NCBI RefSeq assembly: GCF_916618755.1
Contig: NZ_CAKAKB010000003.1
Coordinates: 186,001 to 250,000 of the forward strand
Source of the DNA: Actinotalea sp. Marseille-Q4924
GTDB lineage: Bacteria; Actinomycetota; Actinomycetes; Actinomycetales; Cellulomonadaceae
Direction of reading: 5' to 3'
DNA length: 64,000 bases
Part shown: piece after piece, positions 1 through 64,000 of the stretch
How the letters are laid out: every line of letters starts with the position of its first letter
How positions within the stretch are numbered: the first letter of the stretch is position 1
Notes under the pieces: generated by a model
Database searches by the model: none
What the model was told of the DNA's origin: nothing
What the model saw: the letters and a program-made list of their open reading frames with translations, nothing else
Translations under genes and position numbers: made by a program

Positions 1-1
1 T

Positions 2-25
2 CGTGCGTCCACCCGTGCGTCCACC
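2..25. repeat. Two tandem 12-bp units at window edge
   Basis: The unit CGTGCGTCCACC occurs twice in a row and is followed by the palindrome CCCGTACGGG at 24-33. It lies just beyond the pncB stop codon. It may be part of an intergenic or terminator region cut by the window edge; no function is claimed. Confidence 0.4.
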
Positions 26-52
26 CGTACGGGCGACCAGGCCGCTCGGGGG

Positions 53-1450
53 TCACTCCAGGCGGAGGGTCACCGTCGGGATGGCGGGGTCGCCCTGGGA
101 CAGGCGCCGCGCCCCGCGCGGCAGCTCGGCGCGGGACCGCCGGTGCCGCTCGACGGCGAGCTGCACGCCGGCCGCCCCGGTCCACCTCGTGTCCACGGCG
201 CCGTGCGCCACGAGCGGCACCATGAGCCCGCGCAGCTCGGCGCCCGGCGGCGTCCACGTCGCGACCGCGTCGTCGGGGCCGGTCACGACCACCTCCTCCA
301 CCGCACGCCCGTCGTCGTCGAGTCGCCGCGCGGCGCACTTGCGGCCCCCGACCGAGCCCTTCCGGGCGGACGCCTTCGCGACCGGTGCGAGGTGGCCGTC
401 CGCCCCCTCGCGGGCCACGAGCTTGTAGACCATGCCGCAGGTCGGTGCGCCGGAGCCGGTGACGACGGACGTCCCGACGCCGTACGCGTCCACCGGAGCG
501 ACCGCCAGGGCGGCGATCGCGTGCTCGTCCAGGTCTGAGCTGACGACGATCCGCGTCCTCGTCGCCCCCAGGGAGTCGAGCTGGTCCCGCACCTCCTGCG
601 CCAGCTGGGTCAGGTCGCCGGAGTCCAGGCGGACCGCGCCCAGCTCGGGGCCGGCCGCCTCGACGGCGTTGCGCACGCCCTGGGGGACGTCGTAGGTGTC
701 GACGAGCAGCGTCGTCCCGACTCCCTGCGCCGCCACCTGGGCACGGAAGGCCGCGCGCTCGTCGTCGTGCAGCAACGTGTAGGAGTGGGCTGCGGTGCCG
801 ATCGTCCGCAACCCGTAGCGGCGCCCCGCCTCGAGGTTCGAGGTCCCGTCGAACCCGGCGACGACGGCGGCGCGCGCGGCGGCCACCGCCGCGTACTCGT
901 GGGCCCGGCGCGACCCCATCTCCAGGCACGGCCGGTCGATGGCGGCCGACGTCATACGGGACGCCGCCGAGGCCACCGCGGAGTCGTAGTTGAGGACCGA
1001 CAGCGTCAGCGTCTCCAGGAGCAGCGCCTCCGCGAAGGTGCCCTCCACGACCATGACGGGCGAGCCGGGGAGGAACACCTCGCCCTCGGCGTACCCGGTG
1101 ATCGAGCCGCCGAAGCGGTAGGACTCCAGCCACCGCAGCGTCTCGCGGTCCACGACGCCCTGGCGGGACAGGAACGACAGCTCCTCCTCGCCGAACCGGA
1201 AGTCGGCGAGCGCCTCCAGGACACGGCCCGTGCCCGCGACGACGCCGTAGCGGCGGCCCGGCGGGAGCCGGCGGCTGAAGACCTCGAAGACGCAGTGCCG
1301 CCGGGCAGTGCCGTCGGCGAGGGCGGCCTGGAGCATGGTGAGCTCGTAGCGGTCGGTGAGCAGCGATGTCGAGGGGCGTGGCCCCGTCCACCCCGTGGCC
1401 GGGGCGAGGGACAGGTGGGGCGCCGTCGGCGAGGGCAGCTCTGCGCTCAT
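53..1450 (-). CDS. pncB: Nicotinate phosphoribosyltransferase
   Basis: This cytosolic enzyme of the NAD salvage (Preiss-Handler) pathway joins nicotinate to PRPP with ATP hydrolysis, giving nicotinate mononucleotide. The 465-residue length fits the family. Seen directly: the N-terminal DRYELTM motif near residue 33, GTSNLEAGRRYG near 202, GTAAHSYTL with H222 as the expected phosphohistidine, RLDSGDL near 274, and GVGTSVVTG in the phosphate-binding part. The ATG at 1450 has a TACGGT hexamer six bases upstream, so the mRNA is probably leaderless. It is divergent from clpS, the same order as pncB1 (Rv1330c) and clpS (Rv1331) in Mycobacterium tuberculosis. Confidence 0.95.
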   Translation of the reverse strand: MSAELPSPTAPHLSLAPATGWTGPRPSTSLLTDRYELTMLQAALADGTARRHCVFEVFSRRLPPGRRYGVVAGTGRVLEALADFRFGEEELSFLSRQGVVDRETLRWLESYRFGGSITGYAEGEVFLPGSPVMVVEGTFAEALLLETLTLSVLNYDSAVASAASRMTSAAIDRPCLEMGSRRAHEYAAVAAARAAVVAGFDGTSNLEAGRRYGLRTIGTAAHSYTLLHDDERAAFRAQVAAQGVGTTLLVDTYDVPQGVRNAVEAAGPELGAVRLDSGDLTQLAQEVRDQLDSLGATRTRIVVSSDLDEHAIAALAVAPVDAYGVGTSVVTGSGAPTCGMVYKLVAREGADGHLAPVAKASARKGSVGGRKCAARRLDDDGRAVEEVVVTGPDDAVATWTPPGAELRGLMVPLVAHGAVDTRWTGAAGVQLAVERHRRSRAELPRGARRLSQGDPAIPTVTLRLE

Positions 1451-1456
1451 GGCCTC

Positions 1457-1462
1457 ACCGTA
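1457..1462 (-). promoter_or_regulatory. -10 hexamer, leaderless type, for pncB
   Basis: TACGGT ends six bases before the pncB ATG, which would place transcription start at the start codon. No clear -35 is seen. Confidence 0.5.
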
Positions 1463-1595
1463 GGGCGGCCCGGCCAGGGCGTGCGCCTCACGTCCTCGCG
1501 GGGTCGTCCGTGCCGACCCTTCCGGCCGTCACCCGAACGGTCCTCGGCCCTGCGCGGACCCCGGTCCTGGGCGAGCCGCGGGCACGCACGCTGCC

Positions 1596-1601
1596 TACAG
1601 T
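1596..1601 (+). promoter_or_regulatory. -10 hexamer, leaderless type, for clpS
   Basis: TACAGT ends six bases before the clpS ATG, the spacing expected for a leaderless transcript. Confidence 0.55.
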
Positions 1602-1607
1602 GTCCGC

Positions 1608-1892
1608 ATGAGCACCGTGCCCGCCGAGGACGTCCGCACCGAGGGTGCGCGCCTCGCGGACGGCTGGACGACCGTCGTCTGGAACGACCCGGTGAACCTC
1701 ATGAGCTACGTCACCTGGGTCTTCCGGACGTACTTCGGGTACTCCGAGGCCAAGGCCCACCGCCTCATGCTCCAGGTGCACCAGGAGGGTCGGGCGACGG
1801 TGTCACGCGGCAACCGCGAGCAGATGGAGGTCGACGTCCAGGCGATGCACGGGTACGGCCTGTGGGCCACCGTGCAGCCGGCGGAGGCCTGA
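1608..1892 (+). CDS. clpS: ATP-dependent Clp protease adaptor ClpS
   Basis: ClpS binds N-degron substrates and delivers them to the ClpC/ClpA unfoldase of the Clp protease. The 94-residue product has the family signatures: [13 protein letters not shown] (residues about 24-36, the N-degron pocket region), [14 protein letters not shown] (about 48-61) and a C-terminal HGYGLWATV strand. The start is set by the ATG 6 nt after TACAGT; the region has no ribosome binding site. The stop codon overlaps the next start by one base (TGATG), so the following gene is translationally coupled. Confidence 0.95.
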
Positions 1893-2593
1893 TGCGCACC
1901 TTCGTCCCCGAGGGCGCTGCGTACGTGGCTCGCCTCGAGGCGCCGGAGCGCGCCGTCCTCCTGGACGTCGTCGACGACGTGCTGGGGCTCGTCGGGGCCC
2001 GGGCGGCGCAACGGACGCGTCCCGGGGCGGGCGCCGACGACCCGCTCGCCGCGGTGCAGATGACCACCGCGCCGCTGCCGCCGCCCACCGACCCCGCGCT
2101 GCTGCGGCTGCTGCCCCCCGCGTCGGCGGACGCGGAGGTCGCCGCGGAGTTCCGCCGGCTCACGGAGCTGGACCTGCGTCGGTCCAAGTCGGACCAGCTG
2201 CTGCGCCTGCGGGCGTGCATCGACGCGGCCGGTCCCGACCTGGTCGTCGTGCCGAGCGAGGCGCCCCGCGTCGCGGCGGCGCTCACCGACGTCCGGCTCG
2301 TCACCTCCGAGCGCCTCGGGCTGCGCAGCGACGAGGAGGCGGACGCGCTCTACCGCCTCGTCCTCGGTGAGCAGGACGGCGGGGACCACGAGGGCTCCGC
2401 GCACGGCGAGGCCGTCGACGACGAGCGTGAGCAGGCGCACCGCCTGCTCGCGACGGTGTACGTCATGCTCAGCATGCTCCAGGAGTCGCTCGTGGGGCTC
2501 ATGCTGGGCGGCCTCCCCGACGCCGACGACGGTGACGCAGGCGACACCCCCGGTGCGACGGGCGCCACGGAACCGCCGACCACGCCCCGTTAG
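1892..2593 (+). CDS. DUF2017 family protein
   Basis: A 233-residue protein of a family found next to clpS across actinobacteria; its molecular function is not established. The reading frame is open far upstream, but the start is placed at 1892 because it overlaps the clpS stop by one base and the family begins MR.F. The C-terminal third is helical and resembles the family core (EEADALYRLVL, followed by a hydrophobic helix with VMLSMLQESLVGLM). The TAG stop codon is also the first half of the murI -10 hexamer. Confidence 0.85.
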   Translation: MRTFVPEGAAYVARLEAPERAVLLDVVDDVLGLVGARAAQRTRPGAGADDPLAAVQMTTAPLPPPTDPALLRLLPPASADAEVAAEFRRLTELDLRRSKSDQLLRLRACIDAAGPDLVVVPSEAPRVAAALTDVRLVTSERLGLRSDEEADALYRLVLGEQDGGDHEGSAHGEAVDDEREQAHRLLATVYVMLSMLQESLVGLMLGGLPDADDGDAGDTPGATGATEPPTTPR

Positions 2594-2596
2594 GCT
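2591..2596 (+). promoter_or_regulatory. -10 hexamer for murI, fused to the upstream stop codon
   Basis: TAGGCT lies six bases before the murI GTG. Its first three bases are the stop codon of the DUF2017 gene, so one triplet serves translation termination and promoter recognition. Confidence 0.5.
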
Positions 2597-2602
2597 CGCC
2601 CC

Positions 2603-3424
2603 GTGACAGACGCGGCCGCGCCGATCGGCATCTTCGACTCGGGGGTCGGCGGGCTGACGGTCGCCCGGGCGATCATCGACCAGCTCCCCGACGAGTCGCT
2701 CCTCTACATCGGGGACACGGCCAACGGCCCGTACGGTCCCAAGCCGCTCGCCGCCGTCCGCGCGCACGCGCTGGAGGTCATGGACGACCTCGTGGACGCG
2801 GGCGTGAAGATGCTCGTCATCGCGTGCAACAGCGCCTCGGCGGCCGTGCTGCGGGACGCGCGGGAGCGGTACACGCAGCGGCGCGGCCTGCCCGTCGTCG
2901 AGGTGATCCTGCCGGCGGCGCGGCGCGCGGCCGCGGCTACACGGACGGGCCGCGTCGGGGTGATCGGCACCCGCGCGACGATCGAGTCCCGCGCGTACGA
3001 CGACGCCTTCGCGGTCGCGTCGGACCTCCGGCTCACCTCCCAGACGTGCCCGGAGTTCGTGCGGCTCGTCGAGGCCGGGCACACGTCCGGCCCCGAGGTG
3101 CTGGCCGCTGCGCGGGAGGCGCTCGCGCCGGTCGTCGCGGCCGACGTCGACACCCTCGTGCTCGGCTGCACCCACTACCCGCTGCTCACGGGCGTGATCT
3201 CGTACGTCATGGGCGACCGCGTGACGCTGGTCTCCAGCGCCGAGGAGACCGCCAAGGACGTGTACCGCACCCTGGTCGAGCACGGGCTCCAGCGCGACCC
3301 CGCCCTCGGCCCGCCCGTGCACCGGTTCCTCGCCACGGGCGACGCCGCGTCGTTCGACCGCCTGGCCCGGCGCTTCCTCGGCCCGGAGGTCCTCGCCGTC
3401 GAGCCCGCGAGCACGCTGCGGTGA
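2603..3424 (+). CDS. murI: Glutamate racemase
   Basis: Converts L-glutamate to D-glutamate for peptidoglycan synthesis in the cytosol. At 273 residues it is full length. Both catalytic cysteines are present, C75 in IACNSAS and C189 in LGCTHYP, and the N-terminal [10 protein letters not shown] (residues 11-20) supplies the substrate Asp-Ser pair. The GTG start is fixed by the family N-terminus and by the -10 hexamer six bases upstream. It lies in the conserved cluster clpS-DUF2017-murI-phosphodiesterase-rph-rdgB. Confidence 0.96.
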
Positions 3425-3437
3425 GCCGGGTGGTCGT

Positions 3438-4232
3438 GTGCGACTGACCGTCGTCGGGTGCGCGGGCTCGTTCCCCGGGCCGACGTCCGCGGCCTCGTGC
3501 TACCTGGTCCAGGCCGACGACGCGGACGGGCGCACCTGGAACGTCGCGCTGGACCTGGGCAGCGGAGCGCTGGGGCCGCTGCAGCGGCTCTGCGACCCGG
3601 TCGACCTCGACGCCGTCGGCCTGTCGCACCTGCACCCGGACCACGTCGCCGACGTCTCGGGCCTGTACGTCTACCTCAAGTACCGCCCGGGCGGCCCCGG
3701 GCGCGGCGCGCCCCTCCCGGTGCACGGGCCCTTCGGCACCGCGTCGCGACTGGCGGAGGCGTACGGCCTGGAGCCGGGGGAGTCGATGGCCGACCACCTC
3801 GCGGTGCACGTGTGGCAGCCGGGCAGCCCGGTGCGGGTCGGGCCGATGACCCTCACCCCCTTCGCGGTGGAGCACCCCGTGCCCGCGTACGGCGTGCGGG
3901 TCGAGGGACCGTCGGACGCGGACCCGGAGCAACGGGTCGTCCTCGCCTACAGCGGGGACACCGACGCGTGCGACGGGCTGGACCGGCTCGCCGCCGGCGT
4001 CGACGTCCTCCTGGCCGAGGCCGCCTTCGTCGAGGGTCGCGACGACGCGATCCGCGGCATCCACCTCACCGGCCGGCGCGCGGGCGAGGCGGCCGCGTCC
4101 GGTGGCGCCGGCTCGCTCGTGGTCACCCACGTCCCCGCGTGGAACGACCCGGGCCTCGCGGCGGCCGAGGCGGCCGAGGTCTACGACGGACCCATCCGGA
4201 CGGCGGAGCCCGGACTCGTCGTCGTGCTGTGA
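3438..4232 (+). CDS. MBL-fold hydrolase, Rv1339-like (candidate cyclic-nucleotide phosphodiesterase)
   Basis: A 264-residue metallo-beta-lactamase-fold hydrolase. The metal motif SHLHPDH (H64, H66, D68, H69) is intact, with a later GDTD and a THVPAW histidine. Position between murI and rph matches Rv1339 of M. tuberculosis, which has been reported as an atypical class II cAMP phosphodiesterase; the assignment here rests on this synteny and on the fold. The GTG start lies 13 nt after the murI stop, so co-transcription with murI is likely. An RNase Z-like role is less likely because the protein is shorter and lacks the exosite arm. Confidence 0.82.
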
Positions 4233-4255
4233 CGGGCGGGCCGCGACGCACCGCC

Positions 4256-4261
4256 TAGGGT
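4256..4261 (+). promoter_or_regulatory. -10 hexamer, leaderless type, for rph
   Basis: TAGGGT ends eight bases before the rph ATG. Confidence 0.45.
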
Positions 4262-4269
4262 GGGCGCTC

Positions 4270-5052
4270 ATGACCACCACCCCTCCCGCAGCAGGTGCCG
4301 CGCCCTCGACGGCCCGCGCCGACGGTCGCCGCCCCGACGAGCTGCGTCCGGTCCGCTTCACGCGCAGCTGGCTCGACACGGCCGAGGGCAGCGTCCTCGT
4401 CGAGTTCGGTCGCACGCGCGTGCTGTGCGCGGCGTCCTTCACGGAGGGCGTGCCGCGGTGGCGCAAGGGGTCCGGCGAGGGCTGGGTCACGGCCGAGTAC
4501 GCGATGCTGCCCCGCTCGACCGACACCCGCAGCGACCGCGAGTCGGTGCGCGGTCGGATCGGCGGGCGGACCCACGAGATCTCCCGGCTCATCGGACGCT
4601 CCCTGCGGGCCGTCGTCGACGTCAAGGCGCTCGGCGAGAACACGATCGTGCTGGACTGCGACGTCCTCCAGGCCGACGGCGGCACCCGGACCGCGGCCAT
4701 CACCGGCGCCTACGTCGCCCTCGCCGACGCCGTCGCGTGGGCCCAGGCCACCAAGGTCGTCCCGGCCGTCCGGACGGTCCTGCGCGACTCGGTCGCAGCG
4801 GTCAGCGTGGGCATCGTCGACGGCACGCCGGTTCTCGACCTGCCCTACGTCGAGGACGTCCGCGCCGAGACGGACATGAACGTCGTCGTCACCGGCGACG
4901 GGCGGTTCGTGGAGGTGCAGGGCACGGCCGAGCAGACGCCGTTCGACCGGGCCGAGCTCGACCGCCTGCTCGACCTGGCCCTCAGCGGCACCGCCGAGCT
5001 GACGCGGCTGCAGCGCGAGGCGCTCGCCGCCCCGGTCCGGGCCGGCGCGTGA
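4270..5052 (+). CDS. rph: Ribonuclease PH
   Basis: A phosphorolytic 3'-to-5' exoribonuclease that trims tRNA 3' ends, normally a hexamer. The 260-residue length fits. Seen: RPVRFTRSW near the N-terminus, [18 protein letters not shown], the substrate loop with [12 protein letters not shown] (about 77-88), [19 protein letters not shown] (about 97-115) and [18 protein letters not shown] (about 138-155), the phosphate-binding core. The start at 4270 follows the -10 hexamer. The final bases overlap the rdgB GTG (GTGA), so the two are translationally coupled. Confidence 0.96.
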
Positions 5053-5699
5053 CCGCCGCCGGTCCCCGGCTCGTCCTGGCGACGCACAACCGGCACAAGC
5101 TCGTCGAGCTGCGCGAGATCCTCGCGCCCGTCGTGCCCGGCCTGGCCCCCGAGGACGTCGTGGGGGCGGCCGACGTCGGCGCCGAACCGCCCGTCGAGGA
5201 CGGGGTGACGTTCGCCGAGAACGCCCTCATCAAGGCTCGGGCGCTCGCGCGGGCGACCGGCGTCGTCGCGCTCGCGGACGACTCGGGCCTGTGCGTCGAC
5301 GTCCTCGGCGGGGCGCCGGGCGTCTTCTCGGCGCGGTGGTCCGGCTCCCACGGCGACGACCACGCCAACCTCGCGCTGCTGCTGGCGCAGCTCGAGGACG
5401 TGCCCGACGAGCATCGCGGCGCGCAGTTCACCTGCGCCGCCGCGCTGGTCGCGCCCGACGGGTACGAGCACGTGGAGGTGGGGGTGCTGCGGGGCCGCCT
5501 GGCCCGCGTCGCACGCGGGCGGAACGGCTTCGGCTACGACCCCGTCCTCGTGCCCGACGAGCAGCCCGCCTGGGCGACCGGCCCGGTCACCTGCGCCGAG
5601 CTGTCACCGCAGGAGAAGAACGCGATCTCCCACCGTGGTCACGCCTTCCGGTCGCTCGCCCCGGTGGTGGCGCGGGTGCTCGCGAGCGCGTCCGGCTGA
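5049..5699 (+). CDS. rdgB: XTP/dITP diphosphatase, RdgB/HAM1 family
   Basis: Removes non-canonical purine nucleotides (XTP, dITP, ITP) from the nucleotide pool, giving the monophosphate and pyrophosphate. The 216-residue protein has the triphosphate-binding [12 protein letters not shown] near the N-terminus, the metal-binding [20 protein letters not shown] block and the C-terminal ISHRGHAFR. The GTG start overlaps the rph stop by four bases, as expected for this pair. Confidence 0.95.
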
Positions 5700-5721
5700 C
5701 GCGTCCCGCCGACCGCCCGCG

Positions 5722-6273
5722 TCAGGGCAGGCGGCCCACGTGGGCCATCGCCTGGCGCAGCAGGTAGCCCTGCCCTCCGGTCATCTCGACCTGCACCTGC
5801 TCGCTGCAGGCCTCCTCCGGCGTCAGCCAGGCCAGGTCCAGCGCGTCCTGCTGCGGCTCGCAGTCGCCCGCCACCGGCACCACGTAGGCGAGGGCCACCG
5901 CGTGCTGACGGGCGTCGTGGTACGGGGTGACGCCCGGCGTGGGGAAGTACTCCGCGACCGTGAACGGCTGGGGAGCGGCGGGGATCTGCGGCAGCGCCAT
6001 CGGACCCAGGTCCTTCTCCAGGTGCCGGACGAGGGCGTCCCGGACCCGCTCGTGGTAGAGCACCCGGCCGGACACCAGCGCCCGCGTCATCTCACCCGCG
6101 CCGTTGACGCGCAGGAGCAGGCCCACGGCGACGACGTCGCCGCTGTCGTCCACGCGCACCGGTACCGCGTCCACGTAGACGAGGGGGAGCCGACCACGGA
6201 CGGCGGCGAGCTCGCGCTCGGTGAGCCAGCCGTCCGGCGTCGGCTGCTCGGGGAAGTCGGCCGTCTCGGTCAT
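5722..6273 (-). CDS. DUF4916 family, NUDIX-like protein
   Basis: A 183-residue actinobacterial protein annotated in relatives as NUDIX-like DUF4916; substrate unknown. Characteristic stretches are LPLVYVDAVPVRVD (about 29-42), RALVSGRVLYHERVRDAL, LEKDLGPMALP and YFPTPGVTPYHD. The would-be NUDIX helix (LAWLTPEEACSE) lacks the full GX5EX7REUXEEXGU consensus, so catalysis cannot be assumed. The ATG at 6273 is preceded by TAGCCT seven bases upstream, a leaderless arrangement. It converges on rdgB. Confidence 0.85.
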   Translation of the reverse strand: MTETADFPEQPTPDGWLTERELAAVRGRLPLVYVDAVPVRVDDSGDVVAVGLLLRVNGAGEMTRALVSGRVLYHERVRDALVRHLEKDLGPMALPQIPAAPQPFTVAEYFPTPGVTPYHDARQHAVALAYVVPVAGDCEPQQDALDLAWLTPEEACSEQVQVEMTGGQGYLLRQAMAHVGRLP

Positions 6274-6280
6274 GGGGGCG

Positions 6281-6286
6281 AGGCTA
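6281..6286 (-). promoter_or_regulatory. -10 hexamer, leaderless type, for the DUF4916 gene
   Basis: TAGCCT on the minus strand ends seven bases before the ATG. Confidence 0.45.
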
Positions 6287-6427
6287 CCGGCCGGGGACCC
6301 GCGACCGTGGTCGGCGCGGACCGACGGGTCGCGAGCGGCCGCCGCGGAATAGCACCCGCCGCACGGTGTTGGCACAGGAGCGGGTGGGGACCCCGCCATG
6401 ACGAACGAGGACGCCGGAAGGGGACCT

Positions 6428-6802
6428 GTGGCGACCATCGACCTGACCGACCAGACCTTCGAGCAGACGGTCACGAGCAACGACATCGTGCTCGTGGACT
6501 TCTGGGCGGCGTGGTGCGGCCCCTGCCGCATGTTCGCGCCCGTGTTCGAGCAGTCGTCGGAGCGGCACCCCGACGTCGTGCACGCCAAGGTCGACACGGA
6601 GACGGAGCAGGCCATCTCCCGGGCCGCCCAGATCCGGTCCATCCCGACCCTCATGGCGTTCCGCGAGGGCGTCCTCGTCTTCGCGCAGCCCGGTGCTCTC
6701 CCGCGGGAGGGCCTCGAGCAGGTGCTCACGGCGGTGCGTGGCCTCGACATGGACGAGGTGCGGGCGAAGCTCGCCGCGCAGCGCGAGGCCGCTCGCCGCT
6801 GA
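6428..6802 (+). CDS. trxA: Thioredoxin
   Basis: A cytosolic dithiol-disulfide oxidoreductase. The active site WCGPC is intact (C30 and C33 from the chosen start), with DFWAAW before it and the cis-proline in SIPTL. I prefer the GTG at 6428 because AAGGGGA lies just upstream and relatives begin at ATIDLTD; an ATG at 6398 with its own GGGTGGGGA is the alternative and would add ten residues. The C-terminal helix (RAKLAAQREAARR) extends beyond the minimal fold, as in several actinobacterial thioredoxins. No thioredoxin reductase is adjacent. Confidence 0.93.
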   Translation: MATIDLTDQTFEQTVTSNDIVLVDFWAAWCGPCRMFAPVFEQSSERHPDVVHAKVDTETEQAISRAAQIRSIPTLMAFREGVLVFAQPGALPREGLEQVLTAVRGLDMDEVRAKLAAQREAARR

Positions 6803-6804
6803 GC

Positions 6805-6824
6805 CCGGTCCGTGCTGGGACCGG
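6805..6824. terminator. Weak hairpin between convergent genes
   Basis: CCGGTCC and GGACCGG form a seven-pair stem with a six-base loop just after the trxA stop. It has no T tract. It sits between convergent trxA and the DUF427 gene and could serve either. Confidence 0.35.
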
Positions 6825-6884
6825 TCCGCTCGAGCGCGCCGGACGGCGGCGTCGCACGCCGGTCCCCAGGCTCCCCCGAGAGGT

Positions 6885-7166
6885 TCAGGCCTCGACCGTG
6901 ACCCCGCGCCAGAACGCGACCCGGTCACGGACGTGCGCCGCCTCCGGCTTCGGCTCCGGGTAGTACCAGGCGGCGTCGGGGTTGGTCCGCCCGTCGACCT
7001 CGAGCGTCCAGTAGGACGCCGTGCCCTTCCACGAGCACACCGTGCGGGTGCCTGACGGTCGGAGGACCGACCGGTCGACGCTCTCCGCCGGGAAGTAGTG
7101 GTTGCCCTCGACGACGATCGTGTCGTCGCTGTGCGCGACGACGGTCCCGTTCCACACTGCGCGCAC
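6885..7166 (-). CDS. DUF427 domain protein
   Basis: A 93-residue protein of the DUF427 family, a compact beta fold of unknown function. Typical motifs are RAVWNGTVVA at the N-terminus, EGNHYFP, TVCSWKGTASYW and NPDAAWYYPEP (the conserved W-x-Y-P end). The GTG at 7166 is preferred over the one at 7172 because GAGGTGAG then has usable spacing and the family starts at R-A-V-W-N-G. The frame is open further upstream without family similarity. Confidence 0.88.
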   Translation of the reverse strand: MRAVWNGTVVAHSDDTIVVEGNHYFPAESVDRSVLRPSGTRTVCSWKGTASYWTLEVDGRTNPDAAWYYPEPKPEAAHVRDRVAFWRGVTVEA

Positions 7167-7343
7167 GGTCACCTCACCTCTCGGGCGGCCGTCCGCTGAG
7201 GGCAGCGGCGGTCGCGGTCCTGACCTGGTCAGGGCCACGCGGCCCCGACCGTCCGAACGTCCCCGTGCCCGCCGGTGTTCCGCGCCGGACACACGGGACC
7301 TCAGCCCCACGACCGGGTTCCCGGCCGCCCCGAGACTGTCGCC

Positions 7344-7805
7344 ATGGACTACGACATCGAGGTCGTCGAGCTGCCGCCCCGTCCCGCCGCCGTCGTGCGA
7401 CGCGCCGTGACCCGCCCCGAGGACGTGGGCGGGTTCGTCGCCACGGCGCTGGGGGAGGTCATGGCCGCGGTGCGCCGGCAGGGCGTCCTTCCCGCAGGCC
7501 CGCCGTTCACCCGCTACGGCGCGACGACGAACGGCCACCTCGACGTCGAGGTCGGGCTGCCCACCAGCACACCCGTGCGCGACACGGGGCGCGTGGCCGC
7601 CGCCGAGCTGCCGGGCGGCCGGGCGGTCCGTACCCGCCACGTCGGTCCGCACACCGGCGTCGGTGCCGCGCACGAGGCCGTGTCGCGCTGGATGGCCGAG
7701 CACGGGCTCGCGGCGCGCGACCTGCCCTGGGAGTCCTACCTGGACGGCCCGGATGCAGCCCGTCCGCGGACGGACGTCGTCGTGCCGTGCCGGGCCGGGG
7801 CCTGA
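7344..7805 (+). CDS. GyrI-like / effector-binding domain protein
   Basis: A 153-residue stand-alone GyrI-like (AraC effector-binding) domain. Seen: the N-terminal strand IEVVELPPRPAAVVRRAV, a middle segment with GPPFTRYG, and GGRAVRTRHVGPHTGV leading into the ligand-facing helix, then LPWESYLDGP, which matches the family's W-E-x-Y-x-x-x-P signature. No DNA-binding domain is attached, so it may bind small molecules or act as a hydrolase-like domain; its ligand is unknown. The ATG at 7344 is chosen because similarity begins there. Confidence 0.82.
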   Translation: MDYDIEVVELPPRPAAVVRRAVTRPEDVGGFVATALGEVMAAVRRQGVLPAGPPFTRYGATTNGHLDVEVGLPTSTPVRDTGRVAAAELPGGRAVRTRHVGPHTGVGAAHEAVSRWMAEHGLAARDLPWESYLDGPDAARPRTDVVVPCRAGA

Positions 7806-7850
7806 GCCGGCGCACGGACGGGCGGTCAGGGGGTCGCGCCCCTGCCGGCG

Positions 7851-7932
7851 TGCGCGAGGCGGGAGTCGAACCCGCACGCCCGAGGGCACCAGGACCTAAA
7901 CCTGGCGCGTCTGCCGATTTCGCCACTCGCGC
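7851..7932 (-). tRNA. tRNA-Leu (UAG anticodon)
   Basis: The acceptor stem GCGCGAG/CTCGCGC pairs fully, the anticodon loop TTTAGGT sits on the stem CCAGG/CCTGG, and the T arm is GCGGGTTCGACTCCCGC. A long variable arm and the 82-nt length are typical of class II tRNA-Leu. CCA is not encoded. Confidence 0.95.
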
Positions 7933-7963
7933 TCGCCAGGAGCCTACGGCCTGGCCGCGGCCC

Positions 7964-8431
7964 TCAGTCCAGGCCGAGGTCCCGTCGCAGCTTCGCCACG
8001 TGACCCGTCGCCTTGATGTTGTACTGGGCGAGCTCGACGGTCCCGTCCGGCCCGACGACGACGGTCGACCGGATGACGCCCTCGACCGTCTTGCCGTACA
8101 GCTTCTTCTCGCCGTAGGCGCCCCAGCTGCTCAGCACCGTGCGGTCGGTGTCCGACGCCAGCGGGTAGGTCAGCGCAGCGGACTCGGCGAACTCGGCCAG
8201 GCGGGGCACCGGGTCGGGGGAGATGCCCACGACGGTGTACCCGGCGGCCTGGAGGGAGGCGTAGGAGTCCTCGAAGTCGCACGCCTCCTTGGTGCAGCCG
8301 GGGGTCATCGCCGCCGGGAAGAAGAAGACGACGACACGGTTCCCGCGCAGCGACGACAGCGTCAGCGAGCCGCCGTCGGCGGTCGGCAGGGTGAAGTCGG
8401 GGGCGAGGTCACCAGGGGCGAGGCGGGCCAT
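7964..8431 (-). CDS. bcp: Thioredoxin-dependent thiol peroxidase (BCP/PrxQ type)
   Basis: A 155-residue peroxiredoxin that reduces hydroperoxides with thioredoxin. The peroxidatic C46 lies in TPGCTKEAC and the resolving C51 is five residues on, the PrxQ arrangement. The N-terminal GDLAPDFTLP and the helix LASDTDRTV support the fold. The ATG has a GAAGGAG site. It is divergent from the GroES-like gene and lies downstream of tRNA-Leu on the same strand. Confidence 0.95.
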   Translation of the reverse strand: MARLAPGDLAPDFTLPTADGGSLTLSSLRGNRVVVFFFPAAMTPGCTKEACDFEDSYASLQAAGYTVVGISPDPVPRLAEFAESAALTYPLASDTDRTVLSSWGAYGEKKLYGKTVEGVIRSTVVVGPDGTVELAQYNIKATGHVAKLRRDLGLD

Positions 8432-8559
8432 GGGGCTCCTTCGACGGCGCGGGGTCGAGCGAGGGCGGGCGGGCGGTCGCCGGCCTGCAGCGGCGGCAGC
8501 AACGGCAGCAGCCGTCCGGCTCCACCGACGACGGCGCCCAGCCTAGTTGTGGCGTCCAG

Positions 8560-8565
8560 TACGGT
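8560..8565 (+). promoter_or_regulatory. -10 hexamer, leaderless type, for the GroES-like gene
   Basis: TACGGT ends six bases before the GTG at 8572. Confidence 0.5.
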
Positions 8566-8571
8566 TCCGCC

Positions 8572-8934
8572 GTGAGCACCCCGCCCCGCGCCCCCGGGCC
8601 CGCTGCCGCCGCCCGAGGTGGCCGGCTGCCGATCCGGATGCTGCACGACCGCGTCCTGGTGCACATGGATGCCGAGTCCTCCGAGCGGCTGTCGACGTCG
8701 GGGATCGTCATCCCCGCGACCGCCGTCGTCGGGAAACGCCTGGCGTGGGCCGAGGTGGTCGCGACCGGGCCGCACGTGCGTCAGGTCGAGGTGGGAGACC
8801 GGGTCCTGTTCGACCCCGAGGACCGGGCGGAGGTCGAGCTCCACGGCGCGGACTACGTCCTGCTGCGGGAGAGGGATCTGCACGGCGTCGCGGAGCCGCA
8901 GGCGGAGGGGACGGGAACCGGGCTGTACCTGTGA
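8572..8934 (+). CDS. GroES-family (Cpn10-like) protein, orphan
   Basis: A 120-residue protein with the Cpn10 beta-barrel signature: IRMLHDRVLVHMD (about 21-33), a mobile-loop region (SSERLSTSGIVIP, about 37-49), GPHVRQVEVGDRVLFDP and YVLLRERDL. It lacks a neighbouring groEL and has a longer N-terminal Pro/Ala tail and a C-terminal tail, so it is probably a second GroES-like paralogue rather than the main groES. It may pair with a chaperonin elsewhere. The GTG start follows a leaderless-type -10. Confidence 0.85.
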   Translation: MSTPPRAPGPAAAARGGRLPIRMLHDRVLVHMDAESSERLSTSGIVIPATAVVGKRLAWAEVVATGPHVRQVEVGDRVLFDPEDRAEVELHGADYVLLRERDLHGVAEPQAEGTGTGLYL

Positions 8935-9187
8935 CCGTTGTGCCTGGTGGACGGCATCGGCACGGCGGAACGGACGTGCGCGCCCTGCGCTCCCGGGGGC
9001 GTCGCGGGGGGACTCGAGGTCCGCTCGGGAACCCGGCCGGGTGACCCGGAACGGACAAGTCGGGCCAGTCCGGCCGCAGGCGTTGCGGTGCGGGCGGCGC
9101 GGTGGTGCAGTGGTGCCGTGCTGCGGGCGGGGGGTCCGCGCAAGATCGTCCGGGGCTGCCTCGGACGCCGACGAGAGGGAACCGACC

Positions 9188-9472
9188 ATGGTGGACGACA
9201 CCGCGCCCGAGAGCGGTCAGGGAACCGCCCCGGCGACGGCGCCGGAGGTCGCCCTGCCGGCGGACGTCGAGGCCGCTCTCGTGGACCGCGACGCCAGCCA
9301 GGAGGTCATGAGCCTGCTCAGCGAGCACGTGCCGCTCGCCCTGCTCGCTGACCTGGCCATCCCCGAGGGGCCGGCCTCGCCGGAGATCCTGTCCGAGGAG
9401 GGCCTGCCCGACGTCGCCTGGTGGGAGGGCGGCGAGGCCTCCGACGCCGAGGACGGCGCGCCCGCGCGCTGA
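9188..9472 (+). CDS. Small acidic conserved-type hypothetical protein
   Basis: A 94-residue acidic protein with no recognised domain. The centre (ALVDRDASQEVMSLLSEH then VPLALLADLAIPEGP) looks like two amphipathic helices and ends with a W-W pair (DVAWWEGGE). The ATG at 9188 is preceded by GAGAGGGA. The flanks are polar and low complexity. Codon use is like its neighbours and the frame is supported by the site spacing. It lies alone, upstream of tRNA-Lys. Confidence 0.7.
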   Translation: MVDDTAPESGQGTAPATAPEVALPADVEAALVDRDASQEVMSLLSEHVPLALLADLAIPEGPASPEILSEEGLPDVAWWEGGEASDAEDGAPAR

Positions 9473-9543
9473 GCCGACCGGAGCCGGGTCCGCGGTGCGC
9501 GACCTCACACGACGGCGGTTTCGCATCGCCCCTGCCCGGCTGC

Positions 9544-9549
9544 TAACCT
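9544..9549 (+). promoter_or_regulatory. -10 hexamer for tRNA-Lys
   Basis: TAACCT ends ten bases before the tRNA 5' end, so the transcript would begin a few bases before the mature tRNA. The -35 (TTCGCA, 18 bp upstream) is poor. Confidence 0.4.
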
Positions 9550-9559
9550 CGTGCACCGC

Positions 9560-9632
<73 letters not shown>

Positions 9633-9637
9633 CAGGA

Positions 9638-9665
9638 GAAGGGCCCCGCCGAGGCGGGGCCCTTC
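9638..9665. terminator. Strong hairpin terminator after tRNA-Lys
   Basis: GAAGGGCCCCGC pairs perfectly with GCGGGGCCCTTC around a four-base loop. It lies six bases past the tRNA and faces the stop codon of the divergent transporter unit, so it may act in both directions. Confidence 0.75.
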
Positions 9666-9696
9666 GTCGTGCCGGCCGGTCAGCCGTGGCGCCGCG

Positions 9697-10734
9697 TCAC
9701 TCCGTGGCGAGGGCGGCGTCCGAGGAGAAGACGAGGCCGAGGGCGACCTCGCCCTGCTGCAGCGCCGCCTTGGTCAGCGGGCCGCCCGGGTCGAGCGAGA
9801 CGAACTCGGCGACGTCGAGGCCGTAGACGTCCTCGAGCCCCGGCTGGCAGAAGGGCCGCTCCGGGCACTCCGGCGGCCCGCCCAGCACGATCCCGCCGCA
9901 GGTCTCCGCGAGCTCGCTGAGCGTCGAGACGCCGTACTCCTCCGCGAACGCCGTCGTCACCGCGAAGGCGTTCTGGTCCTGCGCGTCCGACGGGGTGCCG
10001 AACACGAGCCCGACCTCCTCGCCCAGGCCGGTGAGGGCCTCGACGGTCGCGTCCAGGTCGCTGCTCGCGACCGCGTCGGCGTCCGTCCCGTTCACCTGGT
10101 CGTTGAGGAACTCCGTGAGCGTGCCGACGTACTCGGGGATCACCGTGAGCTCGCCGGCGAGGAGCGCCGGCAGGTACGTCTCGCGGTTGCCGATGGTCTG
10201 CGTGGAGGCGTCGTAGCCGGCGGCGCGCAGCGCCCCGGCGTAGAGCTCCGCGAGCGTGGCGCTCTCGGAGAAGTTGCCGGCGCCGACGACGACGCCCTGG
10301 CCCTGCCCGACCTGGTCCTGCTGGTCCAGCCCCTGCTCGGCGAGGAACTCTGCCGCGACCTCGCTGGAGGTGCGACGCTCGACGTCGACGGCCCGGTTGA
10401 GGCCGATGAGGATCTCGGTGTCCAGGGCGGCCGAGACCTCGTCGAGGACGCCCAGCAGCGCGTCGTCGCCCTCGACCGCGGCGGCGTTGACGGCCGGGAT
10501 GATGTTGTCGACGGTCTGCAGGCCCTGGTCGTCGTCGAGGACGACCAGCGAGTCGCCGGCCACCGGGGCGCACTCCTCGAGCTCACCGCCGGCGTCGGCG
10601 TCGTCGGTCGCGGTGGTCGCGTCGGGCTCGGGCGCGGTCCCGCCGGAGGAGCCGGGCTCCCCGCAGGCGGCCGTCACCAGCAGCACGGTGGCCAGCAGGC
10701 CTGCCCGTGCCAGGGCGGATCGGCGTCGGCGCAT
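9697..10734 (-). CDS. Glycine betaine/choline-type ABC substrate-binding lipoprotein, circularly permuted
   Basis: A 345-residue periplasm-facing lipoprotein: signal peptide with lipobox LVTAAC (C24), then a type II binding protein of the OpuBC/OsmF family. The order of segments is unusual. Residues about 63-136 (VVLDDDQGLQ, DNIIPAV, LNRAVDVERRT, EFLAEQGL) match what is normally the C-terminal part. After a Gln/Gly linker (136-148), residues about 149-345 match the usual N-terminal start (GAGNFSESATLAELY, NRETYLPALLAGEL, PEYVGTLTEFL) and run to GGPLTKAAL and GLVFSSDAAL, where the chain ends. The ATG at 10734 has GAGGAG upstream. It is the last gene of the permease unit. Confidence 0.88.
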   Translation of the reverse strand: MRRRRSALARAGLLATVLLVTAACGEPGSSGGTAPEPDATTATDDADAGGELEECAPVAGDSLVVLDDDQGLQTVDNIIPAVNAAAVEGDDALLGVLDEVSAALDTEILIGLNRAVDVERRTSSEVAAEFLAEQGLDQQDQVGQGQGVVVGAGNFSESATLAELYAGALRAAGYDASTQTIGNRETYLPALLAGELTVIPEYVGTLTEFLNDQVNGTDADAVASSDLDATVEALTGLGEEVGLVFGTPSDAQDQNAFAVTTAFAEEYGVSTLSELAETCGGIVLGGPPECPERPFCQPGLEDVYGLDVAEFVSLDPGGPLTKAALQQGEVALGLVFSSDAALATE

Positions 10735-10846
10735 GGATCGTCTCCTCGTTCTCGCCCGCCCCGTGGCGGGTCGTCGGGTGTTCCATCGAAGGTGCTCGGA
10801 CCACAACCGGCAAGACTCCTCCGGCGTTCCCGAGGTCACCGTCCGG

Positions 10847-11545
10847 TCACGATCTCGCCACGGCACCTCGGCCGGTGCGGAGCGGGACCGGGGTCAGGAG
10901 CCGCTGCCCGGCGGCGAGGAGGCCCTCGACCACGAGGCACAGCAGCGCGATGAGGACGGCCGCGGCGAGGACCTCCCCGTAGCGGCGGGTCGCGAAGCCG
11001 TCGACGAGGAAACGCCCGAGCCCGCCGCCGCCGACGAACGCCGCGAGCGACACCGAGGCCACGACCTGGACCGCCGCGGTCCGCAGCCCTGCGGCGACGA
11101 GCGGCAGCGCCAGCGGCAGCTCGACGCGGGCCAGGGACCGGGTCCGGGACATCCCCATGCCCCGGGCGGCCTCGCGGACCGAGCCGTCGACCTCGCGCAG
11201 CGCCGTCCACGCGTTCGCCAGGATCGGCGGTGCCGCGAACACCGCGAGCGCGATCACCGTCGGCCGGTTGCCGAACCCCACGCCGCTCGACGCGAAGATC
11301 ATGAGCAGTGCCAGCGTCGGGAGGGCCAGCGACGTGTTGGTCGCGGGGATGAGCCACGCTCCGCCCCACCCGCGGTGGCCGAGCCACACGCCCAACGGCA
11401 GCGCGACGACCGCGGCGAGCAGCACCGCTGCTCCCGCGATCCCGAGGTGCTCGACGGTCCGTGCGAGGATCCCGCCCGTGCCGTTCCAGACCAGCGGGTC
11501 GTTGAGCCAGCGGAACGCGGCGCCGAGGACGTCGTCGTCGCGCAT
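10847..11545 (-). CDS. Osmoprotectant ABC transporter permease
   Basis: A 232-residue inner-membrane permease of the OpuB/proW type with about five to six hydrophobic segments and the cytoplasmic coupling motif REAARGMGMSRTRSLARVELPLALP (quoted in part: EAARGMGMS), the EAA loop that docks on the ATPase. The ATG overlaps the upstream permease stop by one base (TGATG), so they form a coupled pair. It follows the second permease and precedes the binding protein by 112 nt. Confidence 0.9.
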   Translation of the reverse strand: MRDDDVLGAAFRWLNDPLVWNGTGGILARTVEHLGIAGAAVLLAAVVALPLGVWLGHRGWGGAWLIPATNTSLALPTLALLMIFASSGVGFGNRPTVIALAVFAAPPILANAWTALREVDGSVREAARGMGMSRTRSLARVELPLALPLVAAGLRTAAVQVVASVSLAAFVGGGGLGRFLVDGFATRRYGEVLAAAVLIALLCLVVEGLLAAGQRLLTPVPLRTGRGAVARS

Positions 11546-12264
11546 CAGCGGCGTCCCCGCGCCCAGGGCGTGAGTGCTCGGCCGACCAGCATGAGGGCCA
11601 CGTCGGCGAGCAGCGCCACGGCCAGCGTGAGCACGGTGGCGGTGGCGATCTCGGCCCGGTACTGGGAGTTGAAGCCCCGGTAGAGCAGCTGGCCCAGACC
11701 GCCGTAGCCGACGATGATGCCGATCGTCACGAGGGCGACGGTGCTCACGGTGGCGAGCCGCAGGCCCGCGAAGATCGAAGGCACCGCGAGGGGCAGTTCG
11801 ACCGAGAGCAGCATCCGTCCGGGGCTCAGGCCGGTGCCGCGGGCGGCGTCCACGACCCCGCGGTCCACGCCCTGCAGCCCGACCAGGATGTTGCGCACGA
11901 GCACCAGCAGGGCGTACATGACCAGCCCGATGAGCACCGTCGTCCGCGGGTCCCACAGGAGCGGGTAGATCATCGCGAAGAGGGCCAGCGCCGGCACCGT
12001 GTACAGGACGCCGGACGCGCCCAGGATCGGTCCGGCCAGCCGGGGGCGCCGGTGCGCCAGGACGGCCAGCGGCAGGGCGAGCGCCAGGGCGATGAGGACG
12101 GCCTGGGCGGTCAGGGTGACGTGCTGGGAGAGCGCCGTTGTGAGGTCGCCCCAGTTGTTCTCGACGTAGCGCCAGGTGAACCACGGGTTGGCGGGAGGTG
12201 CTGCGGCGGCGGGGGCGGCGAGGCCCGCTGTGCTCCCGATCACCGGACCGACGCTACAGGGCAC
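11545..12264 (-). CDS. Osmoprotectant ABC transporter permease
   Basis: The partner permease (239 residues from GTG 12264; a GTG at 12243 is an alternative start, and neither has a clear ribosome binding site). It has WFTWRYVENNW before the first membrane segment, an EAA-type loop (VDAARGTGLSPGRML) and GYGGLGQLLYRGF near the C-terminus, typical of OpuBB-like subunits. It is divergent from the ATPase gene, with only 62 nt between them, which must hold both promoters. The two permeases, the binding protein and the divergent ATPase make one complete importer. Confidence 0.88.
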   Translation of the reverse strand: MPCSVGPVIGSTAGLAAPAAAAPPANPWFTWRYVENNWGDLTTALSQHVTLTAQAVLIALALALPLAVLAHRRPRLAGPILGASGVLYTVPALALFAMIYPLLWDPRTTVLIGLVMYALLVLVRNILVGLQGVDRGVVDAARGTGLSPGRMLLSVELPLAVPSIFAGLRLATVSTVALVTIGIIVGYGGLGQLLYRGFNSQYRAEIATATVLTLAVALLADVALMLVGRALTPWARGRR

Positions 12265-12312
12265 CCCCGGCGCAGGCGCCCGGTGCTCAGGGACGGGCCA
12301 GCGGCGCCGGGG

Positions 12313-12318
12313 TAGCGT
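12313..12318 (+). promoter_or_regulatory. -10 hexamer for the osmoprotectant ATPase
   Basis: TAGCGT ends eight bases before the ATG at 12327, in the 62-bp divergent spacer. Confidence 0.4.
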
Positions 12319-12326
12319 CGTCGCTC

Positions 12327-13394
12327 ATGACCAGCGAGCAGACCCCCGGTCGGGCGACCGCCCTGGCCCTCGGCGCGGCCCGTGCGCCCGGCGAGGCCGT
12401 CATCCGGTTCGAGCAGGCGCGCAAGGAGTACCCGGACGGGACGGTCGCGGTCCACGAGCTGGACCTCGAGGTCCAGGAGCACGAGCTCCTCGTCCTCGTG
12501 GGCGCCTCGGGCTGCGGCAAGTCGACGACGCTGCGCATGGTCAACCGGCTCGTGGAGGCGACGTCCGGACGGGTCCTGGTCGAGGGGCGCGACGTGGCGA
12601 CGGTCGACCCCGTCGCCCTGCGCCGGCGCATCGGCTACGTCATCCAGGACGTGGGCCTGTTCCCGCATCGCACCGTCGGTCAGAACGTCGCGACGGTGCC
12701 GGAGCTCCTCGGCTGGGACCGCGGACGCACCCGGTCCCGGGTCGGTGACCTGCTCGAGCTCGTCGGGCTGGACCCGGCGACCTACACGGGCCGCTACCCG
12801 CACCAGCTCTCCGGTGGCGAGCGGCAGCGCGTCGGTGTGGCGAGGGCGCTCGCCGCCGACCCGCCCGTCCTGCTCATGGACGAGCCGTTCGGCGCGGTGG
12901 ACCCGTCGGGGCGCCGCCGCCTGCAGCAGGAGTTCTGGCGCATCCAGCGTGAGCTCGGCACCACGGTGATGTTCGTGACCCACGACGTGGACGAGGCGGT
13001 GCGCCTGGGTGACCGCATCGCGGTCTTCCGTCGCGGCGGCCACCTGGAGCAGGTGTCCGACGCCGTGACGCTGCTCGCCCGACCCAGGACCTCGACCGTC
13101 GCCGAGCTCGTCGGGACGGGCAGCACCGTGCGGCTGCTCTCGATCGGCGAGCTCACGGCCGACGACGTCGCGGCCGTCCCTCCGCGTCCGGCCGCGCCCT
13201 CGGGTCGCCCCGCCGGGTCGGAGCCGGCCGCGGGGACCGTCGCCGTCGGCGACCGGCTCGACGTCGTGCTCCAGGCGCTCGCGGCCGCGCCCGACGGCGT
13301 CCCGGTGACCGAGGGCGGCGCCGTCGTGGGTCACCTCACCGCGGACGGGCTCCTGCGTGCCGTGCGCCGGACGGTGGCGTCGGCCCAGGGCTGA
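12327..13394 (+). CDS. Osmoprotectant ABC transporter ATP-binding protein
   Basis: A 355-residue ATPase of the ProV/OpuBA type. Walker A GASGCGKST (59-67), Q loop in YVIQDVGLFPH, signature LSGGERQ, Walker B LLMDEPFGAVD and the H-loop FVTHDVDEA are intact. The C-terminal part after about residue 250 is a degenerate regulatory tail: one CBS-like half (VGDRLDVVLQALAAAPDG through VVGHLTADGLL) follows an Ala/Pro-rich linker, whereas ProV proteins carry two CBS domains. It is transcribed away from its permeases and binding protein. Confidence 0.92.
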   Translation: MTSEQTPGRATALALGAARAPGEAVIRFEQARKEYPDGTVAVHELDLEVQEHELLVLVGASGCGKSTTLRMVNRLVEATSGRVLVEGRDVATVDPVALRRRIGYVIQDVGLFPHRTVGQNVATVPELLGWDRGRTRSRVGDLLELVGLDPATYTGRYPHQLSGGERQRVGVARALAADPPVLLMDEPFGAVDPSGRRRLQQEFWRIQRELGTTVMFVTHDVDEAVRLGDRIAVFRRGGHLEQVSDAVTLLARPRTSTVAELVGTGSTVRLLSIGELTADDVAAVPPRPAAPSGRPAGSEPAAGTVAVGDRLDVVLQALAAAPDGVPVTEGGAVVGHLTADGLLRAVRRTVASAQG

Positions 13395-13464
13395 CGCTGA
13401 CGTCACGGATGCCGGGGCCCGCGTGCCGAGAGCGGCGGGGCGGCGCCGTCGTCGGGTGTCGGGC

Positions 13465-13842
13465 CTACGCGCCGGACGACGGACCGTCGTCGTCGGACGG
13501 CTCGTCGGCGAACGGCAGGAGACGGTCCACGCCTGTGATGGTCATGAGCTCGCGGAGCATCCACGGCGCGTGGTGCAGCTCGACGGGGTAGCCGCCCGCC
13601 TCGGCGTCCCGGGCGAGGCGGACGAGGATGGACATCCCGGCGGAGTCGACGAAGCTGACGCGCCCTGCCTCGATGACCACGGGCAGCCTCCGGTCGGCGA
13701 CCGCCTGGCAGAGGGGACCGGCGTTCTGCCGCACGGCGAGGTCGACCTCGCCGAAGACCTCCACCACCGAGCGCTCAGGCTCCTCGTGCAGCGTCATGCC
13801 CGACGACTCGCCGTCGTGCTCGTGACCCAGCGCCTCGATCAT
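13465..13842 (-). CDS. STAS-domain anti-sigma factor antagonist-like protein
   Basis: A 125-residue STAS protein. The sequence FVDSAGMSILVRL carries S67, the residue that is phosphorylated in SpoIIAA/RsbV-type antagonists; GEVDLAVRQNAGPLC is the usual N-terminal strand-helix. It would bind an anti-sigma kinase (RsbW type) when dephosphorylated and so free a sigma factor. No kinase or sigma gene is adjacent. A SpoIIE-type phosphatase gene lies 34 kb away at 47265. An ATG at 13797 (MTLHEEPER) is an alternative start. Confidence 0.85.
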   Translation of the reverse strand: MIEALGHEHDGESSGMTLHEEPERSVVEVFGEVDLAVRQNAGPLCQAVADRRLPVVIEAGRVSFVDSAGMSILVRLARDAEAGGYPVELHHAPWMLRELMTITGVDRLLPFADEPSDDDGPSSGA

Positions 13843-14110
13843 CCTCGACCCGTTCCTCCGTGTAGTCCGTGCCGGCCCGTCCGCCGGTCCGGATGTCCGG
13901 CCCGACCACACGCGCCCGGTCGGACCGTCCGCCCGACCGTGTCGTCGTCCCACCAGGTCAGGCGCACTCCTGATGAAAGCGTAGATCGGCGCCGACGGCA
14001 CCACGGGGACGCTCCGGGGCGCGGCGGATGACCCGTTCGGCCCTGTGCGGATCAGGCTGGGTGTGCACCGATGTGCAGAACCGTTCGCACCCGTTCCCAC
14101 CGGTGATGTC

Positions 14111-14116
14111 TAGGGT
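14111..14116 (+). promoter_or_regulatory. -10 hexamer, leaderless type, for the ATP-grasp gene
   Basis: TAGGGT ends six bases before GTG 14123. Confidence 0.55.
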
Positions 14117-14122
14117 GTTCCC

Positions 14123-15067
14123 GTGACCCGCATCGCACTCGTGACCTGCTCCCGCCTGCCGGACCTCGACCCCGAGGACACCCCCCTCCTCGCGGCGATC
14201 GCCGCCCGCGGCGCGACCGCGGACGCCGTCGTCTGGGACGACCCGACGGTGCGCTGGGAGGACTACGACCTCGTCGTCGTGCGCTCCGCGTGGGACTACG
14301 CGCAGCGTCACGACGAGTTCCTCGCGTGGGCGGAGCGGGTCTCCGTGGTGACGCACCTGGCCAACCCGCTGCCGGTCATCGTGTGGAACACCGACAAGCA
14401 CTACCTGCGGGAGCTCGAGTCCGCCGGCGTGCGGATCGTGCCGACGCAGTGGCTGGAGCCGGAGCGCCACCTGTCGTCCCGGGCGTTGCACACGCGGTTC
14501 CCGGCCCACGGGGAGATGGTCATCAAGCCGGCCGTCTCGGCCGGGAGCCTCGACGCCGGTCGGTACACCGCCATCGACGCGCAGTCCCGGGGCCTGGCGA
14601 TCGCCCACGCACGGCGCCTCCTCGGGGAGAACCGCACCGTCATGGCGCAGCGGTACCTCGCCAGTGTCGACACGGTGGGCGAGCGGGCCCACGTCTTCGT
14701 CAGCGGCGAGTACTCCCACAGCGTGCGCAAGGGCGCGATGCTCGACGGCCCCGACGTGGCCGTGGAGGGCATGTACAAGGAGGAGAGCATCAGCGCGATC
14801 GAGGCCCCCGCCGAGGAGGTCGAGATGGCGCACGACGTCATCGCGACCGCGCGCCGCCTGCTCGACGCCCGCCCCGACGCGGCCGGCGCGGACGACCACC
14901 AGCCCTTCCTCTACGCGCGGGTGGACGTCGTGTCCGACGACGACGGTCGTCCGGTGCTCATGGAGCTCGAGCTGGTGGAGCCCTCGCTGTTCCCCTCCTT
15001 CGCGGAGGGCGCGGTCGACCGGCTCGCGGACGCGATCGTCGCGCGGGCAGGGATCCCCGCGTCCTGA
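14123..15067 (+). CDS. ATP-grasp domain protein, substrate unknown
   Basis: A 314-residue protein related to RimK/glutathione-synthetase-type ligases. The N-terminal domain begins MTRIALVTCSRLPDLDPED; IVWNTDKHYLRELESAGV (about 91-108) is the ATP-grasp entry; HGEMVIKPAVSAGS carries the ATP-binding lysine; YARVDVVSDDDG and LMELELVEPSLF supply the metal-binding acidic residues. It is alone between divergent STAS and tRNA-His, so the substrate cannot be read from context. Leaderless start with no ribosome binding site. Confidence 0.85.
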   Translation: MTRIALVTCSRLPDLDPEDTPLLAAIAARGATADAVVWDDPTVRWEDYDLVVVRSAWDYAQRHDEFLAWAERVSVVTHLANPLPVIVWNTDKHYLRELESAGVRIVPTQWLEPERHLSSRALHTRFPAHGEMVIKPAVSAGSLDAGRYTAIDAQSRGLAIAHARRLLGENRTVMAQRYLASVDTVGERAHVFVSGEYSHSVRKGAMLDGPDVAVEGMYKEESISAIEAPAEEVEMAHDVIATARRLLDARPDAAGADDHQPFLYARVDVVSDDDGRPVLMELELVEPSLFPSFAEGAVDRLADAIVARAGIPAS

Positions 15068-15161
15068 GCGGTCCGGAGCACCGGCGTGGACCCGGTAGAC
15101 TTTCCGCCGGTCCACGCCCCCGGGGCACCGGAGGAGCCGTTCGCGGCATCGGCGGACCGTG

Positions 15162-15237
15162 GTGGCTATAGCTCAGTTGGTAGAGCACCTGGTTGTGGTC
15201 CAGGGGGTCGCGGGTTCAAGTCCCGTTAGCCACCCCA
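15162..15237 (+). tRNA. tRNA-His (GUG anticodon)
   Basis: The acceptor stem GTGGCTA/TAGCCAC, anticodon loop TTGTGGT on CCTGG/CCAGG, and T arm CGGGTTCAAGTCCCG are seen. The base before the stem is G15161 and the discriminator is C15234, the expected G-1:C73 pair. CCA is encoded at 15235-15237, unlike the other tRNAs here. A TAGACT hexamer at 15096 may be its promoter. Confidence 0.96.
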
Positions 15238-15238
15238 T

Positions 15239-15285
15239 GACGAGGCCCGGTCGGTCGAGCACTGCTCGAGCGGCCGGGCCTCGTC
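15239..15285. terminator. Large hairpin between tRNA-His and orn
   Basis: GACGAGGCCCGG pairs with CCGGGCCTCGTC, and an inner TCGAGCA/TGCTCGA forms a second stem. It separates the convergent tRNA-His and orn genes and can serve both. Confidence 0.7.
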
Positions 15286-15297
15286 CGTGAGGCGGCG

Positions 15298-15930
15298 TCA
15301 GCGGCCGGCGCGCACCGAGGTCGCGACGACCTGGGCTGCGATGTCCTTCGCCGCCGTGGAGTCCGGCCCCGGCTGCGGCACGAGCATCGCGGCGCGGTAG
15401 TAGCGCAGCTCGTCGATGCTCTCGAGGATGTCGGCGAGCGCACGGTGGCCGCCGTTCTTCTCGGGCGAGGCGAAGTAGACGCGCGGGTACCAGCGGCGGG
15501 CGAGCTCCTTGATGGAGGAGACGTCGATGACCCGGTAGTGCAGGTGCCCGACGAGATCGGGCATGTCCCGCTCGAGGAACGCCCTGTCGGTGCCCACCGA
15601 GTTGCCGGCGAGCGGCGCCTTGCCCGCCTCGGGGACCCACGCGCGCAGGTATGTCATGACCTGCTCCTGGGCGTCGGCGAGGGTGGTCCCGCCGGGCAGG
15701 GCCTCGAGCAGGCCAGAGGTCGTGTGCATCGCACGGACGAAGGGGTCCATCTGCTCCAGCGCCTCGGGGGGCGGGGTGACCACGACGTCGACGCCCTCGC
15801 CGAGGACGGTCAGCTCGGAGTCGGTGACGACGGCAGCGACCTCGATGAGCGCGTCGCGGGCCAGGTCGAGTCCGGTCATCTCGCAGTCGATCCAGACGAT
15901 CTTGTCGTTGGGCTGGCTCGCGGGGCTCAC
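15298..15930 (-). CDS. orn: Oligoribonuclease
   Basis: A DEDDh 3'-to-5' exonuclease that degrades two- to five-nucleotide RNAs and pGpG. The 210-residue protein has Exo I IVWIDCEMTGLD (D15 and E17), Exo II around LAGNSVGTDRAFL, and Exo III with HRALADI. GTG start at 15930; TACAGT six bases upstream makes it a leaderless candidate. Confidence 0.96.
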   Translation of the reverse strand: MSPASQPNDKIVWIDCEMTGLDLARDALIEVAAVVTDSELTVLGEGVDVVVTPPPEALEQMDPFVRAMHTTSGLLEALPGGTTLADAQEQVMTYLRAWVPEAGKAPLAGNSVGTDRAFLERDMPDLVGHLHYRVIDVSSIKELARRWYPRVYFASPEKNGGHRALADILESIDELRYYRAAMLVPQPGPDSTAAKDIAAQVVATSVRAGR

Positions 15931-15936
15931 GCGGTC

Positions 15937-15942
15937 ACTGTA
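15937..15942 (-). promoter_or_regulatory. -10 hexamer, leaderless type, for orn
   Basis: TACAGT on the minus strand ends six bases before the GTG start. Confidence 0.55.
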
Positions 15943-15983
15943 CGTGCTCTGGCCAGGGCGTGGACGTCGGGCAGCTGTGGCGC

Positions 15984-16241
15984 TCAGGCTGCGAGCGCAT
16001 GGCCGTCAGCGGCCGGCCGCGCGGTGGCGGCCGGCCGCTGGACGGGTGCCCCGGCGGGGGCGGAGGGGGTCCGGACCGCGCGACGGGCGCGGACCAGGAC
16101 GGTGCGGGCGGCGGACGGGACGCGTCGGCCGGCCGGTGCGGTGACACCGGTGCGCCGCGCGACCTCGTGGCGGCGCGCCTCGAGAGCGAGGCGGTGCTGC
16201 TGGTCGCGGACGGTGGCGTCGTAGAGCAGTGCGGGATGCAT
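15984..16241 (-). CDS. Small basic hypothetical protein
   Basis: An 85-residue protein without a recognised domain. The first 30 residues (ALLYDATVRDQQHRLALEARRHEVARR) predict one charged amphipathic helix; the rest is Arg, Ala and Pro rich. The ATG at 16241 has AGGAG at good spacing, which is the main support, and the helical start looks like coding. The low-complexity end could be GC-driven. It lies upstream of orn on the same strand, 41 nt before the orn promoter region. Confidence 0.6.
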   Translation of the reverse strand: MHPALLYDATVRDQQHRLALEARRHEVARRTGVTAPAGRRVPSAARTVLVRARRAVRTPSAPAGAPVQRPAATARPAADGHALAA

Positions 16242-16437
16242 GGTGGCGGCTCCTGGTGAGGGACTGGGTAGTGAGGACTGGCCAGGTCCGTTCACCGCGG
16301 TGGCACCACTGAAGCAGCCGGGCACGACCTCGATCACGTCTTTTTCTGCAGCCGGGCGCCCGCGTGGCACCGACCCGCCGTCGGGACCCGGACGGCGTCC
16401 TCGTGCGCGCACGCTGCCGCTGCGCGAGCCTGGGCCG

Positions 16438-17211
16438 ATGGCAGACGCGACCCCCGACCCGTCCACGCCCCCGGGCCGACGGCGCCGCGCCGCCGCCAGG
16501 GCGATCACCGGCGGGCGGTCCGCGTGGTCGTGGGTCGGGGACCGCCGTGCCCAGCTCGCCGTGGTCGCCGGGGTGGTCCTCGTCGTGCTCGGCCTCGCCG
16601 GGTTCGTCGCCGTCTTCGACGCCGTGCAGGAGCGGGACGACCTGGCGGCCCTCGACCGGCCCGTCCTCGAGGGGCTCCGAGCGGCCCGCAGCGAACCGGT
16701 CAGCGCCTTCCTCGCCGCCGTGTCGGCGGTGACGGGTCCGGTCGTGCTGCCCGTGGTGGTGGTGGTCTCAGCCGTGGTGTGGGGCGTCCTCGGCAGGAGC
16801 TGGTGGCAGGCCGCCCTCCTCGCCGGGGCGATGGTCCTGTCGACGCTGGTCTCGGTGACCCTCAAGGCGGTCATCGCCCGACCCCGGCCGCCCGTCGACG
16901 CGATGCTCGTGCCGGGGGCGGAGACCACGTACTCCTTCCCGTCCGGGCACACGATCGGCACGGCCACGTTCCTCCTCGTCGTGGCCTACCTGCTGTGGGT
17001 GCCCCGACCCACGGCGGCGTGGCTGCTGGGTGGCCTGGCGCTCGTCGCGGGCGGCGTCGTGCTGGTCGCCCTGAGCAGGCTGTACCTGGGGTACCACTTC
17101 GTCACGGACGTGGTGGCGTCGATGGCGCTCGCGGTGGCCGTGCTCGGCGTCGTGGTGGCGGTCGACCGCCGGCGCGCCGCGCGGGCGGTCACGGTGGCGA
17201 CGCAGGGCTGA
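16438..17211 (+). CDS. PAP2-family membrane phosphatase
   Basis: A 257-residue membrane protein with a type 2 phosphatidic acid phosphatase core. The three motifs are present: KAVIARPRPP (motif 1), YSFPSGHT (motif 2, with the catalytic base His) and SRLYLGYHFVTDV (motif 3, nucleophile His). About six membrane segments surround them. It may dephosphorylate undecaprenyl diphosphate or lipid phosphates; substrate not determinable. The open frame runs further upstream, but ATG 16438 begins the plausible Pro-rich cytosolic tail. Confidence 0.88.
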   Translation: MADATPDPSTPPGRRRRAAARAITGGRSAWSWVGDRRAQLAVVAGVVLVVLGLAGFVAVFDAVQERDDLAALDRPVLEGLRAARSEPVSAFLAAVSAVTGPVVLPVVVVVSAVVWGVLGRSWWQAALLAGAMVLSTLVSVTLKAVIARPRPPVDAMLVPGAETTYSFPSGHTIGTATFLLVVAYLLWVPRPTAAWLLGGLALVAGGVVLVALSRLYLGYHFVTDVVASMALAVAVLGVVVAVDRRRAARAVTVATQG

Positions 17212-17233
17212 CGCGGGTCAGAGCCGACGCGGG

Positions 17234-17306
17234 CGCCCCCGGCAGGATTCGAACCTGCGACCTGCGGATTAGAAGTCCGATGCTCTATCCACTGAGCTAC
17301 GGGGGC
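17234..17306 (-). tRNA. tRNA-Arg (UCU anticodon)
   Basis: The acceptor stem GCCCCCG/CGGGGGC, the anticodon loop TTCTAAT on CGGAC/GTCCG-type stem and the T arm GCAGGTTCGAATCCTGC are seen. Length is 73 nt and CCA is not encoded. Confidence 0.95.
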
Positions 17307-17481
17307 CGGCGCCCGAGGGGCCCGCCCAGAGTACTGGCCTTCCTGGTCGACGTGCCGGTGGACGTGCTGGTCGACGCGCTGGTCCACCTGCTGCTCCCTG
17401 CGCCGGACGAGGTGCCGTCCCGCTCCTCCCGCTCCGGCGCGCGCGTTTGGTCCACACCCCCGCGCACGGGAGGATTGCGCC

Positions 17482-19155
17482 GTGCCCGCTGACGTCGACC
17501 GCTCCGCCTCGGCGCCGCGCGTGGGGCGTGGGCGTGCCGGTGCGCCGGGTGAGGGCGGCGACGACGCCGAGCCGCGGCCCCGCGCCAGCGACTACCTCCT
17601 GGACGCCGTCGGCGACCTGCGTCGGGACCTCGACCGCACGCGCTTCGTGCTGCGCCTCGCCGGGGCCGACCGCGCCGAGCAGCGGCGGCGCGAGCTGCTC
17701 GAGCAGCTCGACGACCAGCTCCTCCCGCGCCTGCGTGAGCTGTCCGCCCCGGCCGTCGTCGTCGTCGCCGGCAGCACCGGCGCGGGGAAGTCGACCCTCG
17801 TCAACTCCGTCGTCGGCGAGGAGGTCTCGCCGGCCGGGGTGCTCCGTCCCACGACGCGACGTCCCGTCCTGGCGCACCACCCCGCCGACGCCGAGCTGCT
17901 CGAGCGCCACCCGCTGCTGGAGGACGTGGACGTCGTCGTCCGCGAGGAGGTGCCGCGCGGCATCGCCCTCGTCGACGCCCCGGACCTGGACTCCCTCCTG
18001 GCGTCCAACCGGACCGTCGCGCAGCGGCTGCTCGACGCCGCGGACCTCTGGGTCTTCGTCACGACCGCGGCTCGCTACGGCGACGCGGTGCCCTGGCAGG
18101 CGCTCGCGCAGGCGGCCGAGCGTGGCACGTCGATGGCCATGGTCCTCAACCGCGTCCCGGCGGACGCGATGACCACCGTCCGATCGGACCTCATGCAGCG
18201 GCTGCGCGACCGCGGCATGACCACGGTGCCGCTCTTCGTCGTGCCCGACGAAGGTCCGCGTCACGGTCTGCTGGCGGCGGGTGTCGTCGCGCCCGTGCGG
18301 CGCTGGCTCGCCATGGTCGCCGGCGCGGACCGCGCCCGCTCCGTCATCCTGCGCACGCAGCGCGGCACGCTCAAGGCGCTGCGGCCCTGGGTCGACGAGC
18401 TCGCCGAGGCCGTCCAGGCGCAGGTGGACGCCCGTGCCGGCCTCGAGCGCGTCGTGGAGGAGGCGCTCGAGGCGCCTGCTCAGCGCGCCGAGCTGGCGGT
18501 CCGCGGCGGGGCGGCGGCGGACGGCCCGGTGCGTGCCCGGTGGGCCGCCGTCGGCGGCGCCCGGGGTCCGCTCGCCGGGCGCTGGACCCGCCGCGGGCTG
18601 GAGGCGCGCGCGGAGGCGCTCGCGTCCCTGCGTGCGGAGCTGCTGACGTCCGCGACCGTGCTGCTGACCGCGGCGCGCCGGCACGCGCAGGACGGCGTCC
18701 TCGGCGCCCTGGAGCGCAGCGCGCTGCCCGGTGCGCCGGGGCTGCTCGACGCGGTCGGGCCGACCGACGTCCCCGCCGGCCACGGCGCCGGCGACGCCGC
18801 CGCGTGGGTCGGCCTCGCCGCGTCCGTCCTGCAGGAGCTGGGTGCGGGTGACCGGAGGAGCGCCGGCGCCGTGGACCGCCTCGTCAAGGGCGTCGGGTCC
18901 GACGGCGCGGCCACCCTCCTCGCGGCCGCCGCGGCCGGGCTCGGTGCCGCGGGCGTCCTGCTCACCGGCGTGCTCGGGGCGGAGGCGACGGCGACGGCCG
19001 TCCGACGGCTGCAGGACGACCTCGCGGCCCGCGTCCGTGCGCAGGCCGCCGCCGGGGCGGACCCGGCGCGCGCCGTGCTGTCCGCACCCGACCTCGCCGA
19101 CGACGCCGCGTCGCGCCTGCGCCTGCGGCTCGCCGTCCTGAAGGGGCTGACATGA
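17482..19155 (+). CDS. Large dynamin-like GTPase, first of pair 1
   Basis: A 557-residue GTPase. G1 is AGSTGAGKSTLVNS (about 96-109), the switch threonines lie in RPTTRRPVL, G3 is VDAPDLDSL, and the G4 position reads VLNRVPAD, where the usual Asp of NKxD is lost. The remaining 350 residues are helical with a Gly/Ala/Leu-rich hydrophobic hairpin near 470-500. The paralogue at 23404 has the same layout. It overlaps the next gene by four bases (ATGA). The tandem arrangement resembles the DynA/DynB dynamin-like pair of Streptomyces; that comparison is an inference. The upstream GAGGAT six bases before the GTG could be a ribosome site or a -10 element. Confidence 0.82.
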   Translation: MPADVDRSASAPRVGRGRAGAPGEGGDDAEPRPRASDYLLDAVGDLRRDLDRTRFVLRLAGADRAEQRRRELLEQLDDQLLPRLRELSAPAVVVVAGSTGAGKSTLVNSVVGEEVSPAGVLRPTTRRPVLAHHPADAELLERHPLLEDVDVVVREEVPRGIALVDAPDLDSLLASNRTVAQRLLDAADLWVFVTTAARYGDAVPWQALAQAAERGTSMAMVLNRVPADAMTTVRSDLMQRLRDRGMTTVPLFVVPDEGPRHGLLAAGVVAPVRRWLAMVAGADRARSVILRTQRGTLKALRPWVDELAEAVQAQVDARAGLERVVEEALEAPAQRAELAVRGGAAADGPVRARWAAVGGARGPLAGRWTRRGLEARAEALASLRAELLTSATVLLTAARRHAQDGVLGALERSALPGAPGLLDAVGPTDVPAGHGAGDAAAWVGLAASVLQELGAGDRRSAGAVDRLVKGVGSDGAATLLAAAAAGLGAAGVLLTGVLGAEATATAVRRLQDDLAARVRAQAAAGADPARAVLSAPDLADDAASRLRLRLAVLKGLT

Positions 19156-20693
19156 CCGACCTCCCGCCGGACGCTGCAGGCCCGCGGACCCGTGGACTGC
19201 TGCACCGCGTCGCGGACCTCGAGGAGGCCCTGGTCCGGGGCGGTGGCCGGCTGCCCGAGGACGCCGTCGGCGTGGCGCGGCGGTCCCTGGCCGCGGTCCG
19301 CGAGCGGCTGGCCCTCGGTGTCGACCACACGGTCGTGGCGCTGGTGGGCGGGACGGGCTCCGGCAAGTCCAGCCTCTTCAACGCCCTCTCGGGGCTGAGG
19401 TTCGCCGACGTGGGTGCGCGGCGGCCGACCACCTCCGCCGTCACGGCGTGCACCTGGGGCGGCGCGGATCCGCTGCTGGACTGGCTCGGGGTGGCCCCGG
19501 ACCGCCGCATCGAGCGGGAGAGCGCCCTGGACGGCGACACGCAGGCGGGTCTGCGGGGCCTCGTGCTGCTCGACCTGCCCGACCACGACTCGGTGGCGGA
19601 GGAGCACCGCGCCGTCGTGGACCGGCTGCTGCCGATGGTGGACCTGCTCGTGTGGGTCGTCGACCCCCAGAAGTACGCCGACGACGCCCTGCACACCGGC
19701 TACCTGCGCCACCTCGTCGGGCACGAGGGCTCGATGCTCGTCGTCCTCAACCAGGTCGACACGGTGCCGGTGGGCTCCCAGGGCGCCCTCCTGAACGACA
19801 TCGCCCGGCTGCTGCGCGAGGACGGTCTGGCCGACGTCCCCGTCCACGCCGCGTCGGCGACGACGGGCGACGGGGTGCCCGTGCTGCGCGCCGCGATCGC
19901 GCGGGCGGTCGCCGGTCGGGGGCAGGCCGAGCGACGGGCGGACGCCGAGCTCGCGGACGCGTCACGGGCCCTGGCGGCCTCGGTCGCGGACGGCGAGCCG
20001 CGGAACCTGCCGCGGGACGCGACCGTCGAGGAGCTCGTCCGACTCGTGGGCGCGGACGCCGGTGCGGAGGCGGTCGTCGCGGGGGCCGTGCCGGAGCTGG
20101 TGCCGGCCGACGCGGAGCGCGTCGCCGTCGTCCGCCGCTCGTGGCTCGACGAGGTCGCGGGGCCCCTGCCGCTGCCGTGGCGCGAGGCGGTGGACGCGTC
20201 GGTGCCCAGCGCGGACGGGCTGCGCGAGGAGGCGGACCGGGCGGTGACCGCGGTCGACCTCACGCCCACCGACCTCTCGGCGGCACACCGACGCCGGAGC
20301 GTGGCGGTGGCGCTCGCCGTCGTCGGTGGGGTGCTCGCGGTGGCCGCGGTCATCGTCGGCGTCGTCGTGGCCGACGGGACGGTCGTGGCGCTCGTGCTCG
20401 GAGCCGCGGCTCTCGTGGCGCTGCTCGCCGCGGGTGCGGCCGCCGTGGGGGCTCGGGGTGCCGCGGACCGGGACCGGCGGGCTCGGGCAGCACGGCTCCT
20501 CGCCGAGGTGCGGACGGTGCTGGGCGGGGTCGTCGACGAGGCGCTCGTCGTCCCGACCCGCGCCGTCCATGCCGATCACCGCGCCGTCCGGCGCGCCGCG
20601 ACGGGTCACTCCGCCGGGCACGTCGCTGCTGCGAGCGACGACGCACCGGTGCGGGGCGCCGCGACGGCGGAACCCGGCCGCCGCGCCCGCTGA
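19152..20693 (+). CDS. Membrane-anchored GTPase, second of pair 1
   Basis: A 513-residue protein with a full G domain: G1 VGGTGSGKSSLFNA (about 64-77), switch ARRPTTSAV, G3 LLDLPDHDSV, the conserved VWVVDPQKYADDALH, and G4 LNQVDTV, which is near canonical. Two adjacent membrane helices (about 378-430) form a C-terminal hairpin. A basic C-terminal tail follows. The ATG overlaps the previous stop, so both are made in fixed ratio and probably work together at the membrane. Its closest relative in the window is the gene at 25386, with identical DLPDHDSV and VDPQKYAD blocks. Confidence 0.85.
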   Translation: MTDLPPDAAGPRTRGLLHRVADLEEALVRGGGRLPEDAVGVARRSLAAVRERLALGVDHTVVALVGGTGSGKSSLFNALSGLRFADVGARRPTTSAVTACTWGGADPLLDWLGVAPDRRIERESALDGDTQAGLRGLVLLDLPDHDSVAEEHRAVVDRLLPMVDLLVWVVDPQKYADDALHTGYLRHLVGHEGSMLVVLNQVDTVPVGSQGALLNDIARLLREDGLADVPVHAASATTGDGVPVLRAAIARAVAGRGQAERRADAELADASRALAASVADGEPRNLPRDATVEELVRLVGADAGAEAVVAGAVPELVPADAERVAVVRRSWLDEVAGPLPLPWREAVDASVPSADGLREEADRAVTAVDLTPTDLSAAHRRRSVAVALAVVGGVLAVAAVIVGVVVADGTVVALVLGAAALVALLAAGAAAVGARGAADRDRRARAARLLAEVRTVLGGVVDEALVVPTRAVHADHRAVRRAATGHSAGHVAAASDDAPVRGAATAEPGRRAR

Positions 20694-20826
20694 CGACGCC
20701 GTCCACAGTCACGACCGGGGGCGCGGCCTCCCCAGGCGGCGCGGACCCCCGGGTGGTTCCGCCCTGTGCTGCGACAGCCTCGCTGCGGGGCCGGACGGAC
20801 CGGCTCCGCAGAGCTGGAGGTGGCGC

Positions 20827-21417
20827 ATGACAGGCAGCGGACTGACCGTGACCGTGGTCGGGTGGGCGGCGACGACGCCGCGCGAGATCTCTGGGGACGG
20901 CGTGCCGTACACGAGCTTCCGCGTCGCGACGACCCCGCGCCGGTTCGACCCACGCGCAGGCGCGTGGACCGACGGCCAGACGGAGTGGATCACCGTCAAG
21001 GCGTTCCGGGACGTGGCGCTCAACGTCGGCTCGTCGATCCGCAAGGGCGACCCGGTCGTCGCCACCGGGCGGCTGCGCACCGAGGAGTGGCAGGGCGAGT
21101 CGGGTCCGCGGATGTCGCTCGTGCTGGATGTCGTCGCGCTCGGCCACGACCTGACGCGTGGACGGGCCGCCTTCACCAGGACGGTGAACGTCGGTGCGGA
21201 CGCCGCCCGGTCGGGGACGGGGCGCCCGCCTGCCGGTGGCCCCGTCGTCGACGACCCCTGGGCAACCACCGGGCCCGCGGACGCGGTCGGCGAGGACGAG
21301 TTCGCCGAGGAGCCGGTCGCCCCCGACGGCGACGACGAGTCGGCGGGTCGGGGGTCCGAGGCCGACGGTTCAGCACTCGAGGCGGCCGGGTCGGGGCGCG
21401 CGGCCCGGACGCCGTAG
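20827..21417 (+). CDS. ssb: Single-stranded DNA-binding protein
   Basis: A 196-residue protein with an N-terminal OB fold (VTVVGWAATTPRE, YTSFRVATTPRRFD, EWITVKAFRDVALNV, KGDPVVATGRLR, about 7-105) and an acidic, disordered tail. The tail lacks the DDDIPF tip of the main replicative SSB, so this is a second paralogue. AGCTGGAGGTGGCGC supplies a good ribosome site before ATG 20827. It sits directly upstream of ettA. Its TAG stop overlaps the ettA -10 hexamer. Confidence 0.88.
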   Translation: MTGSGLTVTVVGWAATTPREISGDGVPYTSFRVATTPRRFDPRAGAWTDGQTEWITVKAFRDVALNVGSSIRKGDPVVATGRLRTEEWQGESGPRMSLVLDVVALGHDLTRGRAAFTRTVNVGADAARSGTGRPPAGGPVVDDPWATTGPADAVGEDEFAEEPVAPDGDDESAGRGSEADGSALEAAGSGRAARTP

Positions 21418-21420
21418 GCT
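21415..21420 (+). promoter_or_regulatory. -10 hexamer for ettA, fused to the ssb stop codon
   Basis: TAGGCT begins with the TAG stop codon of ssb. Transcription from it would give an ettA leader of about 110 nt. No convincing -35 is present, so this is tentative. Confidence 0.35.
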
Positions 21421-21535
21421 GGGCGGTCGGCAGCAGGCCCGTCGGGCGGCGTGCGCGTCCCCGCTGCGGCGACCGGTGACCACCGGCGGGCCGGCCCTGA
21501 CCACCCACCACCACCGACTGGAGCGAACCGGACCC

Positions 21536-23218
<1,683 letters not shown>

Positions 23219-23231
23219 CGCGACCGCCACC

Positions 23232-23265
23232 GCGAGGGCCGTCCCTGCACGGGGGCGGCCCTCGC
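23232..23265 (+). terminator. Hairpin terminator after ettA
   Basis: GCGAGGGCCG pairs with CGGCCCTCGC around a 14-base loop, 13 bases after the stop codon. Confidence 0.65.
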
Positions 23266-23288
23266 TGCCGCTGCCGCTGCCGCTGTCG
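23265..23288. repeat. Short hexamer repeat (CTGCCG, four units)
   Basis: Three CTGCCG units and one CTGTCG follow each other directly after the ettA terminator in non-coding DNA. Confidence 0.5.
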
Positions 23289-23403
23289 CGTCGGCAGCGC
23301 GTGAGCCACGCACGCGCGGACCCGGGCCGCCTGCGACAGACTGGCGGGCGGGCGTTGCCCGCGCCGGCCCGGCACGGGCCGGTGACCAGGACGAGGAGGC
23401 GCC

Positions 23404-25398
23404 GTGACGGCTGAGGGCGACGCGGTGACGGGTGAACCGGTGACGGGCGACGCAGTGACGCGTGAACCGGTGACGGGCCACGCGCTGACGGGCGAACCGG
23501 TGACGGGCGAGGCGGCGACGGGCGAGGCGGTGACGGGCGAGGCGGCGACGGGCGAGGCGGTGACCGGTGGCGCGGGGACGGGCGACGCGGACTCGACCGA
23601 CCGGCTGCTCTCGGCCCTGACCGCCCTGCGGACCACCGTGCAGGACGCCCGGCTGCCGCTGGACCTGCCGGGAGCCGACCACCACCGCCGCACCGCACGC
23701 CGTCTCGTGGAGCACCTGGACGACTACCTCCTTCCCCGGGTACGGCAGATGGGTGCGCCGCTGCTGGCCGTCGTGGGCGGCTCCACCGGCGCGGGGAAGT
23801 CGACGCTCGTCAACAGCCTCGTGGGCAGCGAGGTCACCGCCGCGGGTGTCCTGCGGCCCACCACGCGCTCGCCCGTGCTGGTGCACCACCCGGACGACAC
23901 GGCGTGGTTCGCGACCGACCGGATCCTCCCGACGCTGCCGCGCGTGACCGGTCGGGACGCGCAGGGCCGTGCCCTGCGGCTCGTCGCGGACGTCGACGTG
24001 CCGCGCGGTCTGGCGATCCTCGACGCCCCCGACATCGACTCGGTCGTCGAGGAGAACCGCGAGCTCGGCGAGGAGCTCCTCGGCGCCGCTGACCTGTGGG
24101 TGTTCGTCACGACGGCGGCCCGCTACGCCGACGCCGTCCCGTGGGACCTCCTCGCCGCGGCAGCGCGTCGTCGGGCCGTCGTGACCGTCGTCCTCAACCG
24201 CGTCGACCCGCCCGCGCGGACCGCCGTCGCCGCCGACCTGGGCCGCATGCTGACGGAGAACGGCCTGCCCGAGGCGCGCCTCGTGACCGTCGACGAGGCG
24301 GCGCTCGTCGACGGTCGCCTGCCCCGCTCGGCCGTCGCGGACCTGGACGCCTGGCTGCGCGCCGTCGTCGGCGACAGCGGGGCGCGCGAGCAGGTCGTCC
24401 ACCGGACGGTCGCCGGGGCCGTGGAGGACGTGCTCGCGACGGTGCCGACGCTGGCCTCGGCCGTCGACGAGCACGTCGCGCACGCCGGCCGGCTCCGCTC
24501 GCAGCTGGACCAGGCGTACGACGACGCCCGGCAGCGGGTGGCCGCTGCCACGTCGGACGGGACGATGCTGCGGGGCGAGGTCCTCGCCCGGTGGCAGGAG
24601 TTCGTGGGCACGGGCGAGGTGTTCCGGGCGATCGAGGCCCGGGTGAGCAACCTCCGGGACCGCGCTGCGGCCTTCCTGCGCGGACGTCCCGCGCCGGAGC
24701 CGGTCGCCGAGGCGATCTCCAGCGGCCTCGTCGACCTGGTCGTGGACGCCGCGGACCGGGCCGCCGAGCGGACGGCCGCGGCGTGGCGTGCCGACCCGGC
24801 GGGCGCTCGCCTGGTCGAGGGCCTGTGGCTCACGCGGGCGTCGGGCGACCTGCGCGGCCGCGTGGCGGAGCAGGTGCGCGCGTGGCAGCGCGGCGTCCTC
24901 GACCTCGTCTCGACGGAGGGCGCGGACAAGCGCTCGACGGCGCGGGCGCTGTCCTTCGGCGTCAACGCGCTCGGCGCGACGCTCATGGTGGTCATCTTCG
25001 CCTCCACCGGTGGCCTCACGACGGCCGAGGTGGGGGTCGCCGGGGGCACGGCCGTCCTCGCCCAGCGGCTCCTCGAGGCCGTGTTCGGCGACGAGGCGGT
25101 CCGCCGCCTGACCCGCACGGCGCACGAGGACCTCGTGGCCCGGTTCGACCGGCTCCTCGACGACGAGGCGCGACGCTTCGCGACCGTCGTCGACGCCCTG
25201 GACCTCACGCCTGCCGCAGGCCAGCGGCTGCGTGCCGCCGCGCACCGGGCCGCCGCCGACGCCGCCTGGCTCGGTGCCGCCGTCGAGCTGCCGCCCGTGC
25301 TCAGCGGACCCGGCGAGCGCGCCGACGACGTGCGCGTCGAGGGGCCACCACCGGAGTCCGGTCTGCGGCGCTGGTGGAGGTCGTTGTGGGAGGGCTGA
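23404..25398 (+). CDS. Large dynamin-like GTPase with N-terminal pentapeptide repeat, first of pair 2
   Basis: A 664-residue paralogue of the gene at 17482. Residues 8-62 are eleven tandem five-residue units of the type V/A-T-G-E-A/P. The G domain follows: G1 GGSTGAGKSTLVNS (about 128-141), RPTTRSPVL, G3 LDAPDIDSV, and G4 LNRVDPP, which keeps the Asp that its paralogue lost. A long helical region ends in a hydrophobic hairpin (about 517-560). GAGGAGG lies five bases before GTG 23404, which fixes the start, although many repeat units also offer an in-frame GTG. It overlaps the next gene by 13 bases. Confidence 0.85.
   Translation: MTAEGDAVTGEPVTGDAVTREPVTGHALTGEPVTGEAATGEAVTGEAATGEAVTGGAGTGDADSTDRLLSALTALRTTVQDARLPLDLPGADHHRRTARRLVEHLDDYLLPRVRQMGAPLLAVVGGSTGAGKSTLVNSLVGSEVTAAGVLRPTTRSPVLVHHPDDTAWFATDRILPTLPRVTGRDAQGRALRLVADVDVPRGLAILDAPDIDSVVEENRELGEELLGAADLWVFVTTAARYADAVPWDLLAAAARRRAVVTVVLNRVDPPARTAVAADLGRMLTENGLPEARLVTVDEAALVDGRLPRSAVADLDAWLRAVVGDSGAREQVVHRTVAGAVEDVLATVPTLASAVDEHVAHAGRLRSQLDQAYDDARQRVAAATSDGTMLRGEVLARWQEFVGTGEVFRAIEARVSNLRDRAAAFLRGRPAPEPVAEAISSGLVDLVVDAADRAAERTAAAWRADPAGARLVEGLWLTRASGDLRGRVAEQVRAWQRGVLDLVSTEGADKRSTARALSFGVNALGATLMVVIFASTGGLTTAEVGVAGGTAVLAQRLLEAVFGDEAVRRLTRTAHEDLVARFDRLLDDEARRFATVVDALDLTPAAGQRLRAAAHRAAADAAWLGAAVELPPVLSGPGERADDVRVEGPPPESGLRRWWRSLWEG
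23425..23589 (+). repeat. 15-bp coding minisatellite, 11 units
   Basis: Eleven in-frame units close to GTGACGGGCGAGGCG encode the repeats VTGEP, VTGDA, VTREP, VTGHA, LTGEP, VTGEA, ATGEA, VTGEA, ATGEA, VTGGA and GTGDA. The units between residues 33 and 52 are nearly identical pairs, which suggests recent duplication of a 30-bp block. Unit number could change by slippage without breaking the frame. Confidence 0.9.
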
Positions 25399-27059
25399 CC
25401 GTCGCGGAGCGGCTCGACGCCCTCGCGCGTGCCGTCGTCGCCGGCCGGGACGTCCTGCCGCGGGACGTCGTCGTCGCCGCGGCCGCCGTCGAGGACCGCG
25501 CCGGGCACCGCATGCGCCTGTCGGCCGACCACACCGTGGTCGCCTTCGCGGGCGCCACCGGTTCGGGCAAGTCCTCGCTCGTCAACGCCGTCACGGGGGT
25601 CGACGTCGCCGCCGTCGACGTGCTCCGGCCGACGACGTCGGAGGCCCTCGCGCTCGTGCGCGGCGAGGAGGGCTCCGCCGCGCTCCTGGACTGGCTCGGT
25701 GTGCGGCGCCGGCACGTGCTCGAGGTGGAGCCCACCCCTGACGGCCCGGCGGACGCCGCGTGGTTCGCGCGGAACCGCCGGCCCGTCGACGAGGGCGGGC
25801 TCGTGCTGCTCGACCTGCCCGACCACGACTCGGTCGTCGTCGAGCACCGGCTGGAGGCCGAGCGGCTCGTCGCGCTCGTCGACCTCATGGTGTGGGTCGT
25901 CGACCCGCAGAAGTACGCGGACGCCGCGCTGCACGACCGCTACCTGCGGAACCTCACCGGCCACCGCGACGTGCTGCTCGTCGCGCTCAACCAGATCGAC
26001 CGGCTGCCGCCCGCCCAGCGGGACGCCTGCGCCGCGGACCTGGCTCGGCTCCTCGCCGACGACGGGCTGGCCGGCGTCCCCGTCCTGCTCACCTCCGCGC
26101 GCACGGGCGAGGGTGTCGAGGCGCTGCGGGACCGTCTCGACGACGCGGCCCGCCGCCGGGAGGCGGCGACAGCACGGACCGTCGCGGACGTGCGGGAGGT
26201 CGCCGAGCGCATCCGCGCGGTGACGGCACCGACCACGTCCGCGCCGCCGCAGGCACGGCGGGACCTCGTGGTGGCCCTGGAACGGGCCGGTGGCGTCCCG
26301 CTCGTGACCGCGGCCGTGCGTGCCGGCTGGGCGGCTCGCGGACGCCGTGCGACCGGCTGGCCCCCGACGCGCTGGCTGGCGCGCTTCCGACCGGACCCCC
26401 TCCGCAGGCTCCACCTCGGGCGTACGGGGGGCCGCGCCGACGAGGCGGATCCCGACGCCGAGGTCGTGCGCTCGTCGCTGCCGGCGCCCGGTCCCGCGGA
26501 GGAGGCGAAGGCGCGGGGCGCCGTGCGCGCCTACGTCGACCAGGTGACGCAGGGCGCGCCCGACCCTTGGGTGCTGCACGCCCGCACCGCCCCCGACCAC
26601 GACGGCCTGCCGGACGCGCTGGACCACGCGGTGGCGTCGACGCCGGTGCTGCCCGCCCGGCGGCCGGGGTGGTGGGCGGCCGTCGGGGCGCTCCAGTGGC
26701 TGCTGCTCGCCGTGCTGGTCGGCGGCGCCCTGTGGCTCGGGGCGCTCGCGGTGCTCGCCTCGCTCCAGCTGCCGGCCCCGGAGCCCCCGCGGTGGGGAGA
26801 CGTGCCGTGGCCGACGGTCGCCCTGCTCGGCGGAGCCCTCGCCGGTCTGCTCGTCGCACTGGTCGCACGGGTCGCCGTCGGGGTCGGTGCCCGCCGGCAG
26901 GCCGCACGCGCGACGGCACGGCTGCACGAGGCGGTCGCACTCGTGGCCGACCGGCGGGTCGTCGAGCCCGTCCGCGAGGTGCTCGACAGGATGGCGGCCT
27001 GCCACGCGGAGGCGACCACGGCGGCTGCCGAGCCCGGCCGCCGCGGGCGCTCGCGCTGA
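25386..27059 (+). CDS. Membrane-anchored GTPase, second of pair 2
   Basis: A 557-residue paralogue of the gene at 19152. G1 AGATGSGKSSLVNA (about 55-68), RPTTSEALAL, G3 LLDLPDHDSV, VWVVDPQKYADAALH and G4 LNQIDRL are conserved. Two membrane helices (about 430-500) carry Trp-rich edges. GTG 25386 is chosen because GGAGG lies five bases upstream, inside the end of the preceding gene; the overlap suggests translational coupling. Compared with its paralogue it has a longer Arg/Pro-rich insert after the G domain (about 300-370). Confidence 0.85.
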   Translation: MGGLTVAERLDALARAVVAGRDVLPRDVVVAAAAVEDRAGHRMRLSADHTVVAFAGATGSGKSSLVNAVTGVDVAAVDVLRPTTSEALALVRGEEGSAALLDWLGVRRRHVLEVEPTPDGPADAAWFARNRRPVDEGGLVLLDLPDHDSVVVEHRLEAERLVALVDLMVWVVDPQKYADAALHDRYLRNLTGHRDVLLVALNQIDRLPPAQRDACAADLARLLADDGLAGVPVLLTSARTGEGVEALRDRLDDAARRREAATARTVADVREVAERIRAVTAPTTSAPPQARRDLVVALERAGGVPLVTAAVRAGWAARGRRATGWPPTRWLARFRPDPLRRLHLGRTGGRADEADPDAEVVRSSLPAPGPAEEAKARGAVRAYVDQVTQGAPDPWVLHARTAPDHDGLPDALDHAVASTPVLPARRPGWWAAVGALQWLLLAVLVGGALWLGALAVLASLQLPAPEPPRWGDVPWPTVALLGGALAGLLVALVARVAVGVGARRQAARATARLHEAVALVADRRVVEPVREVLDRMAACHAEATTAAAEPGRRGRSR

Positions 27060-27105
27060 CGACGCCCGACCGACGACGCCCCGCCGCGGCGGGGGAGGAG
27101 GAACC

Positions 27106-27609
27106 GTGAGGTTGCACGTGCCGGTCCCGCTGCGGTGGGGTGACCTCGACGCCTACGGCCACGTCAACAACGTCGCCATGCTGCGGCTGCTCGAGGAGGC
27201 GCGCATCGCTGCCTTCTGGCGCCACCCGGCCGCCGGGACGCCGGCGGTCGACGCCGCCGACGTCGACCTCGGAGCCCCGACGGCCGTGCTCGACGCCGGG
27301 CCGACCGCCTCGACCCACACGCTCGTGGCGCGCTCCGAGATCGAGTACCTCCTGCCGTTGCCGTACCGCCGGGAGCCCGCGGTGGTCGAGATGTGGCTGG
27401 GGCACCTCGGCGGCGCCAGCATCGACGTCTGCTACGAGATCACCGGCGGGGACGAGGCGGCGCGGGAGGTGTTCGCCCGGGCGATCACCACGCTCGTGCT
27501 CATCGACGCCGCCACGCAGCGCCCGCGCCGGCTCACGGACGACGAGCGCTCGGTGTGGGGCCGCTATCTCGGCGAGCCGCCGGCGATGCGCCGCCGCGCG
27601 ACCGGTTGA
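27106..27609 (+). CDS. Acyl-CoA thioesterase, 4HBT hot-dog fold
   Basis: A 167-residue thioesterase. The motif RWGDLDAYGHVNNVAML (about 10-26) carries the catalytic Asp of the 4HBT family, and EIEYLLPLPYR plus the C-terminal LTDDERSVWGRYLGEPPA (18 residues) match its actinobacterial branch. GTG 27106 has GGGGGAGGAGG upstream. The preceding GTPase gene ends 47 nt before. Acyl substrate not determinable. Confidence 0.88.
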   Translation: MRLHVPVPLRWGDLDAYGHVNNVAMLRLLEEARIAAFWRHPAAGTPAVDAADVDLGAPTAVLDAGPTASTHTLVARSEIEYLLPLPYRREPAVVEMWLGHLGGASIDVCYEITGGDEAAREVFARAITTLVLIDAATQRPRRLTDDERSVWGRYLGEPPAMRRRATG

Positions 27610-27627
27610 GCAGGTCGGGGTCCGGTC

Positions 27628-29115
27628 TCAGGCGGCGACCCCCGCCGCCCGCCGCTCCGCCTCCTCGCGGATGCCCCGCTGCATCCCGCCGAACACCACG
27701 CCGTGGAAGGGCGTCACCGCCCACCAGTAGAGGTGCCCGAGCAGCCCCTGCGGGTGGAAGGTCGCGAGCTGGGTCATGACGGACCGGCCCGCGGACGTGT
27801 CGGACGGCTCGACCGCGAGCTCCAGCCACGCCAGCCCGGGGACGCGCATCTCCGCCCGGAGGCGCAGCAGCCGCCCCGGCCGGACCTCCTCGACCCGCCA
27901 GAAGTCCACGGCGTCGTCCACGAGCAGGCGCAGCGGGTCGCGTCGGCCACGGCGCAGGCCGGGACCGCCCCAGATGCGGTCGAGGACCCCCCGCACGCGC
28001 CACGCCAGCGGCCACGAGTACCAGCCCACCTCGCCGCCGATGCTCTCCAGGACCTGCCACAGCACCTCGGGCGGAGCGGCCACCTCGGTGCGTCGCCGGT
28101 CGCGGTAGAGGGAGCCGCCTGCCCAGTCCGGGTCGCTGGGCAGCGGGTCGCTCGGCGCGCCGGGCACCGACGCGGAGGACCAGCGCGTCACGACGTCGGC
28201 GTCCTGGATGCGCTGGAGCGCCAGCCGCACGGCCTCGTCGAACGGCACGAGGCCGCCGGGCGGATCGGGCACCCAGCGGGCGATGTCGTGCTCGCGGCAG
28301 ACCACCTCGTGGACGAGGGACTCCACCAGCGGCCGTGCGATCGACGCGGGCACCGGCGTCACCAAGGACACCCACAGGCTCGACAGACGGGGCGACAGCA
28401 CCCCCACCCCGACGATGATGCGGCGCCGCAGCCCCGCCACCGCGGCGTACCGCTGCATCATGTCGCGGTACGTGAGCACCTCCGGCCCGCCGATGTCGAA
28501 GGCGCGGCTCACCTCCGGCGGCATCGTGACGCTGCCGACCAGGTACCGCAGCACGTCGCGGATGGCGATGGGCTGGATCCGGTTGTCCACCCAGCGGGGC
28601 GTCGTCATCGCGGGCAGGCGCTCGGTGAGGTACCGCATCATCTCGAACGACGCGGACCCCGACCCCAGGATCACGGCGGCGCGCAGCACGGTCGTCGGGA
28701 CGCCGGAGGCGAGGAGGATGTCCTCGACCTCGCGACGCGACTCCAGGTGGGGGGAGAGGCCTTCCTCCTCCGGGTGCAGGCCGCCGAGGTACACGATGCG
28801 CCGCACCCCGGCGTCCCGCGCCGCACGTGCGAACGTCAGGGCGGCGAGGCGGTCACGTCGGGCGAAGCGCTGACCGGTGCCGAGGGAGTGGATGAGGTAG
28901 TACGCGACGTCGACGCCCTCGAGTGCCGCGCGGATCTCCTCCAGGTGGGTGGCGTCCGCCGCGGCCGTCTCGACCTGCTCGAACCACGGCCGTCCGCGCA
29001 GCCGCTGCGGGTTGCGGGCCACCGCCCGCACCCGGTGGCCGGCCGCGAGCAGCTCGGGGACGAGGCGCCCCCCGACGTAGCCGGTGACACCCGTGACCGC
29101 GACGTGGGCTCCCAT
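27628..29115 (-). CDS. NAD(P)-binding SDR-type reductase fused to a DUF2867 domain
   Basis: A 495-residue two-domain protein. Residues 1 to about 300 form an atypical short-chain dehydrogenase with the nucleotide motif VTGVTGYVGGRLV (7-19), YYLIHSLGTG and a later VYLGGLHPE. The second half (about 335-490), with EVLWQVLESIGGEVGWYSWP and WWAVTPFHGVVFGGM, is DUF2867/SRPBCC-like and could bind a lipid or polyketide. The ATG follows TAGGCT by six bases. It converges on the thioesterase. Confidence 0.88.
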   Translation of the reverse strand: MGAHVAVTGVTGYVGGRLVPELLAAGHRVRAVARNPQRLRGRPWFEQVETAAADATHLEEIRAALEGVDVAYYLIHSLGTGQRFARRDRLAALTFARAARDAGVRRIVYLGGLHPEEEGLSPHLESRREVEDILLASGVPTTVLRAAVILGSGSASFEMMRYLTERLPAMTTPRWVDNRIQPIAIRDVLRYLVGSVTMPPEVSRAFDIGGPEVLTYRDMMQRYAAVAGLRRRIIVGVGVLSPRLSSLWVSLVTPVPASIARPLVESLVHEVVCREHDIARWVPDPPGGLVPFDEAVRLALQRIQDADVVTRWSSASVPGAPSDPLPSDPDWAGGSLYRDRRRTEVAAPPEVLWQVLESIGGEVGWYSWPLAWRVRGVLDRIWGGPGLRRGRRDPLRLLVDDAVDFWRVEEVRPGRLLRLRAEMRVPGLAWLELAVEPSDTSAGRSVMTQLATFHPQGLLGHLYWWAVTPFHGVVFGGMQRGIREEAERRAAGVAA

Positions 29116-29121
29116 CGCGCC

Positions 29122-29127
29122 AGCCTA
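29122..29127 (-). promoter_or_regulatory. -10 hexamer, leaderless type, for the SDR-DUF2867 gene
   Basis: TAGGCT on the minus strand ends six bases before the ATG. Confidence 0.55.
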
Positions 29128-29223
29128 GGTCCGACGGCGGCCCCGGCCCCCGCGTCACGGGTGGACGGGGCGCCGGGCGGTCAGGCGCCTCTCAGCAGCA
29201 CCGCGGCCGGGCGGGCGCGCGGC

Positions 29224-30198
29224 TCAGCCGAGCAGCTCCAGCGTCGCGCGCTCCGCGGCCGCCCGGGTCCGCCGTCGGCCGATGGTCGCACCTCGCTCCC
29301 ACAGGTCCACCAGTCGCGGGTCGATGTACGACGCGCGGCACACCGCCGGGGTGTTGCCCAGCTCCTCGGACACCTCCTTGACGACCGTCGCGACGGCGCG
29401 CCGCCGCCCGCGCTCCGACGACGGCGTCCCCACGTCCGCCAGCCCGGCCGCCGCGAGCACCGTCGCGTGCCAGGTGCGGAAGTCCTTGGGCCGCGCCTCG
29501 GCGCCGAGCCGCTCCTTGACGTACTGGACGATGTCCGCGGTCGTGACGTCGTGCCACGCGCCGTCGGCGTCCTGCCACGCGAGCAGCTCCTCGCTGTCGT
29601 CGTCGCGTTCGCGCAGGGCGCGGACGGGCGCCAGGACCGCACGGTCCTCGACCCGTGACTCGCGGACCTGACCCGACTTCGCCGGGTAGCAGAAGCTGAC
29701 GCCGTCCCGGTGCAGCCGGACGTGGTCGCGACGCACGGTGGCCAGGCCGTAGCTGCCGTTGTCCCGCGCGTACGCCTCCCCGCCGGCCCGGAAGTAGGCG
29801 TCGTCCAGGAGCCGGAAGGCCAGGGCGAGCACCTTCTCCCGAGGCATCCCCGGGAGCGCCAGGTGCTCGCGCACCTTCTTCCGCGCGGCCGGCAGGCGGC
29901 GTGCGACCTGCAGGACGTGCTCGTGCTTGCGGCGGTCCTGCCGCAGCCGCCACTGCGGGTGGTAGAGGTACTGGCGCCGGCCGGCGTCGTCCGTGCCGAG
30001 CGCCTGGATGTGGCCGTTCTCCCAGGGGCAGATCCACACGTCGGTCCACGCCGGCGGGATGACGAGGTCCGTGCACCGCGCGACGGCGTCCGGGTCGGTG
30101 ATCCGCTGCCCGCGCTCGTCGAGGTAGACGACCCCGCGACCCTGCTTGCGACGGGTCCAGCCGGGGCCGCCGGGACGGGACCTGCGCAGGCGGGGCAT
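29224..30198 (-). CDS. DNA topoisomerase IB
   Basis: A 324-residue poxvirus-type topoisomerase IB that relaxes supercoils without ATP. The N-terminal domain has LVIPPAWTDVWICP; the catalytic domain has PAKSGQ (K174), KDFRTWHATV (R241 and H244) and CRASYIDPRLVDLW with the nucleophile Y291. The frame is open upstream, but similarity starts at MPRLRRSRPGGPG. A CACACT sequence six bases before the ATG is a weak leaderless promoter candidate. Confidence 0.93.
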   Translation of the reverse strand: MPRLRRSRPGGPGWTRRKQGRGVVYLDERGQRITDPDAVARCTDLVIPPAWTDVWICPWENGHIQALGTDDAGRRQYLYHPQWRLRQDRRKHEHVLQVARRLPAARKKVREHLALPGMPREKVLALAFRLLDDAYFRAGGEAYARDNGSYGLATVRRDHVRLHRDGVSFCYPAKSGQVRESRVEDRAVLAPVRALRERDDDSEELLAWQDADGAWHDVTTADIVQYVKERLGAEARPKDFRTWHATVLAAAGLADVGTPSSERGRRRAVATVVKEVSEELGNTPAVCRASYIDPRLVDLWERGATIGRRRTRAAAERATLELLG

Positions 30199-30296
30199 GC
30201 CACGAGTGTGCGGTGCCGTCCCCGCCGCGTCGCGGCGAACGCCGACGGCGGCCCGCCGACGACGGCACCCGGCCGACGACGAGGTGCCGCCCGCGC

Positions 30297-31196
30297 TCAG
30301 TCGTCCAGCGGCGTGCGGACCATGCCCTCCTGGGCCATCGTCGCCACGAGGGTGCCGTCCTGGCGGTACACCCGCGCGGCGCCCAGCCCTCGACCGCCGT
30401 GCCCGCTCGGGGTGGACTGCACGTAGAGCAGCCACTCGTCGGCGCGCACGGGGCGGTGCCACCACATGGCGTGGTCGAGGCTGGCGATCGCCAGGCCGGG
30501 GCTGGCCCAGCTGAGGCCGTGCCGCCGCAGGACCGGCTCGAGGAGCACCTGGTCGCACGCGTACGCCAGCAGGGCGCGGTGCAGGACCTCGTCGTCGGGC
30601 AGCGGCGCCCGCGCCCGCATCCAGACCAGCTGGTGGCCGCTGGCCATCGGTCCGGGCTCCAGGTAGATGGCGTCCTCGACGTGCCGCAGGTCGAACGCCG
30701 CCGCCTGGGTCCAGAAGTCGGCCATCGGGTGGTCGATGCCGGCGAGCACCTCCAGCGCGCTCGGCACCTTGTCGGGTCCCGGCACGGACGGCGGTGGGGT
30801 GTCGGTGTGGTCCAGGCCGGGCTGCTCCACCTGGAAGGACGTCGTCATCGACAGGATGGGCACGCCGTCCTGCAGCGCGTGCGTGCGCCGGGCGCTGAAG
30901 GACCGGCCGTCGCGGAGGTTCTCGACCGAGAAGGTGATCGGCTTGGTGACGTCCCCGGGCCGCAGGAAGTACCCGTGCACCGAGTGGGGGAGGCGGTCGG
31001 GGGAGACGGTGCGCGCCGCAGCGAGGACGCACTGCGCGAGGACCTGTCCCCCGAAGACGCGGCCGCCGGGCTTGGGCAGGCTCGACCCGACGAAGGTCCC
31101 CTCGCCCGTCTCCTGCAGGTCCAGGACGTCCAGGACGCGCTGCAGCGCCCCCTCCGCCGTCTCCGGCGTGCGGGCGGTTCGCTGGTCGGTCGTCAT
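30297..31196 (-). CDS. tesB: Acyl-CoA thioesterase II
   Basis: A 299-residue double hot-dog thioesterase. Seen: GRVFGGQVLAQCVLAA (about 45-60), VHGYFLRPGD, and the second-half motif LDHAMWWHRP with the catalytic Asp, followed by YVQSTPSGHGGRGLG. It is translationally coupled to the upstream globin gene by an ATGA overlap, an unusual pairing that may just reflect operon packing. Confidence 0.94.
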   Translation of the reverse strand: MTTDQRTARTPETAEGALQRVLDVLDLQETGEGTFVGSSLPKPGGRVFGGQVLAQCVLAAARTVSPDRLPHSVHGYFLRPGDVTKPITFSVENLRDGRSFSARRTHALQDGVPILSMTTSFQVEQPGLDHTDTPPPSVPGPDKVPSALEVLAGIDHPMADFWTQAAAFDLRHVEDAIYLEPGPMASGHQLVWMRARAPLPDDEVLHRALLAYACDQVLLEPVLRRHGLSWASPGLAIASLDHAMWWHRPVRADEWLLYVQSTPSGHGGRGLGAARVYRQDGTLVATMAQEGMVRTPLDD

Positions 31197-31582
31197 CGGG
31201 CTCCCTCGTCGAAGGTGTTGACCATGGCGTGGGCGGCGCGCTCCAGGTAGTCCCAGAAGGTGGCGTGCGGCAGCGGCGGGAGCTGCAGCTCGGTCAGCGA
31301 CGTCCGCATGTGCTGCAACCAGCGGTCGCGCGCCGCCGGGCTCACCGGGAACGGCGCGTGCCGCATGCGCAGCCGCGGGTGCCCGCGCTGGTCGGAGTAC
31401 GTCGTCGGGCCGCCCCAGTACTGCTCGAGGAAGGTCCGCAGCCGGTCCTCGGCCGGACCCAGGTCCTCCTCCGGGTACATCGGTCGCAGGAGGTCGTCCG
31501 TCGCGACCAGCTCGTAGAACCGGGCGACGAGCCGGCGGAACGTGGGCTCCCCGCCGACCAGGTCGTAGAAGCTGTCGGGCAC
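31193..31582 (-). CDS. glbO: Truncated haemoglobin, group II (trHbO)
   Basis: A 129-residue 2-on-2 globin. Key group II residues are visible: Tyr B10 (Y23 in RFYELV), Tyr CD1 (Y36 in PMYPEED), proximal His F8 (H75 in RMRHAPF) and Trp G8 (W88 in DRWLQHM). It probably binds oxygen or handles NO and peroxide. GTG 31582 is preferred because GGAGAGGATGGGG lies upstream; a GTG at 31600 would add six residues. In M. tuberculosis glbO (Rv2470) lies near pepN (Rv2467), and here pepN is 4 kb away. Confidence 0.92.
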   Translation of the reverse strand: MPDSFYDLVGGEPTFRRLVARFYELVATDDLLRPMYPEEDLGPAEDRLRTFLEQYWGGPTTYSDQRGHPRLRMRHAPFPVSPAARDRWLQHMRTSLTELQLPPLPHATFWDYLERAAHAMVNTFDEGAR

Positions 31583-31671
31583 GGCCCCATCCTCTCCCAC
31601 GGCGGACTAGTGTGTGTCGCGGGTGGGTGGGACCCGGTCCGGCACGGCGTGCACGACGGGAGGAGACCTCG

Positions 31672-31902
31672 ATGACGAAGGCCGAGCAGATCCTCGCGGC
31701 GCTCGGCGGCGACGGGAACGTCGTCGACCTCGAGCCGTGCATCACCCGCCTGCGCGTCGAGCTCAAGGACCCGGCGCTGGTGGACGAGCCCGCGCTGCGG
31801 GACTCCGGCGCGTTCGGTGTCGTGCGGTCCGGGCGGATCGTGCAGGTCGTCGTCGGTCCGGAGGCCGACACGCTCGCCGCGGACATCGACAGCCTCCGCT
31901 AG
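31672..31902 (+). CDS. Stand-alone PTS EIIB domain (glucose/GlcNAc type)
   Basis: A 76-residue phosphotransferase IIB domain. The sequence DLEPCITRLRVEL holds the phosphorylatable Cys 23 and the adjacent conserved ITRLR. FGVVRSGRIVQVVVGP completes the fold. GGGAGGAGACC precedes the ATG. No IIC or IIA gene lies nearby, so it must partner with a PTS permease encoded elsewhere. Confidence 0.88.
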   Translation: MTKAEQILAALGGDGNVVDLEPCITRLRVELKDPALVDEPALRDSGAFGVVRSGRIVQVVVGPEADTLAADIDSLR

Positions 31903-31943
31903 GTCGCTCGCCGGACCGACGGCCAGCACCTCGCCGACCGCCG

Positions 31944-32948
31944 TCACCGCTCCTTCGGGTCGCCCTGGTGGGACGACCCCGAGGTGCTGCGCTCGACCAT
32001 CACCTGCCGCGGGATCGCCAGGCCGACGCCCTCCGCGACGAAGAGCTCGCGCAGGCGCGCGCGCACGTCCCGCTGGATCGCCCACTGCTTGGCCGGGGCG
32101 ACCTTGAGGAGCATCCGGAGCATGACGGACTCCGCGCTGAGCGACTCGTAGGACGTGACCTCCGGCGCGCCCAGGACGTCGTCGACGTGGACGGCGGCGA
32201 CGTCCGTGGCCGCGCGCAGCACCAGGTCGGTCGCGTGGGCGACGTCCGTGTCGGGCGGGACCATCACCTCCACGCGGGCCACGGACCAGCCCTGCGTCAT
32301 GTTCCCGACCCGGAGGATCTCGCCGTTGCGGACGTACCAGAGCGTCCCGCTGAGGTCGCGGACCTGCGTCACGCGCAGGCCCACGGCCTCGACCGTGCCC
32401 GTGGCCTCGCCGACGTCCACGACGTCCCCGACGCCGTACTGGTCCTCGACCAGCATGAAGATGCCGGCGAGGAAGTCCTTGACGAGGGTCTGGGCGCCGA
32501 ACCCGAGGGCCACGCCGACGACGCCGGCCGAGGCCAGGACGGGGCCGAGGTCCCAGTCGTTGATGTTGGCCAGCGCGGTGACGACGAGGACGGTCACCAC
32601 GATGCCGGCCACCGACCGCAGCACCGAGCCCATCGTCTCGGCGCGCTGCACGCGCCGGGCCACGGCCAGCGGGTCGGAGTCCTCCCCGGGCACCGGGACG
32701 CGCGACTTCATGAGCAGGCGGCGCGTGTGGGACCGGACCTTCGCGCCGCCGTCGATGACCGAGCGCACCGCCCGGCCGATCGCCCAGCGGACCGCGGCGA
32801 GCAGGAGGATCCCGACGACGACGGCGACGAGGCTCTGCAGCGGCCAGCCCAGGAGCCAGTCCATGGCCTCGGTGGTCTTCTCGGCGGTCCGGTCGACGAC
32901 CTCGGAGACGGCCTCGGAGGGATCGGGGGACGGAACAGCGACGATCAT
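31944..32948 (-). CDS. MscS-family mechanosensitive channel
   Basis: A 334-residue small-conductance mechanosensitive channel that would release solutes on hypo-osmotic shock. Three membrane helices lie in residues 30-165; the pore helix region VLASAGVVGVALGFGAQTLV (20 residues) has the Gly/Ala spacing of TM3, followed by KDFLAGIFMLVEDQYGVGD of the beta domain. The soluble vestibule follows to about 315. ATG preceded by TAGCCT seven bases upstream. Confidence 0.92.
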   Translation of the reverse strand: MIVAVPSPDPSEAVSEVVDRTAEKTTEAMDWLLGWPLQSLVAVVVGILLLAAVRWAIGRAVRSVIDGGAKVRSHTRRLLMKSRVPVPGEDSDPLAVARRVQRAETMGSVLRSVAGIVVTVLVVTALANINDWDLGPVLASAGVVGVALGFGAQTLVKDFLAGIFMLVEDQYGVGDVVDVGEATGTVEAVGLRVTQVRDLSGTLWYVRNGEILRVGNMTQGWSVARVEVMVPPDTDVAHATDLVLRAATDVAAVHVDDVLGAPEVTSYESLSAESVMLRMLLKVAPAKQWAIQRDVRARLRELFVAEGVGLAIPRQVMVERSTSGSSHQGDPKER

Positions 32949-32955
32949 GCGCGCC

Positions 32956-32961
32956 AGGCTA
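32956..32961 (-). promoter_or_regulatory. -10 hexamer, leaderless type, for the mscS-like gene
   Basis: TAGCCT on the minus strand ends seven bases before the ATG. Confidence 0.5.
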
Positions 32962-33077
32962 ACGAGCGCCGGCGCCGCCGTCGGCCGTCGGCCGCCGATC
33001 GCGACGACCTGTCACGGGATCCTCACACGGGCGGCGGCGCGCGGGGCGGCCGACCGGCTCGGGACGCCGCGCTCTGG

Positions 33078-33083
33078 CAGGAT
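33078..33083 (+). promoter_or_regulatory. Near-consensus -10 hexamer for malQ
   Basis: CAGGAT ends six bases before GTG 33090. The same CAGGAT-6-start spacing occurs at rpiB, which supports a leaderless -10 rather than a ribosome site. Confidence 0.4.
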
Positions 33084-33089
33084 CGACGC

Positions 33090-35255
33090 GTGCCCGAGAC
33101 CCACGACGCCTCGCCCCTGCCGCAGCCCCTCCTGGACCTCGCGGCCCGTCACGGGGTCGTCCCCGACTTCTGGGGTTTCGACGGCCAGCACCGGTTCGTG
33201 TCCGAGTCGACCATGGTGGCCGTCCTGGCGGCCCTGGGTGTCGACGCCTCGACGCCGGAGCGCGTCGACCTCGCCCTCGAGCACGCCGAGGACGACCCGT
33301 GGCGCCGTCCGCTGCCGCCCGTCGTCGTCGTCCGCGCCGGCAGCACCGCCGATGTCCCGGCCCACGTCACCGACGGCCGGCCGATCGCCGTGCACGTCGA
33401 GCTCGAGGGGGGCGGCGGGCGCCGTGACCTCGTGCAGTCCGACGCCTACGTCGCCCCGCGGACCGTCGACGGCCGGCAGGTCGGCAGGGCGACCTTCGTG
33501 GTCCCGGCCGACCTGCCGCTCGGCTGGCACGAGCTCGTGGCGCAGTCCCCCGACGGGACCGGCCGGTCCACGCTCGTCGTCGTCCCGGACCGCCTGGAGC
33601 TGGGGCACGGGCTGGAGGAGCGCCGCGCATGGGGCTTCATGGCGCAGCTGTACTCCGTGCGCTCCGAGCGCTCCTGGGGCGTGGGGGACCTCGCGGACCT
33701 GCGCGAGATGTCGTGGATGGCGGGTCGTCGCTGTGCGTCGGACTTCCTGCTCATCAACCCGTTGCACGCCGCGGAGCCCGGCTCGCGGATGACCCCGTCG
33801 CCGTACCTGCCGGTGACCCGTCGCTTCGTCAACCCGATCTACCTGCGGGTCGAGGACATCCCCGAGACCGCCTACCTCCCCGTCGCGGAGCGCTCCCTGG
33901 TGGAGTGGCAGGCCGAGGTCGCCCGCCCGCTCAGCGAGGACGAGGGTCCGATCGACCGGGACACCGTCTGGGTCGCGAAGAAGGTCGCGCTCGAGGTGGT
34001 CCACGCCGCGCCCCGCTCGGCCGCCCGCCAGGCGGCCTTCGAGGAGTACAAGGAGCTGGAGGGTCCAGGTCTGGACGACTTCGCCACCTGGTGCGCGATC
34101 TCCGAGCACTACGAGGGCCGCGCCTGGCCGGCCGGGGCCGACGACCGCGGCTCGGAGCTGGTGAAGGGGCTGCGGGAGCGGCTCGCGGACCGGATCGAGT
34201 TCCACCGCTGGCTGCAGTGGGTCGCGGACGAGCAGCTCGCCGACGCGCAGCGCGCCGCCCGGGAGGGCGGCATGCGGATCGGGATCATGCACGACCTCGC
34301 GGTCGGCGTGCACCCGGAGGGCGCCGACGCGTGGGCGATGCGGGACGTGCTCGCCCAGGGCGTGTCCGTCGGGGCACCGCCGGACATGTACAACCAGCAG
34401 GGCCAGGACTGGTCGCAGCCGCCGTGGCGCCCGGACGGGCTAGCCCGGGCCGCGTACCGCCCGTACCGCGACATGCTGCGCACGATCCTGCGGCACGCAG
34501 GTGCCATCCGGATCGACCACGTGCTCGGGCTGTTCCGCCTCTGGTGGATCCCCACGGGTGCCGGTGCCCAGGACGGCGCGTACGTCCGCTACGACCACGA
34601 GGCCCTCATCGGCATCCTCTGCCTCGAGGCCCAGCGGGCGGGCGCCGTCGTCATCGGTGAGGACCTGGGCGTCTTCGAGCCCTGGGTGCGCACGTACCTC
34701 ACCGAGCGCGGCGTGCTCGGCACGTCGGTCCTGTGGTTCGAGTACGACGGCGACCAGCTCATGGCCCCGGAGAAGTACCGGCGTCTCGCGCTCGCGACCG
34801 TCACCACCCACGACCTGCCGCCGACCGCCGGCTACCTGGCCGGGGAGCACGTCGACCTGCGGGACCGGCTGGGGCTGCTGACGGAGCCGGTCGACGTCGT
34901 GCGGCGCGCCGCCGCCCAGGAGCGGCAGCAGATGGTGGACGTCCTCACCGCGCGCGGCCTGGTCGGCGCCGACCCCTCGGAGCGCGAGCTGGTCGAGGCG
35001 ATGCACCGGCTCGTCCTCGCCTCGCCGTCCGTGCTCGTCGGCCTCTCGCTCGCGGACGCGGTGGGGGAGCGGCGCGCGCAGAACCAGCCCGGCACCGACA
35101 CGGAGTACCCGAACTGGAAGGTCCCGCTGGCCGACTCGGCGCAGCGACTGGTGACGGTGGACGCCCTCTTCGACAACCCGCGGCTGCGGTCGCTGGTCGT
35201 GGCCGTCAACGACGCCATCGACACCCCCGCGGGGGCGTCCCGGCAGCGCGGCTGA
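33090..35255 (+). CDS. malQ: 4-alpha-glucanotransferase (amylomaltase)
   Basis: A 721-residue GH77 enzyme that disproportionates maltodextrins. The first 180 residues are an N-terminal extension with a beta domain, typical of actinobacterial MalQ. The catalytic barrel has RSWGVGDLADL (about 193-203), GIMHDLAVGVHPEG, the nucleophile region AIRIDHVLGLFRLWW (Asp in RIDHVLG), GEDLGVFEPWV with the acid/base Glu, and VTTHDLPPTAGY. It acts on the maltodextrins released by amylase; the secreted alpha-amylase gene is at 39065. The long upstream open frame has no similarity. Confidence 0.95.
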   Translation: MPETHDASPLPQPLLDLAARHGVVPDFWGFDGQHRFVSESTMVAVLAALGVDASTPERVDLALEHAEDDPWRRPLPPVVVVRAGSTADVPAHVTDGRPIAVHVELEGGGGRRDLVQSDAYVAPRTVDGRQVGRATFVVPADLPLGWHELVAQSPDGTGRSTLVVVPDRLELGHGLEERRAWGFMAQLYSVRSERSWGVGDLADLREMSWMAGRRCASDFLLINPLHAAEPGSRMTPSPYLPVTRRFVNPIYLRVEDIPETAYLPVAERSLVEWQAEVARPLSEDEGPIDRDTVWVAKKVALEVVHAAPRSAARQAAFEEYKELEGPGLDDFATWCAISEHYEGRAWPAGADDRGSELVKGLRERLADRIEFHRWLQWVADEQLADAQRAAREGGMRIGIMHDLAVGVHPEGADAWAMRDVLAQGVSVGAPPDMYNQQGQDWSQPPWRPDGLARAAYRPYRDMLRTILRHAGAIRIDHVLGLFRLWWIPTGAGAQDGAYVRYDHEALIGILCLEAQRAGAVVIGEDLGVFEPWVRTYLTERGVLGTSVLWFEYDGDQLMAPEKYRRLALATVTTHDLPPTAGYLAGEHVDLRDRLGLLTEPVDVVRRAAAQERQQMVDVLTARGLVGADPSERELVEAMHRLVLASPSVLVGLSLADAVGERRAQNQPGTDTEYPNWKVPLADSAQRLVTVDALFDNPRLRSLVVAVNDAIDTPAGASRQRG

Positions 35256-35297
35256 CCGCCGTCCGCGCACGCCGTCAGGTCGTGCGACACCGCGAGA

Positions 35298-35321
35298 CCC
35301 CCGGCGCCACTGCTCCGGGGG
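35298..35321. terminator. Weak hairpin between convergent malQ and pepN
   Basis: CCCCCGG and CCGGGGG form a seven-pair stem with a ten-base loop between the two convergent stop codons. Confidence 0.4.
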
Positions 35322-35358
35322 ACTTGCGCTCGATCTCCTCCGTGCTGTCCCGCGGCGC

Positions 35359-37941
<2,583 letters not shown>

Positions 37942-38093
37942 AGCGGGTGCTCCTCGGTGTCAGGGGTGTGACGTCCGGGTGATCCTCCCACGCAGGTGCC
38001 GGACCCACGCCGGGAATGCCTGCGGCCGCGGACCGTTGTCTCCTGGTGGACGGCCAGGCCCGCGGACGGGCCCCATCGACACCGAGGAGAACG

Positions 38094-38750
38094 ATGACGA
38101 CGACGGCGAGCGTGCCTAGCCAGGCAGCGGCACCCGATGCTGAGGCCACGGTCCGGGCGGACTTCTGGTTCGACCCCCTGTGCCCCTGGGCGTGGATGAC
38201 GTCGCGGTGGATGACCGAGGTGGAGCAGCACCGACCCGTCGACCTGCACTGGCACGTCATGAGCCTCGCGGTGCTCAACGAGGGTCGGGAGCTCCCGGAG
38301 GACTACCGTCGGCTGATGGACGAGGCGTGGGGACCGGTCCGGGTCGTCACCGCCGCTCGGCTCGCGCACGGCGAGGAGGTCGTCAAGCCGTTGTACGACG
38401 CGATCGGCACGCGTCTGCACCCCGGCGGGCGGCGCGAGGAGATGCGTGAGGTGCTCGCGGAGTCGCTGGCCGAGGTCGGCCTGCCGGCCGCGCTCCTCGA
38501 GGCCGCTGACACCGACGCGCACGACGACGAGCTGCGGGCCTCCCACCAGCGCGCGATCGACCTCGTGGGGGACGAGGTCGGCACCCCGGTCGTGGCCATC
38601 GACGGCGTCGCCTACTTCGGTCCCGTCATGACGCCGGCACCGAAGGGCGAGGACGCCCTGCGCCTGTGGGACGGGCTCGTCCTCATGACGCAGGTGCCCG
38701 GGTTCTACGAGCTCAAGCGCACGCGTACTCAGGGCCCTGTGCTCGACTGA
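38094..38750 (+). CDS. DsbA-family protein, Rv2466c-like mycothiol-dependent oxidoreductase with a monothiol site
   Basis: A 218-residue thioredoxin-fold protein close to Rv2466c, the mycothiol-dependent nitroreductase of M. tuberculosis. Shared stretches include ADFWFDPLCPW, WHVMSLAVLNE, AWGPVRVV, VGTPVVAIDGVA and FYELKRTRT. The active site here reads C30-P-W-A33: the second Cys of the CPWC motif is replaced by Ala, so only the nucleophilic Cys remains. A monothiol mechanism with mycothiol is likely. ATG 38094 is preceded by GAGGAGAACG; an upstream ATG at 38016 lacks support. Divergent from pepN. Confidence 0.92.
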   Translation: MTTTASVPSQAAAPDAEATVRADFWFDPLCPWAWMTSRWMTEVEQHRPVDLHWHVMSLAVLNEGRELPEDYRRLMDEAWGPVRVVTAARLAHGEEVVKPLYDAIGTRLHPGGRREEMREVLAESLAEVGLPAALLEAADTDAHDDELRASHQRAIDLVGDEVGTPVVAIDGVAYFGPVMTPAPKGEDALRLWDGLVLMTQVPGFYELKRTRTQGPVLD

Positions 38751-38779
38751 CACGCATGGACGACCCTCTCCGGAGGGTG

Positions 38780-38815
38780 ACGACGCCGCCGCCGGGCTCC
38801 CGGCGGCGGCGTCGT
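38780..38815 (+). terminator. Strong hairpin terminator after the DsbA-family gene
   Basis: ACGACGCCGCCGCCGGG and its complement form a near-perfect 17-pair stem, followed by CCGTTT. It insulates the amylase promoter from upstream transcription. Confidence 0.8.
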
Positions 38816-38899
38816 CCGTTTCGGACGCAATCGTCCTGACCTGCGGCGTCGCGTGTCGTCGGACCGCTCGAAGGAGCGCTGGACGGCCCGGACCACCCC

Positions 38900-38928
38900 T
38901 TGCGCCGGCACCCCGAGGGACCTACCGT
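38900..38928 (+). promoter_or_regulatory. Promoter of the alpha-amylase gene
   Basis: A -35 TTGCGC (38900-38905) and a -10 TACCGT (38923-38928) are separated by exactly 17 bp. The predicted start near 38935 gives a leader of about 130 nt before ATG 39065. It is one of the few full -35/-10 promoters visible in the window. Confidence 0.55.
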
Positions 38929-38976
38929 TGCAACCCTTCCAGGTTGTTGCGGGAGTTGTTGCAGCCCGTTTGCATG
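38927..38976 (+). promoter_or_regulatory. Operator-like repeats at the amylase start site
   Basis: The perfect palindrome GTTGCAAC (38927-38934) overlaps the -10 and start point. Two direct GTTGTTGC copies follow at 38943 and 38955, spaced 12 bp, then TTTGCATGC. Repeated TTGCA/TTGC elements recall the MalR (LacI-family) sites described at Streptomyces amylase promoters. The position fits repression lifted by maltodextrin. No regulator gene lies next to it. Confidence 0.5.
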
Positions 38977-39064
38977 CGCTCCATCCGAGGCCGTCGCACC
39001 GATGCGGCGGCTGGCCGTCACCGGGTCATCGAGGACCCGGCCGACCCGAATGGACCGAACACAC

Positions 39065-40873
39065 ATGAGGGACACGTCCCCCTTCCGGCGCGCGGGGGCG
39101 CGCCGGACGCCACGGGCACGCCGCTCGCCGGCAGCACTCCTCAGCGCCGCCATGGTCACGACCGCGCTCGCCGCGGGCCTCACGGCGGCGCCGCTCGCGG
39201 CTGAGCCGGCGGTCGCGGCCACCGCGGCGAGCAAGGGCGTCACGGCCGTGATGTTCCAGTGGCCGTTCGCCGCGATCGCGCGGGAGTGCACGAGCAACCT
39301 GGGTCCGGCGGGCTACGGCTACGTGCAGACGTCGCCGCCGCAGGAGCACGTCCGGGGCACCCAGTGGTGGACCAGCTACCAGCCGGTGTCCTACAAGGTC
39401 GAGAGCCGGTTCGGCACGCGGGCGCAGTTCGCCTCGATGGTCCAGACCTGCAAGAACGCCGGCGTCCAGGTCATCGCGGACGTCGTCATCAACCACATGT
39501 CCGGCCAGTCCGCGGGCGGCACCGGCTGGGCCGGCACGGTGTTCCAGCACTACAGCTACCCCGGCACCTACGGCAGCCAGGACTTCCACGACTGCCGCCG
39601 GGACATCACCGACTACGGGAACGCCTGGGAGGTGCAGAACTGCAACCTGGTCAACCTGGCGGACCTCAGGACCGAGTCGGACTACGTCCGCGGACGCATC
39701 GCGGGGTACATGAACGACCTCATCTCCCTGGGCGTCACCGGCTTCCGCGTCGATGCGGCCAAGCACATCCCGGCCGCCGACATCGCCAACATCAAGAGCC
39801 GCCTCACGAACCAGAACGTGTACATGGTGCAGGAGGTCATCGGAGCGGCGGGCGAGCCGATCAAGGATACGGACTACACGTCCATCTCCGACGTCCACGA
39901 GTTCGACTACGCCCGGGAGCTCAAGCGCGTGTTCGCCGGCGGCCAGCTCTCCTGGCTGAGCAACTTCGGCGAGGCCTGGGGCCTCATGCCGTCGGCCAGG
40001 GCGGGTGTGTTCGTCGACAACCACGACACCGAGCGCAACGGCGAGACGCTGAACCAGACCTACGCGTCGACCTACACGCTCGCCAACGTCTTCATGCTGG
40101 CCTGGCCCTACGGCAGCCCGAGCATCCACTCCGGCTACTCGTTCACGGACTACAACGCGGGCCCTCCCGGCGCCGGCACGGGCACGGTCCCCGCGCCCAC
40201 GTGCTACAGCAACGGCTGGCGGTGCCAGCACGACTGGCGCGAGATCGAGAACATGGTCGGCTTCCGCAACGCCACCGCCGGCGCCGCCGTCGGCAACTGG
40301 TGGACCAACGGGAACAACCAGATCGCCTTCGGCCGCGGCGCCAAGGGCTACGTCGTGATCAACCGTGAGGGCGCCGCGCTGAGCCGTACCTTCCAGACGT
40401 CGTTGCCCGCGGGGGCGTACTGCGACGTCGCGCAGGGCCTTCCCACGGGCACCGGCTGCGCCGGCCGCAGCATCACGGTCGACGCGTCGGGCCAGTTCAC
40501 GGCCACCGTGAACGCGAGCACCCCGCTCGCGCTCCACGTCAACGCCAAGGCGGGCGCCGGCACGACGACGCCCACGACGCAGACGACGATCTCCTTCGGC
40601 GTCGACGCGACCACCGTGTACGGGCAGAACGTCCGGGTCGTGGGGAACCACCCGTCGCTCGGCTCGTGGAACGCGGCGGCCGGCGTGCCGCTGTCCTCGG
40701 CGGCCTACCCGGTGTGGCGCGCGAGCGTCGCGTTCCCGGCCGGGACCCGGGTCGAGTACAAGTACGTCAAGGTCGACGGCAACGGCACCGTCGTCTGGGA
40801 GAGCGGGGTGAACCGGGTGGCCACGTCGCCCTCGACCGGGACGCTCACGCTCAGCGACACCTGGCGCAGCTAG
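39065..40873 (+). CDS. Secreted alpha-amylase, GH13 with C-terminal CBM20
   Basis: A 602-residue exported endo-amylase. An Arg-rich n-region and hydrophobic core (about 22-50) form a Sec-type signal peptide with likely cleavage after AVAA near 52. The GH13 motifs are intact: ADVVINH (region I), GFRVDAAKH with nucleophile D230, MVQEVIG with acid/base E257, and FVDNHD with D321. Six or more Cys suggest disulfides outside the cell. After a Thr/Pro linker (about 500-508) comes a CBM20 starch-binding domain (NVRVVGNHPSLGSWN). ATG 39065 has no clear ribosome site; an in-frame ATG at 39050 is possible. A hairpin terminator follows. Confidence 0.95.
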   Translation: MRDTSPFRRAGARRTPRARRSPAALLSAAMVTTALAAGLTAAPLAAEPAVAATAASKGVTAVMFQWPFAAIARECTSNLGPAGYGYVQTSPPQEHVRGTQWWTSYQPVSYKVESRFGTRAQFASMVQTCKNAGVQVIADVVINHMSGQSAGGTGWAGTVFQHYSYPGTYGSQDFHDCRRDITDYGNAWEVQNCNLVNLADLRTESDYVRGRIAGYMNDLISLGVTGFRVDAAKHIPAADIANIKSRLTNQNVYMVQEVIGAAGEPIKDTDYTSISDVHEFDYARELKRVFAGGQLSWLSNFGEAWGLMPSARAGVFVDNHDTERNGETLNQTYASTYTLANVFMLAWPYGSPSIHSGYSFTDYNAGPPGAGTGTVPAPTCYSNGWRCQHDWREIENMVGFRNATAGAAVGNWWTNGNNQIAFGRGAKGYVVINREGAALSRTFQTSLPAGAYCDVAQGLPTGTGCAGRSITVDASGQFTATVNASTPLALHVNAKAGAGTTTPTTQTTISFGVDATTVYGQNVRVVGNHPSLGSWNAAAGVPLSSAAYPVWRASVAFPAGTRVEYKYVKVDGNGTVVWESGVNRVATSPSTGTLTLSDTWRS

Positions 40874-40959
40874 CCGGGACCTCGAACGGCGGGGGGCGGG
40901 CGTGACCTGGAGCGCACCGCCCGCCCTCCGCCCTTACCTCGCCGCCGCCGCGGCGGGAC

Positions 40960-40995
40960 CCACGGCCGGACGGTTCTCCCAACGTCCGGCCGTGG
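40960..40995 (+). terminator. Hairpin terminator after amylase
   Basis: CCACGGCCGGACG and CGTCCGGCCGTGG form a 13-pair stem with a ten-base loop, about 90 nt past the stop and just before the next promoter. Confidence 0.7.
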
Positions 40996-41005
40996 TGCTG
41001 CCCGC

Positions 41006-41011
41006 TACCGT
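41006..41011 (+). promoter_or_regulatory. -10 hexamer, leaderless type, for the FAD oxidoreductase
   Basis: TACCGT ends six bases before GTG 41018. Confidence 0.55.
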
Positions 41012-41017
41012 TCACCC

Positions 41018-42616
41018 GTGACCGACGAGGGCGCCTCCACACCAGCAACCCGCCCGTCCCGGGCCCGCTACGACGCCGTCGTCGTCGGCGGCGGGCACAA
41101 CGGGATGACCGCCGCCGCGTACCTGGCCCAGGCGGGCCGCTCCGTCCTCCTCCTGGAGGCCGGCGACCACCTCGGCGGCGCGACGCGGTCCGCGCGGGTC
41201 TTCCCCGGCGTGGACGCGCGGCTGTCCCGCTACTCGTACCTCGTCTCCCTCATGCCGGCCGCGGTGCGCGACGAGCTCGGCCTGCGACTGGACCTGCGCC
41301 GGCGCCGGTTCTCCTCCTACACGCCCCTGCCGATCGACCCGGCGCGTGGCCTCCTCGTCGACAACGCCGACGACGACGCCACGCGCCGCTCGTTCGAGGC
41401 CGTCGGGGCCGCCGACGACGCCACGGCGTGGCGGGCCTTCGGCGCCCGCACCGCTGCGCTGGCGCGGGCCGTGTTCGGCACGGTGACCGATGAGCTGCCG
41501 ACCGCCGAGGCGGTCCGGGAGCAGATCGGTGCGCAGTGGTGGACAGACCTCGTCGAGCGACCGCTCGGCGAGCTGGTGGAGCGGAGCTTCTCGTCGGACC
41601 TGGTGCGGGGAGTCGTCCTCACGGACGCGCTGATCGGGACGTTCGCCGGGGCGCACGACCTCTCGCTGGTGCAGAACCGGTGCTTCCTCTACCACGTCAT
41701 CGGTGGCGGCACGGGGGACTGGGACGTGCCGGTGGGCGGCATGGGGGCGGTGGCCGCGGAGCTCGAGACCGCCTGCCGGCGTGCCGGGGTCGAGGTGCTC
41801 ACCTCGGCCCGCGCGACGTCCGTCGGGACGTCCGGCTCTGCCGTGGAGGTCGCCTGGCACGACGCCGACGGCCGTGAGCACGCGGTCGCGGCCGGCCACG
41901 TGCTGGCCGGCTGCAGCCCGCGGGACCTGGACCGGCTGCGCGGTCGCGAGCCCGCAGCCGAGCCCGAGGGTGCCCAGCTCAAGGTCAACATGCTCCTCAC
42001 GCGGCTGCCCCGGCTGCGCGACCCGGCCGTCGACCCGGCGGCCGCCTTCTCCGGCACCTTCCACGTCCACGAGGGGTACGCCCAGCTGCAGCAGGCGTAC
42101 GAGGAGGCGGCCGCGGGCCGGGTGCCCGCCGTGCCGCCGTCCGAGATCTACTGCCACTCCCTGACGGACCCGTCGATCCTCGGCCCGGACGTGCGGGAGC
42201 GCGGGTGGCACACGCTGACGCTGTTCGGGCTGCACATGCCGGCTCGGCTCTTCCGGGGTGACCCGGAGGGGGCGCGTGCGGAGGCCCTCGCGGCCACGCT
42301 GCGGTCGCTCGACAGCGTCCTCGCCGAGCCGATCGAGGACTGCATCGCGCTCGACGCCGACGGCCGGCCCTGCCTGGAGGCGCGCAGCCCGGTCGACCTG
42401 GAGACGGACGTCGGGCTGCCCGGCGGGCACATCTTCCACCGTGACCTCTCGTGGCCCTGGCGCGACCGCGACGAGGGCGATGCCACCCCCGCCGCCCGGT
42501 GGGGCGTGGCGACCGATGACGCGCGGGTGCTCCTCTGCGGTGCCGGGGCCGTCCGCGGTGGAGGGGTCAGCGGCATCCCGGGGCGCTCGGCGGCGATGGC
42601 GCTCCTCGGGCGCTGA
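41018..42616 (+). CDS. FAD-dependent oxidoreductase, phytoene-desaturase/PYROXD2-like
   Basis: A 532-residue flavoprotein. The N-terminal dinucleotide motif is VVVGGGHNGMTAAAYLAQAG (22-41), followed by LLLEAGDHLGGATRS. The C-terminal FAD motif VLLCGAGAVRGGGVSGIPG (19 residues) is typical of the COG1233 phytoene-dehydrogenase-like group. No carotenoid genes are near, so a carotenoid role is unlikely; the substrate is unknown. Leaderless GTG start. Confidence 0.88.
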   Translation: MTDEGASTPATRPSRARYDAVVVGGGHNGMTAAAYLAQAGRSVLLLEAGDHLGGATRSARVFPGVDARLSRYSYLVSLMPAAVRDELGLRLDLRRRRFSSYTPLPIDPARGLLVDNADDDATRRSFEAVGAADDATAWRAFGARTAALARAVFGTVTDELPTAEAVREQIGAQWWTDLVERPLGELVERSFSSDLVRGVVLTDALIGTFAGAHDLSLVQNRCFLYHVIGGGTGDWDVPVGGMGAVAAELETACRRAGVEVLTSARATSVGTSGSAVEVAWHDADGREHAVAAGHVLAGCSPRDLDRLRGREPAAEPEGAQLKVNMLLTRLPRLRDPAVDPAAAFSGTFHVHEGYAQLQQAYEEAAAGRVPAVPPSEIYCHSLTDPSILGPDVRERGWHTLTLFGLHMPARLFRGDPEGARAEALAATLRSLDSVLAEPIEDCIALDADGRPCLEARSPVDLETDVGLPGGHIFHRDLSWPWRDRDEGDATPAARWGVATDDARVLLCGAGAVRGGGVSGIPGRSAAMALLGR

Positions 42617-42734
42617 GGAGGGGCGGTCCACCGACGCGGCGCCGGTCGCCGGCCCCCGGGCGACATCGCCTCCCACGGCGCGGGCGTGGCATGCTGCCTG
42701 AGGCATTCACCCGAACGGACCACAGGGAGCCCTC

Positions 42735-43310
42735 ATGTCCACGCCGCCCGCCGGTCGTCCCGCGCGACGGCTCGGACCCGGTCTCACGGCGTTCCTCGTC
42801 GTCGACGTGATCCTGGTGCTGGCCTTCCTCGTCGTGCTGGGGACGACCCTCGCCGGCCGCGACAGCGCGGAACCGGAGCCCGTCGCCCAGCCCACGCAGG
42901 CGGCACCCGAGCCGGAGACGTCACCCGAGGAGTCGCCCCAGGAGGAGGCGGAGGAGGTGGGCGAGGTCCGAGCGTTCGTCCTGCCGAGCGGCAACATCCA
43001 CTGCACCATGGACGAGGCGTCCGCGACGTGCACGATCCTGTCCTTCAGCTACGAGCGACCCGCCCCGCCGGAGGGCTGCGCGGGCCAGGTCGGCAACGTG
43101 CTGGCGGTCGACGCGGAGGGGAACGCCGGGTTCACGTGCCAGGAGGGCGAGCCGTCGGGCCCGGCCGAGGGCACCCCGGTGCTGGAGTACGGCGAGCAGA
43201 CCACGGTGGGCGCGATGACCTGCGCGAGCTCCACGAACGGCGTGCTGTGCCGGCACAACGAGAGCGGAGCCGGGTTCTCGGTCGCGCGAGCCGGCTACCT
43301 GTTCTTCTGA
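42735..43310 (+). CDS. Membrane-anchored protein with a DUF6636-like extracytoplasmic domain
   Basis: A 191-residue protein. One membrane helix (about 17-41, FLVVDVILVLAFLVVLG) anchors it; a Pro/Glu-rich linker (47-75) follows. The outer domain (about 78-191) has FVLPSGNIHCTMD, five further Cys likely to form disulfides, and ends with CRHNESGAGFSVARAGYLFF (20 residues). I take it for the DUF6636 family, without certainty. Function unknown. CAGGGAG precedes the ATG. Confidence 0.78.
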   Translation: MSTPPAGRPARRLGPGLTAFLVVDVILVLAFLVVLGTTLAGRDSAEPEPVAQPTQAAPEPETSPEESPQEEAEEVGEVRAFVLPSGNIHCTMDEASATCTILSFSYERPAPPEGCAGQVGNVLAVDAEGNAGFTCQEGEPSGPAEGTPVLEYGEQTTVGAMTCASSTNGVLCRHNESGAGFSVARAGYLFF

Positions 43311-43352
43311 CGTCTCGCGACCTCGTCCGACCTCCTCACGTCGATCGCTTCC

Positions 43353-45362
43353 TCACCAGATCCGCACCCGCTCCTCGGGCGCCAAGTACAGGGCGTCCCC
43401 CGGCTGGACGTCGTACGCCTCGTGGAACTCGTCGAGGTTCCGGACGATCCCGTTGCACCGGAACTCGTTCGGCGAGTGCGGGTCCGTCGCGAGCCGGCGG
43501 ATCATCTCCTCGTCGCGACCCTTGGACTGCCACACCTGCGCCCAGCCGAGCAGCACCCGCTCGGCGCCCGTCAGGCCGTCCAGCACGGGCGCCTCCGCCA
43601 GCGGTCGTCCGAGGGCGATGCGGTAGGCCCTGAGAGCGATGGACAGGCCGCCGAGGTCACCGATGTTCTCGCCCACGGTGAGCGCCCCGTTGACCCGGTG
43701 GGAGTCGTCCAGCTGGGCGGGGGAGAACCGGCCGTACTGCTCGACGAGGGCGGTGGTGCGCTTCTCGAACTCCGTCCGGTCCGCCTCGGTCCACCAGTCC
43801 TCCAGGCGCCCGAGCCCGTCGTACTTCGAGCCCTGGTCGTCGAACCCGTGGCCGATCTCGTGCCCGATCACGGCGCCGATGCCGCCGTAGTTGACGGCGT
43901 CGTCCGCCTCCGGGTCGAAGAACGGCGGCTGCAGGATCGCCGCGGGGAAGACGATCTCGTTCATCCCCGGGTTGTAGTACGCGTTGACGGTCTGGGGCGT
44001 CATGAACCACTCGTCGCGGTCGACGGGACGCCCGATCTTGCGCATCTCGCGGTCCTGCTCGTACGCGGACGACCGCCGCACGTTGCCCACGAGGTCGGCC
44101 GGGTCGACGACCAGGCCGTCGTAGGACTTCCACCGGTCCGGGTAGCCGATCTTCGGCGTGAAGGCGTCGAGCTTCTCGAGGGCCCGTTGCCGGGTGGCCG
44201 GGCCCATCCAGTCCAGCGCCGTGATGGACTCCCGGTACGCGGCGACGAGGTTGTCCACGAGCTCCACCATCCGCGCCTTGTGGCTCGGGGGGAAGTGCCG
44301 CTCGACGTACACCTGCCCCACCGCCTCGCCCAGGGCCGCCTCGACCAGGGACACGCCGCGCTTCCACCGGTCCCGGAGCTGCTCGGCGCCCGTCAGCGTG
44401 CGGCCGTAGAAGTCGAAGTTCGCCTGCACGAAGCGCTCGCTGAGGTACGGAGCCCGCGCGGACACCAGGTGGTAGCGCAGCCATGCCTGCCACTGCTCGA
44501 GCGGTGCCTCCTGCCAGAGCAGCGCGAAGCCGACGGCGAAGTCCGGCTGACGGACCACGAGGTCCGTCATGACGGACTCCTCGATCCCTGCCGCCGCGAC
44601 CCACGCGCGCCAGTCGAGACCGGGTGCCGCGTCGGCGAGCGCAGCGAGCGTCATGGGGTTGTACGTGAGGTCGGCGTCCCGGTTGCGGACGACGTCCCAG
44701 TGGTGCCCGGCCAGGCGCGTCTCCAGCTCGACCACCAGGTCCGCCTGCCGCCGGGACTCCTCGTCGTCCAGACCGGTGAGGCCGAGCATCCGCGCGACGT
44801 GCGGCGCGTACTGCTCACGGACACCGGCGTAGGCCTCCTCCCGGTAGTACGACTCGTCCGGCAGCCCCAGGCCGGACTGGTGCAGGTAGACGACGTAGCG
44901 CTCCGGGTCCTTCGCGTCGTTGTCGACCCAGAACACCACGCCACCGGCGCCGCCGGTCCGCTGGAGACCGCCGAGGACCTGCGTGAGCGCCGCCAGGTCA
45001 CCCGCCGCGTCGATCGCCGCGAGCTCGTCGCGGATCGGGTCGAGGTCGAGCTCCTCGATGCGCGCGGTGTCCATGAAGCTCGCGTAGAGCGCCCCCACCT
45101 GCTGGGCGGGGCCCGCCTCGGGCGTCGCGGTGGCGCCGTCGTCGGCGACCTGCGCCCCCAGCGTCTCGATGATCGCCCGGACGTGCTCCTCCGCCCGGTC
45201 GTGCAGCGCGCGGAAGGCGCCGTCCATCGCCCGGTCGGCGGGGATCTCGTGGCTGTCGAGCCATCGACCGTTGACGTGCCGGTACAGGTCGTCCTGCGGG
45301 CGGACCGCGGGGTCGAGCGCAGTCACGTCGATGCCGCTGCGCGGCGTGGCGGGAGTCGTCAT
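43353..45362 (-). CDS. M13-family zinc metallopeptidase (neprilysin/PepO-like)
   Basis: A 669-residue endopeptidase. The zinc site is HEIGH (501-505) with the third ligand E565 in GENIGD, and NAYYNPGMNEIVFP is the substrate-binding NAYY motif. There is no signal peptide, so it should be cytosolic unless exported by another route; the M. tuberculosis relative Zmp1 (Rv0198c) also lacks a classical signal. ATG preceded by TAGCCT six bases upstream. Confidence 0.94.
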   Translation of the reverse strand: MTTPATPRSGIDVTALDPAVRPQDDLYRHVNGRWLDSHEIPADRAMDGAFRALHDRAEEHVRAIIETLGAQVADDGATATPEAGPAQQVGALYASFMDTARIEELDLDPIRDELAAIDAAGDLAALTQVLGGLQRTGGAGGVVFWVDNDAKDPERYVVYLHQSGLGLPDESYYREEAYAGVREQYAPHVARMLGLTGLDDEESRRQADLVVELETRLAGHHWDVVRNRDADLTYNPMTLAALADAAPGLDWRAWVAAAGIEESVMTDLVVRQPDFAVGFALLWQEAPLEQWQAWLRYHLVSARAPYLSERFVQANFDFYGRTLTGAEQLRDRWKRGVSLVEAALGEAVGQVYVERHFPPSHKARMVELVDNLVAAYRESITALDWMGPATRQRALEKLDAFTPKIGYPDRWKSYDGLVVDPADLVGNVRRSSAYEQDREMRKIGRPVDRDEWFMTPQTVNAYYNPGMNEIVFPAAILQPPFFDPEADDAVNYGGIGAVIGHEIGHGFDDQGSKYDGLGRLEDWWTEADRTEFEKRTTALVEQYGRFSPAQLDDSHRVNGALTVGENIGDLGGLSIALRAYRIALGRPLAEAPVLDGLTGAERVLLGWAQVWQSKGRDEEMIRRLATDPHSPNEFRCNGIVRNLDEFHEAYDVQPGDALYLAPEERVRIW

Positions 45363-45368
45363 GGGCCC

Positions 45369-45374
45369 AGGCTA
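45369..45374 (-). promoter_or_regulatory. -10 hexamer, leaderless type, for the M13 peptidase
   Basis: TAGCCT on the minus strand ends six bases before the ATG. Confidence 0.55.
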
Positions 45375-45441
45375 GGTGAGGCCGCAGACACGTCCGCCAC
45401 GGAGCCGCCCCGCGGCAGGACCGCGCTGGCAGGATGACGCC

Positions 45442-45903
45442 ATGCGCATCCACATCGCCGCCGACCACGCCGGGTTCGACCTCAAGCAGGCCCTCCTGGA
45501 GCACCTGCGCGCCCAGGGCCACGACGTCGTGGACCACGGGGCCTTCGAGGACGACCCGCAGGACGACTACCCGCCCATGTGCATCGCCGCGGGACGGGCC
45601 GTCGTCGCCGAGCCGGGCAGCCTCGGCATCGTGCTGGGCGGCTCGGGCAACGGCGAGCAGATCGCGGCGAACAAGGTCCCGGGCGTCCGGGCCGTGCTCG
45701 CCTGGAACGAGGACACGGCGCGGCTGGGTCGTGCGCACAACGACGCGAACGTCGTCGCGATCGGGGCGCGCCAGCACCCCCGCGAGGAGGCGGTCGCGAT
45801 GGTCGAGGCGTTCCTCGCCGAGCCCTTCAGCGGCGATGCCCGGCACCAGCGCCGCATCGACCTGCTCGCCGCCCACGAGCGGGGCGAGGACATCACCCGC
45901 TGA
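45442..45903 (+). CDS. rpiB: Ribose-5-phosphate isomerase B
   Basis: Interconverts ribose 5-phosphate and ribulose 5-phosphate. The 153-residue protein has AADHAGFDLK at the N-terminus and GGSGNGEQIAANK at 66-78. The catalytic Cys of E. coli RpiB is replaced by Gly; E72 is at the place of the catalytic Glu75 of the mycobacterial enzyme, so it should be active. CAGGAT lies six bases before the ATG and may be the -10. In M. tuberculosis rpiB (Rv2465c) adjoins Rv2466c and pepN; here the three are still within 10 kb. Confidence 0.95.
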   Translation: MRIHIAADHAGFDLKQALLEHLRAQGHDVVDHGAFEDDPQDDYPPMCIAAGRAVVAEPGSLGIVLGGSGNGEQIAANKVPGVRAVLAWNEDTARLGRAHNDANVVAIGARQHPREEAVAMVEAFLAEPFSGDARHQRRIDLLAAHERGEDITR

Positions 45904-45913
45904 CGGGCGGGCG

Positions 45914-47152
45914 TCAGAAGACCCAGCTGCACCCCGGCGGCACCGGCCACCCGAAGGCGGTCGCCGCGCGGGCGAGCGCGGCCGGCCGCTGGGCCGTGAC
46001 GAGGCCCGCGGCCGCGAGCGAGGCCAGGGACGGCCCGCCGAGGTACGCGGCGCCGAGCTCCCGCACGTCGAGCACCAGGTCGGGCGAGCGGTCGACCGGC
46101 GTCACGACGGCGCCGTCGGCGCCGCCCTCCAGCCGCCAGCGGCCGGAGTTCGCCGGGACGAGGTCGTCGCGGACCTCCAGGACGACGTCGACGTCGGTCG
46201 AGTAACGCCGCGCCGCCAGGGCCGCGGGGACGTCGAGCAGCCGCACCCAGACGTTGTCCGTCAGCCGGGGCTCGGTCGCGCGCAGGTCGACGAGCAGGTG
46301 CAGCAGGGCGTCGTCCTGCGTCACCCACGCCTCCGTCGTGGCCATGAGGTCCAGGTCCAGCAGCACGCCCCACAGGGCGCGGGCCACGGCGGGGTCCTCG
46401 GCCACGAGGTCGCGGACGCGGACCGTCCCGCGGGGGCCAGCGGCCCCCCAGTCCGACTTGCGCCGGAAGAAGGCGTACCCGACCGGCCTGCCGTCCCGCT
46501 CGGCGACCGCGATCCGCAGCGCCTCGGCGCCGTTGCGGAACGCCGGCGGGTCGTCGAGGTACGCGGCCCGGAGCTCGGGCGTCTCCCGCGTCGCCCATCC
46601 GGGACGGTCCACGGCCTCGTGGAGCGCCTGGACGATCTGGTCGTGCCGCTCCTCCACCCTCTCCAGGCGCACGCGGACCTGGTCCGCCCCGGGGACCGGT
46701 CGGAGCGCGGCCGTACGGGGCACCGTGAGCCGGACGTCGTAGGCCGCGACGCCGTAGCCGAAGCGTCCGTAGATCGCGGGCTCGGCGGCGTAGAGGGCCG
46801 AGACGGCCTCACCGCGAGCCAGGCTGCGGGCGACGTGGTCGTGGATCATCGCGCGCAGCAGACCGCGACGGCGGTGCGCCGGGTGGACGCCGACCCACGT
46901 GAGACCGGCGACGGGCACCCGCGCGCCCGGCACGGGGAACCGGGAGAAGGGGTAGGACGCGTGGACCGCGACGAGCTCGCCGTCGTCGGTCTGGACGCCG
47001 CGTGCCCGCTCCCACGTCAGCGGCGACGGCAGGCCGAGAAGGACGTCGTCGTCGACGCTGGAGGGGAAGGCCCAGGTGTCGAGGCCGACGACGTCGGCGT
47101 GGCGGGAGGGGTCGAGGTCGACGGCGCGGTACCCCGCGGGGAGGTGGGTCAT
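45914..47152 (-). CDS. Eis-like GNAT N-acetyltransferase
   Basis: A 412-residue acetyltransferase of the Eis family, which has two GNAT-like lobes and a sterol-carrier-like C-terminal domain. The acetyl-CoA motif is GVHPAHRRRGLLRAMI; YGRFGYGVAAYDV holds the catalytic Tyr region; the chain ends CSWVF, and in Eis the C-terminal Phe carboxylate takes part in catalysis. Eis proteins acetylate aminoglycosides and peptide lysines; the native substrate here is unknown. Divergent from the phosphatase gene. Confidence 0.88.
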   Translation of the reverse strand: MTHLPAGYRAVDLDPSRHADVVGLDTWAFPSSVDDDVLLGLPSPLTWERARGVQTDDGELVAVHASYPFSRFPVPGARVPVAGLTWVGVHPAHRRRGLLRAMIHDHVARSLARGEAVSALYAAEPAIYGRFGYGVAAYDVRLTVPRTAALRPVPGADQVRVRLERVEERHDQIVQALHEAVDRPGWATRETPELRAAYLDDPPAFRNGAEALRIAVAERDGRPVGYAFFRRKSDWGAAGPRGTVRVRDLVAEDPAVARALWGVLLDLDLMATTEAWVTQDDALLHLLVDLRATEPRLTDNVWVRLLDVPAALAARRYSTDVDVVLEVRDDLVPANSGRWRLEGGADGAVVTPVDRSPDLVLDVRELGAAYLGGPSLASLAAAGLVTAQRPAALARAATAFGWPVPPGCSWVF

Positions 47153-47251
47153 GGCGCCCATGCTGCTCCGCAGCCGGGCCGGAGCGCACGACCTTTCCGA
47201 CGCCGTCCGGCGTGGCGGCGGATGGGTGCTGCCCCGGGGCCACGGGCTGGA

Positions 47252-47257
47252 TACAGT
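47252..47257 (+). promoter_or_regulatory. -10 hexamer, leaderless type, for the SpoIIE-type phosphatase
   Basis: TACAGT ends seven bases before GTG 47265, which supports that start over the longer open frame. Confidence 0.5.
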
Positions 47258-47264
47258 CGCGCTC

Positions 47265-48419
47265 GTGACGACCCTCCCGCCGGACGACGGTCGCCGTCGG
47301 CGCCGCGACGACCGCGGGACCCGACGGCGCCGCGCGCGTCGTCGCGCGGGCGCGGTCCGCCAGGTCCGGTGGGGGCGGCTCACGCGGCGGCACACCATGA
47401 TGCGCCGCCAGATCTTCGGGACGTCCGGGCTCGTCCTGCTCGCCCTCCTCGCTGCCGCCGGGATGGTGCTCTCGCCGCAGTGGATGCCGCAGTCGGCGAT
47501 GCTGTTCATCCTGCTGCTCGGCGTCTTCATGCTGCGCGTCACCGGCATGGCCCTGCTGTGCGCGACCGTCCTCGGAGCCCTCGTCGTCATGACGACCACC
47601 GGCCTGCGCACGGTGCCTCCAGGTGTCTTCGTCGTGGTCACGCTGGGCGCCGTGGCGGGGATGGTCTTCGTCCGCAGCCGGTCGCGGCTCGGTCTGCAGG
47701 GCGCCGCCAGCGACCTCATGCTCGTGGACCTGCGCGACCGTCTCGTCGCGCACGGCCGGATCCCGCCGCTGCCGCAGGGATGGCGGGTGGACAGCGTCGT
47801 GCGGTCGGCGAACGCCGAGGCCTTCTCGGGCGACTTCGTCGTCGCGGCGCGCTCCCAGCACGGTCAGATGCTCGAGATCGTCCTCGTGGACGTGTCCGGG
47901 AAGGGCCAGGAGGCCGGCGTCCGGTCGTTGCTGCTGTCCGGGGCGTTCGGCGGGCTGCTGGGCGCGATGCCGCGCGAGGCGTTCCTGCCCGCAGCCAACA
48001 ACTACCTGCTCGACCAGAACTGGCCGGAGGGCTTCGCGACGGCGATCCACGTCGCCGTGCGCCTGGACACGGGGCAGTTCTGGGTCTCGACGGCGGGCCA
48101 TCCGCCGGCGGTGCAGCTGCACGCGGGCTCGGGGCGCATCGAGCGCCTCGACACCACCGGCGGCCCGGCGCTCGGCGTCGTCGTGGCGCCGTTGTTCTCC
48201 GTCCACACCGGGGTCCTGCAGCACGGTGACACCGTGATGCTCTACACCGACGGCCTCATCGAGGCGCCCGGCGCCGACGTGGAGCTCGGCATCGACCGGC
48301 TCATGGGCGCGGCGGAGCGCTTCATCTCCACCCGCAGCGGGGGTGCCGACGCGGTCCTCGCCGGGGTGCGTGCCGGCGAGGGCGACGACCGCGGCCTCAT
48401 CCTCATCCACCGCGACTGA
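47265..48419 (+). CDS. Membrane PP2C-type (SpoIIE/RsbU) serine phosphatase
   Basis: A 384-residue protein: an Arg-rich cytosolic start, three to four membrane helices (about 50-145), then a SpoIIE phosphatase domain (about 170-384). The metal site residues appear in AFSGDFVVAAR (Asp in GDF), VLVDVSGKGQEAG, and LYTDGLIEA with the C-terminal GDDRGLILI. Such enzymes dephosphorylate STAS anti-sigma antagonists; the STAS gene at 13465 is a possible partner. No sensor domain other than the membrane part is visible. Confidence 0.9.
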   Translation: MTTLPPDDGRRRRRDDRGTRRRRARRRAGAVRQVRWGRLTRRHTMMRRQIFGTSGLVLLALLAAAGMVLSPQWMPQSAMLFILLLGVFMLRVTGMALLCATVLGALVVMTTTGLRTVPPGVFVVVTLGAVAGMVFVRSRSRLGLQGAASDLMLVDLRDRLVAHGRIPPLPQGWRVDSVVRSANAEAFSGDFVVAARSQHGQMLEIVLVDVSGKGQEAGVRSLLLSGAFGGLLGAMPREAFLPAANNYLLDQNWPEGFATAIHVAVRLDTGQFWVSTAGHPPAVQLHAGSGRIERLDTTGGPALGVVVAPLFSVHTGVLQHGDTVMLYTDGLIEAPGADVELGIDRLMGAAERFISTRSGGADAVLAGVRAGEGDDRGLILIHRD

Positions 48420-48427
48420 GGGCCGGC

Positions 48428-48742
48428 GTGGACGAGGAGTACCTGGAGGCCGTCCTGGACCTCGTCGCGGCCATCCCCGCCGGACGGGTGATGACCTACG
48501 GGACCATCGCGGAGGAGGTCGGGGGCGTCCTCCGGCGAGGGGGCCCGCGCCAGGTGGGGGCGGTGCTCTCGCGGGCCGGCTCCGGCGTGCCGTGGTGGCG
48601 CGTGGTCAACGCGTCCGGCCTGCCGCCCGCGTTCAAGCGCGCCGACGCGCTGGCGGTCCTGCGCTCGGAGGGCTGCCCGCTGTCCGCCGACGACGCACGC
48701 GTCCGCCTGCGCGACGCGCTGTGGTGGCCCGACGGGACCTGA
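48428..48742 (+). CDS. Alkyltransferase-like protein (MGMT family, catalytically inactive)
   Basis: A 104-residue protein with the DNA-binding C-terminal half of O6-alkylguanine transferases. The helix-turn-helix has MTYGTIAEEVG and the Arg-finger helix PRQVGAVLSR. The active-site position reads V-P-W-W-R (54-58) where repair enzymes have P-C-H-R, so alkyl transfer is impossible. Such ATL proteins bind alkylated guanine and recruit nucleotide excision repair. It starts eight bases after the phosphatase stop and is probably co-transcribed. Confidence 0.9.
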   Translation: MDEEYLEAVLDLVAAIPAGRVMTYGTIAEEVGGVLRRGGPRQVGAVLSRAGSGVPWWRVVNASGLPPAFKRADALAVLRSEGCPLSADDARVRLRDALWWPDGT

Positions 48743-48786
48743 CCGTGCCTGCCGGCGACCTCCAGGACCTCAGGACCGCCGTCCCC

Positions 48787-49326
48787 TCAGCGCAGGCCGC
48801 GTCGGGAGCTGATCACCCCGGTGTCGAAGCCGGCCAGGTGCAGGCCGCCGTGGAACCGCGCGTGCTCGATCTTCACGCAGCGGTCCATGACCACCTCCAG
48901 GCCGGCGGCCTCCGCCCGGCGGGCGACCTCCTCGTGCCACGAGCCCAGCTGCAGCCACAGGGTCCTCGCGCCGACGGCCAGCGTCTCGTCGAGCACCGTC
49001 GGCAGGTCGTCGTGCCGGCGGAAGACGTCCACGAGGTCCGGCACGACGGGGAGCGCGTCGAGCGACGGGTACACCGGCCGGCCGAGGATCTCGGTCGCCC
49101 GCGGGTTGACGAAGTACACGTCGTACGGCGAGGAGGACAGCAGGTAGGTGGCGACGAAGTAGCTGGCACGCGAGGCGTTCGCCGACGCGCCGACGATCGC
49201 GATGGACCGGGTGCGCCGCAGGAGGGCGAGGCGCTCGGGGGCGCTGGGGCCGACCCACGTGCGCGCGGCCGCGCCGGGCGCGGGTGCGGGGGCCGGGAGG
49301 GCGCAGGCCTGGGCGTCGGTGGTCAC
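48787..49326 (-). CDS. CoA-binding domain protein
   Basis: A 179-residue Rossmann-fold CoA_binding protein. The nucleotide motif is SIAIVGASANASRASYFV (about 41-58); VYFVNPRATEILGRPVYPSL, LWLQLGSW and VMDRCVKIEH follow as in the YccU-like group. It is the last gene of the sulfur operon, and its GTG overlaps the metY stop by four bases. Such genes are frequent partners of metY, which suggests a CoA- or acyl-related helper role. Confidence 0.88.
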   Translation of the reverse strand: MTTDAQACALPAPAPAPGAAARTWVGPSAPERLALLRRTRSIAIVGASANASRASYFVATYLLSSSPYDVYFVNPRATEILGRPVYPSLDALPVVPDLVDVFRRHDDLPTVLDETLAVGARTLWLQLGSWHEEVARRAEAAGLEVVMDRCVKIEHARFHGGLHLAGFDTGVISSRRGLR

Positions 49327-50705
49327 GCGGACACCTCCACGGTCTCGGTGCGGGCGGCGGCGTCGTCGTCGGCGGTGAACGCCTCCCGCGGGCCCACGGC
49401 GGCCGTGAGGGCCTGGTCGAGGTCCCACAGGACGTCCTCGACGTCCTCGAGCCCGACGCTGATCCGGACGAGGTCCTCCGGGACGCCCGCCGCGGCGAGC
49501 TGCTCCGCGGAGAGCTGCTGGTGGGTGGTGGACCCCGGGTGGATGACGAGCGTGCGCGCGTCCCCGACGTTCGCCAGGTGGCTGGCCAGCTGGAGCGCCT
49601 CGATGAACCGGCGCCCGGCCTCGCGGCCGGGGACCTCGACGGTCCCGCGCACCCCGAAGGCGAACACCGACCCGGGCCCCAGGGGGAGGTACTGCTGCGC
49701 CCGCGCGTGGTGCGGGTGCGACGGGAGCCCGGCCCAGTTGACGTACCCGATGCGGGGGTCGGCCTCGAGCCACGTCGCGACGGCGCGCGCGTGCGCGACG
49801 TGCTCCTCGATCCGCTGGGGGAGCGTCTCGACGCCCTGGAGCAGGTTGAACGCGGACTGCGGCGCCAGCGACGGGCCGATGTCGCGGAGCTGCTCCGAGC
49901 GCAGCTTCGTGAGGAACCCGTACTCGCCGAAGTTCTCCCACCAGCTCACGCCGCCGTAGGAGGGCACGGGCTCGGTCATCTGGGGGAAGTTCCCGTTGCC
50001 CCAGTCGAACCGCCCGCTCTCGACGACGACGCCGCCGAGCGTCGTGCCGTGCCCGCCGAGGAACTTCGTCACCGAGTGGATGACGATGTCCGCGCCGTGC
50101 TCGATCGGGCGGCACAGGTACGGCGTGCTCAGCGTCGCGTCGATGACGAGGGGCACGCCGGCGGCGTGGGCGACCTCCGCCAGGCCGGCGATGTCGGTGA
50201 TCTCGCCGGAGGGGTTCGCGATGACCTCGGCGTAGACGACCTTGGTCTCGGGCCGGATCGCCGCGGCGTAGTCGGCCGGGTCCGTGCCGGGGACGAACGT
50301 CGTCTCCACCCCGAACCGCCGCAGGGTCACGTCGAGCTGGGTGACCGTGCCGCCGTACAGCGACGCGGCCGCGACCACGTGGTCGCCCGCGCCGACCAGA
50401 GCGGCGAACGTGATGAACTCCGCCGCCATGCCCGACGACGTCGCGACCGCACCGATGCCGCCCTCGAGCGAGGCGATCCGCTCCTCCAGGGCCGCGACCG
50501 TGGGGTTGCCGATGCGGCTGTAGATGTTGCCGTACTTCTGCAGCGCGAAGAGGTTCGCGGCGTCGTTCGTGTCGTCGAAGACGAAGCTCGTCGTCTGGTA
50601 GATCGGCACGGCGCGGGCGCCGGTGGTCGGGTCGGGGACCCCGCCCGCGTGCAGCGCGCGGGTGCGGAAGCCCCAGCGGCGGTCGCCGGTCGTCGGTTCG
50701 GTCAC
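49323..50705 (-). CDS. metY: O-acetylhomoserine sulfhydrylase (Cys/Met metabolism PLP enzyme)
   Basis: Makes homocysteine from O-acetylhomoserine and sulfide. The 460-residue length is that of MetY rather than of the shorter MetB/MetC. Seen: PIYQTTSFVFDDT, YSRIGNPTVAALEERIASLE (20 residues), SSGMAAEF, and HSVTKFLGGHGTTLGG with the PLP lysine. GAAGGAG precedes the GTG. It overlaps the acs stop and the CoA-binding start, each by four bases. No metX gene lies in the window. Confidence 0.93.
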   Translation of the reverse strand: MTEPTTGDRRWGFRTRALHAGGVPDPTTGARAVPIYQTTSFVFDDTNDAANLFALQKYGNIYSRIGNPTVAALEERIASLEGGIGAVATSSGMAAEFITFAALVGAGDHVVAAASLYGGTVTQLDVTLRRFGVETTFVPGTDPADYAAAIRPETKVVYAEVIANPSGEITDIAGLAEVAHAAGVPLVIDATLSTPYLCRPIEHGADIVIHSVTKFLGGHGTTLGGVVVESGRFDWGNGNFPQMTEPVPSYGGVSWWENFGEYGFLTKLRSEQLRDIGPSLAPQSAFNLLQGVETLPQRIEEHVAHARAVATWLEADPRIGYVNWAGLPSHPHHARAQQYLPLGPGSVFAFGVRGTVEVPGREAGRRFIEALQLASHLANVGDARTLVIHPGSTTHQQLSAEQLAAAGVPEDLVRISVGLEDVEDVLWDLDQALTAAVGPREAFTADDDAAARTETVEVSA

Positions 50706-52756
50706 GGGTTCTCCTTCGACGTGGCCGCAGCGCGGGCGCGCAGGACCGCCTGGATGCGGGTGAGGGACGTCTCGTCCTGCAACGACGTCACGTCGCCGAG
50801 ACTTCCCCCGGCGACGAGGTCCGCAAGCAGACGACGCATGATCTTGCCGGAGCGCGTCTTCGGCAGGTCCGGGACGACGACGACGTCGCGCGGCCTGGCG
50901 ATCGGTCCGATCTCCTTCGCCACGTGGGCACGGAGCGTCGCCGTGAGCGCGGCCGCGTGCTCCACCCAGGCCGCGGCGTCGTCGGCGGTGGCGGGCGGCT
51001 GCGCCGGGATGACGAAGGCGGCGATCGCCTGCCCCGTCGTGGGGTCGCTCACGCCCGCGACGCCGGCCTCGCCCACGGCGGGGTGGGCGACCAGCGCGGA
51101 CTCGATCTCGATCGTCGACAGCCGGTGGCCGGAGACGTTGATGACGTCGTCGACGCGCCCGAGGAGCCAGATGTCGCCGTCCGCGTCGTAGCGGGCGCCG
51201 TCGCCGGCGAGGTAGTAGCCGTGCCGGGCGAAGCGGGACCAGTACGCGTCGCGGTAGCGCTCCGGGTCTCCCCAGACCGTCCGGGCCATGCCCGGCCAGG
51301 TGCGGTCCACGACGAGGAAGCCGCCCGCGCCGTGCGGGACCTCGATGCCGTCCTCGTCCACGACCTTCGCGGAGATCCCCGGCAGCGGCCGGGTCGCGGA
51401 GCCCGGCTTGAGCGTCGTGACACCCGGCAGCGGCGCGATCATGGTGGCGCCGGTCTCGGACTGCCACCAGGTGTCGACGATCGGCAGCTCGCCGCGGCCC
51501 AGCTGCTCGCGGAACCACACCCACGCCTCCGGGTTGATGGACTCCCCGACGGTGCCCAGCAGGCGCAGGCTCGACAGGTCGTAGGAGTCCGGCACGCCGT
51601 CCGGGAACCACGTCATGAGCGTCCGGATGAGGGTCGGAGCCGTGTAGTACACGGTGACCCCGTAGCGCTCGATGATCTCCAGGTGCCGCGCCGTGTGCGG
51701 GCTGTTCGGCGTCCCCTCGTAGATGACCTGCGTGAGCCCGTTGCTCAGCGGGCCGTAGATCTCGTACGTGTGGGCCGTGACCCAGGCGAGGTCCGCGGTG
51801 CACCAGTGGACGTCGTCGTCCTTGGCGTCGAAGAGCGCCCAGTGCGTCCAGGACGCCTGCGTGAGGTAGCCGCCCGCGGTGTGCACGAGGCCCTTCGGCC
51901 TGCCGGTGGTGCCCGACGTGTAGATGACGAACAGCGGGGTCTCGGCGTCGAACGCCTCGGCCTCGTGGTGGTCGTCCGCGGTGTCGACGACGTCGTGCCA
52001 CCACAGGTCCCGGCCGGGCGTCCACGGGACGTCGGGCGTGGCCTCGCCGGTGCGCCGGACGACGAGCACGTGCTCGAGGTGGTCCAGCCCCGCCGCGGCC
52101 TCGTCCGCCGTGGCCTTGGTGGGGACGGCCTTCCCGCGGCGGTACTGGCCGTCGGAGGTCACGAGGACCTTGGCCCGGAGGTCCTCGAGCCGGAACCGGA
52201 GCGCGTCCGCGGAGAACCCGCCGAAGACGAGGGAGTGGATCGCCCCGATGCGCGCGACGGCGAGCGTGACCACGACCGTCTCGGCGAGCACGGGCAGGTA
52301 GACGACCACCCGGTCGCCCTGGCCGACCCCGAGCGCCGTCAGCGCGTTGGCGGCTCGGGCGACCTCGCGCTGCAGGTCGGCGTAGGTGAGGACCCGCCGG
52401 TCGCCGGGCTCGCCCTCGACGTACAGGGCCACCTTGTCCCCGCGACCCGCGGCGACGTGCCGGTCGACGCAGTTCACCGCGACGTTGAGCCGGCCGCCGG
52501 CGAACCACTCGGCCCGCGGGACGGTGAGCTGCTCCGGGTCGTCGGTGTGCGGCACGGCGGGTGACCACGTGTGTGCGGTGTCCCAGGGCTCCGCCCAGTC
52601 GAGCCGCCGTGCGGCGTCCGCCCAGAACGCGACGTGGTCCCGCTCGGCCGCCGCGGTGAGGCGAGCGTGCTCGTCCGGGCCGACGTTCCAGCCGCCGTCG
52701 GGCGCCGGGAAGGTCCGGTCCTCGACGAGGAGGTTGCTGATGGTCGCGGTGCTCAT
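50702..52756 (-). CDS. acs: Acetyl-CoA synthetase (AMP-forming)
   Basis: Activates acetate to acetyl-CoA through acetyl-AMP. The 684-residue protein has the acyl-adenylate motifs YTSGTTGRPKGLVHTAGGY (19 residues), WWQSETGATM, GDGARYDADGDIWLLGRVDD and the C-terminal PKTRSGKIMRR with the acetylation-sensitive catalytic Lys. It may be controlled by lysine acetylation, as in other Acs. Its place inside a sulfur operon, overlapping metY, is unusual and suggests acetyl-CoA supply for acetylated amino-acid precursors. Confidence 0.95.
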   Translation of the reverse strand: MSTATISNLLVEDRTFPAPDGGWNVGPDEHARLTAAAERDHVAFWADAARRLDWAEPWDTAHTWSPAVPHTDDPEQLTVPRAEWFAGGRLNVAVNCVDRHVAAGRGDKVALYVEGEPGDRRVLTYADLQREVARAANALTALGVGQGDRVVVYLPVLAETVVVTLAVARIGAIHSLVFGGFSADALRFRLEDLRAKVLVTSDGQYRRGKAVPTKATADEAAAGLDHLEHVLVVRRTGEATPDVPWTPGRDLWWHDVVDTADDHHEAEAFDAETPLFVIYTSGTTGRPKGLVHTAGGYLTQASWTHWALFDAKDDDVHWCTADLAWVTAHTYEIYGPLSNGLTQVIYEGTPNSPHTARHLEIIERYGVTVYYTAPTLIRTLMTWFPDGVPDSYDLSSLRLLGTVGESINPEAWVWFREQLGRGELPIVDTWWQSETGATMIAPLPGVTTLKPGSATRPLPGISAKVVDEDGIEVPHGAGGFLVVDRTWPGMARTVWGDPERYRDAYWSRFARHGYYLAGDGARYDADGDIWLLGRVDDVINVSGHRLSTIEIESALVAHPAVGEAGVAGVSDPTTGQAIAAFVIPAQPPATADDAAAWVEHAAALTATLRAHVAKEIGPIARPRDVVVVPDLPKTRSGKIMRRLLADLVAGGSLGDVTSLQDETSLTRIQAVLRARAAATSKENP

Positions 52757-52812
52757 GCCGTCCTCGGGTCGGTCGTGGTGGCGGGCGTGCGGGCCGGAAG
52801 GGGTGCGCCGCC

Positions 52813-53760
52813 TCAGAACCGGCGCAGCAGGCGCTTCTCGACGACGCCGATGAGGGCGTCCGTCGTCTTGCCCAGCACCGCCAGGACGACGAGGGCCAGG
52901 AAGATCCGGTCCACGCGACCGTTGTTCGCGGAGTCGTTGAGCAGGAAGCCCAGGCCCATCGACGAGGCGATGAGCTCCGCGGCGACGAGGAAGAGCCACG
53001 CCTGGGCCAGGCCGAGACGCAGACCCGAGACCACCGACGGGGTCGCGGCAGGCAGCTGCACGCGCAGCAGGAGCGAGGGGCCCCTGAGGCCGTACGCCCG
53101 TCCGGCCTCGACCAGGTGGCGGTCGACGTGCCGCAGGGCCGAGGCGACGGTGGTGTAGACGGGGAAGAACGCGCCGATCGCCACGAGGATGACCTTCGAG
53201 TCCTCGTTGATCCCCACCCACAGCACCATGAGCGGCACCCAGCCGAGGGACGGCACGGCGCGGACGGCACCGATGGTGCTGCTGAACAGGGCGTCGGCCC
53301 ACCGTGACAGCCCGACGACCGCACCGACGGCCAGGCCCAGGCCGGCCCCGAGCGCGAAGCCGAGGAGCACGCGCTGGACGGAGATGGCGACGTGCGTCCA
53401 GAGCGACGGCCCGCGGTCCCAGGTCGCGAGCTCGACGGCGGCGCTCCACACGGACGTGGGCGACGGGAGCTCGTAGGACGCGAACTGGCCCGTGACCGAG
53501 GTGACGAGGTGCCAGACGACGAGCAGGACGAGCGGGACCACGGCGGACACCGCGATGCGCACGCCGCGCCGGGACAGGGGCTCAGGCCGCGGCCGGCCGC
53601 TCCGCGGCTGCGGGCCGGGCCCGGAGTCGTCGGGGCGGCCGCCGGCCCCCTCCGACGACGGCGCGGGGCGGCCCGTGTCGACCGGGTTCAGCCCGCGCAG
53701 CGGTCGTCCCTGCCGGTCGACGATGGGGCCCGTCCCGGTGCTTCCGAGGATCGTGTCCAT
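52813..53760 (-). CDS. ssuC: Sulfonate/nitrate-type ABC permease
   Basis: A 315-residue permease of the SsuC/TauC type. A Pro/Gly-rich cytosolic N-terminus (1-65) precedes about six membrane helices. YELPSPTSVW, the GLVGLSRW-like region and the EAA loop VEAGRAYGLRGPSLLLRV are typical. It works with the ATPase and binding lipoprotein upstream. The sulfonate assignment rests on family and on cys/met neighbours; no SsuD monooxygenase is in the window. Confidence 0.88.
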   Translation of the reverse strand: MDTILGSTGTGPIVDRQGRPLRGLNPVDTGRPAPSSEGAGGRPDDSGPGPQPRSGRPRPEPLSRRGVRIAVSAVVPLVLLVVWHLVTSVTGQFASYELPSPTSVWSAAVELATWDRGPSLWTHVAISVQRVLLGFALGAGLGLAVGAVVGLSRWADALFSSTIGAVRAVPSLGWVPLMVLWVGINEDSKVILVAIGAFFPVYTTVASALRHVDRHLVEAGRAYGLRGPSLLLRVQLPAATPSVVSGLRLGLAQAWLFLVAAELIASSMGLGFLLNDSANNGRVDRIFLALVVLAVLGKTTDALIGVVEKRLLRRF

Positions 53761-53820
53761 GGTGGTCGTCCCTTCCTGGCCTGCGGGGGTGCTGCTGCGG
53801 GGCTGGTGCGCGGTGAGAGG

Positions 53821-53854
53821 GTGCCGGCCCCCGCCCCCCGACGAGGGCCGGCAC
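53821..53854 (-). terminator. Intra-operon hairpin between ssuA and ssuC
   Basis: GTGCCGGCCC pairs with GGGCCGGCAC around a 14-base loop, seven bases after the binding-protein stop. It may protect or partly terminate the mRNA so that the binding protein is made in excess. Confidence 0.5.
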
Positions 53855-53861
53855 CGGTTGG

Positions 53862-54911
53862 TCAGTCCGTGATGGAGGCCGGGTCGGCCTGCGTCACGAA
53901 CGAGTCCTCGAAGAGGCTGTCGAGCGCCTCGTCGATCTGCTCCTGGTTGGACACGTCGCCGGACTCGACGAAGATCGGGCCGACGACCTCGAGCACGGCG
54001 CGCTGCTCCTCGCCCGGCACGGGGTCGAGGTCGATGACGGTGCGCTCGAGGATGACCTTCTCGGCGATGGCGAGGTCGATGCCCGCGACGTCGGCGAGGA
54101 TCTGCGCCGTCTCCTCCGGGTTCTCCAGCGCCCACGCCCGCGCCTTCTCGTAGGCGTCGACGACGACCTGGGCGAGGTCCGGGGACTGCTCGAGGAACGT
54201 CTCGGTCGCGTTGAGGAAGCCGTAGGTGTTGAAGTCGATGTTCCGGTAGATCAGCCTGGACCCGGCATTCACCTCCGAGTCGGCCATGATCGGGTCCAGG
54301 CCCGACCACGCCTGCACGGACCCGTTCTCCAGAGCGGTGCGCCCGTCGGCGTGCTGGAGGTTCTGCACCTCGACGTCCGCCAGGGTCAGGCCGTGCTCCT
54401 CGAGCGTCTGCAGCAGGAAGAAGTACGGGTCCGTGCCCTTCGTCGCTGCGATGGACGTGCCGGCCAGGTCCTCGACGGACTGGACGGGGGAGTCGGCCGG
54501 CACGACGATCGCCGACCACTCGGGCTGCGTGTAGAGGGAGATCGTCTTGATCGGCGACCCGTTCGCCCGGGCGAGGAGCGCCGCGGACCCGGCGGTGGAG
54601 CCCACGTCGACGACGCCGGCACGCAGCGCCTCGTTGGCCTTGTTGGAACCGGCGGACTGCACCCACTCCACGGTGACGTCGTCGCCGAGCGTCTCCTCGA
54701 GCCAGCCCTGCTCCTTGATGATGAGGCTGAGCGGGTTGTAGGTGGCGAAGTCGACGGTGAGCGTGTCGCTGCTCCAGCCGTCCTCGCTCGTGGCGCCGGG
54801 AGCAGGGGCGTCCGCCTGGGTGGCCGAGCCCTCACCCGCGACGCAGCCGCTGAGCATCAGGGCCGCGGCCACGGACGCGGCGGTGACGGACAGTGCTGAT
54901 CGGATCTTCAT
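53862..54911 (-). CDS. ssuA: Sulfonate-type ABC substrate-binding lipoprotein
   Basis: A 349-residue lipoprotein with signal peptide and lipobox LMLSGC (C23). The binding-protein core shows TYNPLSLIIKEQGWLEE, VDVGSTAGSAALLARANG and IVVPADSPVQSVEDLAG, the pattern of NMT1/SsuA-type proteins. GAGAGG precedes the ATG. Ligand (alkanesulfonate, taurine or another organosulfur compound) cannot be fixed from sequence. Confidence 0.88.
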   Translation of the reverse strand: MKIRSALSVTAASVAAALMLSGCVAGEGSATQADAPAPGATSEDGWSSDTLTVDFATYNPLSLIIKEQGWLEETLGDDVTVEWVQSAGSNKANEALRAGVVDVGSTAGSAALLARANGSPIKTISLYTQPEWSAIVVPADSPVQSVEDLAGTSIAATKGTDPYFFLLQTLEEHGLTLADVEVQNLQHADGRTALENGSVQAWSGLDPIMADSEVNAGSRLIYRNIDFNTYGFLNATETFLEQSPDLAQVVVDAYEKARAWALENPEETAQILADVAGIDLAIAEKVILERTVIDLDPVPGEEQRAVLEVVGPIFVESGDVSNQEQIDEALDSLFEDSFVTQADPASITD

Positions 54912-54930
54912 GAGTACCTCTCGGGTGGGG

Positions 54931-54969
54931 GCCGGCGGGTGCCGGCGGTGCCGGCAGGTGCCGGCCGGT
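54931..54969. repeat. GC-rich 9-10-bp repeat between ssuB and ssuA
   Basis: Four units close to GCCGGCGGGT stand in tandem in the 89-bp spacer. Each contains GCCGGC, so several competing stems can form. Confidence 0.6.
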
Positions 54970-55000
54970 CAGGGGTGGGGGGATCTGGGGAGGGTCCGGC

Positions 55001-55834
55001 TCAGCGCGCCGCGTGGTGGTGCGGGTCGACGCCGAGGCCCTGGAGCAGCTCGGCGCGCAGGTGCGCGAGCTCCGCGTCGCCGCGGTCGCGGGGCCGCGAG
55101 CCCGGCACGTCGACGACGGAGCGAACCGTGCTGGGCGTACCCCTCGGCGCGCCCTGCGGCCGGCCGAGCAGGACGACCCGGTCGGCGAGGTAGAGCGCCT
55201 CGTCGACGTCGTGGGTGACGAGCAGGACGGTGGCGCGCTCGACCGCGTGCACGTCGAGGAGGAGGTCCTGCATCCGCAGGCGCGTGAGGGCGTCGAGCGC
55301 GCCGAACGGCTCGTCGAGGACCAGGACCCCGGGGTTCCGCGCCAGCGCCCGCGCCAACGAGGCCCGCTGCGCCATGCCGCCGCTGATCTGACGCGGCCGG
55401 TAGTGGGTGCACTCGCCGAGGCCGACGAGGCCGAGGAGCTCGTGGACGCGCTGCTTGCCGACCGCCCGGTCCGTCCCGCGCGGGAGGCCGACGGCCACGT
55501 TCTGGGCCAGCGTGCGCCACGGGAGCAGCCGCGGTTCCTGGAAGGCGACGGCACAGCGGGTGTCCACGCCGTCGACCGGGGCGCCGTCGATGAGGATCTG
55601 TCCCGCCGTCGGGGCGTCGAGCCCGCTCACCTGGCGCAGCAGGGTCGACTTGCCGCACCCCGAGGCTCCGATGAGCGCGACGATCTCCCCGGCGCCGATC
55701 TCCAGGTCGACGTCGGCGAGGACCGTGGTCGGGCTGCCGCTGCGGTCGCGAGGGGCGAACGTGCGGCCGACGCCGCGGATGCTGACGGGGTGGGCTGGGT
55801 GCGAGCGCACGGGGGCAGGGGTGGTGATGGCCAT
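55001..55834 (-). CDS. ssuB: Sulfonate-type ABC ATPase
   Basis: A 277-residue ATPase. Walker A GASGCGKST (58-66), Q loop AFQEPRLLPW, signature ISGGMAQRASL, Walker B VLVLDEPFGALD and H-loop VTHDVDEA are intact; the LLPW after the Q loop is common in SsuB/TauB. It is the first structural gene of the operon, 176 nt behind the leader peptide stop. GAGGACC precedes the ATG, and a small stem GGGTC/GACCC (55849-55862) lies directly before that site. Confidence 0.92.
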   Translation of the reverse strand: MAITTPAPVRSHPAHPVSIRGVGRTFAPRDRSGSPTTVLADVDLEIGAGEIVALIGASGCGKSTLLRQVSGLDAPTAGQILIDGAPVDGVDTRCAVAFQEPRLLPWRTLAQNVAVGLPRGTDRAVGKQRVHELLGLVGLGECTHYRPRQISGGMAQRASLARALARNPGVLVLDEPFGALDALTRLRMQDLLLDVHAVERATVLLVTHDVDEALYLADRVVLLGRPQGAPRGTPSTVRSVVDVPGSRPRDRGDAELAHLRAELLQGLGVDPHHHAAR

Positions 55835-56010
55835 GGCAGGTCCTCGGGGGGTCGGCGGACCCGTGCTCGTCCGGAGCCGCGCGCGCGCAGGCCAGGACGT
55901 CGCGCACGGGGGTGCAGGACGGGGCTGGGGTGTCTGCGCTGGCTACCTAGGTCCGCCGTTGGACCGGGACGTGCCGCGGGGTGCTGCCCTCGAGGGGGCG
56001 GGTCGGCTCG

Positions 56011-56085
56011 TCAGGCGCCAGCGCGTGGCATGCAGCCACACATTCGGGCCATCGGCAGCGCCATCGAGTCGTGGTGACCGATCAT
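56011..56085 (-). CDS. Met/Cys-rich leader peptide of the ssu-acs-metY operon
   Basis: A 24-codon reading frame between promoter and ssuB. GGGAGGT lies at good spacing before the ATG. Seven of 24 residues contain sulfur (Met 1, 8, 12, 15, 19 and Cys 16, 18), with a core MARMCGCM. By analogy with amino-acid attenuators, slow translation at these codons when Met or Cys is scarce would alter folding of the following 170-nt leader. No canonical terminator was resolved, so the mechanism is open. In actinobacteria comparable short leaders precede sulfur genes. Confidence 0.65.
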   Translation of the reverse strand: MIGHHDSMALPMARMCGCMPRAGA

Positions 56086-56158
56086 GGCGCTGACCTCCCT
56101 CCCGTGCCGGCGTCCCGAGTCCGAGACGACGCGAGTCGGCCGCTCGGCCGACGTCGTG

Positions 56159-56188
56159 ACAGTAGGCGCACGGCCGGGACCGTGTAAA
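56159..56188 (-). promoter_or_regulatory. Promoter of the ssu-acs-metY operon
   Basis: A -35 TTTACA (56188-56183) and a -10 TACTGT (56164-56159) are 18 bp apart. The predicted start near 56152 leaves about 67 nt before the leader peptide; a GTCGGCC/GGCCGAC stem (56135-56152) would lie at the 5' end of the RNA. Confidence 0.65.
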
Positions 56189-56241
56189 CCAGCGAGACAG
56201 ATCGGCTCAGATGGCGAGACGCCCGTCGCGCCTACCGACGC

Positions 56242-56273
56242 CGAAGGGCCCGTGCTCACGCACGGGCCCTTCG
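56242..56273 (-). terminator. Terminator of the cysK-cysE operon
   Basis: CGAAGGGCCCGTG and CACGGGCCCTTCG form a perfect 13-pair stem with a six-base loop, 27 bases past the cysE stop and before the next promoter. Confidence 0.8.
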
Positions 56274-56299
56274 GGTGGGACGGCCGCCGTCCGCCTCAG

Positions 56300-56884
56300 T
56301 CAGATGTAGATCGCCGGGTCCTCCACGAGCTCGGCCGCCGGGGCCGCCGCCGGTCGCGTCCGGATCACCGCGGGCACGCCCACGGCGGTGGCCTCGGCGG
56401 GGACGTCCTTGACGACCACCGCGTTGGCGCCGATCTGCGCCCCGTCGCCGATCCAGACCGGGCCGAGGATCTTCGCCCCCGCGCCGACGACCACGCGGTC
56501 GCCGAGCGTCGGGTGGCGCTTGCCCCGTCGCATGCTCTTGCCCCCGAGCGTGGACCCGTGGAACAGCACGACGTCGTCGCCGACGACCGCCGTCTCGCCG
56601 ATCACGACACCCATGCCGTGGTCGATGAACAGCCGTCGGCCCAGGTGGGCACCCGGGTGGATCTCGACGCCGGTCGCCGCCCGGGCCGCCTGCGACAGCA
56701 GACGGGCCGGGATGCGCAGCCCGGGGCGCTGCCACATGCGGTGCGCCAGCCGGTACACCCAGACGGCGTGAACCCCGGGGTAGCCCAGGGCCACCTCGAG
56801 CCGCGACCGCGCCGCCGGGTCTCCGTGACGTGCCGCGTCCAGGTCCTCGACGAGGTCCTGGAGGAAGAGCCAGACAGGGCGCAT
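56300..56884 (-). CDS. cysE: Serine O-acetyltransferase
   Basis: Makes O-acetylserine from serine and acetyl-CoA. The 194-residue protein is the short EpsC/CysE form. The left-handed beta-helix hexapeptides run from about 75 to 175 ([20 protein letters not shown], 20 residues; [37 protein letters not shown] is the end). Catalytic His are in IHPGAH and IDHG. It begins four bases after the cysK stop. Confidence 0.95.
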
Positions 56885-56888
56885 GCGA

Positions 56889-57824
<936 letters not shown>

Positions 57825-57951
57825 GGTTGTCCTCGTCTCGCTGGGCCTCGTGGGGCGGGTGGTGGCGGGACGCACGGTGTGCCGGCTGCTTCGTGCCGGC
57901 GTGCCTGCCGGATGCTCCTGGCTGCACAACCGTGCGGCGTCATGGGGAATT

Positions 57952-57967
57952 CCGCGGTGTGCCGCGG
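57952..57967 (-). promoter_or_regulatory. Second leader hairpin upstream of cysK
   Basis: CCGCGG pairs with CCGCGG around TGTG, 13 bases downstream (on the minus strand) of the main leader hairpin. It may be an alternative fold partner. Confidence 0.4.
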
Positions 57968-57980
57968 TGGCCGGGGCTCG

Positions 57981-58031
57981 AGCGCTGGCGCGTCCTGGGG
58001 GTGCGCGGGATCCCGCGCGTGCTCCAGCGCT
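57981..58031 (-). promoter_or_regulatory. Nested hairpin directly after the poly-Cys leader (attenuator candidate)
   Basis: Outer stem AGCGCTGG (57981-57988) with CCAGCGCT (58024-58031); inner palindrome GCGCGGGATCCCGCGC (58003-58018). It starts at the base next to the leader stop codon, so a ribosome at the stop or stalled on the Cys codons would control whether it folds. Confidence 0.6.
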
Positions 58032-58142
58032 CTACGGACAGCAGCAGCCGGCGACGCACCCGCAGGGGCGGCCGACCGTCGGGAGCGGGCACGACGGCGG
58101 GGCGGCGGAGGGCCGACGGGTGGGGCGAGCGCTCGAGCTCAT
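58032..58142 (-). CDS. Poly-cysteine leader peptide of the cysK-cysE operon
   Basis: A 36-codon reading frame too short for usual gene calling. The ATG is preceded by GGGAGGAGGAGGC. The end reads P-C-G-C-V-A-G-C-C-C-P and stop (Cys 18, 27, 29, 33, 34, 35). Polycysteine upstream frames that act as cysteine-responsive attenuators are described in mycobacteria. Position 207 nt before cysK and the hairpin at its stop codon fit that role. A TAGGTT hexamer at 58193-58188 may be its -10, without a good -35. Confidence 0.72.
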   Translation of the reverse strand: MSSSARPTRRPSAAPPSCPLPTVGRPCGCVAGCCCP

Positions 58143-58224
58143 GCCTCCTCCTCCCGGCCGTGCGGCGGGTCACCGCTCCTGCGGACGAACCTAGCGGATC
58201 CACCGCCCCCACCACAGCGGACGG

Positions 58225-59820
58225 TCATGGTCCGTCGTCGGGCCCGGGCGCTGCAGGAGCGCGGCCGGCGTCCTGCTGGGCCGCTTCGGCCCGGACGGCG
58301 GGCAGCTCGACGTCCACGCACGACATCCGCACCGGGTCGCCGCCCGCGAGCGCCGTCACCCGGGCGGCGGCCTCGGACAGCCGGTCCTCGGGCAGGGCGC
58401 CGGCGCGCACCGCGGCGACGAGCGCGTCGCGCATCCCTCGCGCCTGCGAGCCGTCGGTGGTCAGCGCCGCGTCCGCCCCCGCCTGCACGGCGAGGACCAC
58501 CGACTCCGGGAAGTCCCACCGCTGGTGCACCGCGCCCATGCCGAGACTGTCGGTCATGGCGACCCCCTCGAAGCCCATCTCCCGCAGCGCCGCGTACGCG
58601 GCGGGGCTCAGGCTGGCCGGCAGGTGCGGGTCCAGGGCGCGGTAGCCCAGGTGGTTGAGCATGACGACGGGCACGCCGTCCTCGACCGCGCGGGCGAACG
58701 GCACGAGGTCGGTGCGCAGGAGCTCCCCGAGCGACGTCTCGACCACGTCGCCCTCGGCGTGGGTGTCGGTCACCGACCGGCCGTGGCCGGGGAAGTGCTT
58801 GACCGTGGGTGCCACGCCCGCCGATGCCAGGCCCCGCCAGTACGCGGCGGCGTAGCGGGTCACCACGTCGGGGTCCGCGCCGAAGGCCCGGTCACCGATG
58901 ACGCCGTCGGCCGGACCCTCGTCGAGGTCGACGACCGGTGCGAGGTTCAGCGTGACACCCAGCTCGGCCAGTCGCGTCCCGGACGCCGCCGCGAACTGCT
59001 CGACCTCGGCCGGCGTGCTCGACGCGGCGAGGGACCGCGGCGACGGCCCGGCGCCGACGACCTGCCGTGCGAGGGCCACGCGACCGCTCTCCTCGTCCGT
59101 CGACACCACGAGCGGACGCCCGTGCGCGACGTCCATGCCGGCCTGGAGCCCGGTGACGAGGTCCGTCGTCTGCCGCGCCGTGCGGACGTTGGAGGAGGAC
59201 AGGAACACGCCGCCGACACCCAGCTCCACCACCTCGCGGGCCAGGTCCTGGTCGGCGCTCGTGACGCCGGGCAGACCGACGACGAGGACGGCGGCCGCCC
59301 GTTCCTCCAGCGGCGCCGGGACGCAGCCCGGTGCCGCTGGGGACGACGCCGCCGCCTCGGACCCCGCGGACGGCTCCGCGCCGGCCGCCGTCCCCGACGT
59401 CGTGCCGGGCGTGGTCCCGGTCGCCGCCGCCGGGGCGGGCCCGGGTCCCAGGCCCGCCGGTGCGGGCAGGGTGCCGCCGGGCAGGGGGTCGGGCGGGGGG
59501 TCGGCGACCGCGGACGTCAGGTCCGGGACACCCGGCGCCACGGCGGTGCCGTCCGCGCCCCCACCGTCGGGCGCGGAAGACGGAGGCGCTGCCGTGGTGC
59601 CCGGGGCCGCGGCAGCGGGCACGTCGGTACGGGCGGCGCCCGCACCGGATGCCGCGATCGCACCCTGCGTGAGCCCCGCCACGAGGAGGAGGCTCGCCGC
59701 GGCTCCCGCAGCGAGCGCGTGCCCGGGGGACCGGGCGTCGCCCGAGCGGTGTCGAGGGGGACCGGCCACGGCGCGCGGACGGGACGACCGGTGCCGCCGC
59801 GCGGCAGGAGCGGGTCCCAT
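58225..59820 (-). CDS. Exported GH3 beta-N-acetylglucosaminidase-like hydrolase (NagZ type)
   Basis: A 531-residue exported or anchored protein. A basic N-terminus and hydrophobic helix (about 35-58) are followed by a 110-residue Ala/Pro/Gly/Thr linker (about 60-170), then the GH3 barrel. STDEESGRV, KHFPGHGRSVTDTH (the NagZ catalytic Asp-His dyad lies in TDTH) and VAMTDSLGM with the nucleophile Asp are present. It probably releases GlcNAc from cell-wall fragments. Leaderless -10 TAGGGT precedes the ATG by six bases. Confidence 0.9.
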   Translation of the reverse strand: MGPAPAARRHRSSRPRAVAGPPRHRSGDARSPGHALAAGAAASLLLVAGLTQGAIAASGAGAARTDVPAAAAPGTTAAPPSSAPDGGGADGTAVAPGVPDLTSAVADPPPDPLPGGTLPAPAGLGPGPAPAAATGTTPGTTSGTAAGAEPSAGSEAAASSPAAPGCVPAPLEERAAAVLVVGLPGVTSADQDLAREVVELGVGGVFLSSSNVRTARQTTDLVTGLQAGMDVAHGRPLVVSTDEESGRVALARQVVGAGPSPRSLAASSTPAEVEQFAAASGTRLAELGVTLNLAPVVDLDEGPADGVIGDRAFGADPDVVTRYAAAYWRGLASAGVAPTVKHFPGHGRSVTDTHAEGDVVETSLGELLRTDLVPFARAVEDGVPVVMLNHLGYRALDPHLPASLSPAAYAALREMGFEGVAMTDSLGMGAVHQRWDFPESVVLAVQAGADAALTTDGSQARGMRDALVAAVRAGALPEDRLSEAAARVTALAGGDPVRMSCVDVELPAVRAEAAQQDAGRAPAAPGPDDGP

Positions 59821-59826
59821 GCGCAG

Positions 59827-59832
59827 ACCCTA
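59827..59832 (-). promoter_or_regulatory. -10 hexamer, leaderless type, for the GH3 gene
   Basis: TAGGGT on the minus strand ends six bases before the ATG. Confidence 0.55.
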
Positions 59833-59880
59833 GGGACTCGGCGCCGGGACGGCGCGGCGAGCGAGAGCGGGAGCGGCGGG

Positions 59881-59951
59881 AGCGGGCGACGGGAATCGAA
59901 CCCGCGTAGCCAGTTTGGAAGACTGGGGCTCTACCATTGAGCTACGCCCGC
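59881..59951 (-). tRNA. tRNA-Gly (UCC anticodon)
   Basis: The acceptor stem GCGGGCG/CGCCCGC, anticodon loop CTTCCAA on CCAGT/ACTGG, and T arm GCGGGTTCGATTCCCGT are seen. Length is 71 nt; CCA not encoded. Confidence 0.95.
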
Positions 59952-60049
59952 ACGTGCCGTTCCGGCGGGATGCCGCGGCAGCGGGCCCAGGGTAGCCGGA
60001 TCGTCGGAGACCACGAAGTCGACGCCCACCCCGCTACGCTCGTCGGGCA

Positions 60050-60123
60050 CGGGATGTGGCGCAGGTTGGTAGCGCGTCCGCTTTGGGAGCGGAAGGTCGT
60101 CGGTTCGAATCCGTCCATCCCGA
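60050..60123 (+). tRNA. tRNA-Pro (UGG anticodon)
   Basis: The acceptor stem CGGGATG/CATCCCG, anticodon loop TTTGGGA on TCCGC/GCGGA, and T arm TCGGTTCGAATCCGT-type are seen. A TACGCT hexamer at 60035-60040 is a likely -10. It stands before tig, a common actinobacterial order. Confidence 0.95.
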
Positions 60124-60304
60124 CCCTGGTGCCCACGCCCGGTGCCGTACGATCGGGGCGCCGCGCGCGTCACCTCGGCGTGCCTGCGCGTGGGCCACGA
60201 GGACCGTCACCCCCGCCCTGCCGCCACCCGCGGCGGGCACGTGGCGAGCACCGCACGAGTCGGGGACCGCCCCCGGATCCGTCGAGCCCTGGGAGACCAC
60301 TGCT

Positions 60305-61708
60305 GTGAAGAGCGCCGTCGAGAACCTGGACGCCACCACGGTCAAGCTGACCGTCGAGGTGTCGTACGACGAGCTGAAGCCGAGCATCGACCACGCGTAC
60401 GAGCACATCGGCTCGCAGGTGCAGATCCCCGGCTTCCGCAAGGGCAAGGTCCCCGCCCGCCTGCTGGAGCAGCGCGTCGGCCGCCCCGCGATCATCGAGC
60501 ACGCCGTCAACGACGGGATGCCCACCTTCTACCGTCAGGCCGTCTCCGAGGCCGACCTGCGACCCCTGGGCCAGCCCGAGATCGAGGTCACCGAGGTGCC
60601 GGCGCTGACGGGCACCGAGGGCGGCATGACCTTCACCGCGCAGGTCGAGATCCGGCCGACCGTCGAGCTCCCGTCCCTGGACGGGCTCACCGTCACGGTC
60701 GAGGACGTCACGGTCTCCGACGAGGACGTCGAGGAGCGGCTCACCTCGCTGCGCGAGCGCTTCGGCACCCTCGTGGGCGTCGACCGCCCCGCGGGCGACG
60801 GCGACTTCGTGGTCGTCGACCTCCGGGCCGCCGTGGGCGAGGAGGAGGTCGACTCGGTCAGCGGGATCTCCTACCAGATCGGCTCCGGCAACCTGCTCGA
60901 GGGTCTCGACGAGGCGCTCACCGGCCTCTCGGCCGGGGAGACGACGACGTTCGAGACGGCCCTCGCCGGCGGCGAGCACGCCGGCGAGACGGCGCTCGTC
61001 ACCGTCACGGCGACCACCGTCAAGACCCGCGAGCTCCCCGCCGCCGACGACGACTTCGCTCAGATGGCGTCCGAGTTCGACACCGTCGAGGAGCTTCGCG
61101 AGGACCTGCGGACCCAGGTCGCGGGCACGAAGGCCCAGTCGCAGGCTGTCCAGGCCCGCGACGCCCTCGTCGAGAAGCTGCAGGACGGTCTGGACATCCC
61201 GGTGCCCGCCGGCGTCGTCGAGGCGGAGGTGCACCGCCACCTCGAGTCCGAGGGGCGCCTGGAGGACGACGAGCACCGCGCCGAGGTCACGACGCAGGCG
61301 CAGGACGCGCTGCGCAACCAGATCCTCCTGGACACGCTCGCCGAGCAGCTGGAGGTCAAGGTCGGCCAGAACGAGCTGCTGGAGTACCTCGTCAGCGCCT
61401 CGCGCCAGTACGGCATGGACCCCAACACGTTCATCAAGACCGTGGACGAGCAGGGCCAGATCCCGACGATGATCGCCGAGGTGGGTCGCTCCAAGGCGGT
61501 GGCGGTGGCGCTGCGCCGCGTCGCGGTCGTCGACGCCTCCGGCCGGCCGGTCGACCTCAGCGAGTACATCGGCACGGACGAGGACGACGCCGCCGAGGCC
61601 GCGTTCGAGACCGTCACGGAGCCGGGGACGGAGCCGGTGGACGCGACGGACGCCGCCGCCGAGGCCGACGACGAGGACTCCGAGGACGCCGCGGCGACCC
61701 AGGCCTGA
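60305..61708 (+). CDS. tig: Trigger factor
   Basis: A ribosome-bound chaperone and peptidyl-prolyl isomerase. The 467-residue protein has the ribosome-binding signature PGFRKGKVP (about 42-50), a central FKBP domain (about 155-245, GDFVVVDL, GSGNLLEGLDEAL) and the helical C-terminal arms (about 255-430). A very acidic tail (about 432-467) follows. GTG 60305 begins the conserved KSAVENLDATTVKLTVEV. A strong terminator follows. Confidence 0.97.
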   Translation: MKSAVENLDATTVKLTVEVSYDELKPSIDHAYEHIGSQVQIPGFRKGKVPARLLEQRVGRPAIIEHAVNDGMPTFYRQAVSEADLRPLGQPEIEVTEVPALTGTEGGMTFTAQVEIRPTVELPSLDGLTVTVEDVTVSDEDVEERLTSLRERFGTLVGVDRPAGDGDFVVVDLRAAVGEEEVDSVSGISYQIGSGNLLEGLDEALTGLSAGETTTFETALAGGEHAGETALVTVTATTVKTRELPAADDDFAQMASEFDTVEELREDLRTQVAGTKAQSQAVQARDALVEKLQDGLDIPVPAGVVEAEVHRHLESEGRLEDDEHRAEVTTQAQDALRNQILLDTLAEQLEVKVGQNELLEYLVSASRQYGMDPNTFIKTVDEQGQIPTMIAEVGRSKAVAVALRRVAVVDASGRPVDLSEYIGTDEDDAAEAAFETVTEPGTEPVDATDAAAEADDEDSEDAAATQA

Positions 61709-61730
61709 CCCGGCAGCAGAGCACGTCCGA

Positions 61731-61767
61731 CGAGCCCCGCACCACCCGCCCGGTGGTGCGGGGCTCG
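61731..61767 (+). terminator. Terminator after tig
   Basis: A perfect 16-pair stem starting CGAGCCCCGCACCACC with a five-base loop lies 22 bases past the stop codon. Confidence 0.85.
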
Positions 61768-61886
61768 TCGCGTGCGCCGTCAGCGAAACGGTCCGGGAGC
61801 GGGCATCAGGCGTCGGTGGCCCGCGTTAGGGTCGCTGCACACGTCAGTCCCGGGGGACGCCCGGGTGGTCCAGGACGAGGAGAGCC

Positions 61887-62522
61887 GTGAACGACACGCA
61901 GGCAGACCTGACCCCGCGGGGGGCGCGCGGGGACGCGCCCTCGATGGGTCTCAACGACAGCATCTACAACCGTCTGCTGCGCGAGCGGATCATCTGGCTC
62001 GGCTCCGAGGTCCGGGACGAGAACGCGAACGCCATCTGCGCGCAGATGATGCTCCTGGCCGCGGAGGACCCGGACAAGGACATCTACCTCTACATCAACT
62101 CGCCCGGCGGCTCGATCACGGCCGGCATGGCGATCTACGACACGATGCAGTTCATCAAGCCGGACGTCGCCACCGTCGGGATGGGCATGGCCGCGTCGAT
62201 GGGGCAGTTCCTGCTCTCCTCCGGCGCGAAGGGCAAGCGGTACGCGACCCCGCACGCCCGGGTGATGATGCACCAGCCGTCCGGCGGCATCGGCGGCACC
62301 GCCACCGACGTCCGGATCAACGCCGAGCTCATCCTCCACATGAAGCGCGTGCTCGCGGAGCTCATCGCGGAGCAGACGGGCAAGACCGTCGAGCAGATCA
62401 ACGCCGACTCCGACCGGGACCGGTGGTTCACCGCTCCGGAGGCCCTGGAGTACGGGTTCGTCGACCACGTCGTCACCCACGCCGGCTCGGTCAGCGGGGG
62501 CGGCGGCACGGCCGCGTCCTGA
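61887..62522 (+). CDS. clpP1: ATP-dependent Clp protease proteolytic subunit 1
   Basis: A 211-residue serine peptidase. Catalytic Ser lies in [11 protein letters not shown], His in [10 protein letters not shown] and Asp in the DRDRWF region. A Gly/Ser/Ala tail ends it. GTG 61887 has GACGAGGAGAG upstream. TAGGGT at 61827-61832 is a -10 candidate. In actinobacteria ClpP1 and ClpP2 form a mixed tetradecamer and are co-transcribed. Confidence 0.96.
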
Positions 62523-62566
62523 CCCGCGCACCCCGCCCGACGGCCACCACACATCGAGGAGCACCT

Positions 62567-63277
62567 GTGAGCACCGAGCACCAGTTCATCGCCCGCGCGT
62601 CCGCGCTGGCCGGAGGCACCGCGGGCGGCGCGGCCCTGCCGTTCGGCGCGCCGTCCTCCCGCTACGTCCTCCCGCAGTTCGAGGAGCGCACGGCCTACGG
62701 CTTCAAGCGGCAGGACCCGTACACCAAGCTGTTCGAGGACCGGATCATCTTCCTGGGCGTCCAGGTCGACGACGCGTCGGCCGACGACGTGATGGCGCAG
62801 CTCCTCGTGCTGGAGAGCCAGGACCCGGACCGCGACATCATCCTGTACATCAACTCGCCCGGCGGCTCCTTCACGGCGCTCACGGCGATCTACGACACGA
62901 TGCAGTACATCAAGCCGCAGATCCAGACCGTCTGCCTCGGTCAGGCGGCATCGGCCGCCGCGGTGCTGCTGGCCGCCGGGTCGCCGGGCAAGCGCCTCGC
63001 GCTGCCCAACGCGCGTGTCCTCATCCACCAGCCCGCCATGGAGGGCGGTGGCTACGCGCAGGCCTCCGACATCGAGATCCACGCCAACGAGCTCATCCGC
63101 ATGCGGGAGTGGCTCGAGGAGACGATCGCCCTGCACTCCGGCCAGCCGGTGGAGAAGGTCCGCCACGACATCGAGCGCGACAAGATCCTCACGGCCGCCC
63201 AGGCGCACGAGTACGGCCTGGTCGACCAGGTGCTGGAGAGCCGCAAGGCGGCGCTGCTCCCTGCTGCATCGTCCTGA
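62567..63277 (+). CDS. clpP2: ATP-dependent Clp protease proteolytic subunit 2
   Basis: A 236-residue partner of ClpP1 with a longer N-terminal region. Catalytic Ser is in [12 protein letters not shown] and His in [15 protein letters not shown] 62567 follows CGAGGAGCACC and lies 44 nt after clpP1. A hairpin terminator separates it from clpX. Confidence 0.96.
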
Positions 63278-63285
63278 GCGCGGGC

Positions 63286-63313
63286 GCGGGGCACCGGTCT
63301 CCCGGTGCCCCGC
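63286..63313 (+). terminator. Terminator after clpP2
   Basis: GCGGGGCACCGG and CCGGTGCCCCGC form a perfect 12-pair stem with a four-base loop, eight bases past the stop codon. Confidence 0.8.
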
Positions 63314-63458
63314 GAGGTCGGTCGGAGCGTGGCGCGTCCTCCGTATCGATCCGGACACGTACCGTGCGGCGGGCTGACAGCCTCCGGGACGTGGTGTGGA
63401 ATGGTGGTTGACGCGGTGAAGGGTGCACGCCGGTGCACCCACCAGGAGGGAGCCAGCT

Positions 63459-64000
<542 letters not shown>

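Follow-up and report, generated by a model that had tools for sequence, protein, structure and literature searches.

The question raised by this locus is whether a short, cysteine-rich reading frame in front of cysK-cysE in Actinotalea sp. Marseille-Q4924 senses cysteine through the ribosome that translates it, and by what RNA device such a signal could reach the operon. The window, i.e., the whole stretch of DNA analysed, comprises 64,000 nucleotides, and all coordinates refer to it. The original prediction, made from the sequence alone, described a 36-codon frame with a strong ribosome site and six Cys codons, five of them in the last ten, followed by a nested hairpin and, further downstream, by cysK-cysE. 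The genes and the frame are as follows.

56889..57824, minus strand: cysK, cysteine synthase A (NCBIfam TIGR01139, 450.9 bits, above the cut-off)
56300..56884, minus strand: cysE, serine O-acetyltransferase (NCBIfam TIGR01172, 231.1 bits, above the cut-off)
57830..57835, minus strand: Shine-Dalgarno (SD) sequence of cysK, CGAGGA (from the sequence)
58032..58142, minus strand: Cys-rich leader ORF of 36 codons with ATG start and TAG stop (from the sequence and the ORF translation)
58144..58155, minus strand: Shine-Dalgarno sequence of the leader, GGGAGGAGGAGG, one base ahead of the ATG (from the sequence)

The frame (MSSSARPTRRPSAAPPSCPLPTVGRPCGCVAGCCCP) was found at 58142-58032 of the minus strand with the ribosome site and the number and placement of Cys codons described, and both downstream genes were identified by NCBIfam models above their cut-offs. 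A gap of 400 nt separates cysK from the next upstream gene (58225-59820, minus strand), which lies in the same direction as cysK and whose product is beta-N-acetylhexosaminidase-like, with a score under the cut-off of that NCBIfam model. Just past this gene lie tRNA-Gly(TCC) (59879-59951, minus strand) and tRNA-Pro(TGG) (60050-60125, plus strand).

Conservation was studied in 122 distinct cysK upstream regions including the window (80 named loci and further related loci), counted after the removal of eight duplicates among 130 loci. Some loci were matched from CysK residue 2–4, and their distances are off by a few bases; related genomes are not independent, and the counts given are not evolutionary events. 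Of the 122 regions, 56 contain a Cys-rich, ORF-defined leader; these leaders were called on a short ORF, an SD-like sequence and at least two Cys among the last nine residues, and were not selected on the Cys position within those residues. The string TGTCNNT(AG/GA)[AG]GC occurs in 58 of the 122 regions versus 0.14 expected from base shuffles; being derived from the same sequences, it is a description and not an independent test, for which the covariance search given below is the better check. The string is present in 28 of the 80 named cysK loci and absent in 64 regions, including those of Arthrobacter, Pseudarthrobacter, Terrabacter, Intrasporangium, Janibacter, Knoellia, Agromyces and Rathayibacter. 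The comparison within the Cellulomonadaceae that had been proposed for the Cys codons, the stop and the hairpin was clearly positive, with TGT-CNN-TAG-(A/G)GC preceding cysK in 33 of 37 family genomes and in 18 of the 19 same-genus genomes examined. Three of the family exceptions (G025, G028 and G022) keep the Cys-rich frame, and the fourth (G006) keeps the arms of the hairpin and the Cys codons, with the TAG lost.

The leader is preceded by a predicted promoter element.

58188..58193, minus strand: predicted sigma-70-type -10 element TAGGTT of the leader transcript (TANNNT enrichment among leaders)

In 38 of 56 leaders, versus 7.5 in shuffles, TANNNT is found between positions -75 and -1 relative to the start codon, and a consensus scanner reported no full sigma-70 site in 57800-58350. 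With an SD sequence present and about 39 nt between the predicted -10 element and the ATG, the window leader is by prediction SD-led and not leaderless. Five other leaders (L005, L091, L093, L033 and L109) look leaderless by eye, judging from the distance between the -10 element and the start codon.

The strongest constraint lies at the end of the frame.

58038..58040, minus strand: invariant -2 Cys codon TGT (Cys at -2 in 56 of 56 leaders)
58032..58034, minus strand: TAG stop codon, the G of which is the first base of hairpin P1 (stop counts and P1 pairing)

Codon -2 is TGT in 55 of the 56 ORF-defined leaders; the remaining Cys codons of the same leaders comprise 122 TGC and 58 TGT. The stop codon is TAG in 52 leaders and TGA in 4, and C is the first base of the last codon (Leu, Arg, Pro or His) in 55. 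Cys codons are frequent from -3 to -10 (22 of 56 leaders at -3, 35 of 56 at -4), and the remainder of the peptide is variable. The emphasis placed originally on poly-Cys as the key feature did not hold, as the number of Cys varies and the -2 codon alone is invariant. Since the -2 Cys, the C-first codon and the TAG are kept while the peptide varies, the constraint is on nucleotides (UGU, the C-first codon and UAG) and on the decoding of one Cys codon, not on the peptide. An amino-acid attenuator generally has a leader ORF with codons for the end product, and the Cys codon at -2 in all 56 leaders provides it. UGU-C.. ahead of UAG is almost invariant at 58040-58032 and at the corresponding place in relatives.

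The stop codon opens directly into the hairpin.

58024..58032, minus strand: 5′ arm of P1, GAGCGCTGG (5 of 9 pairs compensatory, 98.5% of cells paired)
57980..57988, minus strand: 3′ arm of P1, CCAGCGCTC (pairing, and arm complementarity compared with shuffles)
58003..58018, minus strand: inner 16-nt palindrome, not generally conserved (sequence, and relatives by eye)

The outer arms, first described as AGCGCTGG (58031-58024) and CCAGCGCT (57988-57981), gain one pair between the G of the TAG (58032) and C 57980, giving a stem of 9 bp. The leader region folds with a minimum free energy of −33.4 kcal/mol (z = −2.68), and 3 of 200 shuffles folded equally well. Covariation was assessed in alignment A1, which holds 44 of the 58 motif-bearing leaders selected for an arm score of at least 20 and a loop of 20–58. 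Five of the nine P1 pairs are compensatory in A1 and 98.5% of the cells are paired; this covariation score was reached by none of 500 shuffles, and sliding the partner arm by 1–3 columns abolished the signal, a result to be taken with caution in that the 3′ arm was itself found by complementarity. The arm score threshold was reached by 48 of the 58 motif-bearing leaders versus 6.7% of shuffles; a slightly different search span gave the 49 of 58 leaders (score of at least 20) used in the U-tract and ribosome calculations below. By score, the 9-bp stem is imperfect in 9 of the 58 motif-bearing leaders and in 5 of 33 within the family. The exact inner palindrome is found in the window alone, with related inner hairpins recognised by eye in the two closest relatives, and it is incidental. 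Hence, the nested hairpin claimed after the frame stands as to its outer stem, of 9 bp and covarying, and its inner palindrome is present but not a conserved feature.

Some leaders depart from this anatomy. In Cellulosimicrobium and Oerskovia flava (L012, L015, L026 and L028), the Cys-rich frame is kept and P1 is unrecognisable by eye; these frames may belong to another kind of device or to one that has decayed. About 200 nt before cysK in G006 (locus L099), CGG replaces TAG, both arms and the Cys codons remain, and the frame continues to a TGA inside the hairpin loop. In four leaders of the same order (L175–L178), P1 seems, by eye, to have a 5′ arm longer by one base and to surround an inner hairpin that the four have in common.

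The inverted repeat AGCGCTGG...CCAGCGCT might instead be a DNA operator for a sulfur-gene regulator, with the Cys frame incidental. The arms are partly palindromic, and the available part of PMC4340878 ascribes an imperfect palindromic motif to NdgR, a Streptomyces regulator of cys genes. However, the spacing of the arms ranges from 9 to 73 nt among leaders, the arms change together in a way that keeps pairing and not a fixed site, and both the -2 Cys codon and the TAG are kept at a fixed register relative to the arm. An operator is, therefore, very improbable.

A covariance model of 86 positions was built with the leader alone as input. It gave one strong match in the window genome (62.9 bits), the next place having an E-value of 0.047. 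At E ≤ 0.01, it matched 70 places, spread over 67 of 297 genomes of the order (L179 coincides with L169, and the two were counted once). Inspection of all 70 showed cysK to follow in 56 cases and not in the other 14. At E ≤ 5 × 10^-4, 55 of 56 places precede cysK. The 14 other places (L183–L190 and L240–L245, of which L240 is not judgeable, its contig ending there) all have E ≥ 8 × 10^-4 except L183 (6.6 × 10^-5), and a true leader, L178, scores E = 0.0017. At least 7 of the 55 cysK-preceding matches come from model-training genomes (the window genome, G007, G023, G029, G034, G044 and G047), and all training leaders were chosen as cysK-preceding; given this overlap, the search demonstrates specificity and reach, not blind discovery. 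The claim that the element exceeds chance rests on the string count and, as the better check, on this search. The distance from the leader stop codon to cysK is 92–296 nt; among those model matches for which it was measured, the stop codon lies 92–236 nt from the CysK match. Four cysK-preceding leaders (L175–L178) go with CysK proteins 59–64% identical and have a wholly different peptide. At least three family genomes (G263, G022 and G031) gave no model match at E ≤ 0.01, although G031 carries the motif. Among 296 genomes of the class, four matches were obtained at E ≤ 0.001, i.e., the window, L192 (preceding cysK), L184 (not preceding cysK) and L193 (no cysK in the locus). The element thus appears to be a feature typical of the window's order, though not of all its families.

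These data also bear on another alternative, that P1 is merely the 3′ terminator of the upstream gene or that the leader is a functionless relic. The upstream gene does lie in the same direction, but the element is tied to cysK by the 55 of 56 model matches just given, and a stop codon within the stem together with a fixed Cys codon would be useless to a plain terminator and is nevertheless retained across several families. We regard this alternative as the least credible of those considered.

Searches of the window genome gave no convincing further Cys leaders. The pattern TGYTGYTGYNNNTRR was found at 17 places versus 78 for the reversed control; 8 of these places end in a stop codon, including the window leader, and the other 7 are unconvincing as leaders. 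Rfam yielded no match on the leader strand in 57500-58500 at E-values up to 10 and, at the gathering score, tRNAs only in seven relatives. A sub-threshold Rfam match to Guanidine-II, on the opposite strand and inside cysK, was rejected.

The influence of ribosome position on P1 was calculated in silico for the 49 leaders, taking the leading edge of the ribosome to lie 12 nt past the first base of the A site. Of the nine P1 pairs, 8.50 are expected to form when the A site is at -4, 6.06 when it is at -3, 0.69 at -2 and 0.00 at the stop codon. P1 formation is thus predicted to depend on where the ribosome stands, being kept at -4 and lost at -2 and at the stop. The only invariant Cys codon is the one at which a waiting ribosome melts P1.

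Comparison among relatives shows the leader ORF, the -2 Cys codon, the TAG, P1, the tie to cysK and the SigR-type site described below to be conserved sequence features; the cysteine response, the sign of P1, the mode of termination and the activity of both promoters are what we infer from them. These features probably form a cysteine attenuator that acts in cis on cysK-cysE through the translating ribosome, supplemented by a redox bypass promoter. A predicted housekeeping promoter would produce a leader RNA with the short ORF ending in Cys codons. With cysteine plentiful, the ribosome would pass the -2 Cys codon and exit at UAG, whereupon P1, begun on the G of the stop codon, would close and cysK expression would be low. 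With Cys-tRNA(Cys) scarce, the ribosome would stall when the -2 UGU occupies the A site, with roughly five bases at the start of the 5′ arm covered by its leading edge; P1 would thereby be blocked and cysK-cysE would be expressed. If the operon is induced on cysteine hunger, this sign, in which P1 represses and the waiting ribosome prevents it, is the simplest one. As the stalled ribosome would itself be the anti-repressor, a competing antiterminator hairpin would be unneeded. Against a model of pure blocking stands the presence of upstream Cys codons (-3 and -4), at which ribosomes would stall with P1 still formed; the relatives that keep the frame with no P1 recognisable by eye likewise count against the simple model.

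These upstream codons are the starting point of a classical attenuator with P1 as the ON structure, in which stalls at upstream Cys codons let P1 form and transcription continue, while a ribosome at UAG masks the 5′ arm and frees the 3′ arm or the loop for termination or Rho. Such a scheme agrees with the frequency of Cys codons at -3 to -10, as stalls at -4 or earlier spare P1, and antiterminators are part of the Trp and Ilv leaders described for actinobacteria in the parts available of PMC1262725 and PMC11109978. It calls, however, for a downstream partner of the 3′ arm, and no such competitor ("region 4") was found beyond chance (mean z = −0.33, 0 of 58 strong); with no enriched partner of the 3′ arm in the 58 leaders, a mutually exclusive antiterminator/terminator pair was not found either. 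Moreover, the invariant Cys codon is the one whose stall destroys P1, which this model should select against. We judge P1 as an ON structure to be unlikely, though less so than the other alternatives.

If P1 represses, the next question is how. A U-tract of at least four T in the ten nucleotides after P1 is found in 1 of 49 leaders (mean number of T 0.92 versus 1.12 expected), and a terminator scanner found nothing in 57800-58350. With U-tracts so rare, most members are unlikely to rely on an ordinary intrinsic terminator. In the exception, L126, a leader with A+T-richer arms, P1 is followed by TTTTTCTTG. The RNA downstream of P1 has a biased composition.

57841..57979, minus strand: untranslated stretch between P1 and the SD region of cysK, rich in C and poor in G, possibly for Rho loading (C 44.6%, G 30.2%)

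Over the 58 leaders, the same stretch has a mean C-content of 47.6% and G-content of 26.8%, with C exceeding G in 58 of 58; the values are 37.6%, 34.3% and 44 of 58 in the upstream control, and 33.6%, 27.2% and 53 of 64 in cysK leaders without the motif. The C-rich stretch would suit Rho, but the bias is shared by motif-less leaders, and the support it lends is weak. In the attenuator reading, P1 would be a terminator lacking a U-tract, or would pause RNA polymerase and thereby favour Rho on the C-rich stretch; it would not act by hiding the cysK ribosome site.

Hiding of that site is the essence of translational attenuation of the mycobacterial type, in which a stalled ribosome would free the cysK RBS from leader structure. 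The amino acid and the pathway are the same as for the mycobacterial polycysteine sORFs, translation attenuation is said to control the cysteine genes of M. smegmatis (PMC13236596, in the part available), and the five leaders that look leaderless fit this picture. In silico, blocking P1 raised the openness of the SD region by more than 0.1 in 6 of the 58 members, for example in L010 (0.22 to 0.52), and lowered it in 1. The median change over the 58 leaders was nevertheless 0.001, no conserved structure linking P1 to the SD was found in three folded alignments (of 3, 9 and 7 leaders), and the stop codon lies 92–296 nt from cysK; in addition, the SigR-type promoter between them would give an mRNA without P1. 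Translational attenuation is, in our estimate, a distinctly improbable explanation.

The promoter in question is made up of two boxes.

57949..57953, minus strand: SigR/SigH-type -35 element GGAAT (GGAAT-N18-GTT, only spacing 18 enriched)
57927..57930, minus strand: SigR/SigH-type -10 element GTTG (sequence pattern, and relatives)

When GGAAT and GTT were searched at spacings of 12–24 in the 58 motif-bearing leaders, 17 pairs were found at spacing 18 and one at any other spacing. Of the same-genus genomes 18 of 19, and of the family genomes 20 of 37, have GGAA(T/C/G)-N18-GTT in the 330 nt upstream of cysK; the strict site is also found in 14 of 66 cysK regions without a leader call, although a few of those 66 do carry the motif. 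The window genome has 11 GGAAT-N18-GTTG sites, including 57953-57927, versus none for the reversed-pattern control, and it encodes a SigH/SigR factor (TIGR02947, 360.2 bits). The consensus and its factor, by which a SigR/SigH promoter is recognised, are therefore both found here; the C. glutamicum SigH consensus is given as GGAAT-N18-19-GTT in the available part of PMC10012870. The ORFs after the other sites encode an Hsp70, a thioredoxin, a ClpB-like ATPase, a glutathione peroxidase, an FMN oxidoreductase, a DUF3073 protein, a solute-binding protein, a luciferase-like oxidoreductase and two MFS transporters; the matches of the luciferase-like protein and the glutathione peroxidase begin inside the profile, so that these sites may fall within genes.

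This site bears on the condition that the original prediction set against itself, a cysK transcription start downstream of 58032, which may be partly true by virtue of the SigR/SigH-type promoter at 57953-57927. As the site is conserved alongside the leader, it is read as a bypass and not as a refutation. Lying downstream of P1, the promoter would yield, under thiol stress, a cysK mRNA without the attenuator, and attenuator-skipping transcripts are likely under such conditions, judging from the sequence. In six loci of Terrabacter, Intrasporangium, Janibacter and others (L030, L032, L035, L036, L040 and L084), GGAAT-N18-GTT with an internal CATAA is present and the Cys leader is not. This distribution suggests that more cysK genes are under SigR-type control than carry the attenuator. 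Less than about 100 nt before cysK in Demequina and its kin (L022, L027, L031 and L104), a small inverted repeat of the GCATCG...CGATGC type is seen by eye, overlapping the place of the SigR-type -35 box.

A further step would be to regard the leader as a distinct attenuator class, with the stop codon in the foot of the hairpin, the wait at a single UGU as the switch, the ribosome as sole antiterminator, neither U-tract nor competing hairpin, and a SigR promoter stacked behind it. We put this forward tentatively, as a possibility with the odds somewhat against it.

The nearest known systems are found in mycobacteria, for which Canestrari et al. in 2020 reportedly described polycysteine leaderless sORFs as attenuators, with sequestration of the RBS as the mechanism. 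Like the window leader, the mycobacterial sORFs have Cys codons clustered at the end, stand before sulfur or cysteine genes and are proposed to sense cysteine through the ribosome. Unlike them, the window leader is SD-led, precedes cysK-cysE and has a covarying hairpin starting from the stop codon, and it shows no general RBS effect in silico and has a SigR-type promoter downstream. The analogy drawn originally is therefore sound in general, as regards the leader ORF with Cys codons, the hairpin and the tie to cysK, and fails for RBS sequestration. By analogy, the window leader would work like the mycobacterial Cys-codon sORF attenuators, as a variant and not as a proven member of the group. 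Leaderless ORFs precede cysA2, Rv0485 and nirA in mycobacteria, as stated in the available part of Shell et al. 2015 (PMC4633059). Cys leader peptides were also predicted by Seliverstov et al. 2005 for cys operons of Mycobacterium and P. acnes and for cbs of B. longum; the accessible sections of that paper (PMC1262725) mention no obvious terminators, suggest Rho-dependent termination and show no conserved terminator-like hairpins for those leaders, whereas here a covarying hairpin occupies a fixed place before cysK-cysE in other families. The uORFC-8-2 motif, in the part of PMC8632094 available, similarly combines a uORF containing Cys codons with RNA structure and a prediction of ribosome-mediated attenuation, but has its Cys codons inside the first stem, an intrinsic terminator with a U-run, and cysS downstream.

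In E. coli, tnaC uses nascent-chain arrest and an inducer, whereas the window leader has no conserved peptide and its predicted signal is a missing Cys-tRNA. What it would share with tna-type competition between ribosome and Rho (cited in PMC1262725, as available) is that a ribosome at the end of the leader ORF decides on the exposure of the RNA to termination. No description of a cysK leader of this anatomy was found in the open-licence literature, over which the search extended, and the available parts of PMC11109978, PMC8632094, PMC6429828 and PMC2965389 contain no report of it.

In the literature covered, cysteine attenuation in actinobacteria has been described mainly for mycobacteria. 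With the leader described here, it would also reach several families in the order to which the window belongs, in a form whose anatomy is different and well defined, and the covariance model offers an annotation handle for a leader for which no Rfam match was found. The leader also provides a sharp test of whether a single codon beside a stop-codon hairpin is enough for control. As a nutrient sensor and a redox-stress promoter are placed in series before the same cysteine genes, one can test directly how the work is divided between amino-acid supply and thiol stress. If the one-codon class proves true, cysteine hunger, through the RNA, and thiol oxidation, through the sigma factor, would be read separately in the control of one operon.
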